Shown here: in pieces, positions 1-64,000 of the stretch
Numbering within the stretch: position 1 is the stretch's first letter
Layout of the letters: the number at the start of each line of letters is the position of its first letter
NCBI GenBank assembly: GCA_016934315.1
Contig: JAFGSY010000038.1
Span: 1 to 64,000 of the forward strand
Direction of reading: 5' to 3'
From: Candidatus Anaeroferrophillus wilburensis
GTDB taxonomy: Bacteria; Desulfobacterota; Anaeroferrophillalia; Anaeroferrophillales; Anaeroferrophillaceae
DNA length: 64,000 bases
The notes under the pieces: model-generated
The model's input: only the letters and a program-made list of their open reading frames with translations
Told to the model about the DNA's origin: nothing
Database searches by the model: none
Position numbers and translations under genes: made by a program

Positions 1-1
1 A

Positions 2-58
2 ATAATTCGTAACAAACGCAGTAAAATCAAGCCTGATTTAGTGAAAATAGCGGCTTAA
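2..58 (+). CDS. possible 3' end of a CDS entering from the left
   Basis: From base 2 an open frame gives 18 residues rich in Lys, Arg and Ile and ends at TAA 56-58. It could be the C-terminal tail of a gene that starts left of the window. The piece is too short to assign a family or to rule out chance. Bases 59-263 are AT-rich and hold no recognisable gene. A short direct repeat with the core GATTTAGTG occurs near 36 and again near 160. Confidence 0.2.
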   Translation: MIRNKRSKIKPDLVKIAA

Positions 59-263
59 CCCTCTAAAAACTTTAGACTGTCAAGTCAATTAATAAATTAC
101 TAAATCTGCTGACTTGAAACTATTGGCATAGACTCTGCAGTATAAATTTGGCACAGCGGATTTAGTGGAAAAATATTACATTATGGGGAGAATTTACCTT
201 AAAATTATATTTTGACAGGATGGCCTCTGAGGCGAAATGAAAACAATGGGAGGGGAGATTACA

Positions 264-881
264 ATGAAAAAAAAGCTTACAGTGATGGCAATTGCGTTCT
301 TTATGCTAAGTGTAGCAGGAACAGCATTTGCGATTCCTACCACCTTGGTTGACGAAGGTTCTACATGGCAATATTCCGTTCTCAATAATGATTTATGGTC
401 AAGCTGGGCTACTGCCGGTTACGATTCGTTTGATTGGGATACTACTAGCATAGTATGGCAAACGGGAGATGCTGCTTTTGGTAATCCGTATTCTCTCTCC
501 TACAATACTTATTGGGCAGCAAATACAGATTTGGCACTCCAACAAACCTTCAATATTGATGGGTTACTTGAGGCACCCATAACGCTCAATGTTGCTTCTG
601 ATAATGGATTTATGGTTTTCATCAATGGCCAGCAAGTTGCCAAACAGAATGCAGAAGGTTATACTGCTTATTGGGAATATACGTTGCCTCTGACAACACT
701 TGGCTTTATTTCCCCTGGAGACAATATAATTCAGGTGTTGGCAGAAGATCATGGCGGAGCCACCTTTTTTGACCTGAAATTGACTGGTGATGTTGCCCCT
801 GTTCCTGAACCCTCGACAATCCTCCTCATGGGTTTTGGACTTGCCGGACTGATCGGCATAAGGGCCAGGAAGAAAGCTTAA
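264..881 (+). CDS. PEP-CTERM sorting domain exported protein
   Basis: This 205-residue exported protein has an N-terminal signal peptide (MKKK followed by a hydrophobic stretch ending AFA). Its C-terminus carries the PEP-CTERM signature: a VPEPST motif, a transmembrane helix, then a basic RARKK tail. In known systems this tail is recognised by an exosortase, and such proteins are often tied to exopolysaccharide or biofilm. The middle is rich in Trp, Tyr, Asn and Asp and has a 'DNGFMVFING' stretch typical of beta-sandwich, galactose-binding-like folds. I chose the ATG at 264 because GGGAGGGGAG precedes it and it gives a clean signal peptide. The in-frame ATG at 237 would put nine polar residues in front. 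No exosortase gene is in the window. Base composition is more AT-rich than the genes to the right. Confidence 0.85.
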   Translation: MKKKLTVMAIAFFMLSVAGTAFAIPTTLVDEGSTWQYSVLNNDLWSSWATAGYDSFDWDTTSIVWQTGDAAFGNPYSLSYNTYWAANTDLALQQTFNIDGLLEAPITLNVASDNGFMVFINGQQVAKQNAEGYTAYWEYTLPLTTLGFISPGDNIIQVLAEDHGGATFFDLKLTGDVAPVPEPSTILLMGFGLAGLIGIRARKKA

Positions 882-911
882 TCAATTCCCACTATCAATT
901 TTTACTACAGG

Positions 912-941
912 GCAGGGTCTCCATACCCTGCCCTTTTTTCA
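912..941 (+). terminator. intrinsic terminator of the PEP-CTERM gene
   Basis: A 9-bp GC-rich stem (GGGCAGGGT / ACCCTGCCC) with a six-base loop is followed directly by six T's, 30 nt after the stop codon of the PEP-CTERM gene. An almost identical hairpin without the T-tract occurs at 12394-12417. Confidence 0.9.
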
Positions 942-1091
942 TTTCATGTCATAAATCCCCAGAGAACGCGAGGGTGTAATAAGTTAAGATTGCCACTATG
1001 AAGCTCAACTAAATAGCCATGCTTTCAAACTTAATATTCTCTGCGAATTTGTTACGTATATAGGGCAGACAAGTTATTAGTGGCCATGTTG

Positions 1092-1127
1092 CAAAAAAAG
1101 GCCGTTTCTCATATGAGAAACGGCCTT
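1092..1127 (-). terminator. intrinsic terminator of tRNA-Asn
   Basis: A 13-bp near-perfect stem (AAGGCCGTTTCTC and its complement, loop ATAT) lies 9 nt beyond the 3' end of tRNA-Asn. On the minus strand a run of T's follows it. Confidence 0.85.
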
Positions 1128-1135
1128 GAGGCATC

Positions 1136-1211
1136 TGGCTCCCCGGGACGGACTCGAACCGCCAACCTAGTGGTTAACAGCCACCCGCTCTGCCGATTGA
1201 GCTACCAGGGA
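1136..1211 (-). tRNA. tRNA-Asn (anticodon GTT), CCA encoded
   Basis: The minus strand folds into a full 76-nt cloverleaf. The acceptor stem is TCCCTGG/CCGGGGA, the D arm GCTC/GAGC, and the anticodon stem GGTGG/CCACT encloses CTGTTAA with anticodon GTT. The T arm GGCGG/CCGTC encloses TTCGAGT, and a discriminator G is followed by an encoded CCA. The gene has its own terminator. Its 3' end faces the AT-rich PEP-CTERM segment. Confidence 0.97.
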
Positions 1212-1274
1212 ACAGTGAAGCAGGCTGTTTTTATAGGGAAAACAGTCGGGAAAGTCAAGATTTTTTTGTTTCTT

Positions 1275-3674
1275 TTATTCACCAGCCAGTTTTACCACCG
1301 TCACTGCCTTGCCGCCTTCATTGCCGGACGGATGGTAGAAGTCAGAAACATAATGGATCTCCCGCAATAATTCATGGACGCCCTCCCGCAGGCGGCCAGT
1401 TCCGAAACCATGGACAATTTCTACCTGTTGGATGTTGGCCCGCACCGCCTGGTCAAGATAACGCATGAGTTCTTCCCGGGCCTCTTCAACCCGCTTGCCA
1501 ATCAAGTTGAGGGTCAAGGGAATGTCGCCCGGTGATGATGATCTTACCCGGACCTGGCCCAGGCGACCGGTAGGTGATTTGCCAATAATGGCGACTATTT
1601 TTTTCAATGGCAGACTGGCCTTCAGATTACCTCCCAGAGAAACGGTCACCAATTTTTTCTGTTGATCAACAGATTCAACCTCGGCCGGGTGGCTGGTTCC
1701 CGCCAGCCGGACGCGAACCCCGGGCAGCAGTTCCGCCAAAGGTACAGGGGTTGGCGGTGCTGCTGGGGGCGCCTCGGGCAGCAGATCACCCACTTGCTTT
1801 TTCATCAGGGAAAAATCATGGCGCAGGGCACCGGTTTTCATCTCCTTGCTTACCCCCTCACGACGCTGGGCTTCAAGGATAGCCAAAAGTTCTTTAAACC
1901 TGTCTTCAGCCTGACGGGTGATCTGCGCCACCTGGCGGGTGGCAGTCTGGCGAAGATTCTCACGCGCCTCAAGCAGCCGCTCCCGCTCTTTGCGGCACTC
2001 CTCCTCCAGCAGATAGGCTTGCTGTTTCAGGCGAAAAAGCTCCCGTTCCTTGACATCCACCTGCGCCAACCGCTTTTCCAGTTTTTCGGCCAGCATGACC
2101 ACCTGATCATGCTCCCGATCCAGATATGAACGAGCCCTATCAATAATGCTTCTGTTCACCTGGAGACGCTGGGCAATATTCAGGGCATTACTCAGGCCGG
2201 GAACCCCGTAATGGAGCCTGTAGAGCGGCTTCATCGATTGGGAATCAAACGATACGGCGACACTCTCGATCCACGGACGCTCATAGGCATAGGCCTTGAC
2301 ATTGTTGTAGTGGGTCGTCACCACGAAAGCCGCCTGACGGTCATGGAGTTCATCAAGGATTCCCAGAGCCAGGGCAGAGCCTTCCTGGGGATCGGTACCA
2401 ACTCCCAGTTCATCAAAAAGCACCAGCGTGCGTTCATTGCAGTCAGCAAGAATGGCGTCAATATTCTTCAAATGGCCGGAAAAGGTGCTGAGGTCTTCGC
2501 TGATACTCTGTTCATCACCGATATCCGCCAATACCTGGCAAAACAAGGGCACGACACTCTCGCGGTCAACGGGCAGCGGCAGAGCGCAGCGAGCCATAAA
2601 ACTGATGAGTCCCAGGGTTTTCAGGGTCACCGTTTTACCGCCGGTGTTGGCCCCGGAAATGACCAGCCCCTGAATGCCGGGGGCAAAAATGATATCCACC
2701 GGCACCACCTCTGCGGCTGTTTTTTCAGCAACCAGCAGGGGGTGACGGGCCTGCTGCAGGGAAAATCCCGCGGACCAGTCGGCAGCCAGTCGGGGGGATG
2801 TCCCGCCGGTTTCCCGGCCAAAGAGGGCTTTTGCTTGGATCATATCAAGATGAAACACCCGCTCCAAAACCGCCATTATCTGCTGGCGCTCTGCGCGCAG
2901 ATGGAGGGCAATCATCTTGAGGATTCTAATCTCCTCTTCCTGCTCCTCCTTGCGCAGAATGCCCAAGGTATTATTCAAACCGATGGTCTCAACCGGTTCG
3001 ACAAAAAAGGTCATGTGGGTCCGGGATTGGTCGTGGATGATGCCGGAAAAAAACGTTTTGAAGTTGGGTTTTACCGGAATGACATAACGATTGTTGCGCA
3101 CCGTCACCAGATGATCCTGGATGATCGGCTGCAAAGCAGGATTGTCAAGATGGTTGGCAAGAATCGCCTGCACCTTCTGACGGGTCGTCCTGATCTGCCG
3201 TCGGATGTCAGCCAGGGCAAAACTGGCCTCATCCTTGATCCCTTCCTGGTCATCAATGCAGCTGTTGATCAGTTCCATCAGCGGCCTGAAGGAGCTGATG
3301 CCGTCAAACAGCTCCCGCAACGGCACAAAGGGTTCATCAAGGACGGCGGCAAACTGGCTTACATTGTCAAGGCAGCGGAATGTTTCGGCAAACACCAGCA
3401 GGGAATGCGGCAGCAGGTAGGTATCTTCAATCCGGATCCGCTGAAGATCTGGCCCAAGATCCTGAATGCCGCCCAGGGGAACACTCCCGTATTCCCCCAC
3501 CAGATCCATAAAAAGGACTACCTGGCACAAGCCCGCAGACAGCCCGGCAAAGGAGGCGGCAGAAAGGGGAAAAAGGCACTGGCAGGCCGCCTTTCCCCGG
3601 GGCGTCATGGCATGCCGGGCAACCAGCCGGATTATCCCGGCAAAATCAAGTACCCGCGCGGCATGATGTTCCAT
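1275..3674 (-). CDS. mutS2: endonuclease MutS2
   Basis: MutS2 is a MutS-family ATPase that binds branched DNA. In other bacteria it suppresses homologous recombination or rescues collided ribosomes. The 799-residue protein has a helical N-terminal core, a P-loop GANTGGKT near residue 341 and a Walker B stretch LVLFDEL near 417. A coiled-coil region rich in Glu, Arg and Gln follows at about 500-620. The C-terminal Smr nuclease domain (roughly 720-799) contains HGFGTG. The ATG at 3674 gives the usual N-terminus and sits 7 nt after the yqeY stop. A longer GTG-initiated frame from 3743 would overlap yqeY and is less likely. No mismatch-repair partner is adjacent. Confidence 0.95.
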   Translation of the reverse strand: MEHHAARVLDFAGIIRLVARHAMTPRGKAACQCLFPLSAASFAGLSAGLCQVVLFMDLVGEYGSVPLGGIQDLGPDLQRIRIEDTYLLPHSLLVFAETFRCLDNVSQFAAVLDEPFVPLRELFDGISSFRPLMELINSCIDDQEGIKDEASFALADIRRQIRTTRQKVQAILANHLDNPALQPIIQDHLVTVRNNRYVIPVKPNFKTFFSGIIHDQSRTHMTFFVEPVETIGLNNTLGILRKEEQEEEIRILKMIALHLRAERQQIMAVLERVFHLDMIQAKALFGRETGGTSPRLAADWSAGFSLQQARHPLLVAEKTAAEVVPVDIIFAPGIQGLVISGANTGGKTVTLKTLGLISFMARCALPLPVDRESVVPLFCQVLADIGDEQSISEDLSTFSGHLKNIDAILADCNERTLVLFDELGVGTDPQEGSALALGILDELHDRQAAFVVTTHYNNVKAYAYERPWIESVAVSFDSQSMKPLYRLHYGVPGLSNALNIAQRLQVNRSIIDRARSYLDREHDQVVMLAEKLEKRLAQVDVKERELFRLKQQAYLLEEECRKERERLLEARENLRQTATRQVAQITRQAEDRFKELLAILEAQRREGVSKEMKTGALRHDFSLMKKQVGDLLPEAPPAAPPTPVPLAELLPGVRVRLAGTSHPAEVESVDQQKKLVTVSLGGNLKASLPLKKIVAIIGKSPTGRLGQVRVRSSSPGDIPLTLNLIGKRVEEAREELMRYLDQAVRANIQQVEIVHGFGTGRLREGVHELLREIHYVSDFYHPSGNEGGKAVTVVKLAGE

Positions 3675-3681
3675 TGATCGG

Positions 3682-4125
3682 TCAGGGAAGGAGGCTGGAA
3701 ACCAGGCGGTTGACAATTTTCCCGTCTGCCCGGCCGCCGGCACGGGCCATCACCGTCCGCATCACCAATCCCATATCCTTTTTGCTGGTGGCGCCGGTTT
3801 CTGCGATGGCCGCCTTCACCAGCTCTTCAACCTCGGCCTCATCCAGCTGTTCCGGCAGATAGGCCGCCAGGACTTCCAGTTCGGCCTGCTCTTTGGCCAC
3901 CAAATCGTCGCGGCCGCCCTTTTCAAACTGACCGATGGATTCTTTGCGTTGCTTCACCAACGTGGCCAGCAGCTTCATGATCTCTCCATCGGCCAGCTCA
4001 TGGCGCAGAGCAATCTCTTTATTCTTGATATCGGCACGTACCATGCGGATCGTTGACAAACGGACTTTATCTTTGGCCTTGGCCGCCGTTTTCATATCTT
4101 CAGTAAGCTGTTCTTTCAAATTCAT
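3682..4125 (-). CDS. yqeY: GatB/YqeY domain protein
   Basis: This 147-residue protein matches the stand-alone YqeY family. That family resembles the tRNA-binding tail of the GatB amidotransferase subunit, and its cellular role is not settled. The sequence begins MNLKEQLTEDMKTAAKAKD and has the family pattern of Lys/Glu-rich helices, the segment YLPEQL near residue 88, and a C-terminal GRADGKIVNRLV. I use the ATG at 4125; upstream codons in the same frame lie inside hisF and do not resemble the family. It lies between hisF and mutS2 on the same strand. Confidence 0.92.
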   Translation of the reverse strand: MNLKEQLTEDMKTAAKAKDKVRLSTIRMVRADIKNKEIALRHELADGEIMKLLATLVKQRKESIGQFEKGGRDDLVAKEQAELEVLAAYLPEQLDEAEVEELVKAAIAETGATSKKDMGLVMRTVMARAGGRADGKIVNRLVSSLLP

Positions 4126-4234
4126 TTTCTGCCTGCCTTTCTTGATCCTAATGATGTCCTTCCTGTCCTGACAAACGGTCATGGCTCTGGAAGCGCCTGC
4201 AGCCAGCTGGAAAACATACCTTAACGGCAGCGGT

Positions 4235-4996
4235 TCAAACGTCACGAACCCGGATATGCCGCTCGTGCAAAAAAGATTTTGCCTCGCCGATGGTATATTC
4301 CCGATAATGAAAAATGGAAGCCGCCAAAGCAGCACTGGCGTTGGCTTTGGCAAAACCGTCATAGAGATGTTCCAGGGTACCAACACCGCCGGAGGCAATC
4401 ACTGGAATATCAACGGCATCCACAATCGTTTTGGTCAATGACAGATCATAGCCATCTTTCGTTCCATCGCGATCCATACTGGTAAGCAGAATTTCTCCCG
4501 CCCCATAGCTTTCCATCTTCCTGGCCCATTCGACCGCATCAATGCCGGTGGGTGTCCGGCCGCCGTAAATATACACTTCCCAACCGCCAATAGATCTGGC
4601 CTTGGCATCAATGGCCACCACAATGCATTGGCTGCCGAACCGCCGGGAAGCCTCCAGCACAAATTCCGGCCGTTTGACCGCCGCCGTATTGATGGACACC
4701 TTGTCGGCCCCGGCCTGCAACAGAACACGGATATCATCAAGGGTGCGGATGCCGCCACCCACCGTCAGGGGAATAAAAACCTGCTCGGCGGTCCGGCGCA
4801 CCACGTCGAGGATGATATCCCGCTGGTCGCTGGAAGCGGTAATGTCAAGAAAGGTCACCTCGTCGGCTCCCTGCTCATCATACATGGCCGCCACTTCCAC
4901 GGGATCACCGGCATCCCGAAGCCCGACGAAGTTAACCCCTTTCACCACCCGCCCGTCTTTCACGTCCAGACAGGGAATAATCCGTTTTGCCAGCAT
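4235..4996 (-). CDS. hisF: imidazole glycerol phosphate synthase cyclase subunit
   Basis: HisF uses ammonia from HisH to turn PRFAR into imidazole glycerol phosphate and AICAR (histidine step 5). At 253 residues it is full length for this (beta/alpha)8 barrel. The first catalytic Asp lies in [15 protein letters not shown], the second region is [14 protein letters not shown], and the phosphate loop VIASGGVG is present. hisA is just upstream with a 4-nt gap and hisH lies farther upstream beyond a lipoprotein gene. yqeY follows downstream. Confidence 0.97.
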
Positions 4997-5000
4997 CGAT

Positions 5001-5726
5001 TTATCCTTCAGTCAGCGCTACTGCTTCGCGCAAATTGAGTGTGCCCTCATAAATGGCCCGCCCGGTAATCGCCCCCACCACCCCTTGAGCTTCAACCGTC
5101 AACAGCTGTTCCAGGTCAGCAAGGGAAGCAATCCCGCCGGAGGCGATCACTGGGATCTCCAGTGCCGCCGCCAGCCGACCGGTTTCTTCTACATTAACGC
5201 CGGTCTGCATCCCGTCCCGCATGATATCGGTGTAAATGATGGCGGCAACCCCAAGGTCCTGCATCTTCCTGGCCAGATCAACCGCTTTCAGTTCTGTTTC
5301 CTCGGCCCAGCCACGGGTGGCAACCATGCCCTGCCGGGCATCAATGCCGACACAAATCCGGCCGGGGAAAAGGCGGGCCGCTTCAGCTACAAGATCCTCC
5401 TGTTCAACCGCTGCCGTCCCCAGAATAATCCGGTCGAGACCCAGGTTGAGGTAGTCCTCGATGATTGCCAGGGAACGGATACCACCACCCAGCTGACAGG
5501 GAATGGTCAATGTCCGGACAATGGCGGCAATCACTTCCCGGTTAACCGGGTGGCCGGCAAAAGCCCCATTCAAATCAACCAGATGGAGATAACGGGCCCC
5601 TTCAGCCTGCCAATGCTCCGCCATCTGCACCGGATCGGTGGAAAACAGCGTATCGTCATCCAGCCGCCCCTGGCGGAGGCGGACGCAGTTGCCATCTTTC
5701 AAGTCAATCGCAGGAATAATCAACAT
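5001..5726 (-). CDS. hisA: ProFAR isomerase (phosphoribosylformimino-5-aminoimidazole carboxamide ribotide isomerase)
   Basis: HisA opens the ribose ring of ProFAR to give PRFAR, the substrate of HisHF. The 241-residue barrel has the catalytic Asp in [10 protein letters not shown], a second Asp in IYTDIMRDG, and the phosphate-binding VIASGGIAS. It resembles the adjacent hisF, as expected for these ancient duplicates. It is separated from hisF by 4 nt and from the upstream lipoprotein gene by 1 nt, so the three are translated from one message. Confidence 0.97.
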
Positions 5727-5727
5727 T

Positions 5728-6414
5728 TTATCGGATCCTCTTCCCTTTTAATCCCGGGAGTTGCTGCACCAGCCTGGCAATCCCCACATCCGCCAGTTCC
5801 CCGGCCGTCAGCCATTTTCCTCCGCCCTGGAGAAACGAGCCAAGGGCAGTCAGATCTTCACTCAGCTCCTGCTGGGTATGGTAGAAAGTACCGGACCAAA
5901 CCTTTTTACCGGAATGGGCATCAACCAGAAAAACCTCAAAACCCACCGACGCCGGCCGGGTTACACCATAAGGCCCCCCGACGCGCTCAAGATAGCGGGT
6001 AATAGTGCCAAAAATGAGCATCTCTACATGCAAGCGTCGACCAATCTCCACTACGGGAATCTTGCCCAGATCAGGAATAACCGTCAGTGCCTGCTGAGGT
6101 TCAACAACCTGGTGCAAGCCGTAGATAGCTATTTCTCTGGCCATCGAGGTTGCGGTGATCATGCCGATGTCACTGGCCACCTGCTCGCATCTGATATCGC
6201 GATCAGACAACTGACAGGTGGTAATTGTCTGAATGTTGCCCTTGCTGCCCGCCGCGTGAAAAGGCAAAACAGCGACCCTTTGATAGGCACGCACCTCAGG
6301 CTCAAGCGGCGTAACCATGACCCCCTTGGCAACACACGATGGCAGCCAGAACAGCATGCCTATGATGGCCAGACCCAGCAGCCACCACCGCTTCAACACT
6401 CCTTGTTCTATCAT
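5728..6414 (-). CDS. predicted lipoprotein inserted in the his operon
   Basis: This 228-residue protein has an N-terminal signal with a hydrophobic core and a lipobox LPSC (Cys at residue 27), so a lipid-anchored periplasmic protein is expected. The mature part begins [14 protein letters not shown], then [10 protein letters not shown], and has alternating beta and helix segments such as [11 protein letters not shown] and [14 protein letters not shown]. This recalls secreted lipoproteins of the CsgG, LpoB or GNA1162 type that form surface assemblies, but I cannot fix the family. It abuts hisA by 1 nt and follows hisH. No role in histidine synthesis is implied by the sequence; position alone links it to the operon. 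Confidence 0.75.
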
Positions 6415-6469
6415 ACCGCTTCCCCCTCGTAAACCATCCTGCTTCGTTTGTCAGCCCGCAATCAGCAGG

Positions 6470-7108
6470 TTACGAACCAACCTGTTTGCCAAAAGCCTCA
6501 AGAATGTGCAAGCCCCGTTGCTGGCTCTTTTCTGGATGAAACTGGGTTGCGAAGATATTATCCTTATGGATCGATGAAACAAAATCAATCCCATAGTCAG
6601 TAGTGGTGGCAATTACTGCCGGATCATCAGGAATAACATAGTAGGAATGGACAAAGTAAAAATAGTCTCCATCGGCAACCTTTTGCAGTTGAGGGACCTC
6701 ACCCTGCTTCCTGATGACATTCCAACCCATATGGGGTATTTTCAGGCAGGCTCCGGGGACATCGGGATCCGGCATCTGATGGGAAAACGGCACCACGGAG
6801 CCTTTCACGACATCAAGGCCGGGATAGGCACCAAATTCCTGGCTCTCAGAAAAAAGCACCTGCAACCCCAGACAAATACCCAGAAAAGGTTTTCCCGCCG
6901 CAATGCTGTTAAGGACCGGCTGGATAAGGGCGTAGCGATCCAGATTTTCCATGCAATCCTTAAATGCCCCAACCCCGGGCAGAATAATGCCCCGGGCATC
7001 AGCAATTTTCCCGGCAGAACGGGTAATTTCAGCGGCAAAACCGGCTTTTTCCACCGCCTTCTGAACACTGCGCAGATTCCCCATACCATAATCGACAATG
7101 ACAATCAT
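6470..7108 (-). CDS. hisH: imidazole glycerol phosphate synthase glutaminase subunit
   Basis: HisH is a class I glutamine amidotransferase that feeds ammonia through a tunnel into HisF. All 212 residues of the usual length are present. The nucleophile Cys is in GICLGLQVLF and the His-Glu pair in QFHPEKSQ. The N-terminus IVDYGMGNLRSV is typical. Its ATG overlaps the hisB stop region (TGAGATG), which implies coupled translation. Confidence 0.97.
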   Translation of the reverse strand: MIVIVDYGMGNLRSVQKAVEKAGFAAEITRSAGKIADARGIILPGVGAFKDCMENLDRYALIQPVLNSIAAGKPFLGICLGLQVLFSESQEFGAYPGLDVVKGSVVPFSHQMPDPDVPGACLKIPHMGWNVIRKQGEVPQLQKVADGDYFYFVHSYYVIPDDPAVIATTTDYGIDFVSSIHKDNIFATQFHPEKSQQRGLHILEAFGKQVGS

Positions 7109-7109
7109 C

Positions 7110-7709
7110 TCATAACATCCCTTTCGTACTCAGGGGCCAGCCGGCTAGGGCGGCATCGGGCTGCCAAGCCTGACGCAGCGCATGGGCCAAGGCTTTGAAA
7201 ACAGCTTCAAAGATATGGTGCTGATTTTTGCCATAGTGAACGTTGATATGCAGGGTCATGCCGCTGTGGCTCGAAAAAGCCCGAAAAAACTCTTCCATCA
7301 ATTCGGTATCCAGTTCGCCGACCTTCTCCACCACAAGAGGCACATTAAAGGTCAGGTTCGGTCGTTTGGCAAGGTCAACGGCAACGGAACAGAGGGCTTC
7401 GTCCATGGGGATAGTCGCCTGTCCATAGCGGGTGATGCCACCGCCATCACCCAGCGCCTGGGCAAGAGCCTGCCCCAGGCAGATGCCCAGATCCTCAACC
7501 GTATGGTGAAAGTCAACCTCGAGATCGCCAACGGCGGTCACCTCCAGGTTTGCACGACTGTGACGACCAAACAACGTCAGCATATGATCCATGAAGGGAA
7601 TGCCGGAAACAACACGCGTCATTCCCTGTCCATCCAGCACCAACGCCAGACGGATATCCGTTTCCTCCGTCTTGCGGGCCACCTTTGCCTGCCGATTCTG
7701 CTCAGTCAT
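7110..7709 (-). CDS. hisB: imidazoleglycerol-phosphate dehydratase
   Basis: This 199-residue monofunctional HisB dehydrates imidazole glycerol phosphate to imidazole acetol phosphate with a metal centre bound by paired His/Glu motifs (DFHHTVEDLG near residue 66; SHSG and HHIFEAVFKALA in the C-terminal half). It lacks the histidinol-phosphatase domain fused in enterobacteria. I chose the ATG at 7709, preceded by AAGGAT, 4 nt after the hisD stop; upstream codons in frame lie inside hisD. Confidence 0.95.
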   Translation of the reverse strand: MTEQNRQAKVARKTEETDIRLALVLDGQGMTRVVSGIPFMDHMLTLFGRHSRANLEVTAVGDLEVDFHHTVEDLGICLGQALAQALGDGGGITRYGQATIPMDEALCSVAVDLAKRPNLTFNVPLVVEKVGELDTELMEEFFRAFSSHSGMTLHINVHYGKNQHHIFEAVFKALAHALRQAWQPDAALAGWPLSTKGML

Positions 7710-7713
7710 AGCC

Positions 7714-9030
7714 TTATCCTTCTGTTTCCTCCTGGAGATTAGACATCCGCAAGCCCACGGCCCGGCCATGGGCCTGCAACCCTTCCATCCGGGCCAGGTC
7801 CTGAACCGGTCGCCCATAGGCAACCAGTGAACGATGGGTAAACGACAAAACACTGGATCGTTTAATAAAGTCATGGACACCCAAAGGCGACGAAAATCTC
7901 GCCGTACCCCCGGTGGGCAAAACGTGGTTGGGTCCGGCAAGATAATCGCCCAGCGCCTCCGGGGTATAGTGCCCGAGAAAAATTGCCCCGGCATGCCTGA
8001 TTGCGGTCATGGCCGCCATGGGATCGGCAACTGCCAGTTCAAGATGTTCGGCGGCAAAACGATTAGCCAACTGCAAGGCTTCATCGAGGGAGCGGGTAAT
8101 AATGATCGCTCCCTGGTCGGCCAAAGACTTCCCGGCAATCTCCCGTCGATCCAGTTTTTCAAGCTGAAGCTTGAGCTGTTCCTTGACGGCCGCCGCCAGC
8201 TCCTGGCTGGGGGTCATCAGCACCGCCACCGCCAGTTCATCATGTTCAGCCTGGGACAGCATGTCAGCGGCAATCCAGGCAGGTCTAGCGGAGTGGTCAG
8301 CAACAACTAAAATTTCGCTGGGACCGGCGACCATATCAATGCCAACCCGACCAAAAACCTGACGTTTTGCCAAAGCCACGTAGATATTGCCGGGACCGAC
8401 AATTTTATCTACGGCCGGAATGCTTTCCGTACCATAAGCCAGAGCCGCCACCGCTTGGGCACCACCTATCCGAAACACCCGATCAACACCACACATGCGG
8501 GCCGCCGCCAGCACTGACGGATTATATCCTTTGGGTGCCGGAGAAACCATGATCACCTCATCAACGCCGGCAACTTTGGCCGGCAGTACATTCATAAGCA
8601 CCGAGGAGGGATAGGACGCCTTGCCGCCGGGCACATAGACCCCAACCCGATCAAGGGGAGTTACTTTCTGCCCCAGTAGAATCTCACTTTCATGATCGTC
8701 AAACCAAGACTGCTGGACTTGCCGCTGATGGTAGCGGGAAACCCTTTCAATGGCCAGTTTGAGATGCGCCACTTTTTCAGGGGGTAAGGAATCAAGCGCC
8801 GCGTCCATTTCGGCCGGCGAGACTTCCGCCGGCAGCACCCCAAGGTCAAGTCCATCAAATTTTTTGGTATAATCGAACAGGGCCGCATCCCCTTCCCGAC
8901 GGACACGGTCGATGATCTCCCCGACTGTCTGTTCCGCTTCCCGGGTCAGCTCGGGATTCCGTTCGCATAGTTGCTGAAAAAAAGGCTGAAAAGCGGCGGC
9001 AGAGCTTTCAAAAACAGTAACCGTCGTCAT
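7714..9030 (-). CDS. hisD: histidinol dehydrogenase
   Basis: HisD carries out the last two NAD-dependent oxidations of histidinol to histidine. The protein is 438 residues, the normal length. It has the glycine-rich segment VAGPSEILVVAD, the catalytic and zinc-ligand region LSQAEHD, and a C-terminal GVHDFIKRSSV. GGGAGAC precedes the ATG. It is the first his gene in the transcript, after murA. hisG, often found between murA and hisD in relatives, is absent here. Confidence 0.97.
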   Translation of the reverse strand: MTTVTVFESSAAAFQPFFQQLCERNPELTREAEQTVGEIIDRVRREGDAALFDYTKKFDGLDLGVLPAEVSPAEMDAALDSLPPEKVAHLKLAIERVSRYHQRQVQQSWFDDHESEILLGQKVTPLDRVGVYVPGGKASYPSSVLMNVLPAKVAGVDEVIMVSPAPKGYNPSVLAAARMCGVDRVFRIGGAQAVAALAYGTESIPAVDKIVGPGNIYVALAKRQVFGRVGIDMVAGPSEILVVADHSARPAWIAADMLSQAEHDELAVAVLMTPSQELAAAVKEQLKLQLEKLDRREIAGKSLADQGAIIITRSLDEALQLANRFAAEHLELAVADPMAAMTAIRHAGAIFLGHYTPEALGDYLAGPNHVLPTGGTARFSSPLGVHDFIKRSSVLSFTHRSLVAYGRPVQDLARMEGLQAHGRAVGLRMSNLQEETEG

Positions 9031-9052
9031 AATGTCTCCCTTTCCTCACTCG

Positions 9053-10345
9053 TCACGCGCCGGCAGGCACCCGCCAAATATCGGCACCCATGGACTGAAG
9101 TTTCTTTTCAAATTGAAAATAGCCACGATCAAGATGATAGACCCGCGAAATACGCGTTTCTCCTTCGGCTGCCAGGCCAGCCAGCACCAGACTGGCACTG
9201 GCCCGCAGATCGGAGGCCATAACCGGCGCCCCGGAAAGCATTGTCACCCCTTTAATAATCGCACTACGCCCTTCCAGCTCAATATCAGCACCCATCCGCT
9301 GCAGCTCAAAGACATGCATGAAGCGATTTTCAAAGACCGTTTCCGTAATAACACTGGTCCCAGCCGCCAGACAAGCAAGAACCATAATCTGGGCCTGAAC
9401 ATCGGTGGGAAAACCGGGAAACGGCATGGTTTTAACATCAAAACCACAGAGCGGCCGACCGGCGGCTACCTGCACATCAATACCATGATGAGGCAAACGG
9501 GGATCAACCTCCCCAACAGGGGTAATCTTAAGGCCCGCTTCCTGCAATTTGCCGACCTCAGCACCCATCACCCCCAGGGGGCAGTTTTTAATAATAACCT
9601 TACCGCCGGTCAGTCCGCCGGCGATCATAAAGGTTGCAGCTTCAATACGATCCGGCATGACGGCATAATCAGCCGGTCGGAGCTTTTCGACCCCCTCTAT
9701 GCTGATAGTGGCGGTGCCGGCACCGGATATCCGGGCCCCCATTCCCTGCAGACAGTTGGCCAGATCGATAATTTCTGGTTCCCGGGCGGCATTGCGCAGC
9801 ACAGTGGTTCCCCGGGCCAGGGTCGCAGCCATCATCAGGTTCTCCGTCCCGGTAACCGTCGGCAGGTCAAAGGTTATATCTGCACCATGCAAACGCGCCG
9901 CCCGACCATGGATATAGCCGTGCTCCACCGTAATGTCGGCTCCCATCATTTCAAGCCCGTGAATATGGAGATTCACCGGCCGGGCACCAATGGCACAACC
10001 ACCCGGCAATGAAACCCGGGCTTCACCGAAGCGGGCCAGCAAAGGACCGAGAACCAGAATTGAGGCCCGCATGGTTTTCACCAGCTCATAGGGTGCCTCC
10101 CACGAAGTAATGCCTGAAGTATCAATCTCCAGCCGTTCACCATCGGCAAGCAGTTCGGCACCCATGGTTTCAAGGAGGCTGCTGATCGTCGCAATGTCCC
10201 GCAGACAAGGAATATTGGCAAACCTGCTTCGCCCCTCAGAAACCAGCAATGATGCTGCAAGAATCGGCAGTGCAGCGTTTTTTGCCCCGCTGACGACCAC
10301 TTCCCCGGCCAGTTTTTGCCCACCCCTGACTATTATGGTGTCCAT
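9053..10345 (-). CDS. murA: UDP-N-acetylglucosamine 1-carboxyvinyltransferase
   Basis: MurA transfers enolpyruvate from PEP to UDP-GlcNAc, the first committed step of peptidoglycan synthesis. The protein has 430 residues with two inside-out alpha/beta domains. The N-terminal [20 protein letters not shown] contains the UDP-GlcNAc-binding Lys-Asn pair. The loop Cys is present in LPGGCAIG, so the classical fosfomycin-target residue is retained. Its start overlaps the end of prmC by 13 nt, which ties it to the prfA-prmC transcript. Confidence 0.97.
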
Positions 10346-11208
10346 CTGCCTACCACAACCCGTTCAATGCCGCGTAAGTCACGCTTGGTGTACAGTGCAG
10401 CGGGATGCTGCTCGGCCAACAGTGCCAATACCGCTGCCGCCTGCCGGTCACCCACTTCAACAATCATAAAACCACAGCCACCCAGCAGTTCAGCTGCCCG
10501 GCGGCTCAAGGCACGATAATAGTCCAGGCCATCCTGACCACCATCGAGGGCTGCGCGCGGCTCCCTGCAAACCTCCGGCGACAGCGACGACAGATCAGCT
10601 GTGGGAATATAGGGTGGATTAGCCAGCACTACATCCCACGTTTCTCCTGCAGCGGGCTTGATCTGGCGCAGATCGGCAACAGCAAACCTCACCTGCGGCA
10701 AGTCGAGCCGTCGGGCATTCTCTTTGGCCACGGCAACCGCCTTGGAACTCAAATCAATACCCAGCCAGGAATACCACTGCTTCTCTTTGAACTGGTTGGC
10801 CAAGGCAAGAACAATGGCACCGCTGCCGGTCCCGAAATCGACCACCGAGCCCCCGTCAGGATAATAGTCTGTCAGAATCTCAGCAGCTGCTTCAACCAGA
10901 TGTTCCGTCTCCGGCCGCGGCACGAGGACATCGGGGGAGACCATAAAGGGCAACGACCAGAACTCCCGTTCACCCAGGATATGGGCAATCGGCTCACGCT
11001 GTCGTCGCCGCAAAAGCAACTTTTTAAAGGCTGCCAACTCATCGGCAGACAGGGGCCGGTCATGGTGGAGGTAAAGATCGAGACGCCTGCATGCCAGAAC
11101 CCTGGCCAAGAGCAGTTCCGCATCCAGCCGCGGCGTGGCAACGCCATGTTTTTCCAAATATGGGGCTGCCCAGCCAAGCAGGCTGATAACCGTCCAGAGG
11201 TCGCTCAT
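10333..11208 (-). CDS. prmC: peptide chain release factor N5-glutamine methyltransferase
   Basis: PrmC methylates the Gln of the GGQ motif in release factors RF1 and RF2 using S-adenosylmethionine. The 291-residue protein has a helical N-terminal recognition domain, the SAM loop [11 protein letters not shown] near residue 121, and the catalytic NPPY in LANPPYIP near 192. Its ATG overlaps the prfA stop by 4 nt (ATGA), so enzyme and substrate are co-translated. Confidence 0.95.
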
Positions 11209-12272
11209 TCTTGGCCAGCCTTCAAGGCCTCCGCCTGGAAATGGGTCGCCAGAGAGTCAATCACCTCATCCAAATCACCAGCCATCACCTGATCTAGCCT
11301 ATGGAGCGTCAAGCCAATGCGATGGTCGGTTACCCGTCCCTGGGGGAAGTTGTAGGTTCTTATCCGCTCACTGCGGTCGCCGGACCCCACCTGCTGCCGC
11401 CGGTCAGCGGAAATCAGGTCGTGCTGCTCCTGCTGCTTCAAGTCCAGCAGCTTGGCTTTCAGAATTTTCATTCCCTTTGCCTTGTTTTTATGCTGTGATC
11501 TTTCGTCTTGGCAGGAGATTACCAGGCCGGTGGGAATATGGGTAATCCGAACGGCCGAGTCGGTCGTATTGACACTTTGTCCCCCGGGTCCCGACGAACG
11601 GTAGATGTCGATACGAAGATCATTGGGATTGATGTCCAGCTCCACCTCGTCTGCTTCCGGCAGGATGGCCACCGTAACTGCGGACGTATGAATGCGACCC
11701 TGGGATTCGGTTGTTGGCACTCGCTGCACCCGGTGGACGCCGCTTTCATATTTTAACCGGCTGTAGACCCGCTGTCCCTGCAGCAAAGCAATAATTTCCT
11801 TGAATCCGCCCACCCCGGTAAAACTCTGGCTAAGAATCTCAATCTTCCACTTCTGCTGTTCCGCATACCGGCTGTACATCCTAAACAGGTCGGCGGCAAA
11901 AAGGGCTGCCTCATCACCGCCGGTGCCCGCCCTAATTTCCAGGACAACATTTTTTTCATCATTGGGATCCTTGGGCAGCAGCAGGAAATGCAGCTTTTTA
12001 TTCAAAGATTCTTTCTCTCTGGTCAAGCCCGGCAGCTCTTCCTGGGCCAGCTCTTTCAGCTCTTCATCATTTCCCTGCAGCACCTCCTGGTTTTCAGCCA
12101 GTTCAGCTACTACTTTTTTGTACTGCTGGTAACATTCAACCAGCGGCCGGAGGTCGGCCGCTTCCTTGGCCTTTTCGCGATACCTTTTAGGATCTGCGGC
12201 AACCTCTGGAACCATCATTTCCCGTTCCAGCTCGAAAAATCTTTCTTCTACTTCATGCAGCTTGGAAAACAT
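11205..12272 (-). CDS. prfA: peptide chain release factor 1
   Basis: RF1 reads UAA and UAG and triggers release of the finished polypeptide. The protein is 355 residues long. The GGQ motif lies in [17 protein letters not shown], and the codon-recognition domain precedes it with a segment ending [10 protein letters not shown]. The N-terminal coiled coil starts [14 protein letters not shown]. It lies 225 nt downstream of thyX, and an unusual hairpin sits in that gap. Confidence 0.97.
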
Positions 12273-12393
12273 ACCAATGACCTTAGCAAAGACTTATAAC
12301 AATAAGAGGCCGGGATACTCCCAACAGCCTTAACCGCAGGCACAACCTATGGACAGCACCTGGAATGAAAAAGGCTGATGGCAGAAAGACAAC

Positions 12394-12417
12394 GGGCAGG
12401 GTGCCCATACCCTGCCC
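12394..12417. repeat. hairpin in the thyX-prfA gap, near copy of the 912 terminator
   Basis: A 9-bp perfect stem GGGCAGGGT / ACCCTGCCC with a six-base loop sits in the 225-nt spacer between thyX and prfA. It matches the terminator hairpin at 912-935 in 22 of 24 positions in the same + orientation, but has no T-tract on either strand. It could be an attenuator, a processing site or a short dispersed repeat. The rest of the spacer (12273-12497) shows nothing else I recognise. Confidence 0.6.
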
Positions 12418-12497
12418 GCAATAAACACTGATTCAGCAGCGGCCGAAACACCTGAAAGGAAATCTTCCAGCCTACCGCATAAACCCAATCTAGACTA

Positions 12498-13190
12498 TCA
12501 CTGAAGAACGTCAAACTCCTGCCGGACAACGCTGGCTTCACCACAACTCAGAGCTCCTTCCGGGCAGGGCCCCGCTAGGCAGGCCGGACCGGCATCTCGA
12601 AACAGCAGGGGAGATATATTCCTTACCTGGCGGAGGATCTCCACAGCCAGGGCTCTTATTTCCCACTGAGCCCGGCGGCAGCATCGAAGGCGAAAAAAAT
12701 GGCGCAGCTCCCGGGCATTCATGGTCATCACCAACCGGGTGTCGGCTCCATTGGGCAATACAAACCGAGCATCTTCAGCTGGAACCCCCTGTTGCCGGAG
12801 TCGGCCATAAAAGCTGGCCAACCCAGCCATGGTTTCCCTGTATTCCTGGCACAGCGCCTCATCACCGCCAATGGATGGCGGAATCTGGTAGGTAAAGCCG
12901 CCATCAAAGGCAACATAGCGCTGACTCTGCTGCGAAAATGAGGCAATCCGATGGCGGACAAGCTGATGTGAGAGCGCTCTGGATACCCCCTCAATACCGA
13001 TGGTAAAGGAAGCATGCTCCAGTACAGAGTAGTGCCCCAGATTGAGGATTTTCTCGATCAGTTGCCGGTCATCTGCAGCATCGCTCAAGCGAAGAGAATC
13101 AATGCCCTCCGGCGAATAGCATAACCTGGCGGCCATGGCCACAACCTGCTCAGGGTCAACAGTATGAGCAAGAACGGTGACCTGCAACAA
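12498..13190 (-). CDS. thyX: flavin-dependent thymidylate synthase
   Basis: ThyX methylates dUMP to dTMP with methylene-tetrahydrofolate, FAD and NADPH, and replaces ThyA in many anaerobes. The 230-residue protein carries the diagnostic RHR-x5-SQ-R motif as RHRIASFSQQSQR near residue 77. The Arg/Ser-rich second substrate region is ALSHQ followed by MNARELRHFF. Translation appears to start at TTG 13190, directly behind the rpmE TGA: earlier in-frame codons belong to rpmE, and the first internal ATG would remove the first strand. The pair is therefore translationally coupled. Confidence 0.93.
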   Translation of the reverse strand: MLQVTVLAHTVDPEQVVAMAARLCYSPEGIDSLRLSDAADDRQLIEKILNLGHYSVLEHASFTIGIEGVSRALSHQLVRHRIASFSQQSQRYVAFDGGFTYQIPPSIGGDEALCQEYRETMAGLASFYGRLRQQGVPAEDARFVLPNGADTRLVMTMNARELRHFFRLRCCRRAQWEIRALAVEILRQVRNISPLLFRDAGPACLAGPCPEGALSCGEASVVRQEFDVLQ

Positions 13191-13397
13191 TCAGTTCCCG
13201 GGTTTAGCGTATTTGCGACGGAATTTTTCTATGCGACCGGCGCTATCAACAAACTTCTGCTTGCCGGTATAGAATGGATGACACGCTGAACAGATTTCAA
13301 CCTTGATCTCATCAATCGTGGAGCGGGTCTCAAAACTGTTGCCACAGGCACAGGAAACACTGCAGGTATCATATTTGGGATGAATATCTTTTTTCAT
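13191..13397 (-). CDS. rpmE: 50S ribosomal protein L31 (zinc-binding type)
   Basis: L31 is a small protein of the large ribosomal subunit. The 68-residue sequence begins [19 protein letters not shown] and retains Cys residues in CSVSCAC and in [10 protein letters not shown], so it is the zinc-holding (C+) form. GGAGG precedes the ATG. The gene follows rho on the same strand and abuts thyX. Confidence 0.96.
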
Positions 13398-13543
13398 AAA
13401 ACGCGTTGAACCTCCTTGTCACTGGACTTCCGGCATCCTTATATGGATGCGAAAGGTGAAAGTAGCCGGAACCAGCTGTTTTTGTCAATTATTTTTTTCC
13501 ATCAGGACGTCATCTGTTGTCATCTTTGCCGAAGGCACCGGCG

Positions 13544-14791
13544 TCACTGGTGCATAGAATCAAGAAACTCGGCGTTATTTTTGGTTCCTTCCATTTTTTC
13601 CAGGAGAAACTCCATGCTTTCCACCACCCCCATGGGCTGGAGAAACTTGCGCAAAATCCAGACCAACTGCAGGTCGCGTTTGCTCATCAGCAGATCCTCC
13701 CGCCGGGTTCCTGAACGACCAATATCAATGGCCGGAAACGTCCGCTTGTCAGCCAAGCGACGATCCAGATGAAGCTCCATATTGCCGGTTCCCTTGAACT
13801 CCTCAAAAATAACATCATCCATCCGGCTGCCGGTTTCAATAAGGGCCGTTGAGATAATTGTCAGGGAACCACCTTCCTCGATATTTCTTGCCGCCCCGAA
13901 AAAACGCTTCGGTTTATGCAACGCATTGGAATCTACACCGCCTGAAAGGACTTTACCACTGGGAGGCACCACCGTATTATACGCCCGTGCCAGCCGCGTA
14001 ATACTGTCAAGAAGAATAACCACATCATGTTTGTGTTCGACCAGCCTTTTGGCTTTCTCAATCACCATCTCAGCCACCTGCACATGGCGTTGAGCCGGTT
14101 CATCAAAGGTGGAAGAGATAACCTCGCCATTCACCGACCGCTGCATATCGGTGACCTCTTCCGGCCGTTCATCAATAAGCAGAACAATCAAGGTAACTTC
14201 AGGGTGGTTGCTGGTCAGGCTATTGGCAATGTTTTTCAACAGCACTGTTTTGCCCGTCCGCGGCGGTGCAACAATCAGCCCCCGCTGCCCTTTGCCGATG
14301 GGAGTCATGAGATCCATCATCCGCATGGCATAATTGTCACTTTCCCGTTCGAGCATCAGCCTCTCTTCAGGAAAGAGGGGGGTCAAATTATCAAAGAGAA
14401 TTTTATCCCTGGCCACTTCGGGATTTTCATGATTGATTTCCTGTACTTTCAACAGGGCAAAATATCGTTCACTCTCTTTCGGCGAACGAATCTGTCCGGA
14501 AACAGTATCGCCGGTTCGCAGATTAAAGCGTCGAATCTGCGATGGTGAAACATAAATATCGTCGGGACCCGACAGGTAATTATAGTCGGGAGCCCGTAGG
14601 AAACCAAATCCATCGGGAAGAATTTCCAGCACCCCTTCGCCGTGAATGGCGCCATTTTTATTAGTATGGGCCTGGAGCAGGGCAAAAATCAAGTCCTGCT
14701 TGCGCATTCCGGCGGCACCTTCCACCTTCAAATCCTTGGCCATTGCAGTCAAGTCAGAAATTTTTTTGGTTTTCAGATCATTTAAATTCAT
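13544..14791 (-). CDS. rho: transcription termination factor Rho
   Basis: Rho is a hexameric RNA-dependent ATPase that ends transcription. The 415-residue protein has an N-terminal helical cap and a cold-shock-like RNA-binding domain ([20 protein letters not shown] near residue 64). The P-loop PPRTGKT lies near 167, Walker B is [13 protein letters not shown], and the Q/R-loop region [21 protein letters not shown] is split by normal family sequence. The start is preceded by GAGGAAC. A strong promoter lies about 360 nt upstream, leaving a long leader, as is usual for autoregulated rho. Confidence 0.97.
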
Positions 14792-15144
14792 TCAACGTTC
14801 CTCTGTTTTGGTTGAAACTGCGTAGCAAACAGTATGCTGTTTTTAACAGTATTTTTGAACGGTGAGGCAGCCACGGTCGCCCAACCTGCAAACCCATAGG
14901 CATGCTTTCTATGCAAGGTATGTGCTGATGTATAGTATTCGTAAGGATGGAAGGTTTTTCCGTCAGGTTTTAGATCAGCAGGGCAGGATTGTTCCCATAC
15001 GAAAATGGTTATTCACAACACGCTGCCGATATGCAGCCCTATATGTATGATTATGAACGATACGAGAAAGGAATATGAGTGTCGGGCGTTATACTATGCT
15101 GGCTGGGGTAAACTACCAAATCCCGTCTATTAAAAATCGCTAAT
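14792..15144 (-). promoter_or_regulatory. long rho leader region
   Basis: About 350 nt separate the predicted transcription start (near 15144) from the rho ATG. No ORF with coding character is seen. Small hairpins occur, for example GCTGC/GCAGC at about 15022-15037, and A+T content is higher than in the flanking genes. In E. coli rho is autoregulated through its leader, so a comparable control is plausible but not shown. Confidence 0.45.
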
Positions 15145-15150
15145 GGCAAC

Positions 15151-15179
15151 CGTATAATTGCTTACCACTCTTTTGTCAA
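15151..15179 (-). promoter_or_regulatory. sigma70-type promoter for rho
   Basis: On the minus strand TTGACA (15174-15179) is followed after exactly 17 nt by TATACG (15151-15156). The -35 is perfect and the -10 has four of six consensus bases. It points toward rho with an expected start near 15144. Confidence 0.7.
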
Positions 15180-15234
15180 CTCTTTTTTATTATGGTTATT
15201 ATGGGAAACATCACCACCACCGGCCCATAAAGCA

Positions 15235-15313
15235 GTCTGGTTCAAGCTCGCCTCTGCCCCCCGGGTGCATGCCCACCTGAGCCCGGCAGCATATCAGTGG
15301 CCGAACCGGTTGC
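15235..15313 (-). ncRNA. structured intergenic RNA candidate (6S-like?) downstream of rdgB
   Basis: Between the rdgB stop and the rho promoter the minus strand can form an outer helix GGTTC/GAACC (extended by G-U pairs), an internal loop, and an inner helix CTGCC/GGCAG. Its tip is GGTG-GGCATG-CACC. The segments GGGCATGC and CTTGAACC recall parts of 6S RNA, but the span is short for 6S (about 180 nt) and I cannot fold the whole consensus. It could instead be a structured 3' end of the rph-rdgB message. Confidence 0.3.
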
Positions 15314-15316
15314 TCC

Positions 15317-15940
15317 TCAATCCAGGGAGTTTCTGCTTGAGGTGCACTTGTGCAGCCAGTCATGCAGCTGGAGCAGTGCCCGACCTCGATGGCTGATCTG
15401 CTGTTTTTCCTGCAGGCTGATTTCGGCCATGGTACCCGTGAAGTCTGGCGGCAGAAGAAAAAGAGGATCATAACCAAACCCCTCATCTCCTCGCAGGCCG
15501 TAGGCAATACGCCCCTGACATCGCCCTTCAAACGTGAATATCTCTTTGGTCGGCGCCGCCAGGACCAGCACACACACAAATTCAGCTGCCCGTTGTGCCG
15601 CAGGAACACCACGCATCCTGGCCAGGAGCAACTGATTGTTTTCCTGGTCTCCAGCATCAGGTCCGGCGTAACGGGCGGAATAGATTCCCGGCTCACCACC
15701 GAGATGAAAAACAACCAGACCGGAATCATCGGCCAGAACCCACTTGCCGGTTTTCCGAACCACATACTCCGCCTTCAGGCGGGCATTGGCGGCAAAACTA
15801 TCACCATCTTCAACAGGCATCTTCAGGTTTGGAAAATTCTGCAATGACAGCAAGTCAACCGGCAAATCAGCCAGCACTTGGCGAATTTCCCGCAATTTTC
15901 CCTGGTTGCCCGTGGCAACAACAATATCCTGCGGCATCAT
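15317..15940 (-). CDS. rdgB: XTP/dITP pyrophosphatase
   Basis: RdgB (HAM1 family) removes non-canonical purine triphosphates such as dITP and XTP. The 207-residue protein starts MMPQDIVVATGNQGKLREI, with the family TGN-x2-K motif. It has VLADDSGLVV with the metal-binding Asp pair, and GFGYDPLF near residue 146. Two adjacent ATGs (15940, 15937) follow the rph stop by 13 nt; a longer frame to 15991 would run into rph. rph and rdgB are a common pair. Confidence 0.94.
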   Translation of the reverse strand: MMPQDIVVATGNQGKLREIRQVLADLPVDLLSLQNFPNLKMPVEDGDSFAANARLKAEYVVRKTGKWVLADDSGLVVFHLGGEPGIYSARYAGPDAGDQENNQLLLARMRGVPAAQRAAEFVCVLVLAAPTKEIFTFEGRCQGRIAYGLRGDEGFGYDPLFLLPPDFTGTMAEISLQEKQQISHRGRALLQLHDWLHKCTSSRNSLD

Positions 15941-15953
15941 GGCAACGTTTTTT

Positions 15954-16736
15954 TCAACTTTTCTGGAGCAGCGATTCGAGTTCGCCGCCAAAAACAGCCC
16001 TATTCATCCGACCGATCAGCTCGTCTATTCCCTGCTGGGCCATGGCCAGCATCTGCTGCAGTTCATCGGCAGCAAAAGGGGCTCGTTCGGCGGTACCCTG
16101 AACCTCAACATACCTGCCGCTGCCGGTCATGACCACATTCATATCAACCTCAGCAGCAGAGTCTTCCTGGTAATTAAGGTCGAGCAGTGGCATACCATCG
16201 ATTAGACCAACACTGATCGCCGCCAGACTGTCTTTGAGAGGAACCTTACCAGGCAGCTTTTTACTCTCACGGAGCTGCCGCAAGGCTAAACCCAATGCTG
16301 CGTATGCTCCGGTAATGGAGGCGGTTCTGGTTCCACCATCAGCCTGCAACACATCACAGTCGATCCAGATCGTCCGCTCACCAAGGTTTTCCAGATCGAC
16401 AATAGATCGCAGGCTGCGGCCGATCAGGCGCTGAATCTCCATCGTTCTGCCGCCCTGCTTTCCCCGGCTTGCTTCCCGCTGGCTGCGGCTATGGGTGGAA
16501 CAAGGCAGCAGGGCATATTCCGCCGTCAGCCAGCCGCTGCCCTTCCCCTTAAGGAACCTGGGAACAGACTCTTCCACAGTGGCCGCACAGAGAACCCTGG
16601 TGCTGCCCATACTTACCAGGACGGACCCGGCAGGATAATCCAGATAGCCCGGCTGAAAATTCACCGTCCGCAACTGTCCAGCATCGCGACCATCCTGTCG
16701 GCTGGACAGACCACCTTTTTCCAAATTTTCTACCAT
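15954..16736 (-). CDS. rph: ribonuclease PH
   Basis: RNase PH trims tRNA 3' ends by phosphorolysis. With the ATG at 16736 (GGAAGATC upstream) it has 260 residues, slightly longer than usual because about 12 residues precede [13 protein letters not shown]. The phosphate-binding segment [19 protein letters not shown] is split across the usual site, and the active-site region [17 protein letters not shown] is intact. A frame extending to 16934 has no family likeness and is ignored. Confidence 0.95.
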
Positions 16737-16903
16737 TCTTGATCTTCCTCCGACGCTCCGGTTCTGCACGCAAGCTATCCCGGCATCGCCTCGCCATAAC
16801 CAGGCACACATAAGATTGTCGTAAAACGATGAAAAAAGGCGACTATTGCTCCCCCAAAGGAACCACAGCCACCTTTTCAACCGTAGAACGTTGAACAAAC
16901 TGT

Positions 16904-17626
16904 CTACTTTTGCATTGCCCGGCAGTCGCGGCATAGATCAAAAAAATCCGCCGCCAAATCATATTTCTGTTGCAGATAGCGGAGCTGAAAATCAGGAGCA
17001 AATTCCACCCCGCACTCACTGCAGGCTCTAAGCTTCAATACCCGCGACCAACGGTCAATAATTTTTTCATCACCATCTTCCTGAATCCGGATGGCATTGG
17101 TAGGGCAGACATAGACACAGGCCCCGCAGCCAATGCAGAATTCAGCTTCCTCACCAAAGGGAGGAACCACAACCCGCTCAACGCCTCGATTGGCAAAAGT
17201 TATGGCGTTGGCACCAACCACCTCCCGGCACACCCGCTCGCATTGACCGCAAAGAATGCAATCGTCATAGTTGAGTGAAAAACGTGATTCCGTCAGGCCA
17301 TATTCGGCCGCCAGTTGATTCAGGCGCGGCGAGGTGTCGCAGCGGGACAACAGCAACTCCAGCACCATGCGCCTTGCACTGCGCACTTTTTCGGTATCCG
17401 TCTCCACTTCAATGGGGCCGGTTATGGGGTAATTGCAGGATGTGGCAAGCGAGCGCCAGCCGTTTTTCACCACTTCCACCAGACACAGTCGACAGGCACC
17501 ATAAGGCTCCAGGAGTTCATGGTGGCACAACGTGGGAATCCGAACCCGATTGGCGGTTGCCGCTTCCAGGATCGTCGTTCCCTTCTCCACCTGCACCTTT
17601 TTCCCGTTTATTGTTATCTCAATCAT
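16904..17626 (-). CDS. HoxU/NuoG-like iron-sulfur subunit of an NADH module
   Basis: This 240-residue electron-transfer protein resembles HoxU and the N-terminal part of NuoG. An N-terminal plant-type [2Fe-2S] domain holds Cys near residues 34, 45, 48 and 64. Two [4Fe-4S] motifs follow: [11 protein letters not shown] and [11 protein letters not shown]. The His-Cys3 cluster site of NuoG and HoxU seems lost: only [16 protein letters not shown] remains there. The C-terminus adds CSECG and CRDC, a possible extra metal site. Of three ATGs in a row I chose the third, 7 nt after AGGGG; the first is at 17632. It ends the por-nuo operon and probably links the flavin subunit to ferredoxin or the POR part. 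Confidence 0.85.
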
Positions 17627-17664
17627 CATCATTCCCCTTTACCGTCAGTGGGATACAGAACTGA

Positions 17665-19515
17665 TTAAATAATTTTCACCGCATCAAACTTACAGGCTTC
17701 ATAGCACATACCGCACTTGATGCATTTTTCCTGGTCAATCTCATGGGCCTCTTTCTTCTTACCATGGGCAGCCTCAACCGGACAAACCCGGGCGCATTTA
17801 TGGCACCCGGTGCAGGCTTCGGGATCAATTTCAAAACGGATCAGCTCTTTACAGACCCCGGCCGGACACTTTTTATCATTGATATGGGCAAGATATTCAG
17901 CCCGGAAATAACGTAACGTACTGAGTACCGGGTTGGGAGCCGTTTTCCCCAGGCCACACATGGAGCCTTCCTGGATCACCGGCGCCAGCTCTTCGAGCAG
18001 TTCAAGGTCAGTCAGTTCTCCCTCACCTCGGGTAATCTTATCGAGAATTTCATACATCCTGGCTATACCTTCGCGACAGGTTGTACATTTACCGCAGGAT
18101 TCACCTTTAAGAAAATTAACAAAATACTTGGCCACATCCACCATGCAGGTCCGGTCATCCATCACAATCATGCCACCGGAACCCATCATCGAACCAACCT
18201 TGCTCAATTCATCAAAGTCGACCGGCAGATCAAGATGTTCTTCAGGAATACAACCGCCGGAAGGCCCGCCGGTCTGGACCGCTTTAAACGCCCGACCTCC
18301 CGGGATGCCGCCACCGATATCAAAAATAATTTTCCGCAGGCTGATACCCATGGGCACCTCAACCAGACCGGTGTTATTAACCTTCCCCACCAACGAGAAA
18401 ATCTTGGTGCCGGGACTGCCCTCCGTGCCGATGCTACGAAACCAGTCTGCCCCTTTGGCAATAATAACCGGCACGTTGGCCCAGGTCTCGACATTATTCA
18501 ACACCGTCGGCTTACCCCACAATCCGCTTTCAGCCATATGGATATGTTTGGCCCGGGGCTCGCCCACCTGTCCTTCAATGGAAGCAATCAACGCACTCGA
18601 TTCACCGCAGACAAAAGCACCGCCACCGCGGCTGATTTTGATATCAAAACTGAAATTACTACCAAGAATACGCTCCCCGAGCAGACCGGCCTGCCTGGCA
18701 ACATCAATGGCGATGGTCAGGTTGGCAACCGCCAGGGGATATTCATGCCGCACATACACATATCCTTCGGTTGCTCCAACGGCATAGGCACCCAGGAGCA
18801 TCCCTTCAATAACCGAATGAGGATTCCCTTCCAGCAAACTGCGGTCCATATAGGCACCGGGATCGCCCTCATCGGCATTACAGATGACATATTTCGTTTC
18901 GCCGGCGACATTCAGGGTTGATTCCCATTTACGGCCGGTGGGAAAACCACCGCCGCCACGGCCTCGCAAACCAGCTTTCTTCACTTCCTCCACCACGCCG
19001 CCCGGCGTCATGTCGGCAAGAGCCTTAGCCAGCGCCCGATAACCGCCAATGGCCAGGTAATCATCAATACTGGTGGGATCGATCAAACCGTTGCTGCCAA
19101 AAATAATGCGTTTCTGCAGCTTGTAAAACGGGACATCCTGCTCCAGAGCAATCTTTTCTTTGGTGCTGGGCAAGGCATAGAGCAATGCATCGATCACTTC
19201 GCCACCCTTGACCGTTTTAGCGATAACCTCGGGAACATCGTCAACCTTCACCTTATGGTAGAGAACCCCTTGGGGGTGGATAACCATGAGCGGGCCCTGC
19301 TCACAAAAACCGTGGCAGCCGGTGGCCTTCAGTTCCACATCCACCAGCCCCTGTTTCTCCAGCTCCTGCTGCGCTGCGGCCACAACATTAGTACACCCGT
19401 GGGCCTGACAGCCTGTACCGGCACAAATGGTAATCACTGTCCTTTGAGGGTCCCGGGCAGCGACACATTCCTGGCAATAGGCTTCCAGTTCCTGGAATGA
19501 TGCTATTTTTTTCAT
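17665..19515 (-). CDS. NuoF/HydB-like NADH-binding flavoprotein
   Basis: At 616 residues this is the long NuoF form found in soluble NADH modules (HydB, HndC type). Residues 1-120 form a thioredoxin-like [2Fe-2S] domain (CAGTGCQAHG, then TGCHGFCEQGP). The centre has the NADH/FMN fold with GLRGRGGGGFPTG and NADEGDPGAYMDR. Next is the [4Fe-4S] site SCGKCTTCREG with a later Cys in GSMCGLG. The C-terminus adds two [4Fe-4S] motifs, CTGCHKCARVCP and CIKCGMCYEAC. It should exchange hydride with NAD(H) and pass electrons to the Fe-S subunits. It lies 31 nt after the NuoE-like gene and 32 nt (or 38) before the HoxU-like gene. Confidence 0.93.
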   Translation of the reverse strand: MKKIASFQELEAYCQECVAARDPQRTVITICAGTGCQAHGCTNVVAAAQQELEKQGLVDVELKATGCHGFCEQGPLMVIHPQGVLYHKVKVDDVPEVIAKTVKGGEVIDALLYALPSTKEKIALEQDVPFYKLQKRIIFGSNGLIDPTSIDDYLAIGGYRALAKALADMTPGGVVEEVKKAGLRGRGGGGFPTGRKWESTLNVAGETKYVICNADEGDPGAYMDRSLLEGNPHSVIEGMLLGAYAVGATEGYVYVRHEYPLAVANLTIAIDVARQAGLLGERILGSNFSFDIKISRGGGAFVCGESSALIASIEGQVGEPRAKHIHMAESGLWGKPTVLNNVETWANVPVIIAKGADWFRSIGTEGSPGTKIFSLVGKVNNTGLVEVPMGISLRKIIFDIGGGIPGGRAFKAVQTGGPSGGCIPEEHLDLPVDFDELSKVGSMMGSGGMIVMDDRTCMVDVAKYFVNFLKGESCGKCTTCREGIARMYEILDKITRGEGELTDLELLEELAPVIQEGSMCGLGKTAPNPVLSTLRYFRAEYLAHINDKKCPAGVCKELIRFEIDPEACTGCHKCARVCPVEAAHGKKKEAHEIDQEKCIKCGMCYEACKFDAVKII

Positions 19516-19546
19516 GGGAAAAATCCTTTTCAGCTTTCACATACGA

Positions 19547-19996
19547 TTAACGATACTGTTCCACCAGTTTTTTGACCTGACCAGCTTGCATGTCACCGTG
19601 GTATTCCTGATCAACCACCACCACCGGCCCCAAAGCACAGGCACCCAGGCAGTTGACCGTTTCCAGGGAAAAGTGCTGATCATCGGTCGTACAACCCTGC
19701 TCGACACCCAGTTGGCGCTTAAGCTCATCAAGAATCCGGCCGGCGCCGCGCACATGACAGGCGGTCCCCATGCACACGTTGATAATATGTTCCCCTTTCG
19801 GCTCCAGGCTGAAGGCTTTGAAAAAGGTGGCAATGCGGTAAATCCGGGCCAGGGGAATTGCCAGTGATTCAGCCAGGGCCCGAAGGTCTTCCACTGGAAG
19901 ATAGCGTTTGGCACTCTGGAGATCCTGAAGCATGGCAATAATCTGTGCCGGATCTGCGCCATATTTGGCGATAAGAGATTGTACCGTAGTTTCCAT
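19547..19996 (-). CDS. NuoE-like [2Fe-2S] subunit
   Basis: This 149-residue thioredoxin-like ferredoxin matches NuoE, HydC and HndA. Its four Cys ligands are in CMGTACHVRG and NCLGACALGP. The N-terminal helical part begins with a segment typical of the family (YLPVEDLRALAESLAIPLARI). It lies 2 nt after porB and directly before the NuoF-like gene, so the NADH module is transcribed with the oxidoreductase genes. Confidence 0.93.
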   Translation of the reverse strand: METTVQSLIAKYGADPAQIIAMLQDLQSAKRYLPVEDLRALAESLAIPLARIYRIATFFKAFSLEPKGEHIINVCMGTACHVRGAGRILDELKRQLGVEQGCTTDDQHFSLETVNCLGACALGPVVVVDQEYHGDMQAGQVKKLVEQYR

Positions 19997-19998
19997 GG

Positions 19999-20934
19999 TT
20001 AGCCCTCACTCATTTCAATTTTTTTCAACAGCCGGTCATAGGAACTGTCCACATGCTGCTGAATAAATGCAATATCAGCCTCCTTCAGGTGCCGGAACCG
20101 GCCTTGGGGCTTCAGATAATCAGCCACCGGACGGTGGTTTTTATATGATACGGTCATCCGGTATTGGCCATTTACCACTTCATACAGCGGAAATACCTTG
20201 GTCTGCACCGCCAGGCGGCCAATGGAAAGAGCCAGATTTGGCGCCAGTCGCCAGCCGGTGGGGCAGGGAGCCAATACATGAATATAGGCCGGTCCTTTAG
20301 CCTCCGCCCCTTTGCGCACCTTTTCCATCAGATCAAAAGGATAGCTGGGGGAGGCGGTGGCAACATAAGGGATGTCATGGGCAACGGCGATTTCGACCAC
20401 ATTTTTCTTCATGGTCACCTGGCCAATACTCTCGCTGCCGGAGGGTGAGGTGGTTGTTGATGCCCCATAGGGAGTTGAGCTTGACCGCTGAATGCCAGTA
20501 TTCATGTATGCTTCGTTATCATAGCACAGGTACATGAAATCATGTCCCCGCTCCAACGCACCGGAAAGGGCCTGCAGGCCGATATCCACCGTGCCGCCGT
20601 CACCAGCCTGGGCGATGATCTTAATCTCCCGATCAACCGGATACTTACCCTTTTTCTTGAGGATTTTAATGCCGGCTTCGACCCCTGAAGCCACGGCGGC
20701 AGCATTCTCAAAAGCCACATGAATCCAGGGCACCTTCCATGCCGAATGGGGGTATGATGAGGTAACGATCTCCAGACAGCCGGTGGCGTTGGCGATGATA
20801 AAATCCTGCCCCAGGGTTTTGGCCACCAACCGCACCGCCAGCAACTCAGCACAGCCCTGACAGGCTCGATGGCCATTGGCCAGGGATTCCTGCTGAGGTG
20901 CCATCTTAGCCGCATATACATTTAAGGCATCCAT
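19999..20934 (-). CDS. porB: 2-oxoacid:ferredoxin oxidoreductase beta subunit (TPP-binding)
   Basis: The beta subunit carries thiamine diphosphate. The 311-residue protein has the N-terminal HRACQGCAELLA with two Cys, the TPP motif QAGDGGTVDIGLQAL near residue 109, and YDNEAYMNTGIQRS. Further Cys in NATGCLE and APCPTGW fit a PorB-type [4Fe-4S] site. This layout is nearest pyruvate oxidoreductase, but related 2-oxoacid enzymes share it and the substrate cannot be proved. Its ATG overlaps the porA stop by one base (TAATG). Confidence 0.9.
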   Translation of the reverse strand: MDALNVYAAKMAPQQESLANGHRACQGCAELLAVRLVAKTLGQDFIIANATGCLEIVTSSYPHSAWKVPWIHVAFENAAAVASGVEAGIKILKKKGKYPVDREIKIIAQAGDGGTVDIGLQALSGALERGHDFMYLCYDNEAYMNTGIQRSSSTPYGASTTTSPSGSESIGQVTMKKNVVEIAVAHDIPYVATASPSYPFDLMEKVRKGAEAKGPAYIHVLAPCPTGWRLAPNLALSIGRLAVQTKVFPLYEVVNGQYRMTVSYKNHRPVADYLKPQGRFRHLKEADIAFIQQHVDSSYDRLLKKIEMSEG

Positions 20935-22112
20935 TATTCCCTTACTCCTATCATCTTGTATTCGTGAACTTCACGCTGCTCAGCCATCCGCTCAGCCATG
21001 TCCACCATGGTCGTAAAGTGCTCGATCGTCACATCCCGACCCCCAAGACCGGCAATGAAACTTGCCACATAGGGGGCATTCTCGCTATTATACAAGGCAG
21101 AACGAACCTCGGTGGCAACCGGCCCACCGGGACTGCCAAAGGATACCGCCCGGTCCACCACTGCCAGGGTTTTTACTCCCCGGAGCAGTTCCCGCAGCTC
21201 TTCATGGGGAAACGGCCGCCAGAGGCGCAGACGAATCAGACCAACCTTCCTGCCCTGCTCATCCTTCATGATGTCAATGGCTTCCATGGCCGTCTCACTG
21301 ATGCTGCCCATGGTCATCAGCAGGGTTTCAGCATCGTCGGTTCGATATGATTCAATGACATGGTAATAGCGGCCGAACTTTTCACCAAATTCCTTGAATA
21401 CTTCCTTAATGACCGCTTTCGACTCAATCAGGACCATATCCTGAGCCTTCTTGGCTTCAAAGTAAATCTCCGGAATCCCCACCATTCCCATACTGACCGG
21501 TTTGTCGGGATTGAGCTGGACAAGGGGCTCATAGGGTGGCAGAAAGCTGTCGACCTCCGCCTGATCGAGAAACTCATGGGGTTCGATAACGTGGCTGAGG
21601 GTAAATCCGTCAATATTGACGCTGATGGGCAGCATGACCCGGTGGTCTTCGGCAATCTTGAACGATTGCAGGGTCAGGTCAAAGGCTTCCTGGCCGTTTT
21701 CAGCAAAAATGGCAATCCAGCCGGTATCCCGCACACTCATGAGATCACTGTGGTCGTTCCAGATGCTGATCGGACCCGACAGGGAGCGGTTGGCAATCGT
21801 CATCACCACCGGCAACCGCATGGCCGGGATAATAAAGAGGATCTCATTCATCAGCGCCAGTCCCTGGGAACTGGTTGCCGTATAGGTTCTTGCTCCGGCT
21901 GCCGAAGTGCCGGCGCAAACACTCATGGCTGAATGTTCCGATTCCACCGGAATGAACTCCGCCTGCAGCTCACCATCAGCCACCAGCTCCGAAAGGTGCT
22001 CCACTATATGGGTTTGAGGGGTGATCGGATAGGCAGCGATGGCGTCCACATTAGCCAACTTCACCGCTTCACTGATCGCCAGCGAAACCTCGATTCCGAT
22101 TCGTTTTGCCAT
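20934..22112 (-). CDS. porA: 2-oxoacid:ferredoxin oxidoreductase alpha subunit
   Basis: The alpha subunit forms the 2-oxoacid and CoA pocket. The 392-residue protein begins AKRIGIEVSLAISEAVKLA and has the conserved AYPITPQTHIVE, VESEHSAMSVCAGTSAAGART and the C-terminal transketolase-like domain (DRAVSFGSPGG near residue 310). I use the ATG at 22112, preceded by GAGGAGGAGAAG and overlapping the porD stop by one base; a longer frame to 22184 has no family likeness. Confidence 0.92.
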   Translation of the reverse strand: MAKRIGIEVSLAISEAVKLANVDAIAAYPITPQTHIVEHLSELVADGELQAEFIPVESEHSAMSVCAGTSAAGARTYTATSSQGLALMNEILFIIPAMRLPVVMTIANRSLSGPISIWNDHSDLMSVRDTGWIAIFAENGQEAFDLTLQSFKIAEDHRVMLPISVNIDGFTLSHVIEPHEFLDQAEVDSFLPPYEPLVQLNPDKPVSMGMVGIPEIYFEAKKAQDMVLIESKAVIKEVFKEFGEKFGRYYHVIESYRTDDAETLLMTMGSISETAMEAIDIMKDEQGRKVGLIRLRLWRPFPHEELRELLRGVKTLAVVDRAVSFGSPGGPVATEVRSALYNSENAPYVASFIAGLGGRDVTIEHFTTMVDMAERMAEQREVHEYKMIGVRE

Positions 22113-22405
22113 CACTTCTCCTCCTCTACCATGCTGATGCAACCGGTCCAGCATTCGGTGGCGCAGATACCGCAACCCTTGCAATGATCATAGTCAAAAT
22201 CATAGGTGCCATCCGCAGCCAGCCTGATGGCATCATCGGGACAGGCCAGATAGCAAACGCCACATTTGATGCATTTGCTTTTGTCGGTAACCGGCTTTTG
22301 CGAACGCCAATCCCCGGTCCGATAGTCAGCTGAACAGCCGGGATTGGTCACCATAAAGGCAATATCAAATTCTTTCCACGTCATTTCATTGAAATTTTTG
22401 GCCAT
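22112..22405 (-). CDS. porD: 2-oxoacid:ferredoxin oxidoreductase delta subunit (2x[4Fe-4S])
   Basis: This 97-residue ferredoxin-like subunit carries two [4Fe-4S] motifs, CIKCGVCYLACP and CKGCGICATECW. It relays electrons from the TPP centre. A further Cys lies in NPGCSADYRTGDW, a stretch common in PorD. AAAGGAG precedes the ATG. It follows porG by 4 nt. Confidence 0.93.
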   Translation of the reverse strand: MAKNFNEMTWKEFDIAFMVTNPGCSADYRTGDWRSQKPVTDKSKCIKCGVCYLACPDDAIRLAADGTYDFDYDHCKGCGICATECWTGCISMVEEEK

Positions 22406-22409
22406 CGTC

Positions 22410-22964
22410 CTACTCCTTTCCTGCCACGATCGTTTCTTCGTAGGCCCGCATCATGGCCTTTATATTACGAGGGGCAATGCGGCCAAACCGGGCTTCCAAA
22501 GGAGCAACCAGGGCTTCCACCGGAATAATCTCCCAGCCCTTTATCAGGGCCCCCAGCATGGTGGTATTGGTAATCGGCAGGCCAAGCTCCTCCATCGCTA
22601 TGCTGGAGGCATCCACCTGGGCCATGGCCGTCTTAAAACCGAATTCCCGCCGTAGATCTTCAATGGTTTTGCCGCTGTTTATCACCAGCAGACCATCCCT
22701 TTTGAGCCCTTCTTCAACATCGACTATTTTGAGGACGGAAGGGTCAAGGACAACAACGATATCAGGGGCATAAACCTTGGTGCGATTGCGAATTTTTGTT
22801 TCGCTTACCCGGGCAAAGGCAACAACCGGCGCCCCCCGCCGCTCTGGCCCAAAACTGGGAAATGCCTGGGCATATTTCCCTTCGTTGATGGCAGCTATGG
22901 CCAGCATTTCCGCCGATGTTACTCCGCCCTGCCCGCCTCTTCCGTGAACTCTGACTTCAATCAT
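22410..22964 (-). CDS. porG: 2-oxoacid:ferredoxin oxidoreductase gamma subunit
   Basis: The 184-residue gamma subunit starts MIEVRVHGRGGQGGVTSAEML, which is typical, and contains SFGPERRGAPVVAF and a C-terminal helix ending in an acidic tail. It is the first gene of the seven-gene operon, with AAGGAG before its ATG. The 130 nt between it and recR hold a small hairpin AACAGG/CCTGTT at about 23027-23044 but no clear promoter. Confidence 0.93.
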   Translation of the reverse strand: MIEVRVHGRGGQGGVTSAEMLAIAAINEGKYAQAFPSFGPERRGAPVVAFARVSETKIRNRTKVYAPDIVVVLDPSVLKIVDVEEGLKRDGLLVINSGKTIEDLRREFGFKTAMAQVDASSIAMEELGLPITNTTMLGALIKGWEIIPVEALVAPLEARFGRIAPRNIKAMMRAYEETIVAGKE

Positions 22965-23094
22965 GAATGTTCTCCTTGCAATCCCGGAATTCGTTACTGA
23001 ATCCTATCCCGCCAGGAACTCCGCAAACAGGATTTTGCCTGTTGCATCCGTTGCCGGGCTTTTGCCATTCTGGTTGAACAATTGTCACTGCAGA

Positions 23095-23694
23095 CTATAA
23101 TCTGCAACGCCCAAGAATCGATTTTTCAATGGTCACCGGATCCATATATTCAAAATCCGCCCCCACCGGTAAACCGCAGGCAGGCCGGGTTATCTGAACA
23201 TTGAGAGGCCGCAGAAGATCAGCGATGCAGGCTGCAGTGGCATTACCCTCAACGGTAAGGTTGGTTGAGACAATGACCTCTTGAATTCGTCGGTGAATAA
23301 CCAGACTTTTCAGGATGTCGAGCCGCAGGTCCTCCGGCCCAACGCCCTGGAGAGGCGCCACGGTTCCATGAAGAACAAAATATCGGCCGGTAAATGCCCC
23401 TGATTTTTCAATGGCACTCACATCGGCAGGGAACTCCACGACACACAGCTGCTCTGCATTGCGGCCGGCGCGGGAACAGAGGGGGCACGGATCAACGTCG
23501 GTTAAGTTCTGGCACTCCGAACACAGGGTTAGCTGGTTTTTCACGTCACGGATAGCCTCGGACAGCTGCAAAGCATCATGTCTGGCCATATGGACCACAT
23601 GAAACGCCAGCCGGTCAGCGGTTTTTCTGCCCACACCCGGCAGTTTCATCAACTGCTCAACCAGCTTTCTGAGTGCTTCGGGATATTCGTACAT
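23095..23694 (-). CDS. recR: recombination mediator protein RecR
   Basis: RecR works with RecO and RecF to load RecA at gaps. The 199-residue protein begins MYEYPEALRKLVEQLMKLPGV split by the usual helix-hairpin-helix GVGRKTADRLAFH. A four-Cys zinc finger (CSECQNLTDVDPCPLC) lies near residue 57, followed by a Toprim domain with VVEFPADVSAIEKSG. I chose the ATG at 23694. Unusually, it is not next to dnaX-ybaB, which lie 27 kb away, but follows the methylmalonyl-CoA genes with its own promoter. Confidence 0.95.
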   Translation of the reverse strand: MYEYPEALRKLVEQLMKLPGVGRKTADRLAFHVVHMARHDALQLSEAIRDVKNQLTLCSECQNLTDVDPCPLCSRAGRNAEQLCVVEFPADVSAIEKSGAFTGRYFVLHGTVAPLQGVGPEDLRLDILKSLVIHRRIQEVIVSTNLTVEGNATAACIADLLRPLNVQITRPACGLPVGADFEYMDPVTIEKSILGRCRL

Positions 23695-23767
23695 GGCAGT
23701 CCGATCACGCTGGCAGAACAACCCAGAAGAGAGGATATAGAAAGATATGGATATTAATTTGTATACA

Positions 23768-23794
23768 GTATATTTTGACGGCGGCTTTGTCAAG
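23768..23794 (-). promoter_or_regulatory. candidate sigma70 promoter for recR
   Basis: On the minus strand a perfect TTGACA (23789-23794) is followed after 15 nt by TATACT (23768-23773); with 17 nt the -10 would be TACTGT. It sits between the epimerase gene and recR, in an AT-rich stretch, and directs transcription into recR. Confidence 0.5.
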
Positions 23795-23814
23795 TACAAT
23801 TTATCTGAACAATG

Positions 23815-24213
23815 CTACTTCTGCGATATCTCCGTCAGCACCCCGCGGGAACTTTTAGGATGGATAAACGCAACCCGGGCACCGTGGGCACCGGGGCGGG
23901 GCGACTCATCAATCATCCGTGTTCCTTTCTCCATCAGACTCTGGACATCCTCTTCGATATTACTGCTGGCATAACAGACATGATGAATCCCTTCCCCTTT
24001 AGTGGCTAAAAACTTGGCCACCGGCGAGTCTTCACTGGTTGGCATCACCAACTCAATATTGGTCTCGCCAATTTTGAAAAAAGCAACTTTTACCTTCTGG
24101 GAAGGAACCTCCTCCACGCCATGGGCTTCGAGTCCCAGCATATCACGATAAAATCGGGAGCTTTCTTCGATATCATGGACAGCAATACCTATATGATCAA
24201 TTTTCTCCAACAT
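23815..24213 (-). CDS. mce: methylmalonyl-CoA epimerase
   Basis: The epimerase interconverts the (R) and (S) forms of methylmalonyl-CoA. This 132-residue vicinal-oxygen-chelate protein begins MLEKIDHIGIAVHDIEES and has metal ligands in DHIGIAV, TNIELVMP, GIHHVCY and the C-terminal VLTEI. It overlaps the end of meaB by 17 nt, with GGGGGAG ahead of its ATG, so it is read from the same message as the mutase chaperone. Confidence 0.95.
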   Translation of the reverse strand: MLEKIDHIGIAVHDIEESSRFYRDMLGLEAHGVEEVPSQKVKVAFFKIGETNIELVMPTSEDSPVAKFLATKGEGIHHVCYASSNIEEDVQSLMEKGTRMIDESPRPGAHGARVAFIHPKSSRGVLTEISQK

Positions 24214-25165
24214 CATCTCCCCCTGTTTTCTGCCAGCAGCAACTGACACCCATTTCACTAAACAGCTTCTCCGCCCCCTCCAGCGGAGTCAACTCCTTGC
24301 GGCACACGTCGTCGACCAACTGCCCAAAGCCCGGAAAAGAGGCAGCCAGATCGACAATCCCGTCCATCAGATAGGTTCTCAATTCCTGCTGGACATTGCT
24401 TCTGAATTTTTCCTCGTCCAAACCAGCCTGCTGGACATACTCGCGGTGGGCATAGATGCCTGCCAACAGCTCCCCGATGCCCACATCATCTCTGGCAACC
24501 GTCTGATGGATGGTCGGCTTCCAGTCGCCGGTTGCCATATCCAGCATGGCCCGCAACTCATTGACCAGCTTTGCCGAACCCTCGCGATCGGCTTTATTCA
24601 CTGCAAAGATATCGGCAATTTCCATCACTCCGGCTTTGGCAATCTGAATGGCATCCCCAAGGCCGGGGACCATAACCACCACGGTGGTATGGGCTATTTT
24701 GACAATATCAACCTCATCCTGACCAACGCCCACTGTTTCGACAATAATAACATCTTTGCCGGCAGCGTCAAGCAGGTGGATCACATCCACCGTTGTCTTT
24801 GCCAAGCCGCCCAGGTGGCTTCTAGTTGCCATGCTACGGATAAACACCCCTTCGTCAAGGGCATGCTGCTGCATACGAATCCGATCTCCCAGAATGGCGC
24901 CGCCGGAAAAGGGACTTGAAGGATCAACGGCAATCACCCCCACGGATTTTCCCTGGCTGCGCAGCTGGGTAATCAATTTGTCGGTAAGCGTACTTTTTCC
25001 AGCTCCTGGAGGACCGGTAATACCAATGAGAAAAGCATTGCCGGTTTTCGGAAACAAAGCCCTGAGCAGCTCCTTTTTCCCGGGCCGGTCATTTTCAACA
25101 ATGGTTATCGCTTTAGCCAGCGACCGGATATTGCCGGCCAAGAGACCTGTAATAATGGTATCCAA
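24197..25165 (-). CDS. meaB: methylmalonyl-CoA mutase-associated GTPase MeaB
   Basis: MeaB (ArgK family) is the G-protein chaperone that guards and reloads the B12-dependent mutase. The 322-residue protein has the P-loop GPPGAGKST near residue 53, VIAVDPSSPFSGGAILGDR, the switch segment IIVETVGVGQDE and the NKAD guanine motif. A TTG at 25165 is the best start: AGGGG lies about 6 nt upstream and the N-terminus matches the family. It sits between the small mutase subunit and the epimerase. Confidence 0.95.
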   Translation of the reverse strand: MDTIITGLLAGNIRSLAKAITIVENDRPGKKELLRALFPKTGNAFLIGITGPPGAGKSTLTDKLITQLRSQGKSVGVIAVDPSSPFSGGAILGDRIRMQQHALDEGVFIRSMATRSHLGGLAKTTVDVIHLLDAAGKDVIIVETVGVGQDEVDIVKIAHTTVVVMVPGLGDAIQIAKAGVMEIADIFAVNKADREGSAKLVNELRAMLDMATGDWKPTIHQTVARDDVGIGELLAGIYAHREYVQQAGLDEEKFRSNVQQELRTYLMDGIVDLAASFPGFGQLVDDVCRKELTPLEGAEKLFSEMGVSCCWQKTGGDDVGEN

Positions 25166-25176
25166 TCAAAACCCCT

Positions 25177-25572
25177 CTAGACCTGCACATACTCATGAAT
25201 AAACTTGATCGTCTCCTCGGTGGAGGATCCGGGCCGGAAAATCTCCCTAACACCGGCCGCTTTCAACCCCGGGATGTCAGCATCAGGAATGATGCCGCCG
25301 CCAAAAACCAAAATGTCGGCCGCCCCCTTGTCCTTAAGAAGCTGGACAACCTTGGGAAACAGGTTGTTATGAGCTCCAGACAGGCAGCTGAGTCCCACCG
25401 CGTCAACATCTTCCTGAATTGCCGTCGCAACAATCTGTTCAGGGGTTTGGCGAATACCGGTATAGATAACTTCCATGCCGGCATCCCTGAGCGCTCGGGC
25501 AACCACTCTGGCACCGCGATCATGCCCGTCAAGACCAGGTTTGGCAACCAATACTTTTATCCGTTTAGCCAT
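25177..25572 (-). CDS. methylmalonyl-CoA mutase small (cobalamin-binding) subunit
   Basis: This 131-residue protein is the B12-binding domain of methylmalonyl-CoA mutase as a separate polypeptide. The DxHxxG signature is present as [12 protein letters not shown] near residue 13, followed by SCLSGAHN and [11 protein letters not shown], which cradle the lower-ligand loop. Two adjacent ATGs (25575, 25572) follow GGGAGG. It lies 35 nt after the large subunit, and with that chain forms one split mutase. Confidence 0.95.
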
Positions 25573-25607
25573 CATTATTTCCTCCCTTGTAAGGACCCAG
25601 GCATGGG

Positions 25608-27275
25608 CTACAGCTCCCGGTATTCTCCATAAACGTGGCGCAAGACTCCGCAAATTTCTCCCAGGCTGGCATACGTTCTGACCGCCGACACAATGGCTGG
25701 CATCAGATTCCCACCGGTTTCTGCCACCTGCTGCAACTCCTTAAGGGCGGCACCAACCGCATCATTATCCCGGCCACCCTTTACCTGGGCCAGCTTGGAT
25801 TTCTGCTTCAGCTCCATTTCCGGCTTGATGGTCAGCAGGTTTGCAGGAGGGGCTTCCTCGACGGTAAATTTGTTGACGCCGACGATCACGGTTTCATTAG
25901 CTTCCACCGCTTTCTGATAGGCATAGGCGCTGTCACCGATTTCCTGCTGGATATATCCCGCCTCAATTGCCTTCACAACGCCGCCGAGATCGTCAATCTT
26001 CTTGATATAGGCCATCGCCTGCTCTTCTATCTGGCTGGTCAGGGATTCCACCAGATAGGACCCGGCCAGTGGATCAATACTGTCTGCCACACCACTCTCA
26101 TAAGCAATAACTTGCTGGGTACGCAAAGCAATACGTACCGAATCCTCAGTCGGCAGACAGAGCGCTTCATCGCGGGAATTGGTGTGCAGGGAATTGGTAC
26201 CACCAAGAACAGCAGCGAGGGCCTGCATGGTTACCCGAATAACATTGTTATCCGGCTGCTGAGCGGTGAGCGAACAACCCGCCGTCTGGGTATGGAAGCG
26301 CAGCATCATGGACGCTGGTTTTTTGGCGCCGAAGCGCTCTTTCATCAATCGGGCCCAGAGGCGGCGGGCGGCACGAAACTTGGCCACCTCCTCAAGAAAG
26401 GTATTGTGGACATTGAAGAAAAAGGAAAGCCGTGTGGCAAAGTCATCGACATCAAGGCCGGATTTCACGGCGGCATCTACATAGGCAAGGCCGTCAGCGA
26501 GCGTAAAAGCAACTTCCTGGACCGCCGAGGAACCGGCTTCACGAATATGGTAACCACTGATGCTGATGGTGTTCCAATTGGGCAGATGATCCTTGCAGTA
26601 GGCAAAAATATCGGTAATGATTTTCATCGATGGGGAGGGAGGAAAGATATAGGTCCCACGGGCAAAATACTCTTTCAGGACATCATTCTGAATCGTCCCC
26701 CGCAGCTGTTCGGAACTTACTCCCTGCTTTTCAGCCACCGCCACATACATGGCCAGTAGAACCGCGGCCGGCGCATTAATGGTCATGGAGGTGCTGACTT
26801 TGTCAAGCGCAATCCCATCAAAAAGGGTTTCCATGTCAGCCAGCGTATCGATGGCAACGCCAACTTTGCCAACTTCACCCTCAGAAAGTTCATGGTCCGA
26901 ATCATAGCCGATCTGGGTGGGCAGGTCAAAAGCTACGCTCAGCCCGGTTTGGCCGTTTTCCAGCAGATATTTATATCGCTTGTTGGTTTCCTCTGCCGAG
27001 CCGAAACCGGCGTATTGGCGCATGGTCCAGAAACGTCCACGATACATGGTCGGCTGTACCCCGCGAGTAAAGGGATAGACCCCGGGAAAACCGATGTTAT
27101 CAGCGTACTCTTCTGCAGGACAGTCCGCCGGCGTAAAAAGGCGCTTCATTTCAATGCCAGATGTGGTGGTGAAACTTTCACGCCGCTCAGGAAAGCGGGC
27201 ACAGGCCTTGTCCACCAATGCCTGCCACTGCTGCTGACGCTGTTCCAACTGCTGTGAATGTTCTTTACAGGTCAT
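25608..27275 (-). CDS. methylmalonyl-CoA mutase large (substrate-binding) subunit
   Basis: This subunit interconverts succinyl-CoA and methylmalonyl-CoA by a radical mechanism with adenosylcobalamin. The 555-residue TIM-barrel chain has [19 protein letters not shown] near residue 63, the active-site Tyr, the substrate region [19 protein letters not shown] and the [17 protein letters not shown] stretch. It lacks the C-terminal B12 domain, which is encoded by the next gene. GGAGG precedes its ATG. Split mutases of this size are known in archaea and several anaerobic bacteria. Confidence 0.95.
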
Positions 27276-27500
27276 GCCTCCATACCTCCCTTGTCCCAGT
27301 GACGCCAGCGGCGTCTGGACACTGATGTAATAAAACCCCCTCTCCCCAGGCCCGCTGGGCTACTTCCCGCAACGGTCACCAGGGCTTCCATTCACTGTTG
27401 ATCGGTGCAGCAAAGACGCCCGGGCTTTCAGGACGCCATCCCCGTCACCAACCACCACCCATTCATTTCATCTACGCATCTACACGGGTGACGGACTGAA
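27276..27500 (-). other. spacer between carboxyltransferase and mutase genes
   Basis: This 225-nt gap contains a hairpin on the minus strand (GACGCC/GGCGTC with a CAGT/ACTG outer helix, about 27297-27322) without a following T-tract, so it is not a simple terminator. It may be a processing site or attenuator. No ORF with coding character is seen. Confidence 0.35.
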
Positions 27501-29054
27501 CTAAAGGGGAATATTCCCGTGCTTCTTAAACGGTTTTTCCTCTTCCTTATCCTGGAGCATTTCCAGCGCCCGAATAATTTTAATCCGAGTCATTTCCGGT
27601 TTTATCACCTCATCGACAAAACCATAGGAAGCCGCTCGGTAGGGATTGGCAAACTTTTCCCGGTATTCATCAGTCAGTTCCCGGCGTTTTGCTTCCGGAT
27701 CATCAGAACTTTTCAGTTCGCGGCCGAAAACAATATTCACCGCCCCGTCGGGACCCATGACGGAATATTCAGCGGTGGGATAGGCAAAATGGATGTCAGA
27801 ACGCAGCTGTTTAGAAGACATGGCACAATAGGCACCACCGTAGGATTTTCTGGTGGTGATAGTAATCTTGGGCACCGTTGACTCGGCATAGGCAAAAATG
27901 ATTTTGGCACCGTGACGGATGATGCCGCCATATTCCTGGGCCGTCCCGGGCAAATATCCGGGAACATCAACAAAGGTCAGCAGCGGGATATTGAAACAAT
28001 CACAAAAACGGATAAAACGGGAACATTTATCAGAAGCATTGATGTCCAGGCAGCCGGCCATAAAGTTGGGCTGGTTGGCAATGATCCCCACTGACTCGCC
28101 ATTGAAGCGGGCAAAACCAATCACCATATTGGGCGCATATCGGGGCTGAATCTCAAAAAACTCATTGTAATCCGCGACCCCCTTGATGATTTTTTTGATA
28201 TCATAGGGCCGGCGGGGGTCAGCAGGCACCACCTCATTTAATTCCGGCAGGATGGGCTCCACCTCGCCGTCATACGGATAAAGGGGGGCTTTCTCCCTGT
28301 TACTCTGGGGCAGGTAGCTGAGGAGCTTTTTGATGGTATCAATGGTTCCCTGGTCATCCTTAGCCGCCAGGTGGGCAACACCGCTGACACTCATATGGGT
28401 TGAAGCGCCACCCAGCTTTTCCTGGGTCACATCTTCGTTGGTTACCGTTTTGATAACGTTGGGACCGGTGATAAACATATAACTGGTTTTCTCAGTCATC
28501 ACGATAAAGTCCATAATTGCCGGGGAATACACCGCGCCACCGGCACAAGGACCGAGGATACCGGAAATCTGGGGAACAACGCCGGAATAGATCGTATTCC
28601 GATAAAACAGCTCGGCATAACCACCCAGGCTTGCTACGCCTTCATGAATTCGGGCGCCACCTGAATCGTTGAGACCGACAAAGGGTGCGCCGGCCGTGGC
28701 GGCCATATCCAGCACCTTGCAAATTTTCTGGGCATTGGTTTCGCTGAGGGTGCCACCAATGGCGGTAAAATCCTGCGCAAACGCAAATGTCAGCCGGCCG
28801 TTGACCTTACCGTAACCGCTCACCAGACCATCGCCGACAATTTTTTTCTTTTCCATGCCAAAATCGGTGCAGCGATGGGTAACAAATTTGTCAATTTCCT
28901 CGAAGCTACCCTGGTCAAAAAATGCCAGCATCCGCTCTCTGGCAGTCATTTTCCCGGACTCATGCTGCTTGGCAATCCGGTCTTCACCACCACCAAGTTC
29001 CGCGGTTTTATTCATCTCTTCAAGCCGTGCAATTGCTGCTTCGTATTGCGTCAT
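27501..29054 (-). CDS. biotin-dependent acyl-CoA carboxyltransferase (propionyl/methylmalonyl-CoA type)
   Basis: This 517-residue crotonase-fold carboxyltransferase matches propionyl-CoA carboxylase beta and the methylmalonyl-CoA decarboxylase or transcarboxylase large subunit. Family features are AQDFTAIGGTLSE, the CoA oxyanion site GLNDSGGARIHEG near residue 127, ILGPCAGGAVYSPA, and TRKSYGGAYCAM in the second half. With mutase, epimerase and MeaB downstream it completes a propionyl-CoA to succinyl-CoA limb. No biotin carrier or biotin carboxylase gene is adjacent, so the partner and direction are open. AAGGAGG precedes the ATG. Confidence 0.93.
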   Translation of the reverse strand: MTQYEAAIARLEEMNKTAELGGGEDRIAKQHESGKMTARERMLAFFDQGSFEEIDKFVTHRCTDFGMEKKKIVGDGLVSGYGKVNGRLTFAFAQDFTAIGGTLSETNAQKICKVLDMAATAGAPFVGLNDSGGARIHEGVASLGGYAELFYRNTIYSGVVPQISGILGPCAGGAVYSPAIMDFIVMTEKTSYMFITGPNVIKTVTNEDVTQEKLGGASTHMSVSGVAHLAAKDDQGTIDTIKKLLSYLPQSNREKAPLYPYDGEVEPILPELNEVVPADPRRPYDIKKIIKGVADYNEFFEIQPRYAPNMVIGFARFNGESVGIIANQPNFMAGCLDINASDKCSRFIRFCDCFNIPLLTFVDVPGYLPGTAQEYGGIIRHGAKIIFAYAESTVPKITITTRKSYGGAYCAMSSKQLRSDIHFAYPTAEYSVMGPDGAVNIVFGRELKSSDDPEAKRRELTDEYREKFANPYRAASYGFVDEVIKPEMTRIKIIRALEMLQDKEEEKPFKKHGNIPL

Positions 29055-29258
29055 TCCCTTCCTCCTTAAGGATGTTTTTACAGGTATCGCCAGCAGCTTA
29101 CAACCCGCCTCCCCACCCGTAAATACTGCAAAAAAACATGCCGTCAGCGTGGCAATCCACCCGTTGCAAGGTATTTGCGATCTTCCTTACACCTGCCTTC
29201 AGGCACAAAAAACCTGTAATGTAGTTCGCAAGGCCCTCACTATTGGATACTGCATGCA

Positions 29259-29285
29259 ATATTATAAAAGATGATTCCTTGTCAA
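29259..29285 (-). promoter_or_regulatory. candidate promoter upstream of the methylmalonyl-CoA cluster
   Basis: A perfect TTGACA (29280-29285, minus strand) is followed by the AT-rich sequence TTTTATAATATTGC. The spacing to TAATAT is 15 nt and to TATAAT only 13 nt, so the match is imperfect. If used, it leaves a 5' UTR of about 200 nt. The 319-nt gap 29055-29373 also holds the 12-bp palindrome CCCTACGTAGGG at 29319-29330, and no ORF. Confidence 0.4.
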
Positions 29286-29373
29286 GACTTAATGCCCGCA
29301 AGAAACCTCAGCTGACATCCCTACGTAGGGACTGCAGATGCAGCCGGACTCCGAAGATCAATCAGTGATCCGT

Positions 29374-31524
29374 CTACTGACCAAATGATCCCAAGCCGTT
29401 GAGCGTCAACAGCATTCTGAACTGGAGATCATAGGGCTGATGCTCTTCGGCCACCGAAAAATCGATCGCCCAACACTGGGGATGGTAGTTAACGCCATAA
29501 ACACTCTCCCACAGCAGGTTGTCAAGCAGCGAATACCGAATACTGCCATACAGATCAAGGGTCATCAGCAGGGGAAGATAGCCGGTCAGGGTATATTCTT
29601 CCAGCCGGTCACGCTCATAGCGATATTCCAAGGACAGGCGATCATTGCGCGTATCATGCCATGAAGCAAGCGACGAAAAACTTTCCAGCCAGGTATCATA
29701 AGGATTAAACTCACCTTCAACCTTGCCATAGAAATACTTCCTGCTCCAGAATTCCAGCTGGGCTTCAATGTTGGAAAAATCGTCAGTGGAAGAAAACTGG
29801 TCGCCGTTCGGCTCATTAATAAGGTTGTAGGACTGGCTAACCTTGGCTTTGAGATATTGGTGATAGGTATAGCCCTCACCACTGGGGCGCGGGAATCGTC
29901 CGATGAGGCGGCTGACCAGGCCATAGGTAATGTTGTTTTGCTCATACAGGCGGTCAAGCGCGTCAAAACGCGGCAGATCACTCTGGTCCTCATCTGAAAC
30001 GTACCAGTAGGTGACCGTCGGCTCGATGGTATGAAGCAACCGGTCAATCCCCAGAACCTGGGCGTCATAGACACGCTCCAGAACTGTCTTTACCTCGACG
30101 CCTGCCTCATAAAGCTCCCGGGAGGCAGTTTCTGAACCTTCATTTTCCCAGTCGGTCATATACGCTGTTTCGCGGACCCCCACACCAGGGGTCACTTCCA
30201 AAGGACCAAGGTGGAAAGGAAGGGTAACCCTTGGATAGAGATCGAAACGGTGCCCCCGATCCCCGGTTTCCCGCCAGAAATTGACGTAGCTTGCATCCAG
30301 CTGCCCATAAAACGGGCTGGTTCCCAGCTGCTGTTCAAAAGCGGTCAGGGTTATCTGGGGCAAAAGCTGCATAACTGCATCATTATGCGGCTTGACCAGC
30401 GAATCATAGTAGAGAAACTCCGCCGTCAGGTTGGCATAGCTCCAGTTTTTTGCAAGAAAGATGTTGGAACGCAGCTCGTTATCCGTCTGATAGTCCACAT
30501 CATCCAGCGCATCGATAAAGGTCGCGGCAAAAGCATCGGGAAAATCATCAAGGAAGGCATTATCACTAACAAAATTCAGATGGGCACGCAACATGGCACC
30601 ATTGGCAAAGTCCTGATAATGGCGGCCGGCAAATGACCAGCGGTCAACCTCCGTGTTGGGGTACAGCTCCTTGTCCTTCGCCAGATCATCATGGAGATAA
30701 CTGCCTCTCACCTCCCCTTTGGCCCTTTCATTCAGCACGTAGCGGTACTCAGCGCCAATTCCAGCCCCTCGATGGCCGTAGGTATCAAGGAAAAATGTGG
30801 CATCCTGATTTTCATCAATCGCCCAGAAATAGGCATTTTTGGTAACCAGACCATCCTCCTGCCCATAGCCAAGGTAGGGGAAGAGAAGTCCGCTTTGCCG
30901 GCTGGTTTTAACAGGAAATATTCCCTTGGGCAGATAGATAACCGGCACTTCCTTGACCTTGAACACCGCACCGTCCACCACCCCATAACCGTCTTTGGTA
31001 ACGTGCGCCGAATCACAGTCGATCTGCCAGGCAGCTTTGGCGGCATCACAGGTGGTCAGGATGCCCTTCTCCACCTGGTATTCATCGGGACCTAATTTGT
31101 CTATGCGGTCACCGGTGATATAGTAATTCTTCTCCTTGATGAACACCCGCCCCTGCTGAACCACACCGGTCTTGGTATCGAGATTGAACTTCAGGTAACG
31201 GCAGGCAAGGTAATCTCCCCGGTCACGCATGAGCACATTACCCCAGGCCTCAAACTCCCGCGTCCGGTTGTCGAGAATCACCCGGTCAGCCTTGAGTTCC
31301 ATCGACTCCTGGGTGACCACCACCTCTCCTTGGGCGACATACCGGTTCAGGACCTTGTCGTAGAGCAGATGCCGGGCTTCAATATTGACCGTATCAGCGG
31401 CCGGCGCTCCGTCAAAAACAGCACCAGCATCAACCGGCAAGACCATCATCACCACAACCAGCACGAAAAGGAACAGCATGAAATGCGCTGCCCTCCCTTT
31501 CTCCTCATAACCTGTCGCGCTCAT
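29374..31524 (-). CDS. lptD: LPS-assembly protein LptD
   Basis: LptD is the outer-membrane barrel that places lipopolysaccharide in the outer leaflet. The 716-residue precursor has a signal peptide (hydrophobic residues 15-33, ending DAGA). An N-terminal OstA/LptA-like jelly-roll follows (IEARHLLYDKVLNRYVAQGE, then LKADRVILDNRTREFEAWGN in the family order). The large beta-barrel has alternating aromatic strands up to the C-terminus. Paired Cys occur near 158 and 169 (TTCDAA, DCDSAH). It shows that the organism has a classical outer membrane. GAGGAGAG precedes the ATG. Confidence 0.93.
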   Translation of the reverse strand: MSATGYEEKGRAAHFMLFLFVLVVVMMVLPVDAGAVFDGAPAADTVNIEARHLLYDKVLNRYVAQGEVVVTQESMELKADRVILDNRTREFEAWGNVLMRDRGDYLACRYLKFNLDTKTGVVQQGRVFIKEKNYYITGDRIDKLGPDEYQVEKGILTTCDAAKAAWQIDCDSAHVTKDGYGVVDGAVFKVKEVPVIYLPKGIFPVKTSRQSGLLFPYLGYGQEDGLVTKNAYFWAIDENQDATFFLDTYGHRGAGIGAEYRYVLNERAKGEVRGSYLHDDLAKDKELYPNTEVDRWSFAGRHYQDFANGAMLRAHLNFVSDNAFLDDFPDAFAATFIDALDDVDYQTDNELRSNIFLAKNWSYANLTAEFLYYDSLVKPHNDAVMQLLPQITLTAFEQQLGTSPFYGQLDASYVNFWRETGDRGHRFDLYPRVTLPFHLGPLEVTPGVGVRETAYMTDWENEGSETASRELYEAGVEVKTVLERVYDAQVLGIDRLLHTIEPTVTYWYVSDEDQSDLPRFDALDRLYEQNNITYGLVSRLIGRFPRPSGEGYTYHQYLKAKVSQSYNLINEPNGDQFSSTDDFSNIEAQLEFWSRKYFYGKVEGEFNPYDTWLESFSSLASWHDTRNDRLSLEYRYERDRLEEYTLTGYLPLLMTLDLYGSIRYSLLDNLLWESVYGVNYHPQCWAIDFSVAEEHQPYDLQFRMLLTLNGLGSFGQ

Positions 31525-31546
31525 TAACTCTCCTCTTGCTTACCGG

Positions 31547-31572
31547 AAAGCCTGATTGTTTTATCGGGCTTT
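31547..31572. other. 10-bp hairpin upstream of lptD
   Basis: AAAGCCTGAT pairs with ATCGGGCTTT (one G-U pair on one strand) around a six-base loop. It lies in the 134-nt gap between the flavoprotein gene and lptD, close to the lptD ribosome binding site and without a T-tract on the minus strand. It may be a weak terminator remnant or a translational control hairpin. Confidence 0.35.
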
Positions 31573-31658
31573 CATTCATTTCGGCACGGTGATGTTTCTG
31601 ATCTGCCGTCTGGCACAATCGTCGCCGTTATAGCATCCGGCAAAACCCCGTACAACGT

Positions 31659-32255
31659 CTAAGCTTGTCCTTCCTGCAACGACAGAACCAGGTCTTTCCC
31701 ACTCTGATAGGCTTCTTCAAGATATTCTGGATAGCTAAGCACATCATCGGCCCCGTCCAGCCCACGATAGAGAAGTGAACGCCAGAGCTCCGTGTCTAGG
31801 GCATCAAAGAAATAGCGGACAGTCAGCGCTGCGCCAGTGAACAACTGCCTACCCCGGGTTGCGCCAGCAGCGATAAACAACCCTTTTTTCCAGTTGCCGG
31901 GCTGATTAAAGGGCACTTTGTCAAGCCAGTATTTTTTTACCCAGCGCGACTGGAAGCGGTCCATAAAAGCCTTGGTATGACCGCTGACCGCATAAAAGAA
32001 GATCGGCGAACTTAAGATTATACCCTGGCAGCTTTCAAGCTCATCAACCACCGTCTGAAAATCATCCTTGATCACACACCGGCCGTTCTGACGGCAGCCG
32101 TAGATCTCCAGGCAGGGAGAAATTTTAAGATCCCGCAGGACAAACTCCACCACCTCTGCCCCACTGTCGCGGGCCCCTCTGACTGCCTGACCGGTCAGGC
32201 GGGCAGTATTGCCCTGCCGGCGAGGACTACCATAGAGCACGCCGATTTTCTTCAT
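31659..32255 (-). CDS. flavodoxin-family NAD(P)H-dependent oxidoreductase
   Basis: This 198-residue protein begins MKKIGVLYGSPRRQGNT, the FMN phosphate loop of the NADPH-dependent FMN reductase and iron-sulfur flavoprotein group. Three Cys follow (PCLEIYGC, NGRC) at the position where iron-sulfur flavoproteins bind a cluster, but the spacing is not the compact classical one, so a cluster is uncertain. SSPIFFYAVSGHTKAFMDR is the second FMN-contact segment. The ATG at 32255 lies 7 nt behind the folC stop. Its electron partner is unknown. Confidence 0.85.
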   Translation of the reverse strand: MKKIGVLYGSPRRQGNTARLTGQAVRGARDSGAEVVEFVLRDLKISPCLEIYGCRQNGRCVIKDDFQTVVDELESCQGIILSSPIFFYAVSGHTKAFMDRFQSRWVKKYWLDKVPFNQPGNWKKGLFIAAGATRGRQLFTGAALTVRYFFDALDTELWRSLLYRGLDGADDVLSYPEYLEEAYQSGKDLVLSLQEGQA

Positions 32256-32262
32256 GCCCTGC

Positions 32263-33558
32263 TCATTTTTTATTTTTGCCACCATTATCCATCAACTGCA
32301 GTGCCTCACCAACACAATACAGAGAGCCGGTCAGAAACACCAGATCATGCACGCCTGCCCTACCCCTGGCCAGTTCCACCGCCTCGGCAATTGTTTCGGT
32401 ACGGAAAACCTCCGGGCAAAACTTCTTCACCGCGACATACAGTTGTTCTGTTGAACAGGATCGGTCCAGTTGCGCCCGGGTGACAATTACTTCGGCCGCC
32501 AGTGGCGCCAAGCGCGAAACCATGGCCTCCACCCGCTTATCTTTCATTGCCCCAATCACCAGAATCAACCGGCGGCCCTCGGCCAGTTGCCGCAAGACCG
32601 GTTCCAACGCCCGCACACCATGGGGGTTGTGGGCACCGTCAACGTAAAAATCCGGCTGTTCGCCGATTTTTTCCAGCCGCGCCGGCCAGTGACTCTTCTC
32701 AAGGGCTTTACGCACCTGGTCATCATTTATGCTTAGTAGGCCTTGGTTTTGCAGCAACTCAAGGGCGCAAAGAGCCAAAGCAGCATTCTCTTTCTGATAA
32801 TCACCCAGCATCCGCAGGTGGAGTTGAGGAATGCGTTTCGTCAAGCCCAGATAGCTGAAAAAGCCATCGTTTTTCTTCCGCAGGCGAAAATCACGACCGA
32901 GAAAAAACGTCGTGCCGCCCAGGGTGCGATTTCGCCCTTCGAGAAAGTCCCTGATCCGCCGGTTGCGTACTCCGGAGATCAGCGGCGTCCGTTTCTTCAG
33001 GATGCCGGCTTTCTCCCCGGCCACCGCCAACAGCGTATTCCCCAGGTATTCCTCATGCTCCAAGGCAATATTGGTAATGATGGTCAGCAGGGGGCTGGCT
33101 ACCACGTTCGTGGCATCAAGGGTACCCCCCAAGCCGGTTTCCAGAATAACCAGGTCAGGTCGACAGCGGTAAAAATGGATCAGGGCCATCGCCGTCGTGA
33201 AATCAAAGAAGGTAACGATCCGGGGAATGCTTTCGGCCACCGGCTTCAGCTCCCTGGTCAGCGAGACAATCTCCTCTTCGGTGATGGGATTGCCATCAAC
33301 AACAATCCGCTCAGAAAAGTGACGCAGGTGCGGCGATGTATAGACCCCGACCTTGAGACCGGCTTCCCGTGCCAGATCTTTGAGGAATGAGATGGTCGAA
33401 CCTTTGCCGTTACTGCCTGCCACATGGACAATGGGCAGCTGGTCCTGGGGATTAGCGAATGCGGCTGTCAGCTGGCTGATGTTTTCCAGTCCCAGGCTGA
33501 TGCCGAAGTGTTCCAGGTTATAGAGATATTCAAGGGTCTGCTGAAAATCCATGCTCAT
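32263..33558 (-). CDS. folC: bifunctional folylpolyglutamate/dihydrofolate synthase
   Basis: FolC joins glutamate to dihydropteroate and to folates. The 431-residue Mur-ligase-fold protein has the P-loop HVAGSNGKGSTISFL near residue 44, YTSPHLRHFSERI, the ILETGLGGTLDATN stretch and the C-terminal DGAHNPHG. It lies 3 nt after polA and 7 nt before the flavoprotein gene, which suggests one transcript. Confidence 0.95.
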   Translation of the reverse strand: MSMDFQQTLEYLYNLEHFGISLGLENISQLTAAFANPQDQLPIVHVAGSNGKGSTISFLKDLAREAGLKVGVYTSPHLRHFSERIVVDGNPITEEEIVSLTRELKPVAESIPRIVTFFDFTTAMALIHFYRCRPDLVILETGLGGTLDATNVVASPLLTIITNIALEHEEYLGNTLLAVAGEKAGILKKRTPLISGVRNRRIRDFLEGRNRTLGGTTFFLGRDFRLRKKNDGFFSYLGLTKRIPQLHLRMLGDYQKENAALALCALELLQNQGLLSINDDQVRKALEKSHWPARLEKIGEQPDFYVDGAHNPHGVRALEPVLRQLAEGRRLILVIGAMKDKRVEAMVSRLAPLAAEVIVTRAQLDRSCSTEQLYVAVKKFCPEVFRTETIAEAVELARGRAGVHDLVFLTGSLYCVGEALQLMDNGGKNKK

Positions 33559-33561
33559 CTC

Positions 33562-36231
33562 TTAATGGGCCTCAAGCCAGTTGTTACCCACCCCAATGTC
33601 CACCAACAGTGGCACCCGCAAGGCGGCGACTTCTGTCATTTCCTTACGGACCATCTCCCTCAGGGCCTCAAGTTCAGCCGGAAACACTTCGAAAACCAGT
33701 TCGTCATGAACCTGCATGATCATGGTTGATTGCCACCCTTCGGCAACCAGACGCCGGTCGATGGTGATCATCGCCTGTTTGATCAGATCCGCTGCCGAGC
33801 CCTGGATGGGACTGTTGACCGCCATTCTCCTGGCCATTTCCCGCCGATTGGGATTCCGGCTAATAATTTCCGGCAGGTAACGGCGTCGACCAAACATGGT
33901 GGTCACATAACCCTGCTGCTCCGCTTCAGCAACCAGACGATCAAAATACTTTTTCACCTGCCCGTAGGTGGCAAAATAGTTTTCTATATAAGCTTTTGCC
34001 GTTCCCCTGTCAATCCGCAACTCCTTGGCCAGACCAAAGGCGCTCATGCCGTACAACACCCCAAAATTGACCACCTTTGCCTCCCGCCGCATATCCGGAG
34101 TCACCATCAGGGGCAAGACGCCGAAAATTTTCGCCGCCGTCAGGCCATGGATATCCTCTCCCCGCTCAAAAGCAGCCACCAGTTCCCGGTCCCCGGATAA
34201 ATGGGCCAGAATACGCAGTTCGATCTGCGAGTAGTCCGCCGACATAATGAGATTGCCTCGTTCACCGACAAATGCCCGCCTGATATTGCCTCCCTCTTGG
34301 CCACGGATGGGAATATTCTGCAGGTTCGGGTCGCTCGATGAGAGCCGACCGGTGGCAGTTACCGTCTGATTGTATGAGGTATGTACCCGGCCGGTAGTCG
34401 CATTGACCAATTTCGGTAGCGCCTCAAGATAGGTCGATCTCAACTTGGCCAGGGAGCGGTAGCTGAGGATTTTTTCCGGCAGCGGATGGTGCTGTGCCAA
34501 GTCTGTCAATACATCTACATCCGTTGAGGCACCGGTTTTGGTTTTCTTGAGAACCGGCAGGTTCAGCTGGTCAAAGAGCACCACGGCCAGCTGCTTGGGA
34601 GAGCTAATGTTAAAAGAACGCCCGGCCAATGCATAGATATCCTCTTCCATCATCGCCAGTTTGTCGCGATAATCAGCTGAAAGCTCCTGCAGCAGAGCGA
34701 TGTCGAGCTTCACCCCCGCCATTTCCATGCGCATCAGCACCGGCATCAGCGGCATTTCCAACTCATGAAAGAGGTCATCAAGCCCCTCCTGAACAAGTTT
34801 TTCCGCCAGTTCTTGGTGCAGCAGCGAAGTCAGGCGTGCATCTTCACAAGCATAATCGCGGGCCTGCGGCAGTGCAACTGCATCAAAGGTTTTTGCCCGC
34901 TTGCCACTGCCCACCAGATCTTTAAACTCCGTTGGTGTATGATGCAGCAGTTCCTGGGCTATCGCCGAAAGACTGTGCCGATGTCGCGAAGGGTTGATGA
35001 CATAGGAGGCAATCATGGTATCAAAGACATTGCCTGCCAGTGGCAGGCCGCTTCTGGCCAGGACAATCATATCATATTTGATATTATGGCCCCATTTTTC
35101 AATCTGCGGATTGGCCAGCAGCGGCCCCAGGCAGGCAACGACATCACCCAGACTGACCTGCTGGGGTGCCACATCCGACCGGTGGCCAACCGGAATATAG
35201 TGGGCCGCATCATCTGTCCACGACACCGAGATCCCCACCAACGTTGCCGCCATGGGATCCGGGGAGGTCGTTTCCGTATCAATGGCGAAGCCATCCTGTT
35301 CTTTCAGCTGTCGACAGAAATTTTCAAGCTGCTCTTTTGCCAGAATCAACTGGTAGCCGGTGGTTGTTATGGCTTTGCGGGGGGCAATTTTTTTTGCCAG
35401 CCGGTAAAACTCAAGCTCCTGAAATAGATCCTGGAGCTGCGCATAATCAGGTTCACGGCGGACCAGGTCCATCATTGGAATCGACAAGGGGACATCATCA
35501 GCCAAGGTCACTAATGTCCTGGAAATCCTAGCCAAATCTGCATGTTCCACAATTTTCTGCCGCCAGCCGGGACGCCCGATATCATCCACAGAAGCCAGCA
35601 GGTTTTCCAGCGAACCAAACTGCTGCAGCAGAGCAAGTGCCGATTTTGGCCCTATCCCCGGGACGCCGGGAACATTGTCCGATTTATCACCGGCCAGCGC
35701 CAGCAGATCGAGCAACCGCTCCCCCGAAGCCCCATGGCGCTCCTCCACTTCGTCAATACCATAGGTTTTCTCTTTCATGGTATCAACCATAACCACACCG
35801 TCGCCGACCAGGCTCATGAGATCCTTATCCCCGGAAACAACAACCACCTCATACCCACTTTCAACCGCCCGCCGGGTATAGGTGGCAATGACATCATCAG
35901 CCTCGTAGTCATCGCACTGCAAAACGCCGATTCCCAATGCTTCAATAATCCTGGTGAAATAGGGAAGTTGCTGCACCAGATCGGCTGGCATGGGCGGCCT
36001 GGTAGCCTTGTAGTCATGATAAACCCTGTTTCTCCAGGTTGGTCGTCGGGCATCCATAGCAACAGCAATATAGCCCGGCTTTTCCTCCTCCAAAAGCTTT
36101 ACCATCATGGTGGTAAAGCCATAGATGGCATTGGTAGGCTGACCAGTAACCGTCGTCAATGGGGGAATTGCGTGGTATGCCCGATAGATCAGCGAACTGC
36201 CATCAATGAGATAGAGTTTACCTTTTTTCAT
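33562..36231 (-). CDS. polA: DNA polymerase I
   Basis: Pol I fills gaps and removes primers. The 889-residue protein keeps all three domains. The 5'-3' exonuclease occupies 1-290 (LIDGSSLIYRAYH, DDVIATYTR, VVSGDKDLMSLV). A 3'-5' proofreading domain lies at about 300-500 with DTETT, HNIKYD and CEDARLT, so the acidic residues look intact. The polymerase has motifs DYSQIELRIL, RREAKVVNFGVLYGMSAFG and VHDELVFEV. The ATG at 36231 gives the usual MKKGKLYLIDGSS; the GTG at 36240 is an alternative. Confidence 0.96.
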   Translation of the reverse strand: MKKGKLYLIDGSSLIYRAYHAIPPLTTVTGQPTNAIYGFTTMMVKLLEEEKPGYIAVAMDARRPTWRNRVYHDYKATRPPMPADLVQQLPYFTRIIEALGIGVLQCDDYEADDVIATYTRRAVESGYEVVVVSGDKDLMSLVGDGVVMVDTMKEKTYGIDEVEERHGASGERLLDLLALAGDKSDNVPGVPGIGPKSALALLQQFGSLENLLASVDDIGRPGWRQKIVEHADLARISRTLVTLADDVPLSIPMMDLVRREPDYAQLQDLFQELEFYRLAKKIAPRKAITTTGYQLILAKEQLENFCRQLKEQDGFAIDTETTSPDPMAATLVGISVSWTDDAAHYIPVGHRSDVAPQQVSLGDVVACLGPLLANPQIEKWGHNIKYDMIVLARSGLPLAGNVFDTMIASYVINPSRHRHSLSAIAQELLHHTPTEFKDLVGSGKRAKTFDAVALPQARDYACEDARLTSLLHQELAEKLVQEGLDDLFHELEMPLMPVLMRMEMAGVKLDIALLQELSADYRDKLAMMEEDIYALAGRSFNISSPKQLAVVLFDQLNLPVLKKTKTGASTDVDVLTDLAQHHPLPEKILSYRSLAKLRSTYLEALPKLVNATTGRVHTSYNQTVTATGRLSSSDPNLQNIPIRGQEGGNIRRAFVGERGNLIMSADYSQIELRILAHLSGDRELVAAFERGEDIHGLTAAKIFGVLPLMVTPDMRREAKVVNFGVLYGMSAFGLAKELRIDRGTAKAYIENYFATYGQVKKYFDRLVAEAEQQGYVTTMFGRRRYLPEIISRNPNRREMARRMAVNSPIQGSAADLIKQAMITIDRRLVAEGWQSTMIMQVHDELVFEVFPAELEALREMVRKEMTEVAALRVPLLVDIGVGNNWLEAH

Positions 36232-36547
36232 CGCTCGCACCCCAGCCGGTCGGCATTATATAAGGCCGTTGGCTTTCGGGGAAAACGATTACATCGTTCC
36301 ATATTCATTAACCTTATCTCCGCGCTCCCAAGTCTACCAAGGCGATGCACCACAATCGGGAGCAACCCGCATGATGGCGTCAACCATCGGTGAACTTGCA
36401 ACACGCCTCTTGAGATCAGTAACCCCAGCTGCGAGATGCGCTGGCATTCGGCGGGTTGCATACTCTGGGGATCGATTGCCTTGCCCGTGCCCCGCGGCAA
36501 CAAAGGTTGTTGTGCAACGCAAAAAAAATAGAGCCCTTACAATGCCA
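36232..36547 (-). promoter_or_regulatory. polA upstream gap with a candidate -10 element
   Basis: This gap of about 310 nt separates ychF from polA. On the minus strand a perfect TATAAT (36255-36260) lies 24 nt ahead of the polA ATG. The matching -35 (TTTCCC at 17 nt) is poor, so the promoter is only a candidate. I see no ORF, repeat or terminator hairpin in the remainder. Confidence 0.35.
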
Positions 36548-37645
36548 TCAAACATTGAACCGAAAGTTGATAATGTCGCCATCCTGAACCACATACTCCT
36601 TGCCTTCAAGACGCAGTTTGCCGGTCTCCTTGGCTTTGACAAAATCACCATTGCAGGCAACGAAATCATCGTAGGCCAGAACTTCCGCCCGGATAAACCC
36701 CCGCTCAATATCCGAATGAATTTTTCCTGCCGCTTTTACCGCCGTGGTCCCCATCTCTATGGTCCAGGCCTTTACTTCATCCTTACCGACCGTGAAAAAA
36801 GGAATCAGCCCCAGGAGCTGATAGGCATGCTGGACAACCAACTCAAGAGCCGGCACCTCAATTCCCAGGTCGTCCATGAACGCCTGCCGATCCTCGGCGT
36901 CAAGTTGGGAAATTTCCATTTCCACCCGGGCGGAAAGGGCAATAACATCGGTTCTCCCGTGTCCCAGCCTCTCTTTGACCTTAGTGACAATATTCTGTGA
37001 ATCTGCTTCACTGCTATCCTCATCGAGGTTGAGAACCACCAGCTCGGGGCGCTGCGATAAGAACTGATACGTATTCAAAATAAGCTGCTCCTCGCCGGTA
37101 AACACCATGTCGCGCAGGGGCTTTTCATCTTCAAGAGCTGCCCGGCAACGCTCCAGAACTTCCTGTTCCCTGAGTAGCCGTGCCTTGTCTTGCCCCTTCT
37201 GCAACCCTGTGACGATCCGCTCAAGTCGCCGTTCCACCAGCTCAAGGTCAGCAAACAGCAGTTCCATTTCCAACAGGTCGACATCGATTACCGGCGCCAC
37301 CCGGTTTTCATAGGCCGGAACCTGGCTGCTGGCAAACCCCCTGACGACTTGCAGCAGCCCCTGAACATCGCGCACCTGATTGAGTACCCGTCGACCGAGC
37401 GAAGCATCTCCACCACCCGGAACAATCCCCATCAGGTCTATCAACTCAATATCGGCAAAGGTTGTTTTTTTTGGCTGATAAATCCTGGCCAAGTGATCTA
37501 TTCGCCGGTCAGGAACCCTGACCATGCCAATATGCGGCTCCAGGCTTGCCGTCACCACGGGACCGGCTTCAACAGCCAGGCCGGTAAGCGCATTAAAAAC
37601 GGTTGTCTTGCCGCTGTTTGGCAGCCCGTAAATCCCAAGTCTCAT
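36548..37645 (-). CDS. ychF: redox-regulated ATPase YchF
   Basis: YchF (OLA1) is an Obg-family P-loop protein that prefers ATP to GTP and associates with ribosomes. The 365-residue protein begins MRLGIYGLPNSGKTTVFNALT. The usual YchF guanine motif is relaxed (VVLNLDED), and the C-terminal TGS-like domain has PFFTVGKDEVKAWTI, GKIHSDIERGFIRAEV and ends DGDIINFRFNV. GGGGAG precedes two adjacent ATGs (37648, 37645). The parS site lies 110 nt upstream. Confidence 0.96.
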   Translation of the reverse strand: MRLGIYGLPNSGKTTVFNALTGLAVEAGPVVTASLEPHIGMVRVPDRRIDHLARIYQPKKTTFADIELIDLMGIVPGGGDASLGRRVLNQVRDVQGLLQVVRGFASSQVPAYENRVAPVIDVDLLEMELLFADLELVERRLERIVTGLQKGQDKARLLREQEVLERCRAALEDEKPLRDMVFTGEEQLILNTYQFLSQRPELVVLNLDEDSSEADSQNIVTKVKERLGHGRTDVIALSARVEMEISQLDAEDRQAFMDDLGIEVPALELVVQHAYQLLGLIPFFTVGKDEVKAWTIEMGTTAVKAAGKIHSDIERGFIRAEVLAYDDFVACNGDFVKAKETGKLRLEGKEYVVQDGDIINFRFNV

Positions 37646-37755
37646 CATCACTCCCCTATCTGCCCTCTCATAGCGCCAGCTCCCTTGATGCGGCAAGCCA
37701 CCACCACGGCTGGCACGCACTGATATCAGAACACACAACTATCAACCACCTGCCA

Positions 37756-37771
37756 TGTTTCACGTGAAACA
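37756..37771. promoter_or_regulatory. parS centromere site (ParB binding)
   Basis: The 16-bp palindrome TGTTTCACGTGAAACA is an exact match to the bacterial parS consensus bound by ParB. The symmetry continues to 22 bp (37753-37774, CCATG...CATGG). It lies in a non-coding gap between ychF and the rpoZ terminator. ParB spreads from such sites and loads SMC. Most chromosomal parS sites are found close to the replication origin. Only this one copy was found by eye in the window. Confidence 0.92.
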
Positions 37772-37840
37772 TGGCCCCAGCCTCCAGGCACAGCAGATCA
37801 GCAACAACAGTACCTGAAGTTGAAGGGACATCATAACATC

Positions 37841-37868
37841 AAAAAAGAGGACCTACGGGTCCTCTTTT
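37841..37868 (-). terminator. bidirectional intrinsic terminator closing the dnaX-to-rpoZ gene run
   Basis: GAGGACC/GGTCCTC with a TACG tetraloop is flanked by six A's on one side and four T's on the other, so it can work on both strands. On the minus strand the T6 tract follows the stem, downstream of rpoZ. It lies 172 nt after the rpoZ stop; the stretch 37869-38040 shows no ORF. Confidence 0.85.
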
Positions 37869-38040
37869 CATGACACCCTACAACCATCATGGCTTCGCAG
37901 GACCATTTTCTTCGTAATCCTGCACCACTGCAGGGCATCGCGGCCCACAGGTGTTATGCATTGTGACGCTGAAGTTATTACTGTACCATTGCTTACCAGG
38001 GCTGTTACATATCCATCAACAACGGGCAGAAACAAACTCA

Positions 38041-38232
38041 CTATTCATACTCTGGCCATACCTTGCCGGCAGCGATCTCACGCAACGCCATGACAATGGG
38101 CCTATTCTTATACTGACCAACCAGAGGTTTTTGCCCCTTAAATAACTGCTTGGCCCGTTTGGAAGCCAGCGCAGCCAGTTCAAAACGATTCTCTACCTTC
38201 TCAAGGCAATCTTCTACTGTTACTCGCGCCAT
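38041..38232 (-). CDS. rpoZ: DNA-directed RNA polymerase omega subunit
   Basis: Omega helps fold beta-prime. The 63-residue sequence [20 protein letters not shown] and [11 protein letters not shown] matches the family, with [16 protein letters not shown]. It is short but complete. It follows gmk by 156 nt, as in many proteobacteria; the usual downstream spoT/relA is not here. Confidence 0.93.
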
Positions 38233-38388
38233 CCTACTCTCCTTTATGCAATTAACGATCTCTCACAATCACCCGCATTCGCCGGCGTTAATTCCAGCGG
38301 CGGTCGTTGAACCACCTCACGTGGCAATCAGAATAAAATGCCGGCTGCATTACGACACACCGCCACCTCACACCGGCACGGACTTCTA

Positions 38389-39006
38389 CTACACATAACC
38401 GGACCGCTTCAAAAACGCCTGCTGCCGACTCATGCGACAGCGCTCAGCAATAATGATGCTCGCCAACCGGGCAACCGCTGCATCAAGATCATCATTAACC
38501 ACCAGATAGTCGTAGCTTTGGCAATGGCCAATTTCTTCAACAGCGTTTTTCAGCCGGCCGGCAATAACCTCCTCATCATCGGTTGCCCGGCTGCGCAGGC
38601 GTGATTCAAGAACCACCATTGAAGGAGGTAAAACAAAAACCGTCACCACTTGGCCGGGCAACTGTTTGCGGACCTGCTGGGCACCTTTGACATCGATATC
38701 AAGCAGCACATCATGGCCGCTGGCAAGAATCTCTTGAATATTCTTTTTACCGGTGCCATAAAAGTTACCATGGACCCTTTCCCACTCAAGAAAAAAGCCT
38801 TCGTCTATCAGCAGGGAAAACCGCTCAAAAGAGATAAAGTTATATGCCGTTCCATCCTGCTCCCCTGCACGCGGGCTGCGGGTTGTATAGGAAACAGAAT
38901 AGCGCAGGTTATCGAGGCGAGCGATAGTTTTTTGCCCCAGAGTGCTTTTACCCCCGCCGGAAGGCGAAGATAAAACAAGCAGCATACCGCCATTGACATT
39001 AGCCAT
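38389..39006 (-). CDS. gmk: guanylate kinase
   Basis: Gmk phosphorylates GMP to GDP. The P-loop [11 protein letters not shown] lies near residue 15, GMP contacts are [13 protein letters not shown] and [14 protein letters not shown], and the lid is [12 protein letters not shown]. The ATG at 39006 overlaps the remA stop by 8 nt and gives 205 residues; the ATG at 38985 would give 198. The gene order yicC-remA-gmk-rpoZ is conserved in this part of the bacterial tree. Confidence 0.95.
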
Positions 39007-39289
39007 TGGCAGCATTCCCGTCAGCATACACAGGCTCAGCAACCGCCTCACGATCGTCAAAGCGCTGGGCAATAGTTTCCGCTTGGATTGCAGACATAAT
39101 CACGTGGTCACTGTCCATAATGATCAAGGCCCGCGTTTTACGCCCAAGGGTGGCGTCAACCAACTTACCCCGCGACTTGGCATCATCCTTCAGGCGTTTC
39201 ATCGGAGCCGATAGTGGGGTTACAATGGCCACCACCCGTGAGGCAACCACCGAGTTTCCTAACCCAATATTCAACAAACGATTACCCAT
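38999..39289 (-). CDS. remA: RemA-like regulator (DUF370)
   Basis: This 96-residue protein begins [22 protein letters not shown] and has [25 protein letters not shown], split here by family sequence. RemA in Bacillus is a DNA-binding activator of matrix genes. In Desulfobacterota its targets are not known to me. The C-terminal extension (about 15 residues) is longer than in Bacillus. The ATG at 39289 is internal to a longer frame whose start (39331) reads into yicC. Confidence 0.9.
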
Positions 39290-39327
39290 GATGGCCCCCA
39301 GTCTATTGCAACAGAAGCACGGAAACG

Positions 39328-40227
39328 TCAAGCAACATTCTGCACCTGTTCACGCAGCTTCTCCAGTTCATCCTTCACCCTGATGACATGCTGAGCAACC
39401 GGCAACAATGATGATTTAGAGCCAACCGTATTAATTTCGCGCAGCATCTCCTGAATAATAAAATCGAGTTTTTTACCGCGAGCGCCTTTGCCGCCTGCCA
39501 CCGTGGCACAAAACTGCTGACAATGGCTTTTAAAACGTACAATCTCCTCGGTAACATCCGCCTTTTCAGCCTGTTGCGCAGCTTCCTGATAAATACGGTT
39601 TTCATCCACGAGGCCAACACCATCAAGAAGCTCCGTGATACGACCGACAAGCCGATCACGAAGAATAGCGGGCAGCGTTTTCACGCATTCGGTTACCTCC
39701 CCAATCAGCCCTTCAAGCAGTTGGCAACGTCCCAAAAGCTCGACCTTTAACGCCTCCCCCTCTGCGGTCTGCATCGCCACCATCATCTCCAATGCCTGTT
39801 CGACTGCAGCCAGATATGCGTCCGTATGGCTGCGCATCAACGCAGGATCTGGCATGGTCTGCAGAACGTCCCGTTGGCCGACAATCAGGCTTAAGGGGAT
39901 ATCACCATCCTGCAGAGCAAGGTCATGCTGCAGGGTCTCAAACAGCTCCTTATACGCTTTCGCAAGCCCCCTGTTTACCTGAACGGCCTGCTCCCCTGCA
40001 TCAGGAGCAACACTTACCTGAAGATTCAGATCCACCTTGCCGCGCAAAAGCCTCTGCTGAACTTTTCTGCGCACCAGAGGCTCCAGATGGGAGCACATGG
40101 ACGGTGCTTTAAAACGAAAGTCCAGGTAACGGGAGTTAACGGACCGGACAGTAACCTCAACCGCATAAGGGCCGATCTCGGCCCGCGATTCCCCATAACC
40201 GGTCATACTAAGCAAATCATGCACCAT
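39328..40227 (-). CDS. yicC: YicC family endoribonuclease
   Basis: YicC proteins are stress-linked endoribonucleases with an N-terminal YicC-like domain and a C-terminal DUF1732. The 299-residue protein has [13 protein letters not shown] near the start, [13 protein letters not shown], and the C-terminal [17 protein letters not shown]. The ATG at 40227 is preceded by AAGGGGTGGG; a GTG at 40239 is the alternative. It lies 15 nt after lysA. Confidence 0.93.
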
Positions 40228-40242
40228 ACCAAAGCCCACCCC

Positions 40243-41499
40243 TTACGAAAGAAGCTCACCCCTGATCAGATCAGCAAAAGTTTCCCGCTGGCGGATCACC
40301 CGGTAGTGATCGCCGGTAACCAGAATTTCAGGCACCCGTGGACGGGAGTTATAATTTGACGACATGGTAAACCCGTAGGCACCGGCACTCATAACTGCCA
40401 GCAAATCACCCTGGCAAACCGACGGCAGGGGGCGATCCTGCGCAAGAAAATCCCCCGATTCGCATATGGGGCCCACCACATCAACAGGTTGAAGATCAGC
40501 GGAATCGCCGCTGGCTGCCCGGTTCACAGGAATGATATTCTGATAAGCACCATAGAGGCTGGGTCGTACCAGATCATTCATCCCAGCGTCGACTATGACA
40601 AATTTCTTGGTCGCCCCCAGTTTGGTGTAAAGAACCTTGGTCACCATAATGCCGGCATTGCCGACCAGCACCCGACCGGGTTCCATAATCAGGGTACATT
40701 GCAAATCACCGAGTACATCGATAACCGCCTCGGCATACTCCTTGGGCAGCGGCGGGACTTCGGCATCATAGGTGATTCCCAGGCCGCCGCCAATATCAAG
40801 AAAACGAATCTCCATGTCAAGCCGGCGCAAAGACTCAACCAGCAATTTAACCCGAATCATGGCATCGCGAAAGGGGCTGACCTGGGTCAGTTGGGAACCT
40901 ATGTGACAATCGACGCCAATCACCTCAACATGAGGAAGCCTGGCAGCAATTTGAAACTGTGTCATGGCTTCGGCCATGGGTACACCGAATTTATTGCCGC
41001 TCAGCCCGGTAGAAATATACGGGTGGGTCTGGGGATCAACATCGGGATTAACCCGAATAGACACGGGAGCAACCCGGCCCATTTTTCCCGCAATGCCATT
41101 AATGGCTTCCAACTCCTGTGAAGACTCGACATTAAACATCAAAATTCCGGCGTCGAGCGCCGCGCTGATCTCTGCGGCTGTTTTGCCAACCCCGGAAAAA
41201 ACAATTTTTGCCGCGGGCACCCCGGCCTTTAAAGCGCGGAACAGCTCACCACCGGAGACCACGTCACAACCGCTGCCAAAACCGGCAAAAAGGGAAATAA
41301 CACTGAGGTTGGAACAGGCTTTGACGGAGTAGCAGACAAGATGATCAATGCCGGCAAACGCCTCATCAAAAACCTGATAATGGCGGCTGAGAGTCTCCTG
41401 ACTATAGAGATAAAAAGGAGTGCCCTGCTGGCGGGCGATCTCAGCAACCGGAACCTGCTCGCAGAACAATTCATCATTTTTATACAAAAAAGTATGCAT
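40243..41499 (-). CDS. lysA: diaminopimelate decarboxylase
   Basis: LysA makes lysine from meso-diaminopimelate with PLP. The 418-residue protein has the PLP Lys in HLVCYSVKACSNL near residue 54, GCDVVSGGEL, the phosphate loop DIGGGLGITYD, EPGRVLVGNAG and the C-terminal CESGDFLA and SAGAYGFTMSSNYNSRPR segments. The ATG at 41499 is preceded by GAGGGGC. A lipoprotein gene is just upstream, in the place where gammaproteobacteria carry lptM. Confidence 0.95.
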   Translation of the reverse strand: MHTFLYKNDELFCEQVPVAEIARQQGTPFYLYSQETLSRHYQVFDEAFAGIDHLVCYSVKACSNLSVISLFAGFGSGCDVVSGGELFRALKAGVPAAKIVFSGVGKTAAEISAALDAGILMFNVESSQELEAINGIAGKMGRVAPVSIRVNPDVDPQTHPYISTGLSGNKFGVPMAEAMTQFQIAARLPHVEVIGVDCHIGSQLTQVSPFRDAMIRVKLLVESLRRLDMEIRFLDIGGGLGITYDAEVPPLPKEYAEAVIDVLGDLQCTLIMEPGRVLVGNAGIMVTKVLYTKLGATKKFVIVDAGMNDLVRPSLYGAYQNIIPVNRAASGDSADLQPVDVVGPICESGDFLAQDRPLPSVCQGDLLAVMSAGAYGFTMSSNYNSRPRVPEILVTGDHYRVIRQRETFADLIRGELLS

Positions 41500-41532
41500 T
41501 GCCCCTCTCTTTCTTCGGTAATGATCCAAGCG

Positions 41533-42588
41533 TTACTTCACCAAAACCTTTTGTTCCGGTGACAAATCGCTTTCGTTGTGTCTGGCCGATGAATCAACGG
41601 CCGATATACGATAACCATATTGCCGGCCCGCCATAATGGCAGAATCAAAATAATCGGTTGCCGGTGGCGGTAGCTCGAGAATATAGGATTTTCCCGTATC
41701 AACTTCATATTTATAGACTCGATAGAACAGGAGATCAGGTTCCCGGCTCGCCTGCCATATCAACTGGACACCTCCCTGGTGGGCAAAGGCCGTAAAGCCC
41801 TGGACAGGTCCAGGAACGGTATAATCACCGGGGACCACCGCAACCGGCTGCGACAGCCGGCTTTCCCAAGGTGTTCCCTGATAGGTCGAAACCGTGGTAA
41901 CCGCATAGGTATAGGATTGCCAGTCCTTAAGCCCCACATCAACAAGCTGGCGATCGGTAAGTATTTCAGGCGTAATCCTCAACCAGTCACCATCTTCTCC
42001 CTGCCGGTAGCCCCGGTAACCGTAAATCTCAGGAACTACCGAAGATGAGGATTCGCTCTTTGGCGCCATCCAGGTCACGGTGACCACCGAGGCACCGGGG
42101 TCACACTGAACCTCAGCGGGAGGGCCATAGGCATCAAAGCCATACACCTTAATCTTATTGGAAGGTTCACTTTGCCAACCATAACGGTTGACAGAAAGCA
42201 CTTTTATCGCCTGCAGCTGATCAGCAGCCACGGCAGGCAAGGGATAATAGATCCGATCGCCTAGACGATGACCTTTTTCCGGCCGAGAAACGGCAACCTT
42301 GGCCAAAACAGCAAACCCTTCATCACAAAAAACACAGCCCTCATCACCCTGTTTCAGGGTTTTGGCAAAGACAACAAACTCCTTAATATCGGCAGGCCGG
42401 GAGCCATCGGTGTTTTCGCCGGGGACACTCCAGACCAGAAAGCGCGCTCCAGGCCTGACATCAAGGTTTACATCGGTTATTGCCTTGGGCACCACCAGGC
42501 GGCGTGGCCGTGGATCAGCCTTTTTGCCACAGCCAGCCACTAGCGGCAGCAGCAAAATCAAAACCATACCATAACGGAGCACGTTCAT
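41533..42588 (-). CDS. lipoprotein with two fibronectin type III-like domains
   Basis: This 351-residue protein has a signal peptide and lipobox LVAGC (Cys at residue 20), then GKKADPRPRR. Two fibronectin-III-like repeats can be seen: PPAEVQCDPGASVVTVTWMAP (split by strands) and PGPVQGFTAFAHQGGVQLIW, each followed by a tyrosine-corner-like TYAVTTVS or YGYRISAVD stretch. Two Cys lie in GCVFCDEGF. GGAGATGGGAGA precedes the ATG. The start of the mature protein is like LptM (CGxKG), and its place before lysA is the same, but it is far larger. Function is unknown; a role in envelope assembly is a guess. Confidence 0.8.
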   Translation of the reverse strand: MNVLRYGMVLILLLPLVAGCGKKADPRPRRLVVPKAITDVNLDVRPGARFLVWSVPGENTDGSRPADIKEFVVFAKTLKQGDEGCVFCDEGFAVLAKVAVSRPEKGHRLGDRIYYPLPAVAADQLQAIKVLSVNRYGWQSEPSNKIKVYGFDAYGPPAEVQCDPGASVVTVTWMAPKSESSSSVVPEIYGYRGYRQGEDGDWLRITPEILTDRQLVDVGLKDWQSYTYAVTTVSTYQGTPWESRLSQPVAVVPGDYTVPGPVQGFTAFAHQGGVQLIWQASREPDLLFYRVYKYEVDTGKSYILELPPPATDYFDSAIMAGRQYGYRISAVDSSARHNESDLSPEQKVLVK

Positions 42589-42604
42589 TCTCCCATCTCC
42601 TCCC

Positions 42605-43993
42605 TTACGCCTTTTGCCACAACTGCTTGACCCGCTCAAGTTGCAGGGATACCTGCCGGCGGGCAGTACCGCCATAGACATCCTTACTTTGCACGGCGTC
42701 GTCAGCGGAAAGCAACGATTCAACCCCAGCATCTAAAAAAGGTGAAAACCGCAGCCAGTCATCGGCTCCAAGATCACTGAAAGCCAGGCCTTTATCCACA
42801 CAGGAGGCAACAATATTGCCAACAATCTCATGTGCCTGGCGGAAAGGAAGCCCACGGCGCACCAGGTAATCAGCTATTTCGGTAGCGGTTGAAAACCCGG
42901 CTTCAGCCTGCGAAGCCATCTTTTGCTGTTTAACCGACATGGTCGCAACCAATGGCGCCATAATTGCCAGCGATGCCTTGACCGTATCAACGGCATCAAA
43001 GAGAGGCTCTTTATCCTCCTGCATATCCTTATTGTAGGCCAGCGGCAGGGCTTTCATGGTGACCAGCAGTGAAACCAGCGAGCCGATCACCCGGCCGCAT
43101 TTGCCACGAATCAATTCCGGAACATCGGGGTTTTTCTTCTGGGGCATAATGCTGCTGCCGGTACAGAAGGAATCTGCCAAGGAGATGAAGTCAAACTGCA
43201 CCGTAGACCAGAGAACCAGCTCTTCACAAAAACGGGAAAGATGAACCATGATCAAGGCTGCAGCAAAAAGCATCTCCAGCACACCGTCACGGTCACTGAC
43301 GGCATCCATGCTATTGGCAGTCAGTCCGGCAAAGCCAAGTTCATCCGCTACCTGCTGGCGGTCAATGGCAAAACTTGTTCCAGCCAAGGCACCAGCGCCT
43401 AACGGCAACACGTCACTTTGCTTTTCAAGGTTTTCCAGGCGGCCATAATCTCGCCCGAACATCTCGACATAGGCAAGCAAATGGTGGGAAAAAAGCACCG
43501 GCTGCGCCTGCTGCAGATGGGTAAAACCAGGCATGACCACCGGCAATGATCGCTCTGCCTGGTCGATAAAGGCACCAATCAGCTGACGCAACGACTCCTT
43601 GATCTCCGGAACCTCCTTTTTCAAGTAGAGACGAATATCAAGGGCTACCTGGTCGTTGCGACTGCGGGCGGTATGCAACTTGCCCGCCAACTCCGCCCCG
43701 ATCATGGCAGACAAACGGGATTCGATATTCATGTGAATATCTTCCAGGGGCACCGAAAAGACAAACTCACCGCTTTCAATTTCCTTAAGGATGGCCTGCA
43801 GGCCGGCAATAATCTGCTCCCCCTCCTGCAAGCTGATAACCTTACAGGAAGTCAGCATCCGGCAATGAGCAATGCTCCCCCGGATATCCTCGCGGTAGAG
43901 TCGCTGATCAAAGCCGATAGAAGCAGTAAAATCTTCCACCAGTTTATCCGTCCGCTCAGAAAACCTGCCGCCCCATGGTTTCTCTGTACTCAC
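42605..43993 (-). CDS. argH: argininosuccinate lyase
   Basis: ArgH splits argininosuccinate into arginine and fumarate. The protein (462 residues from GTG 43993, with GCGAGG 6 nt upstream; TTG 43999 is an alternative) starts STEKPWGGRFSE. Signature GSSIMPQKKNPDVPE lies near residue 278 with the catalytic Ser loop, and HTARSRNDQVALD and GFTHLQQAQPV are intact. It comes after yggS and before the lipoprotein-lysA pair. Confidence 0.96.
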   Translation of the reverse strand: MSTEKPWGGRFSERTDKLVEDFTASIGFDQRLYREDIRGSIAHCRMLTSCKVISLQEGEQIIAGLQAILKEIESGEFVFSVPLEDIHMNIESRLSAMIGAELAGKLHTARSRNDQVALDIRLYLKKEVPEIKESLRQLIGAFIDQAERSLPVVMPGFTHLQQAQPVLFSHHLLAYVEMFGRDYGRLENLEKQSDVLPLGAGALAGTSFAIDRQQVADELGFAGLTANSMDAVSDRDGVLEMLFAAALIMVHLSRFCEELVLWSTVQFDFISLADSFCTGSSIMPQKKNPDVPELIRGKCGRVIGSLVSLLVTMKALPLAYNKDMQEDKEPLFDAVDTVKASLAIMAPLVATMSVKQQKMASQAEAGFSTATEIADYLVRRGLPFRQAHEIVGNIVASCVDKGLAFSDLGADDWLRFSPFLDAGVESLLSADDAVQSKDVYGGTARRQVSLQLERVKQLWQKA

Positions 43994-44044
43994 TATCAAC
44001 CTCGCTCATATAATCAGTTTCAGACATGATAATCTTGATGGCAT

Positions 44045-44773
44045 TCACCGCTGACGAGGGCCGAAAATTGCCGAACCGACCCTGACCATCGTCGCTCCCT
44101 CCTCCACAGCCACCACAAAATCATGGGACATTCCCATGGAAAGATGACGAAATACCCGCTGGTCAGCCAATCCCCGGGCAACCAGGCGATCACGCAAGTT
44201 GCGCAGTTGCTGATAATACGCTCGCCCTTGCTCCGGGTCAACCGTAAAGGGGGGGATTGTCATTAAACCGCCAACGGACAGGCGCGGAAATCCGGCAAGC
44301 TCTTCCATGAAAAAGGGAAGCTCAGCCGGCAACACCCCTGATTTTGACACCTCATCCCCTAGCTTGACTTGCAGAAGAACTGAGGTAACAACCTGATCCT
44401 GCTCGGCTTTTTTTTGCAGAAGCCTGGCCAGGGCCACTGAATCGAGACAATGGAAGAGATGAAAACGGGAACTCCAGAAACGGACTTTATTCCGCTGCAA
44501 ATGACCGATAAAATGCCAGCACAGGTCTGGATAGGTGGCCGACAGCGATATTTTTTGCAATGCGTCCTGCATGTAATTCTCACCAAAATGGCGAATACCC
44601 AAACGGTAAGCAGGCAGAATTTCCTCCCAGCTGAACGTTTTAGAAACGGCAATCAGCGTCACATCAGCAGGGTCCCGGGCCACCCGCTGACAGGCGGCCA
44701 CAATCTCTTGCTGCACGGCAGCAAGACGCGCTGCAAGCGAATCGTGCCCCTGGCCATCATGACTATGCTCCAT
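44045..44773 (-). CDS. yggS: YggS family pyridoxal phosphate homeostasis protein
   Basis: PLPBP proteins bind PLP and buffer its level; no catalysis is known. The 242-residue protein has the PLP Lys in LIAVSKTFSWEEI near residue 45, the FGENYMQDALQK segment, HFIGHLQRNKV, and the phosphate loop LSMGMSHDF with VRVGSAIFGPR at the end. Its ATG overlaps the maf stop region by 11 nt. Confidence 0.94.
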   Translation of the reverse strand: MEHSHDGQGHDSLAARLAAVQQEIVAACQRVARDPADVTLIAVSKTFSWEEILPAYRLGIRHFGENYMQDALQKISLSATYPDLCWHFIGHLQRNKVRFWSSRFHLFHCLDSVALARLLQKKAEQDQVVTSVLLQVKLGDEVSKSGVLPAELPFFMEELAGFPRLSVGGLMTIPPFTVDPEQGRAYYQQLRNLRDRLVARGLADQRVFRHLSMGMSHDFVVAVEEGATMVRVGSAIFGPRQR

Positions 44774-45416
44774 GGCAGCCTACCTCGACAACGCCCATAT
44801 CCATCAATTCGGCAACCACCAGATGAACCGGGAGACCGATAACCGTTGAAGGAGAACCATGAATATCGGCAATAAAAGAACCGCCAATACCCTGCAACGC
44901 ATACGAGCCGGCTTTATCCATCGGCTCACCGGTTGCGACGTAGGCAGCTATTAAAGCCGGCGACAGAGGCATCAGCCGGACTCTGGTTTGATCCATGGAC
45001 GTCTGCGAAACGCCTCTGCCCCGGTGGATGATCGTAAAAGCAGTATACACTGTATGCCACCTTCCGGCGAGAGAGGCAAGCATTTCACAAGCTTCCAAAG
45101 CTGATCGTGGCTTACCAAGCATCACCCCATCATCACGCACAACGATGGTATCTGCAGCCAACACCCAGTTGCCCCCTTGATGATCAGCAACCGCAGCAGC
45201 CTTTGCCGCCGCCAACCGCTGAACATAGAGGGCAGGAATCTCCCCTGCATGCATTGATTCATCTACGGCGGCAGCCATTACCGTGAATTCCAGGCCGAGA
45301 TTCTGCAGCAAATCCTGTCGACGCGGGGAAAGGGAGGCCAAGATAAACCCCTCCTTGCACGTCAACAGGGGATGTGAGAACTGAAGTAGAGAAGTTGCAG
45401 CCATGGATACGGACAT
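44763..45416 (-). CDS. maf: Maf family nucleotide pyrophosphatase
   Basis: Maf proteins hydrolyse dTTP, UTP or modified nucleotides. The 217-residue protein has the N-terminal ILASLSPRRQDLL with the SxRR loop near residue 28, AADTIVVRDDGVMLGKP, and DKAGSYALQGIGG near 169. The C-terminal pattern fits the YhdE (dTTP/UTP) subgroup. About 20 residues precede the family start, so a later start is possible. Confidence 0.93.
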   Translation of the reverse strand: MSVSMAATSLLQFSHPLLTCKEGFILASLSPRRQDLLQNLGLEFTVMAAAVDESMHAGEIPALYVQRLAAAKAAAVADHQGGNWVLAADTIVVRDDGVMLGKPRSALEACEMLASLAGRWHTVYTAFTIIHRGRGVSQTSMDQTRVRLMPLSPALIAAYVATGEPMDKAGSYALQGIGGSFIADIHGSPSTVIGLPVHLVVAELMDMGVVEVGCHGA

Positions 45417-45469
45417 TTTATCTTTTATTACAATAGGTTGCTAGCATCACCAAGCGAATGCACCGGCCA

Positions 45470-46249
45470 TTACGCCCCATGGGCCGGTGGCTCGGGTTTT
45501 CCAAAACCCTTCAAGGCGACAAGGAGAGCAAGACCGCACAAAAACAGGACAACACTGATCCATTGGGAAGTGGAGAACAACCACCAGCCGCCCCGCTGAT
45601 CGCCGCGAAAGAATTCAATGGTAAAACGCCCAACGGGATACAGAAGAAGATAGAGGACAGCTGACTGACCAACAAAAGACCGATGATGGCGGTGCCATGC
45701 CAGAATTACAAAAAGCAGCCCGTTGGCGACCGCATGATAGATCTGGGTCGGATGCAGGGCAACGTGCAACGGTGCGAGGCTGGCGGGATCGGAAAATATC
45801 AACGCAAAAGGGAGACCACAGTGACCGCCATAACAGCAACCAGCAGCCAGGCACCCAAGGCGGCCGATCGCCTGGGCCAAAGCCAGGGCCGGCGCAGCGA
45901 TATCAGCCACCTGCATAACAGCAAGGTGGTGGATGCGCAGCTTGATATAAACCGCGGCCACCGCCGCGAGAAAGCCACCGTAGAACACCAGCCCTCCCTG
46001 CCAGATGTACAAGATCTCCAAGGGATGGCTACGGTAATAGGAACTATTGATCAAAACGTAAAGGATTCTAGCGCCGATTATGGCAAACAACAGGGCATAA
46101 AAAAAAAGGTCATAGATAAGATCGGGGGCTAGTCCTTCTTTTTTTCCCGCCTGTACCGCATAGATCATGGCCATGAGAAAACCGATTGCCACCAACAGGC
46201 CATAGGTGTGAATGGTCAGCCCACCCCATTTAATCAATACTGGATGCAT
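45470..46249 (-). CDS. lgt: prolipoprotein diacylglyceryl transferase
   Basis: Lgt adds diacylglycerol to the lipobox Cys of prolipoproteins in the inner membrane. With the ATG at 46249 the protein is 259 residues with about seven membrane segments. Signature parts are GGLVFYGGFLAA, the Lgt motif AIGRLGCLAAGCCYG near residue 125, HPTQIYHA and EFFRGDQRGGW. It overlaps the end of lspA by 20 nt, so the two lipoprotein-maturation enzymes are translated together. Confidence 0.95.
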   Translation of the reverse strand: MHPVLIKWGGLTIHTYGLLVAIGFLMAMIYAVQAGKKEGLAPDLIYDLFFYALLFAIIGARILYVLINSSYYRSHPLEILYIWQGGLVFYGGFLAAVAAVYIKLRIHHLAVMQVADIAAPALALAQAIGRLGCLAAGCCYGGHCGLPFALIFSDPASLAPLHVALHPTQIYHAVANGLLFVILAWHRHHRSFVGQSAVLYLLLYPVGRFTIEFFRGDQRGGWWLFSTSQWISVVLFLCGLALLVALKGFGKPEPPAHGA

Positions 46250-46739
46250 TATCAGAACTATTCTGCCTGAAGGTAGCCACAAGCATCAGCAGCACACCTA
46301 TGGTAATAGCCGAATCGGCAACGTTAAAGGCCGGCCAGTGGTGGTGGTGCCAGTAAAAATCGAGAAAATCAACAACTTTGCCCAAGCGGGCCCGGTCGAT
46401 CATATTGCCCACCGCCCCGCCAACAACAAGGCTGAAGGCAGTGGTTATCAACCAATGCATCTCCTTTTCCCGCCAATAATACCAGATCAGCAGCAGGACG
46501 GTGACCCCGGAAAGCAGCAGCAAGGCTGCAGACTTCCAGGCTGCGGCAACCTGGGAAAAAAGACCAAAGGCAACCCCTGAATTCAGCACCAGCGTCAGGG
46601 AAAAGCAACCATCAATAACCTTTAACGGGTACACCGGTGACAGGTAGGTCAGGGCCAGTATTTTACTCGCCTGATCCAGCATAATAACCAGCCCCGCTAT
46701 CCAGACCAATGGTATCAGACGCTTCACCTGGAGATTCAT
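46230..46739 (-). CDS. lspA: lipoprotein signal peptidase
   Basis: LspA cleaves the signal peptide of lipid-modified prolipoproteins. The 169-residue protein has four membrane helices and both catalytic aspartates, in GGAVGNMIDRARLG and WPAFNVADSAI. The N-terminal LDQASKILAL and the LVLNSGVAFG motif are intact. It pairs with lgt downstream. Confidence 0.96.
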   Translation of the reverse strand: MNLQVKRLIPLVWIAGLVIMLDQASKILALTYLSPVYPLKVIDGCFSLTLVLNSGVAFGLFSQVAAAWKSAALLLLSGVTVLLLIWYYWREKEMHWLITTAFSLVVGGAVGNMIDRARLGKVVDFLDFYWHHHHWPAFNVADSAITIGVLLMLVATFRQNSSDNASSID

Positions 46740-46770
46740 CCATCAACTCTGAGGTAGAACACCAGGCAGA

Positions 46771-47985
46771 CTAGCGGGAATCCCTGGCCCGGGCCAGGAT
46801 AGACTGGGCTTTCAGCCGCAGGGCATTCAACTTGATAAAACCCTCGGCATCCTGCTGGTCATAGACGGTATCTTCCTCAAAGGTGGCCAGTTCCGGATTA
46901 TAGAGACTCTGGGGTGATTTTCTCCCCACCACGATGCAGTTGCCCTTATACAGCTTTACCCGGACGGTGCCTGAAACGTTCTGCTGCGTATGGTCGATAA
47001 GGGTCTGCATGGCCAGCCGCTCAGGGGCAAACCAGAAGCCATTATAGATCAGGCGGGCATATTCCGGCACCAGGGAGTCCCGCAAAAACATCACCTCCCG
47101 GTCCATGGTAATCGATTCCATCGCCCGGTGCGCATGATAGAGGATGGTACCGCCGGGAGTTTCGTAGACACCGCGTGACTTCATGCCTACGAACCGATTT
47201 TCCACCAGATCAACCCGGCCGATACCGTTTTCCCCACCCAGCTCGTTAAGACGCTGCAGCAATGCTGCCGGCCCCATCCTTTCACCATCAAGCGCCACCG
47301 GATCGCCATGCTGAAAGTCAATTTCGACATAGGTTGCCCTATCGGGAGCCTGCTCAGGAGAAACCGAAAGAACAAACATGTCTTCCGGCGGTTCGTTCCA
47401 CGGATCCTCAAGCACTCCTCCCTCAAAGCTGATGTGCAGCAGATTCCGGTCGCTGCTGTAAGGTTTTTCTTTGGAAACCGGAATAGGAATGCCATTATGA
47501 CGGGCATAATCAATCAACTTCTCCCGCGAGTTGAGATCCCAGGTCCGCCACGGAGCAATAACCGTTATTCCGGGCTCCATGGCATGGTAGGCAAGTTCAA
47601 AACGCACCTGATCATTCCCCTTGCCGGTAGCGCCATGGGCGACGGCATCCGCCCCCACCTGGCGGGCAATCTCGATCTGCCGCTTGGCAATCAGCGGCCG
47701 GGCAATGGAAGTCCCCAGCAGATAGGTTCCCTCATAAATGGCGTTGCCACGGAACATGGGAAAAACATAATCGGCGACAAATTCATCCCGGAGATCATCA
47801 ACAAACACCTGACTGGCACCGGTCGCCATCGCCTTCTCTTCTATCCCGGCAAGCTCTTTTCCCTGGCCGAGCTCGGCGGCATAGGCAACCACCTCACATT
47901 GATACTCGTTTTTCAACCATTTCAGGATGACCGAGGTATCCAAGCCACCGGAATAAGCCAGAACAATCTTTTTAACGGCTTTCAT
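46771..47985 (-). CDS. argG: argininosuccinate synthase
   Basis: ArgG joins citrulline and aspartate with ATP. The 404-residue protein has the P-type loop [16 protein letters not shown] near residue 9, [14 protein letters not shown] near 119, and the aspartate/citrulline pocket segment [13 protein letters not shown]. Its start overlaps the argF end by 14 nt; lspA follows after 31 nt. Confidence 0.97.
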
Positions 47986-48904
47986 CTTCTCCCCCTAATA
48001 AACGAACAAGCAGTGCTTTCTGGACATGCAGGCGGTTTTCAGCCTGGGTGAAAATAAGCTCCTGGAAACGCGAAAAAACCGCTGCGGAAATTTCCTCCCC
48101 ACGATGGGCAGGCAGGCAATGGAGCACCATAGCTGCTGGGTCAGCCACGGCCAGCAACGCATCGTTAACCTGAAACGGGGCAAAAACCTGGCGCCTGGCT
48201 GCGGCCTCTTCTTCCTGCCCCATGCTGGCCCAAACATCGGTATTAATCACTTGGGCATCCCTGGCCGCTTCCAGCGGATCGGCCACTACCTTAATCGTAC
48301 TCCCATGGCTCTTGTCAGCCAATGCCATGATGGCTGAATCAGGGTGGTAGCCAGCCGGACACGCCAGGGTCAAATCAAAACCGAAACGCAGCGCTCCATG
48401 GATCCAGGAGTTGGCCATATTGTTGCCGTCACCAATATAAGCAACTTTCATCGAGCGTATCTCGCCCAGCCGCTCCTGGATCGTGAAGATATCGGCAAGT
48501 ACCTGACTGGGATGCAACAGGTCGGTCAGCCCGTTGATCACCGGCACGGTGGCATGCCGGGCCAGGCACACAACGTCATCCTGTGAAAAGGTTCTGATCA
48601 TGATCCCGTCAACATAACGGGATAAAACACGGGCCGTATCTTCAATGGGCTCCCCCCGCCCCAGTTGGGTATCATGGCGGCTGAGAAAAAGTGCCTGCCC
48701 TCCAAGCTGGAACATACCCACTTCAAAAGAAACTCTGGTTCTCGTGGAAGCTTTTTCAAAAATCATTGCCAGCGTCCTGCCAGCAAGTCGTGAACGACGC
48801 GGTAAACGCTCGGCCTTCAGTACCGTGGCTAGGGACAAAACATCCCGCAAATCCCCTGCCGGCCAACTGTATAAATCAAGGAAATCCTTGTTTTTCCTGC
48901 TCAT
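47972..48904 (-). CDS. argF: ornithine carbamoyltransferase
   Basis: ArgF makes citrulline from ornithine and carbamoyl phosphate. The 310-residue protein has the carbamoyl-phosphate loop [14 protein letters not shown] near residue 50, [15 protein letters not shown], the SMG loop (VWASMGQE) and [12 protein letters not shown]. The ATG overlaps the argD stop by 4 nt (ATGA), so the two are translated together. Confidence 0.97.
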
Positions 48905-50091
48905 GGCAGCACCTCATCAAGGACCGTCATCAACGTCTCAATGTCCGCTTCAGTGACAATCAGGGGGGGGGTCAGGCGCAGCGTCTGCTCACCGGCCGGC
49001 CCAACCAGAATGCCCCGTTCCAGACAGCGTTGAATAATATCCCCCACCGGAACCCCGAGATCAACTCCCACCATCAGGCCAAGCCCCCTTATCTCCTTGA
49101 TACAGGCATGGCGCTCTCTCAGCGTCTCAAGGCGTCCCGTCAGATAGACTCCCTGCCGCTGGCAATTAGCCAGAATATCATCGGTGTCAATGGCCTTCAA
49201 GGAGGCAAGAGCCGCGCTGCAGGCCAAGGGATTGCCACCAAATGTCGAAGCATGACTGCCGGGACCAAAGATGTTGGCGACCTTGTCGGTGGCCAGCATC
49301 GCACCGATGGGAAAACCAGCTCCCAGGGCCTTGGCCAGCGTCATAATGTCCGGCGTCATGCCGCTGTGCTGATGGGCAAACAGCCGGCCGGTCCGCCCCA
49401 ACCCGGTCTGAACCTCATCCAGGATAAGCAGAAGACCATGATCATCACAGATGCGGCGCAGCTCCTGCAGATAACCGGGCCGAGGAACAACAACTCCGCC
49501 CTCTCCCTGGACCGGCTCAACCATAACGGCACAGGTTTTACTGGTAATCGCCCTGACCACCGCCTGGGGATCATCAAAGGGCACATAGGTAAAACCTGTC
49601 AGCAGCGGCTGGTAACCAAGCTGGATCTTTTCTTGTCCGGTAGCCGAAAGAGTAGCCATCGTCCGACCATGAAATGAGCGCTGCATGGTGATAATTTCGC
49701 CTTCAGCAACACCCCGAACCTCATGGCCATAACGCCGGGCGAGCTTAATCGCCGCTTCATTCGCCTCCGCCCCGGAATTACAGAAAAAAACTTTTTGCGC
49801 AAACGATTTGCAGCAAAGCTCCGCCGCCAGACTGGCCTGCGGCTCTATATAATACAGATTGGAAACGTGAAGCAATCTCTTGGCCTGCTCGGCAATGGCA
49901 TGGGTAACCAGGGAATGGCAATGGCCCAGATTGCAGACGGCAATCCCGGCGAGAAAATCAAGGTATTCCCGACCATCCGCATCCCAGAGCTTCATCCCCC
50001 GACCACGGACCAACGCCACGGGATAGCGCCGGTAGGTAGGGGCAACATGAGCATCGCTAAGGGTGAAGATTTCTTGAGAATTCATGGGCAT
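48901..50091 (-). CDS. argD: acetylornithine aminotransferase
   Basis: ArgD is the PLP-dependent class III aminotransferase of arginine synthesis, and often also acts on succinyl-diaminopimelate. The 396-residue protein has FFCNSGAEANEAAIKLAR near residue 97, LILDEVQTGLGRTG, and the PLP Lys in MTLAKALGAGFPIGAM. Two in-frame ATGs (50091 and 50085) are close together. It follows ybaB by 16 nt and leads the argDFG set. argB, argC and argJ are not in the window. Confidence 0.95.
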   Translation of the reverse strand: MPMNSQEIFTLSDAHVAPTYRRYPVALVRGRGMKLWDADGREYLDFLAGIAVCNLGHCHSLVTHAIAEQAKRLLHVSNLYYIEPQASLAAELCCKSFAQKVFFCNSGAEANEAAIKLARRYGHEVRGVAEGEIITMQRSFHGRTMATLSATGQEKIQLGYQPLLTGFTYVPFDDPQAVVRAITSKTCAVMVEPVQGEGGVVVPRPGYLQELRRICDDHGLLLILDEVQTGLGRTGRLFAHQHSGMTPDIMTLAKALGAGFPIGAMLATDKVANIFGPGSHASTFGGNPLACSAALASLKAIDTDDILANCQRQGVYLTGRLETLRERHACIKEIRGLGLMVGVDLGVPVGDIIQRCLERGILVGPAGEQTLRLTPPLIVTEADIETLMTVLDEVLP

Positions 50092-50107
50092 TCAATCCGC
50101 TTCATTC

Positions 50108-50425
50108 TTACAGGGTCAGTCCCGGAACTTTAATGCCGCCGGTTACTTTTCCCAACTCAGCAGCCATCATCTCCCCTGCTTCCTTTAACGCCTTATTGGC
50201 CGCGGCAACAACCAGATCCTGCAGCATCTCAATATCATCGGGGTCAACCACCTGAGGCTCAATGGCAATGGAGATAATCTCCTGTTTTCCATTGGCAACC
50301 ACCGTCACCATGCCGCCGCCGGCCGTTGCCTCCACCGTTTTAGCCCCCACTTCTTCCTGTATTTTTGCCATTTTGGCCTGCATCTGCTGGGCCTGTTTGA
50401 GCAAGTTACCCATTCCCTTCGCCAT
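50108..50425 (-). CDS. ybaB: YbaB/EbfC family nucleoid-associated protein
   Basis: This small DNA-binding protein is almost always found behind dnaX. The 105-residue sequence begins MAKGMGNLLKQAQQMQAKMAK and has the conserved ATAGGGMVTVVANGKQ split around the central strand. GGAGG precedes the ATG at 50425 by 8 nt. recR, its usual downstream neighbour, is elsewhere (23.1 kb). Confidence 0.95.
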   Translation of the reverse strand: MAKGMGNLLKQAQQMQAKMAKIQEEVGAKTVEATAGGGMVTVVANGKQEIISIAIEPQVVDPDDIEMLQDLVVAAANKALKEAGEMMAAELGKVTGGIKVPGLTL

Positions 50426-50476
50426 CGTTACATCCTCCATCGTTAAAAAATCATCCCCCGACAAATCCCACGAAGA

Positions 50477-52138
50477 TCAAGTGTGCTGCCTGATCTCCTC
50501 AATGCTGGCATCAAAGGTGTCCACCAAACAGCGGACCATATCATCATTGATAACAGCCTGCTTATTGATCTGCTGAGCTCCTGATCGGACACTTTTTCCC
50601 TGGACCGCCGGAGCTGCCGGATCATTTTCCGGCAAACGACTCAACGTCACCTGCACGGAGATACCGGTTATCTCCTGGAGCTGGCTGCATAGCCTTGCTT
50701 CTTTTTCGTCATCACGCATCAGGGAATAGGCATACGCCGGCAAGCCTATTTCCAACTGCTCCCCTTCCCAGCGCAAAAGACGAGAATCTTCCAACAGGGA
50801 ACTGATTACCGGCACCACCGGGCGCAGGGCCTCAAGCACTGCTGGCCATGCCGGTTGGCCGGTGGCAAAATCGACGGGACGGAACTGCTCCTGCCCCTCC
50901 ACTTCTCGACCATAGCCAGGATCCTGCTCATGGACCTCCACGACATCCAGCCCAGGGGAGATGGCGTCGGCAGCCGGCTGGGGCATGCCCCGCAATCGAT
51001 CAATAAGGGTTTCCAGTGGTTCCAGGTCTCGGGCCATCCCCATGCGCACCAAGGTCATTTCAAACGTAAGGCGAGGCAGATTAGCCGCCAGCAAAGCAGC
51101 ATACTGCTCCTGAAAAAGGTCAAAAATCTGCTGCCAGTAGGAAAAGTTGGCCCGTTTTGCCAGGGTGATGATCTGCTGACGCTCTTCCGGTGCTGCTTCC
51201 ACCAGATCTTCCAGCTCCGGAGACAACTTCAAAAGAACCAGATTGCGCAGATAGAGAAGAAAGTCCTTGGCAAACCGCTTCATGTCGATGCCGGCCTTCT
51301 CCAGCATCATGACCTGCTGCAAAGCCGTCGGCATCTGGCGGTCAACCAGCGCCTGCACCAAGGCAAAGCAGTGCCGGGAATCTACCACCCCCAAGGTCAG
51401 GCGAACGTCATCCACACGTATTGGGCCACTGGAAAAAGCAACAACCTGATCCAGAACACTCAGAGCATCCCGCATGCTCCCTTCCGCCTCCCTGGCCAGC
51501 AACTGGATGGCAGCAGGCTCGATCTCCCAACCCTCCCTGGCAGCAATATGCTCAATGGTCGCCTCAATCACGGCTGCAGATAAGCGGCCAAAATCATAGC
51601 GCTGGCAACGTGAAAGGATGGTAATGGGTATTTTGTGCGGTTCAGTGGTCGCAAGGATAAACTTGACATGATCGGGAGGCTCTTCGAGTGTCTTTAACAG
51701 CGCGTTAAAGGCCTCGGTGGTCAGCATGTGAACTTCGTCAATAATGTAAATCTTATATGCCGAAATCTGCGGCAGATAGCCAACGTTCTCCCGTAACTGA
51801 CGAATTTCATTGATCCCCCGGTTGGAGGCGCCATCAATCTCGATAACATCCGGACTGCTGCCGGCGGTAATCGCCACACAGCTTTCACACTGATTGCACG
51901 GCTCAGGACTTGGCCCGGTCAGGCAGTTCAGACATTTTGCCAGAATCCTCGCCGCCGAGGTTTTGCCAACCCCCCGGGAACCGGTAAACACAAAAGCATG
52001 CGCCACCCGCTTTGCCCGAATGGCATTCTGCAGAGTCTGGGCAATATGCTGCAGGCCGGCAAGGTCAGCAAAACTTTGGGGACGCCATTTACGGGCTAAA
52101 ACCTGATACACCTGGCCATCTGCCACGGACACACTCAT
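50477..52138 (-). CDS. dnaX: DNA polymerase III subunit gamma/tau
   Basis: DnaX is the clamp-loader ATPase. The protein has about 553 residues. The AAA+ domain carries the P-loop FTGSRGVGKTSAARIL near residue 35, a four-Cys zinc module (CLNCLTGPSPEPCNQCESC) and IIDEVHMLTTEAFNALLKTLE split at the usual sensor. A long C-terminal part (from about 380) is tau-like. GGAG directly abuts the ATG at 52138, so the GTG two codons on is a possible real start. It sits 13 nt behind the SRP RNA stem. Confidence 0.95.
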   Translation of the reverse strand: MSVSVADGQVYQVLARKWRPQSFADLAGLQHIAQTLQNAIRAKRVAHAFVFTGSRGVGKTSAARILAKCLNCLTGPSPEPCNQCESCVAITAGSSPDVIEIDGASNRGINEIRQLRENVGYLPQISAYKIYIIDEVHMLTTEAFNALLKTLEEPPDHVKFILATTEPHKIPITILSRCQRYDFGRLSAAVIEATIEHIAAREGWEIEPAAIQLLAREAEGSMRDALSVLDQVVAFSSGPIRVDDVRLTLGVVDSRHCFALVQALVDRQMPTALQQVMMLEKAGIDMKRFAKDFLLYLRNLVLLKLSPELEDLVEAAPEERQQIITLAKRANFSYWQQIFDLFQEQYAALLAANLPRLTFEMTLVRMGMARDLEPLETLIDRLRGMPQPAADAISPGLDVVEVHEQDPGYGREVEGQEQFRPVDFATGQPAWPAVLEALRPVVPVISSLLEDSRLLRWEGEQLEIGLPAYAYSLMRDDEKEARLCSQLQEITGISVQVTLSRLPENDPAAPAVQGKSVRSGAQQINKQAVINDDMVRCLVDTFDASIEEIRQHT

Positions 52139-52142
52139 CTCC

Positions 52143-52283
<141 letters not shown>

Positions 52284-52288
52284 ACCAG

Positions 52289-52377
<89 letters not shown>

Positions 52378-52706
52378 AATAGGAAAAATTTCAGGTAACA
52401 TACAAGAATTTCAGAACTAAATTGTCTAACAGAGAATCACCATGCTGTCAAGGCGAAAAGCCGATTAGTGATTTCATCTTGTTGACATTCCCTGACAAAT
52501 GCTCTACTAAACCAGCATCCGGAAAACCCAAAAGCATACCATGCCTCCATGCCGTGGTTGCCAGACGAAAACCGGAAATTTCCGGCAAGCAAAAGTTCTT
52601 TCCGTTCAGCCTTCTCCATGGCCAGGACCTAATGTCAGGCGGATTGCGAAAAGCTGAACCCCCCGGCCATCACCGGCGCTGTGGGGAGACAATGGGGTAA
52701 ACTTCC
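52378..52706. promoter_or_regulatory. divergent promoter region between tRNA-Ser and the molybdenum-hydroxylase operon
   Basis: This 329-nt gap must hold promoters for both directions. To the right, TTGACA (52482-52487) is followed after 17 nt by a weak -10, TACTAA (52505-52510), leaving a leader of about 190 nt. To the left, TAGACA (52423-52428, minus) with a poor -10 lies ahead of tRNA-Ser. The leader contains the hairpin CCGGAAATTTCCGG near 52573-52586. I compared it by eye with the molybdenum-cofactor riboswitch and found no convincing match. Confidence 0.45.
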
Positions 52707-53354
52707 TTGGCTCAACCAGCAACCAAAGGCACTTCTGTACAGCTGTCGGCACTGATCGTAGCGGCCGGGGAAGCCCGCCGGTTCGGGCAGCCCAAGCAGC
52801 TCCTGCCGTGGGGGAGGAACAACACCATCCTGGGTTCTGTTCTGGCCACCGTCAAAAAAACTCCCGGCTTGGCCAGGATTCATGTGGTACTTGGTGCCCA
52901 TTACGACGCCATTACCAAAACCATGGAATCAGCTCTGTCAACAGTCAACGTCATCAGAAACCGGGCCTGGCAGCAGGGTATGTTCAGCTCAATCACCGAG
53001 GGTCTGCGTTTTTTATCAAATGACGCGACGAACGAGGGCATTCTGGTGCTGCTCGGGGATATGCCGTTTATCACACCGGAAATCCTCAGCCAGTTTGTCG
53101 GGGCGGCGGAAACCCTGACCCAGGAACAGCCACTGATCATTGCCACAGTGCATGACAGGCCGGCCCATCCCTACCTGCTCTGGCAGCACCATATCGGTGA
53201 AATTTTATCTTTAAGCGGTGAAACTGGCATTCGCCCTTTTATCCAAAAACATTTTGCGCAAGCCCATGCCATCAACGTTTCAAGGCATTCGGGCCGACAA
53301 GACATTGACACCTGGGAAACCTACAAGCAGCTCTTCAAAGAGTCGCTGGCATAA
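52707..53354 (+). CDS. molybdenum cofactor cytidylyltransferase-like NTP transferase (MocA family)
   Basis: This 215-residue nucleotidyltransferase has the MobA/MocA N-terminal loop LIVAAGEARRFGQPKQLLPWG split at GxxxRFG, and GILVLLGDMPFITPE for the metal site. MocA converts Mo-molybdopterin to the cytosine dinucleotide form used by hydroxylases of the xanthine oxidase family, which are encoded downstream. The start must be TTG at 52707: a TAA lies just upstream in frame and no ATG or GTG precedes the core. The family also includes purine-catabolism NTP transferases. Confidence 0.88.
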   Translation: MAQPATKGTSVQLSALIVAAGEARRFGQPKQLLPWGRNNTILGSVLATVKKTPGLARIHVVLGAHYDAITKTMESALSTVNVIRNRAWQQGMFSSITEGLRFLSNDATNEGILVLLGDMPFITPEILSQFVGAAETLTQEQPLIIATVHDRPAHPYLLWQHHIGEILSLSGETGIRPFIQKHFAQAHAINVSRHSGRQDIDTWETYKQLFKESLA

Positions 53355-53762
53355 CCCCTACCGGCTGACTTGCCGCCGTTGGGAGCCAATAAGCATGAAC
53401 GTGTGGCAACCGGCAAAACCCCTCGGAAACCGGATGGCACAGTAGCGACTCAAGAGTTGCGGTACGCAAAACCTGAGGGATGAGGCGCATAGGAGATGAC
53501 AACCCAGTGACGAAGGGTGCAGCACAACATAAAAGAGGGGGTTGCTGCGAAGCCATCAATAGATGCTCAAAAAGCACCATCAGGCATGGGAAGCCGGCAA
53601 ACAACCCTGCACAAACAGTTATTGGCCACCAAAAGTTTTTTGTCCTGGATGAATCCGCCGCGTGGTGGTAAACACATATAAGCATAGGGCCATTGGTCTA
53701 TTTATTGCTTAACTCTGACAAGCACCGCTTAATCTGCGCAGCCGAAGGTAAAAAAACCGATA
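53355..53762 (+). other. 408-nt structured non-coding insert in the operon, possible group II intron remnant
   Basis: No ORF with coding character occupies this gap between the MocA-like gene and xdhC. The part from about 53360 to 53680 is purine-rich with many short helices, for example GCGACTC/GAGTTGC near 53451-53466, and motifs such as AAGCATGAACGTGTGG, GGCAAAACC and GGAAACCGG that remind me of domain I of bacterial group II introns. No domain V hairpin and no reverse transcriptase were found, so it would be a fragment. The identification is tentative; an unrelated structured RNA is equally possible. Confidence 0.3.
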
Positions 53763-54776
53763 ATGGAATTTTCCTGGGAAACCCTTGCAACAATCCTTGC
53801 GGCAGAACCGGCAGGGATTGCCGTCTGCACAATTATCGACAAGCACGGCTCCGTTCCGCGGGGAGTAGGAACCCGCATGCTGGTCCGGGCTGACGGAACC
53901 ATTGACGGAACCATTGGCGGGGGAATTGGCGAGTATGAGATCATTGCCCAAGCCCGTCGGGCAATCAGCAGCCGTCAAAGCCTTGTTACCACCACTTCTC
54001 TGGCCGGGGAACAGGGGCTGGACTCGCCAGCGATCTGCGGCGGCTGGTTTCAAACTGCTATCGCCTTCTGGTCCCCCGAAGATTACAGGAAACCTGCCAA
54101 ACAGATTGCCAACGCCCTTGAACAGGGACTGACGCTGATGCTTTTTGAATATCCCGGCGGCGGCATTGTGACCTATGAACCGGCCACCGGGCAATCAACC
54201 AGCGCCGGGAACCTGCCGTTGTCGGTGGAAACACTGCTCACAGCCTGGAAAAAAGAGCAGCAACCTGGCCTGCAGGAGCTTGACGGACAGCAGCTGATGG
54301 TCACCCCCCTGCTGCCACCGCCGCAGATGGTTATTTTCGGGGCCGGTCATCTGGCAATTCCACTGGTTGAGATGGCCTCCTGGTGCGGGTTTGCAACGAC
54401 CGTTATTGATGACCGGGATGAGTTTGCTGATCCCGGCCGGTTTCCCAAGGCAAAAAAGGTACTCACCGCACCCATGGATGCGGTTAAAAATCTTGTAGCT
54501 CCTTCCATGACCACCTATTTTGTCCTCATTACCCGGGAACATCGGCATGATGACCTGCTGCTGCGTCAGCTCCTCGGCCTGCCTTATGCCTACCTGGGAA
54601 TGATTGGCAGCCGGCGACGGACCACCAAGGTCAAGGAGCGCTTGGTGGATGACGGCTATCCAGTAGCTGAAATTGAGGCTATCCATTCTCCCATCGGGCT
54701 GGAGATCGGCGCCCAGACACCAGAAGAAATTGCCATCAGCATTATGGCTGAAATAATATCGGTGAAAAACCGTTAA
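53763..54776 (+). CDS. xdhC: XdhC/CoxI family molybdenum-enzyme maturation protein
   Basis: XdhC proteins bind molybdenum cofactor, promote its sulfuration and insert it into xanthine-dehydrogenase-type enzymes. The 337-residue protein has the N-terminal XdhC/CoxI domain (HGSVPRGVGTRML, then GTIGGGIGEYEI near residue 51). A Rossmann-like domain starts near residue 190 (MVIFGAGHLAIPLVEMA), and YLGMIGSRRR lies near the C-terminus. It precedes the three hydroxylase subunits. Confidence 0.93.
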   Translation: MEFSWETLATILAAEPAGIAVCTIIDKHGSVPRGVGTRMLVRADGTIDGTIGGGIGEYEIIAQARRAISSRQSLVTTTSLAGEQGLDSPAICGGWFQTAIAFWSPEDYRKPAKQIANALEQGLTLMLFEYPGGGIVTYEPATGQSTSAGNLPLSVETLLTAWKKEQQPGLQELDGQQLMVTPLLPPPQMVIFGAGHLAIPLVEMASWCGFATTVIDDRDEFADPGRFPKAKKVLTAPMDAVKNLVAPSMTTYFVLITREHRHDDLLLRQLLGLPYAYLGMIGSRRRTTKVKERLVDDGYPVAEIEAIHSPIGLEIGAQTPEEIAISIMAEIISVKNR

Positions 54777-54791
54777 ATCCAGGAGGTATCT

Positions 54792-55268
54792 ATGAAACAG
54801 GTCATTACCCTCAACATCAATGGTGACTGCTATGAACTGGCAGTCCACCCGTGGCGGACCCTCAATGAGGTTCTCCGGGAAGATTTGAAGCTGACCGGAA
54901 CCAAGTTGGGCTGCGGCACCGGCGACTGCGGCGCCTGCACGGTACTGATTGACGGCAAGTCGGTTAGCTCCTGCCTCACCCTGGCCGTTGAGGCGGTTGA
55001 CCGCCGGATCACCACCATCGAAGGCATGGCCCCCAATAGCGAGGAGCTGCATCCCATTCAGGAATCTTTCATTGAAAAAGGGGCGATTCAATGCGGCTAC
55101 TGCACCCCCGGAATGATCATGTCCAGTGCCTATCTCCTGAAGCAGAATCCACAACCAACAGAAAAGGAAATTCGCGCTGGCCTCTCGGGCAATCTGTGCC
55201 GCTGTACCGGCTACAACAAAATTGTCGACGCCATCAAGGATGCTGCCGATAAAATGAACCAGCATTAG
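54792..55268 (+). CDS. molybdenum hydroxylase small subunit, 2x[2Fe-2S]
   Basis: This 158-residue iron-sulfur subunit (CoxS/XdhS/HcrC type) passes electrons from the Mo site. The plant-type cluster is GCGTGDCGACTV with a later Cys in SVSSC, and the second cluster is QCGYCTPGM with CRCTGYNKI. AGGAGG precedes the ATG. The order small-medium-large suits a hydroxylase operon. Confidence 0.95.
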   Translation: MKQVITLNINGDCYELAVHPWRTLNEVLREDLKLTGTKLGCGTGDCGACTVLIDGKSVSSCLTLAVEAVDRRITTIEGMAPNSEELHPIQESFIEKGAIQCGYCTPGMIMSSAYLLKQNPQPTEKEIRAGLSGNLCRCTGYNKIVDAIKDAADKMNQH

Positions 55269-55373
55269 CTGCTTGCAGACAAAAGTCGTTTTGAACAACC
55301 GAAAAGTTTCATCATCAGCATAATGCTTGGCGGCACCAAGACCGCCATCACCTCAAATTCAGGAGATGCTCCC

Positions 55374-56258
55374 GTGTCTTTACCAAAGTTCACCTACCTG
55401 GCCCCGGACAGTCTTGAAGAAGCCTGTCAGCTGCTGGCCAACCATCAGGGTACCATAAAAATCAAGGCCGGCGGCACCGACCTCATGGTTCGCCTGGCAC
55501 AACATGCTTTAAAACCAGCCTATCTCATGGCCCTTGGCAAAATCCCCGGTTTGGCTGAGGTCTCATATACACCTACTGCCGGCCTGAAGCTCGGCGCCAT
55601 GGCACTGCTCGCCGAGGTGGTCAACAACCCGGCAATCCAGGAACATTATCCCATGCTGGCACGGGCTGCCAACGCAACGGCAACCGTTCAGATCCGCAAC
55701 ATGGGTACCGTCATGGGTAATGTGTGCAATGCTTCACCATCGGCGGACAACATTCCCTCCTTGATGGTCCACGGGGCATCCATCAAGACGATTTCAGCCA
55801 ACGGTGAACGGGAAATACCGCTGTCTGAATTCTTCCTCGGCCCCGGTCGTACCGCCTTGGAATCGGGCGAAATAGCCACGGCAATCCTCGTTCCGCCGCT
55901 GCCGGCTTCCAGTGGCGTCAGCTACCAGAAAATTTCACGGCGCTCCAAAGTGGATATCGCGGCAGTCAATGTCGCCGCCATGCTGCAATTGGATGCTGAC
56001 GGCACCTGTCAGCAGGCCCGCATCTGTCTCGGTGCTGTCGGCCCCACCCCGCTGCAGGCCACCAAGACTGCCGCTTTTCTCCAGGGAAAGGCTCTCCATT
56101 CTGAAACAATTGAAGAAGCGGGAGAGCTGGCGGCAGGCGAAGCATCGCCCATTTCCGACGTTCGCGCCTCAAAAGAGTATCGCAAGCTGATGGTCGCCGT
56201 ATTGACGAAACGGGCGTTGTCGGAAGCCTGCCATCTGGCAACCGGAACCAAGAGCTAG
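55374..56258 (+). CDS. molybdenum hydroxylase medium subunit, FAD-binding
   Basis: This 294-residue FAD subunit (CoxM/XdhB type) has KAGGTDLMVRLAQ near residue 34, the second FAD loop TVQIRNMGTVMGNVCNASPSAD split by the loop, and a C-terminal CO-dehydrogenase-flavoprotein domain. The GTG at 55374 with AGGAG 8 nt upstream is a better start than the ATG at 55323. It lacks the extra Cys-rich insert that holds [4Fe-4S] in 4-hydroxybenzoyl-CoA reductase. Confidence 0.9.
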   Translation: MSLPKFTYLAPDSLEEACQLLANHQGTIKIKAGGTDLMVRLAQHALKPAYLMALGKIPGLAEVSYTPTAGLKLGAMALLAEVVNNPAIQEHYPMLARAANATATVQIRNMGTVMGNVCNASPSADNIPSLMVHGASIKTISANGEREIPLSEFFLGPGRTALESGEIATAILVPPLPASSGVSYQKISRRSKVDIAAVNVAAMLQLDADGTCQQARICLGAVGPTPLQATKTAAFLQGKALHSETIEEAGELAAGEASPISDVRASKEYRKLMVAVLTKRALSEACHLATGTKS

Positions 56259-56330
56259 TCAGTATCCCGGCAGAAACGGCTTTTTCCCGGATGAACATGA
56301 ATCAGATAAGCCAACACCAGAGAGGAAACG

Positions 56331-58604
56331 ATGAGTAAGACATATTCTGTAGTGGGACACAGTCTCCCCCGGGCTGATGGCCGCATAAAGGCGGTTGGTG
56401 CAGCCCAGTATGCTGATGATATTATTCTTCCCGGCATGCTGCATGGCAAGCTGCTGCGCAGTCCGGTGGCCCATGCCACCATCAGCAACATCGATGTAAG
56501 CAAGGCCCGGCAGCTGCCGGGCGTCAAGTGCGTCATCACCGGTCAGGACACCCTTAAAATCCCCTTCGGCAACTGGCGGCTGGTACCGGAAAGTCAGGAT
56601 GAATTGCCACTGGCCGTCGACAAAGTGCGCTTCATTGGCGATGAGGTTGCAGCGGTTGCAGCCATTGATAAGGATATCGCCGAAGAAGCCTTATCCCTCA
56701 TCAAAGTTGACTACGAAGAGCTGCCAGGCTCCTTTTGTGTCGCTGATTCGCTGGCCGAAGGTGCCCCGGTGCTGCACGAACGGAACCCTGACAACATCAG
56801 CCTGAGCCGTAAAATTGACTATGGCAACCTGGAAAAGGGCTTTGCCGAATCCGATCTGATCCTCGACCAGGAGTTTACCGTTCATGCCACCAGCCATGCG
56901 TATATGGAACCCTGCTCCTGCGTGGCGGAATATGACCACGATGGCCGTCTGACCATCTGGACGTCAACCCAGACTCCCTATTTTGTCCAGTGCCTGCTGG
57001 CCCAGACCCTGGGTATGCGGGAAAATGATATCCGGGTTATCAAACCGTTTGTGGGTGGTGGTTTCGGTGGCAAAATGGAGCTGCGCAAGTGGGAATTTGC
57101 CGCCGCCTTCATGGCTCGGGAAACCGGCCGGCCGGTGAAATTCACCCTGACCCGGGGTGAAGAGCTGGCCACCGGCCGTCGGCGCCACCCCATGACCATT
57201 AAATCAAAGGTCGGCTTCAAAAAGGACGGCACCATTGTCGCCAAGGAGTTCACCGCCTATCTGGATGGTGGCGCCTATAACAGCATGGGGCCGACCGCGG
57301 CCTTTCTCTGCGGCAATTTCGGCGGCATGCTCTACCGCTATCCCAACTATCGCTATCAGGGCTACCATGTTTACACCAACAAGCCACCAGCCGGCGCCAT
57401 GCGCGGCTTCGGCGCCCCCCAGGCCCTTTTTGTGGCGGAAACCCAGATGAACATCGCCGCTGAGCGGCTGGGCATCGACCCGCTGGATATCAGGCTGAAA
57501 AACGCCATGGAAACCGGCGATGAAATTCCCGGGGTTGCCAAGATTTCCAGCTGCGGGTTCAAGGAATCCCTGCTGAAGGTTGCCGAAATGACCAACTGGC
57601 GGGAAAAGCGGCAATCCCTGAAAAAAGGGCACGGCATCGGCATCGGCTGTTACAGCTTCATCTCCGGTGGCGTCTTCAACTGGTTCAACACCCGTTATAA
57701 TTTTACCCGGGCCGAAGTGCGGGCCTTCGATGACGGCACTGTTCACCTGCTGACCATGGCTTCGGATATCGGTCAAGGTTGTGATACGGTACTGCGCCAG
57801 ATTCTTGCCGAAGAACTGGGGTTAACCATCAAAGATATCCGCCTGACTGCCGCCGATACCGCGGTCACCCCCCAAGCAGACCTGGGAACCTGGGGCAGTC
57901 GGGTAACCTTGATGGCCGGCAACGCGGTGCGGAAAGCAGCTGAAGAGATTAAAGACCAGTTGTTCAGCGTCGTCTCCATGCAGTTTGATCTCAATGTCAT
58001 CCATGACCTCACCTGCAGAGACGGACGGATCTATCCGAAAAACCGTCCTGACCGGGGCATCCCCTTTGGTGAAGCCGTGCGGCTCGCCCAACGGGCCAAG
58101 CGCGGCGACCCTGTTATCGGCTACGGCTCCTATACGCCGCGCAACAAGGGCCTGGTAACCCCGGCCTTCAGCTTCGGCGCCCAGGTGGCCGAGGTAAAGG
58201 TGGATCTGGAAACCGGAGCCATTGAAGTTGAGGAAATGAACACCGCCCATGACTGCGGCACGCCCATCAACCCCATGTCGGTGGAGGGTCAGCTTGAAGG
58301 TTCTGTCCACATGGGCCTCGGTTATGCCCTCAGTGAACAGTTTGTCATGAAGGAAGGGAAAACCCTGACCACAACATTTCTTGATTATAAAATCCCCTGT
58401 GCCGAAGATATGCCGCCGGGGAAATCGGTCCATGTGGACACCTACGAACCGGACGGCCCCTTCGGGGCCAAGGAAGCCGGGGAAGGGCTGGTTTCCCCCA
58501 CCGCGCCGGCGATTGCTGATGCGGTCTACCATGCCACCGGCTACCGCTGCATGGATTTGCCCATAACCCCGGAAAAGGTGCTCACCGGACTTGGCAAACT
58601 ATGA
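56331..58604 (+). CDS. molybdenum hydroxylase large subunit, Mo-cofactor-binding
   Basis: The 757-residue catalytic subunit belongs to the xanthine oxidase family. It has VKPFVGGGFGGK-type cofactor loops (here VIKPFVGGGFGGKMELRKW), RGFGAPQALF, ASDIGQGCDTV, and the catalytic Glu in FGAKEAGEG near residue 710. It lacks the AYxCSFR loop of aerobic CO dehydrogenase, so CO is not the substrate. Length and subunit order resemble 4-hydroxybenzoyl-CoA reductase and nicotinate- or purine-type hydroxylases. The substrate cannot be deduced. Confidence 0.93.
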   Translation: MSKTYSVVGHSLPRADGRIKAVGAAQYADDIILPGMLHGKLLRSPVAHATISNIDVSKARQLPGVKCVITGQDTLKIPFGNWRLVPESQDELPLAVDKVRFIGDEVAAVAAIDKDIAEEALSLIKVDYEELPGSFCVADSLAEGAPVLHERNPDNISLSRKIDYGNLEKGFAESDLILDQEFTVHATSHAYMEPCSCVAEYDHDGRLTIWTSTQTPYFVQCLLAQTLGMRENDIRVIKPFVGGGFGGKMELRKWEFAAAFMARETGRPVKFTLTRGEELATGRRRHPMTIKSKVGFKKDGTIVAKEFTAYLDGGAYNSMGPTAAFLCGNFGGMLYRYPNYRYQGYHVYTNKPPAGAMRGFGAPQALFVAETQMNIAAERLGIDPLDIRLKNAMETGDEIPGVAKISSCGFKESLLKVAEMTNWREKRQSLKKGHGIGIGCYSFISGGVFNWFNTRYNFTRAEVRAFDDGTVHLLTMASDIGQGCDTVLRQILAEELGLTIKDIRLTAADTAVTPQADLGTWGSRVTLMAGNAVRKAAEEIKDQLFSVVSMQFDLNVIHDLTCRDGRIYPKNRPDRGIPFGEAVRLAQRAKRGDPVIGYGSYTPRNKGLVTPAFSFGAQVAEVKVDLETGAIEVEEMNTAHDCGTPINPMSVEGQLEGSVHMGLGYALSEQFVMKEGKTLTTTFLDYKIPCAEDMPPGKSVHVDTYEPDGPFGAKEAGEGLVSPTAPAIADAVYHATGYRCMDLPITPEKVLTGLGKL

Positions 58605-58634
58605 CCTACAATAGTCCTGTGAGAGGAGCTGCCA

Positions 58635-58853
58635 GTGACAGAAAAAAATAATGCTTTTAAGGTTGCAGTCATCACCCCGGGCGCTTCCCCCCCCTGCCTG
58701 CAGGCGGATTTCGGTGTTTGCAGGGGCTGCTCCGGCTGGCAGGCGATGCTCGATGCTGCCTGCAGCGGCGACCCCCTCTGGCGTCGAACCCCCATTCACT
58801 GTTCGGTTACCGGTCTGACCCTCAAGATCGTCAACCCGTCACCATCTGACTAG
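58635..58853 (+). CDS. small Cys-rich protein of unknown function
   Basis: This 72-residue protein starts at GTG 58635, with AGGAG 6 nt upstream and 30 nt after the large subunit stop. It has six Cys, four clustered as CLQADFGVC and CRGC with ACSG following, plus HC near the end, so a zinc or Fe-S site is possible. No signal peptide or membrane segment is present. It is the last gene before a strong hairpin and is probably co-transcribed with the hydroxylase. I do not recognise a family. Confidence 0.6.
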   Translation: MTEKNNAFKVAVITPGASPPCLQADFGVCRGCSGWQAMLDAACSGDPLWRRTPIHCSVTGLTLKIVNPSPSD

Positions 58854-58869
58854 CCAATCCTCACCCCAT

Positions 58870-58916
58870 AACTTCATGAGAACGGCCGGCTTTTTGCCGG
58901 CCGTTCTCATGAAGTT
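58870..58916. terminator. 21-bp perfect hairpin between convergent operons
   Basis: Bases 58870-58890 pair perfectly with 58896-58916 around a TTTTT loop, a 21-bp stem containing GGCCGGC/GCCGGCC. It lies between the small Cys-rich gene (+) and the gate-protein genes (-), which converge here. No T-tract follows on the right; on the minus strand the loop is AAAAA. It probably stops both transcripts or protects their ends, though it is not a textbook intrinsic terminator. Confidence 0.65.
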
Positions 58917-59060
58917 TGGCTCTCTCACCTGCCGGATGCATACGCTTTGCAGCAGGATTACCCACTCATTATCGCCGATCATCCCTGCCAGCTCCCTGGT
59001 TGGCCGCCGAGAATCACCCTGAAACCGATGCGTCAGGTAACCAACCGCTTAAAAGGATAT

Positions 59061-59528
59061 TTATTCATCACCAGCAATCAGCTCCCGACGGCGCCACCGG
59101 AAAAAGCCGGCCAGCAACGCCGTCACCGCCAGAGAAATAATGAAGCGGATAACGAGCAGCAGGGGGCCGTTGGCACCGATGGCGACAAAGAGCAGGGTAT
59201 CTTCAAACACCGCATGGTTGATGGACAGAAAGGTCATGATAAGAATCAGCTCATCTTTGCCCAACTGCCCCCGACGGGCACTGTGAATAATCAATCCTGC
59301 CCCGTAAGCCAGGCCAAACACCAGCCCGACGACCAGAGGAAAAGCACCGCGACCGGAAAGACCGATATAGCGGACCACCTTTTCCAGTCTGACGGCAACT
59401 CTGTGCAGGATCTGCAGATCTTCAAGAATCTGCATTCCCACCATCAACGGCACCACAATCAAGGCAATCTGCCAAACCTGCTTCAGGCTGCCCAGCAAAC
59501 CTTCATAAATGATCTCCGCAACGGTCAT
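59061..59528 (-). CDS. nucleoside-recognition (gate) domain membrane protein, second half
   Basis: This 155-residue inner-membrane protein has about four hydrophobic segments and the gate-domain pattern (IALIVVPLMVGMQILED, then GLVFGLAYGAGLII and INHAVFEDTLL). It resembles SpmB-like and other split nucleoside-recognition proteins. The upstream neighbour is a similar short protein, so the pair probably forms one heteromeric unit. The substrate is unknown. Confidence 0.8.
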   Translation of the reverse strand: MTVAEIIYEGLLGSLKQVWQIALIVVPLMVGMQILEDLQILHRVAVRLEKVVRYIGLSGRGAFPLVVGLVFGLAYGAGLIIHSARRGQLGKDELILIMTFLSINHAVFEDTLLFVAIGANGPLLLVIRFIISLAVTALLAGFFRWRRRELIAGDE

Positions 59529-59540
59529 CCTCGACCTCCC

Positions 59541-59972
59541 CTAGCCAGCCAACCAGCAGCGATGCAAGATAACTGCAACAATAAATCCAACACCAAGCCG
59601 CAGCACCACATAGGGCCAGGCAACAATGCCCACCTTCCTGCTGACCGCCGTTTCCACCACCAAACTGTGAGAAATGAGCAGCAACAGGGCAAAAACCGTT
59701 ATCTGCGAGGTTTCCAACGCCAGCGGCGAGACCGCACCAATAGCTGCATAGAGATTCAGCAGGTTGCCCAGCACCACCCCCATGGCCGCCTCGCCAGGCA
59801 ACCCCATCATGGCCATCAACGGCCGACATGCAGTGCCAATCCTCGACAATATGGCTGTCTGCTGCAATAAAAATACCAGCAGATACACGGGAACAATGAT
59901 GATCGCCAGATCCCAGGTGGTGCGAAGGCCATTCACCAGGCCGCGAAATATCATTTTCCGCATCGTTCTCAT
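59541..59972 (-). CDS. nucleoside-recognition (gate) domain membrane protein, first half
   Basis: This 143-residue membrane protein has hydrophobic helices around residues 20-40, 60-75, 85-105 and 118-138, with the gate-domain segment IIIVPVYLLVFLLQQ and GVVLGNLLNLYAAIG. It is followed after 12 nt by the related protein, an arrangement like SpmA-SpmB. There is no sporulation context here, so a transport or permease-regulating role is more likely. Confidence 0.8.
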   Translation of the reverse strand: MRTMRKMIFRGLVNGLRTTWDLAIIIVPVYLLVFLLQQTAILSRIGTACRPLMAMMGLPGEAAMGVVLGNLLNLYAAIGAVSPLALETSQITVFALLLLISHSLVVETAVSRKVGIVAWPYVVLRLGVGFIVAVILHRCWLAG

Positions 59973-60474
59973 CCCAGACTCCTTAGAACCGTTGAAATAT
60001 CATAGGAAAGGGGAAATAACCAGCAGAGACCGGTGCCACCGCGCCAAAAGCACATGGGATAGAAACCTGGCATCTCAAGGACTGACAGAAAACCTTTATG
60101 AAATCAGCTTTCTCTCCACCCGTTGAACAAGACAGACGACCATCAAGATGAATCGGTCCCCGATCGCTGGTGACGGCTGGTTAACGACCGGCAACCCCTT
60201 TCACAAGCCGAATAGCATCGTAAAAGCTCAGGATTCCGGCCGGAAAAACCTGAGGACTGCGGTGCCCATAAAAGGACGCCGCAAGGACGCACATTACAGC
60301 GAAACGAAGACAATGGAGTTGTTACAACGCCATCGTGGTTGAAAGGCAGCCATAACCACCACAACCCTCAAGTCCTCCCTATTCTGATCTAAAACCATCT
60401 CTAGCGGTTGACACCCGCGAAATTTTAGGTCATTATCAGCTGGTTAAAAAAATCCAAACAGAATGGGGCGGCAG
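59973..60474. other. 502-nt gap between divergent gate-protein and mqn operons
   Basis: No ORF with coding character is seen. The right end carries the promoter of the metallo-beta-lactamase/mqn operon. The middle (about 60140-60340) has several imperfect helices, but I recognise no RNA family. A promoter for the gate-protein pair is expected near 60000-60100; no convincing one was found. Confidence 0.3.
60408..60436 (+). promoter_or_regulatory. sigma70-type promoter of the MBL-mqnE-mqnC operon
   Basis: A perfect TTGACA (60408-60413) is followed after 17 nt by CATTAT (60431-60436), which matches four of six -10 bases. The predicted start near 60443 leaves a leader of about 32 nt before the metallo-beta-lactamase-fold gene. 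Confidence 0.6.
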
Positions 60475-61314
60475 ATGAAAACCCGACTTACAATTCTCTG
60501 TGAAAATTCGGTGGGCATTCCTTTTGGCGGCATCGGCGAACATGGCTTTGCCTGTCATATCGAAACTGATCACGGCACGTATCTCTTCGATACCGGCCAA
60601 GGTCTGGGCATCATCCAAAATGCCACCGTGCTGCAGAAAAATTTACAAACAATCGACAGTATCATGATCAGCCACGGTCATTATGACCACACCGGCGGCC
60701 TGCCGGCGGTTCTCCAGCGTCGTGGACCCGTGGACGTCTACGGCCATCCGGAGATGTTTCTCGAACGGTTCTGGGGTGCCGAAGGTGAGCACCAGCGATT
60801 TATTGGCATCCCCTATCAACGGAGTTACCTGGAATCGTTGGGGGCTCATTTTGTTCTCAATCGGGAAATGGTTGAGGTGGGGCCTTCCATCTATCTGACC
60901 GGCGAAATTCCCCGGCAGACCGCCTTTGAAACCGGGGATGACAACATGACCGCCTTCACCAGTACCGGCGAAAAACTCCACCCCGACCCCCTCCGTGACG
61001 ACCTGTCACTGGTAATCGATTCAGATAAAGGGCTCATTCTGGTGCTCGGCTGTGCCCATGCCGGAATGGTCAACATCATCAACCACGTTCTGCAGCAATT
61101 GGGTCGTGAGCGGATTTATGCCGTTCTCGGAGGAACTCACCTGGGCTTTTCCAGTACCGATCAATTTGAAGCCACCATCAAGGTGTTGGAGCACTACCAG
61201 ATAGAACGCCTGGGGGTATCCCATTGCACCGGCCTGGAAAAAGCCGCCCAGATTTACAGTCGCCTGCCGGAACGCTTCTTTTTCGCCTGTGTGGGGGCAA
61301 GTCTGGAAGGATAA
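60475..61314 (+). CDS. metallo-beta-lactamase-fold hydrolase (MJ0888-like group)
   Basis: This 279-residue MBL-fold protein has the metal motif SHGHYDHTGG near residue 65, the Asp FDTGQG, and a C-terminal His in GGTHLGF with a further GVSHCTG. The pattern ENSVG near the N-terminus fits the group that includes the archaeal dihydropterin-ribofuranosylaminobenzene phosphate synthase-like proteins. GGGGCGG precedes the ATG at 60475. It lies 5 nt before mqnE, so it may act in or near menaquinone synthesis, though no such role is known to me. Confidence 0.88.
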   Translation: MKTRLTILCENSVGIPFGGIGEHGFACHIETDHGTYLFDTGQGLGIIQNATVLQKNLQTIDSIMISHGHYDHTGGLPAVLQRRGPVDVYGHPEMFLERFWGAEGEHQRFIGIPYQRSYLESLGAHFVLNREMVEVGPSIYLTGEIPRQTAFETGDDNMTAFTSTGEKLHPDPLRDDLSLVIDSDKGLILVLGCAHAGMVNIINHVLQQLGRERIYAVLGGTHLGFSSTDQFEATIKVLEHYQIERLGVSHCTGLEKAAQIYSRLPERFFFACVGASLEG

Positions 61315-61319
61315 GTACC

Positions 61320-62435
61320 ATGTCAACAACTATTCAAAACATCACACACATCGGCGATCAACTGCTGGCTGGCGACCGCCTGTCGGTGGACGACGCCTTG
61401 TTTCTCTATGAAAATGCCGATCTTTTCACCTTGGGAGAGCTGGCGAACCGGCTGAACCAGGAACGCAATGACAGGACGGTTTTTTATAATATCAACCACC
61501 ATATCAACCCGACGAATATCTGTGTTAACCAGTGCCGTTTTTGTGCCTATAGCAAGCTGGCTGGTGACGAGGGTGCCTATGAACAGAGTCTTGCCGATAT
61601 CCTCTCAGAGGTCAGCGGGGCAGAAAAAAAAGGGATCACCGAGTTTCACATCGTCGGCGGCCTGCATCCCACATGGCCGTTCTCATTCTACCCTACGCTG
61701 CTGCAAACGTTAAGAAATGAGCACCCGCACATTACCTTGAAAGCTTTTACGGCGGTGGAAATTGATTATTTCAGCCAGATCAGCAAACTCCCGATTAAAG
61801 AAGTCTTGCTCCAGCTTAAGGATAGCGGCCTTGAGGCAATGCCCGGCGGCGGGGCGGAAATTTTTGCTCCCCGGGTAAGGAACAAGATCTGCCCTGAAAA
61901 AATCAGCGGCAAACGCTGGCTGGAGATTATGACTGTCGCCCATCAGCTTGAGATTCCCACCAATGCCACCATGCTCTATGGCCACATTGAAACCATTGAA
62001 GACCGACTGGACCATATGGGACAGCTCCGGCAACTGCAGGATCAAACCGGCGGGTTTCAGGTTTTCATTCCCCTGGCCTTCCATGCCACCAATACGGATA
62101 TCCGCAAAAAGGGGGAAACCAGCGGTATTGATGACCTGAAAACGCTGGCCTTAGCCAGGCTTTTTCTTGATAATTTCCGTCATATCAAGGCCTACTGGGT
62201 CATGCTGGGGGAAAAAATCGCCCAGGTGGCGCTCCATTTCGGGGTCAATGATCTTGATGGCACGGTGGTCAAGGAAAGGATCACCCACGCTGCCGGCGCC
62301 CAAAGCGCTAAAGGTCACAGTGAAGAGTATATTCGCAATCTGATATCCCGCGCTGACCGGCTGCCGGTGGAAAGAGACACTTTCTACCATCCCGTTGACC
62401 GTACACACAGCACAATGCAGGCATGCCATGACTAG
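61320..62435 (+). CDS. mqnE: aminofutalosine synthase (radical SAM)
   Basis: MqnE joins 3-[(1-carboxyvinyl)oxy]benzoate to S-adenosylmethionine to give aminofutalosine in the futalosine pathway to menaquinone. The 371-residue protein has the radical-SAM cluster motif CVNQCRFCAYSK near residue 68, HIVGGLHP, and the family AMPGGGAEIF followed by an Arg-rich loop. I chose the ATG at 61320, with GGAAGG upstream, 5 nt after the MBL stop. It ends by overlapping mqnC by 8 nt. Confidence 0.92.
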   Translation: MSTTIQNITHIGDQLLAGDRLSVDDALFLYENADLFTLGELANRLNQERNDRTVFYNINHHINPTNICVNQCRFCAYSKLAGDEGAYEQSLADILSEVSGAEKKGITEFHIVGGLHPTWPFSFYPTLLQTLRNEHPHITLKAFTAVEIDYFSQISKLPIKEVLLQLKDSGLEAMPGGGAEIFAPRVRNKICPEKISGKRWLEIMTVAHQLEIPTNATMLYGHIETIEDRLDHMGQLRQLQDQTGGFQVFIPLAFHATNTDIRKKGETSGIDDLKTLALARLFLDNFRHIKAYWVMLGEKIAQVALHFGVNDLDGTVVKERITHAAGAQSAKGHSEEYIRNLISRADRLPVERDTFYHPVDRTHSTMQACHD

Positions 62436-63477
62436 TCGCATCTCCCGGACAGAAGCCATCCAGCTCCTTGCTGACGAGGAGTTCTTATCCCTGGGGCGCC
62501 AAGCCCACAACCTCCGGCTGGCAAAGAATCCCGCACCCCGGGTCACCTTTGTTATTGACCGCAACATCAACTATACCAACATCTGCAGCTGCCAATGCCG
62601 GTTCTGCGCCTACTATCGACAGGAGGACGACCCGGAAGCCTTTGTCCTTGATCAGGCTACCCTGGCAGAAAAAATCACCGAAACCCTGGCCTTGGGGGGC
62701 ACCCAGATCCTGCTGCAGGGGGGGCTTCACCCCCATCTGAAAATTCCCTATTATGAAGCGTTGCTGCAAACCATTAGGAAAAACTTTCCCACCATCCATA
62801 TCCATGGCTTTTCCGCCCCGGAGATCTGGCATATCAGCACCCTGTCGGACCTTTCTCTCGAAGAGACCATCTGTCGCCTGCGGGATGCAGGCTTGGGATC
62901 GATCCCCGGAGGGGGGGCCGAAATCCTTGATGATCGGGTTCGCAAACATATCAGCCCTAACAAGATCGGCTGGCAACAATGGCTCCAGGTCATGGAAGTC
63001 GCACACCGCCACGGACTGCGGTCCACCGCCACCATGATGTTCGGCTCGGTGGAAACGGCGGAGGAACTGGTTGACCATCTGCTGCGGGTGCGCGAGCTCC
63101 AAGACAAAACCGGCGGTTTTACCGCCTTCATCCCCTGGAGTTTCCAGCCGGACAACACCGATCTGAAAGATGAGGTGCCCATCACCGCCACCGGCATCGA
63201 CTATCTCCGGGTCCTTGCTCTTTCTCGGATCGTCCTCGATAACATTGACAATATCCAGGCATCCTGGGTTACCCAGGGGGCAAAAACCGCCCAGGTAGCC
63301 CTCTATTTTGGCGCCAATGATTTTGGCAGCACGATGATCGAGGAAAATGTGGTGGCTGCTGCCGGAGTCCATTTCCGCATGTCGCTGGAGGAGATGATCA
63401 GCACTATCCGAGAAGCTGGCTTTATGCCGGCCCAGAGAAACACGTTCTATGATATTATCAAAGAGTTTCATGAATAA
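62428..63477 (+). CDS. mqnC: cyclic dehypoxanthinyl futalosine synthase (radical SAM)
   Basis: MqnC cyclises dehypoxanthinyl futalosine, the third radical step of the futalosine pathway. The 349-residue protein carries CSCQCRFCAYYR near residue 55, ILLQGGLHPHLKI, GSIPGGGAEIL near 160 and a C-terminal RNTFYDII. It shares the fold and many motifs with MqnE, upstream. The ATG at 62428 overlaps the mqnE stop. mqnA, mqnB and mqnD are not in the window. Confidence 0.92.
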   Translation: MTSRISRTEAIQLLADEEFLSLGRQAHNLRLAKNPAPRVTFVIDRNINYTNICSCQCRFCAYYRQEDDPEAFVLDQATLAEKITETLALGGTQILLQGGLHPHLKIPYYEALLQTIRKNFPTIHIHGFSAPEIWHISTLSDLSLEETICRLRDAGLGSIPGGGAEILDDRVRKHISPNKIGWQQWLQVMEVAHRHGLRSTATMMFGSVETAEELVDHLLRVRELQDKTGGFTAFIPWSFQPDNTDLKDEVPITATGIDYLRVLALSRIVLDNIDNIQASWVTQGAKTAQVALYFGANDFGSTMIEENVVAAAGVHFRMSLEEMISTIREAGFMPAQRNTFYDIIKEFHE

Positions 63478-63507
63478 AAAAAGGCCGGCATAAAGCCGGC
63501 CTCTAGT
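63474..63507. terminator. bidirectional intrinsic terminator between mqnC and eno
   Basis: AGGCCGGC pairs with GCCGGCCT around ATAAA (63482-63502). On the minus strand seven or more T's follow, giving a strong terminator for eno. On the plus strand CTAGTTTT follows, a weaker one for mqnC. The hairpin lies 4 nt after the mqnC stop. Confidence 0.88.
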
Positions 63508-63524
63508 TTTGCACGTGACTGGTT

Positions 63525-64000
<476 letters not shown>

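Follow-up and report, generated by a model that had tools for sequence, protein, structure and literature searches.

A parS site behind rpoZ as the probable, and apparently sole, chromosomal centromere of Candidatus Anaeroferrophillus wilburensis

An exact parS core lies between rpoZ and ychF

The gap between rpoZ and ychF in a 64,000-nucleotide stretch of the Candidatus Anaeroferrophillus wilburensis genome (the window; bases 1-64000 of contig C38, which totals 112,008 bp) contains a palindrome of the parS type. Is this palindrome the centromere of the chromosome, an operator of the gene beside it, or a sequence without function? When we scanned the window, we observed that the 16-bp parS core TGTTTCACGTGAAACA at 37756-37771 (no strand assigned) matches the consensus with 0 mismatches, as a preliminary description had claimed, while the next-best match inside the window has 3 mismatches. 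The same description had given the palindrome as 22 bp long. The sequence reads as a perfect 24-bp palindrome, GCCATGTTTCACGTGAAACATGGC, that encloses the core at 37752-37775 (no strand assigned), one base more on each side. The bases flanking the 16-bp core differ between relatives, and the perfect arms total 4 to 34 bp. Since the outer bases and the arm length vary in this way, the extended palindrome is not a defining feature of parS here.

The site had been correctly placed between its two neighbours, rpoZ (RNA polymerase omega; 38041-38232, minus strand, read from the sequence) and ychF (36548 to approximately 37651, minus strand; profile match to TIGR00092, E 5.5e-101). The rpoZ stop codon is 269 bp from parS, and the ychF start is about 100 bp from it. 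The guanylate kinase gene gmk (38389-39012, minus strand; profile match to TIGR03263) is also encoded here. Between rpoZ and parS, inspection of the sequence revealed a terminator-like hairpin on the rpoZ side, AAAAGAGGACCCGTAGGTCCTCTTTT, followed by T (37843-37870, minus strand). A similar hairpin is present in a relative of the window's family; a generic terminator scanner did not flag the one at 37843-37870. A longer perfect palindrome, of 30 bp (AAGGCCGTTTCTCATATGAGAAACGGCCTT), was seen elsewhere in the window, at 1098-1127, about 200 bp beyond a gene (237-881) whose product is a secreted protein of the PEP-CTERM type; it is possibly a terminator or a regulatory site.

The site is apparently the only parS in the genome

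We then considered the whole assembly (2,696,119 bp, i.e. 2.70 Mb, in 52 contigs; 98.19% complete), and found no further place with 1 or 2 mismatches to parS. Other places, with 3 mismatches, numbered 12, as against 7 with a reversed control, and these degenerate sites were rejected as background. By our own arithmetic (2.7e6/4^16), about 0.0006 exact 16-base matches would be expected by chance in 2.7 Mb. Judged from this 52-contig assembly, in which a second copy could sit in a gap, the site at 37756-37771 is apparently the only parS of the genome.

The site is close to the origin and on the contig that carries parAB

A profile search located parB on the same contig (open reading frame 95869-96759; TIGR00180, E 3.2e-60, match 96127-96669), with parA directly upstream of it (about 96840-97670). 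The cognate ParA and ParB are thus encoded about 58 kb from parS. The pair adjoins rsmG, mnmE, jag, yidC and rnpA (named from reading the translations). An SMC protein is encoded on another contig, C45 (912 bits).

Further along C38 are gyrB (103614-105998), dnaN (106101-107240) and dnaA (107476-108825), which together with a switch in GC skew lie about 66-71 kb from parS. The skew is negative across the whole left part of the contig and positive from about 107 kb, where the GC content falls to 36%, and two sequences between dnaN and dnaA, at 107297 and 107352, match the DnaA box. The skew switch and the DnaA boxes place oriC at about 107.3 kb, that is about 69.5 kb from parS, or 2.6% of the genome. 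The earlier expectation of an origin-proximal window was therefore borne out: the genes and the skew switch that it had proposed to look for all occur on C38, and the site is not far from oriC. The window can now be put on the genome map, to the left of oriC and on one replication arm.

ParB has parS-type recognition residues

The encoded ParB has the ParB_N, ParB HTH and C-terminal ParB dimerisation domains (Pfam), and its residues 12-224 align to the solved ParB/Spo0J structure 1vz0 (200 bits), with the GERR motif included. The related protein Noc recognizes a related 16-bp palindrome, NBS, distinguished from parS by its bases 1 and 6. A comparison of Caulobacter ParB with Noc assigned R173, T179, A184 and G201 to parS recognition, and Q, K, K and R at these positions to NBS (PMC7383237). 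Reading the alignment at these four positions, we observed R, M, H and G (GKDR...GHGR). As the R173 and G201 equivalents are kept, rather than Q and R, the protein is parS-type and not Noc-type: it agrees with ParB at both base-contacting positions and has no permissive lysine.

Among the NCBIfam models, this ParB scored higher against Noc than against parB_part, yet the score was under the Noc cut-off. With Noc-type residues absent, and with the DNA an exact parS, in which positions 1 and 6 do not have the bases of NBS, a Noc/NBS identity was rejected.

A weak second ParB-like match was noticed on contig C39 (G000:C39:41195-41458, 21.6 bits, in an open frame of 320 aa), and the matched stretch had no Pfam match. 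Several relatives within the order also show weak matches of this kind, again in open frames of about that length.

The position behind rpoZ is common to the order

We examined the locus in other genomes of the order. All five relatives whose locus is intact (G002, G003, G005, G009 and G013) have parS, with at most 1 mismatch, directly 3' of rpoZ, and a gmk-rpoZ-parS block is common to them. The distance from the rpoZ stop to parS is 93 and about 115 bp in relatives from the window's family; the sister family has a spacing of 13-21 bp. A sixth genome, G014, has a degenerate copy, AGTTCCACGTGCAACA, with three mismatches, 13 bp past rpoZ. In the other genomes of the order that lack parS, gmk either is not clearly present or is truncated by the end of a contig, so that the absence of parS there is uninformative. 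In G014 we also saw a second parS-like sequence, CGTTCCACGTGAAACC, with 3 mismatches, within gmk (G014:C303, L162, local position about 1675-1690); the degenerate copy past rpoZ is about 490 bp away. Half of the order's assemblies are without the locus, and many of G001-G014 lack either gmk-rpoZ or an above-cut-off ParB despite being 81-97% complete; contigs near the origin were perhaps lost in binning.

On the far side of parS, ychF is found in the window's family only, and the translation read in the sister family is that of a membrane glycosyltransferase-like gene. Because the sister family has rpoZ but not ychF beside the site, rpoZ is the order-conserved neighbour of parS, and adjacency to ychF is a local circumstance. 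The description of the site as upstream of ychF thus holds for the window's family, but not as the context across the order.

The site most probably works as an ordinary ParABS centromere

What we observed here is a lone site, a genome that also encodes parAB, dnaA, dnaN and smc, a ParB with parS-type residues, and an order-wide position of the site behind rpoZ. On this basis we consider it very likely that the site is the parS of the chromosome, apparently its sole one, and that it works in ParB loading, segregation and SMC loading. From established ParABS biology, we infer that ParB encoded 58 kb away would load at parS as a CTP-dependent clamp and slide to the flanking DNA, forming a partition complex. 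ParA would then move this complex, and thereby the nearby origin, toward the cell pole, and ParB would also load SMC. One parS near oriC is reported to be sufficient in several species (PMC7022226), some species have a single parS, and a zone of roughly 600 kb around the native site or the origin is reported to be permissive for an extra parS (PMC7333895). Given this sufficiency and this tolerance, a chromosome with one parS, 70 kb from its origin, fits comfortably.

The palindrome could instead be mainly a ychF operator, through which ParB or another dimeric regulator controls transcription from about 100 bp upstream. The site does lie upstream of ychF, and in Pseudomonas aeruginosa ParB bound at parS3 and parS4 represses the adjoining genes (PMC7022226). 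We regard this reading as very unlikely, since the sister family keeps the site behind rpoZ although its other flank is not ychF, the core is the ParB consensus that adjoins parAB in other orders, and no promoter-like sequence was found when we looked for one in the rpoZ-ychF gap. Local repression of ychF is possible as a side effect of ParB, and would not be needed to explain the site. That the palindrome is a chance occurrence or a functionless remnant, with the true centromere elsewhere, is scarcely credible: the fragmented assembly leaves room for such a centromere, yet an exact match is hardly expected by chance, this one is the sole site of a genome that bears parAB, and relatives retain it at this position despite otherwise diverged gap DNA.

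Read as a centromere, the locus resembles the chromosomal (Soj/Spo0J-type) ParABS systems of Bacillus subtilis and Caulobacter in its exact 16-bp parS, in parAB located by rsmG and mnmE near oriC, and in SMC. Those chromosomes have clusters of several parS sites, whereas here there is one; parAB is about 58 kb away from it, and oriC about 70 kb. It is like the single-parS chromosome of Xanthomonas campestris (PMC7333895) in having one parS near oriC, and differs from that type in that the site is behind rpoZ, a position common to the order. Nothing in it departs from known ParABS biology; it is a genuine, ordinary centromere whose lineage-specific position is modestly interesting. It provides a further clean case of a single-parS genome with the site distant from the parAB operon, and the conserved position behind rpoZ could help in asking why parS stays at particular loci.

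parS positions elsewhere in the phylum

We also evaluated the position of parS in related genomes. With at most 1 mismatch, parS was found in 52 of 79 genomes (the present one included), mostly one in each, as against 2 with the reversed control. Of the site-bearing genomes, 46 lie outside the order; most of these have parS next to parAB or mnmE, and in 25 the distance to parB is no more than about 5 kb. Three others have parS and parB on the same contig but about 50, 72 and 900 kb apart; in the remaining ones the two are on separate contigs or ParB is absent. Many of these sites adjoin mnmE all the same. This majority pattern suggests a shift of parS to rpoZ from an ancestor in which it was at the side of parAB.

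We lean towards the view that the order's single centromere, away from parAB and stably anchored behind rpoZ, represents an order-wide change of position within the origin region. The separation of parS from parAB is directly visible in the window's own genome only, because the other assemblies of the order are too fragmented. An order-wide parS position behind rpoZ and apart from parAB is mildly new, and a mild surprise. A literature search on parS in Desulfo- and Geobacter-type bacteria yielded nothing on point. YchF was also compared with named genomes; the matches (38-64% identity) were all distant and belonged to other lineages, and parS within one mismatch was absent from the stretches retrieved around them.

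In one single-contig genome, G026, we observed a pair of parS-like sites (C1:304939 and 305722) beside mnmE, with the best ParB gene at C1:1202812, an unusually large separation of about 900 kb.
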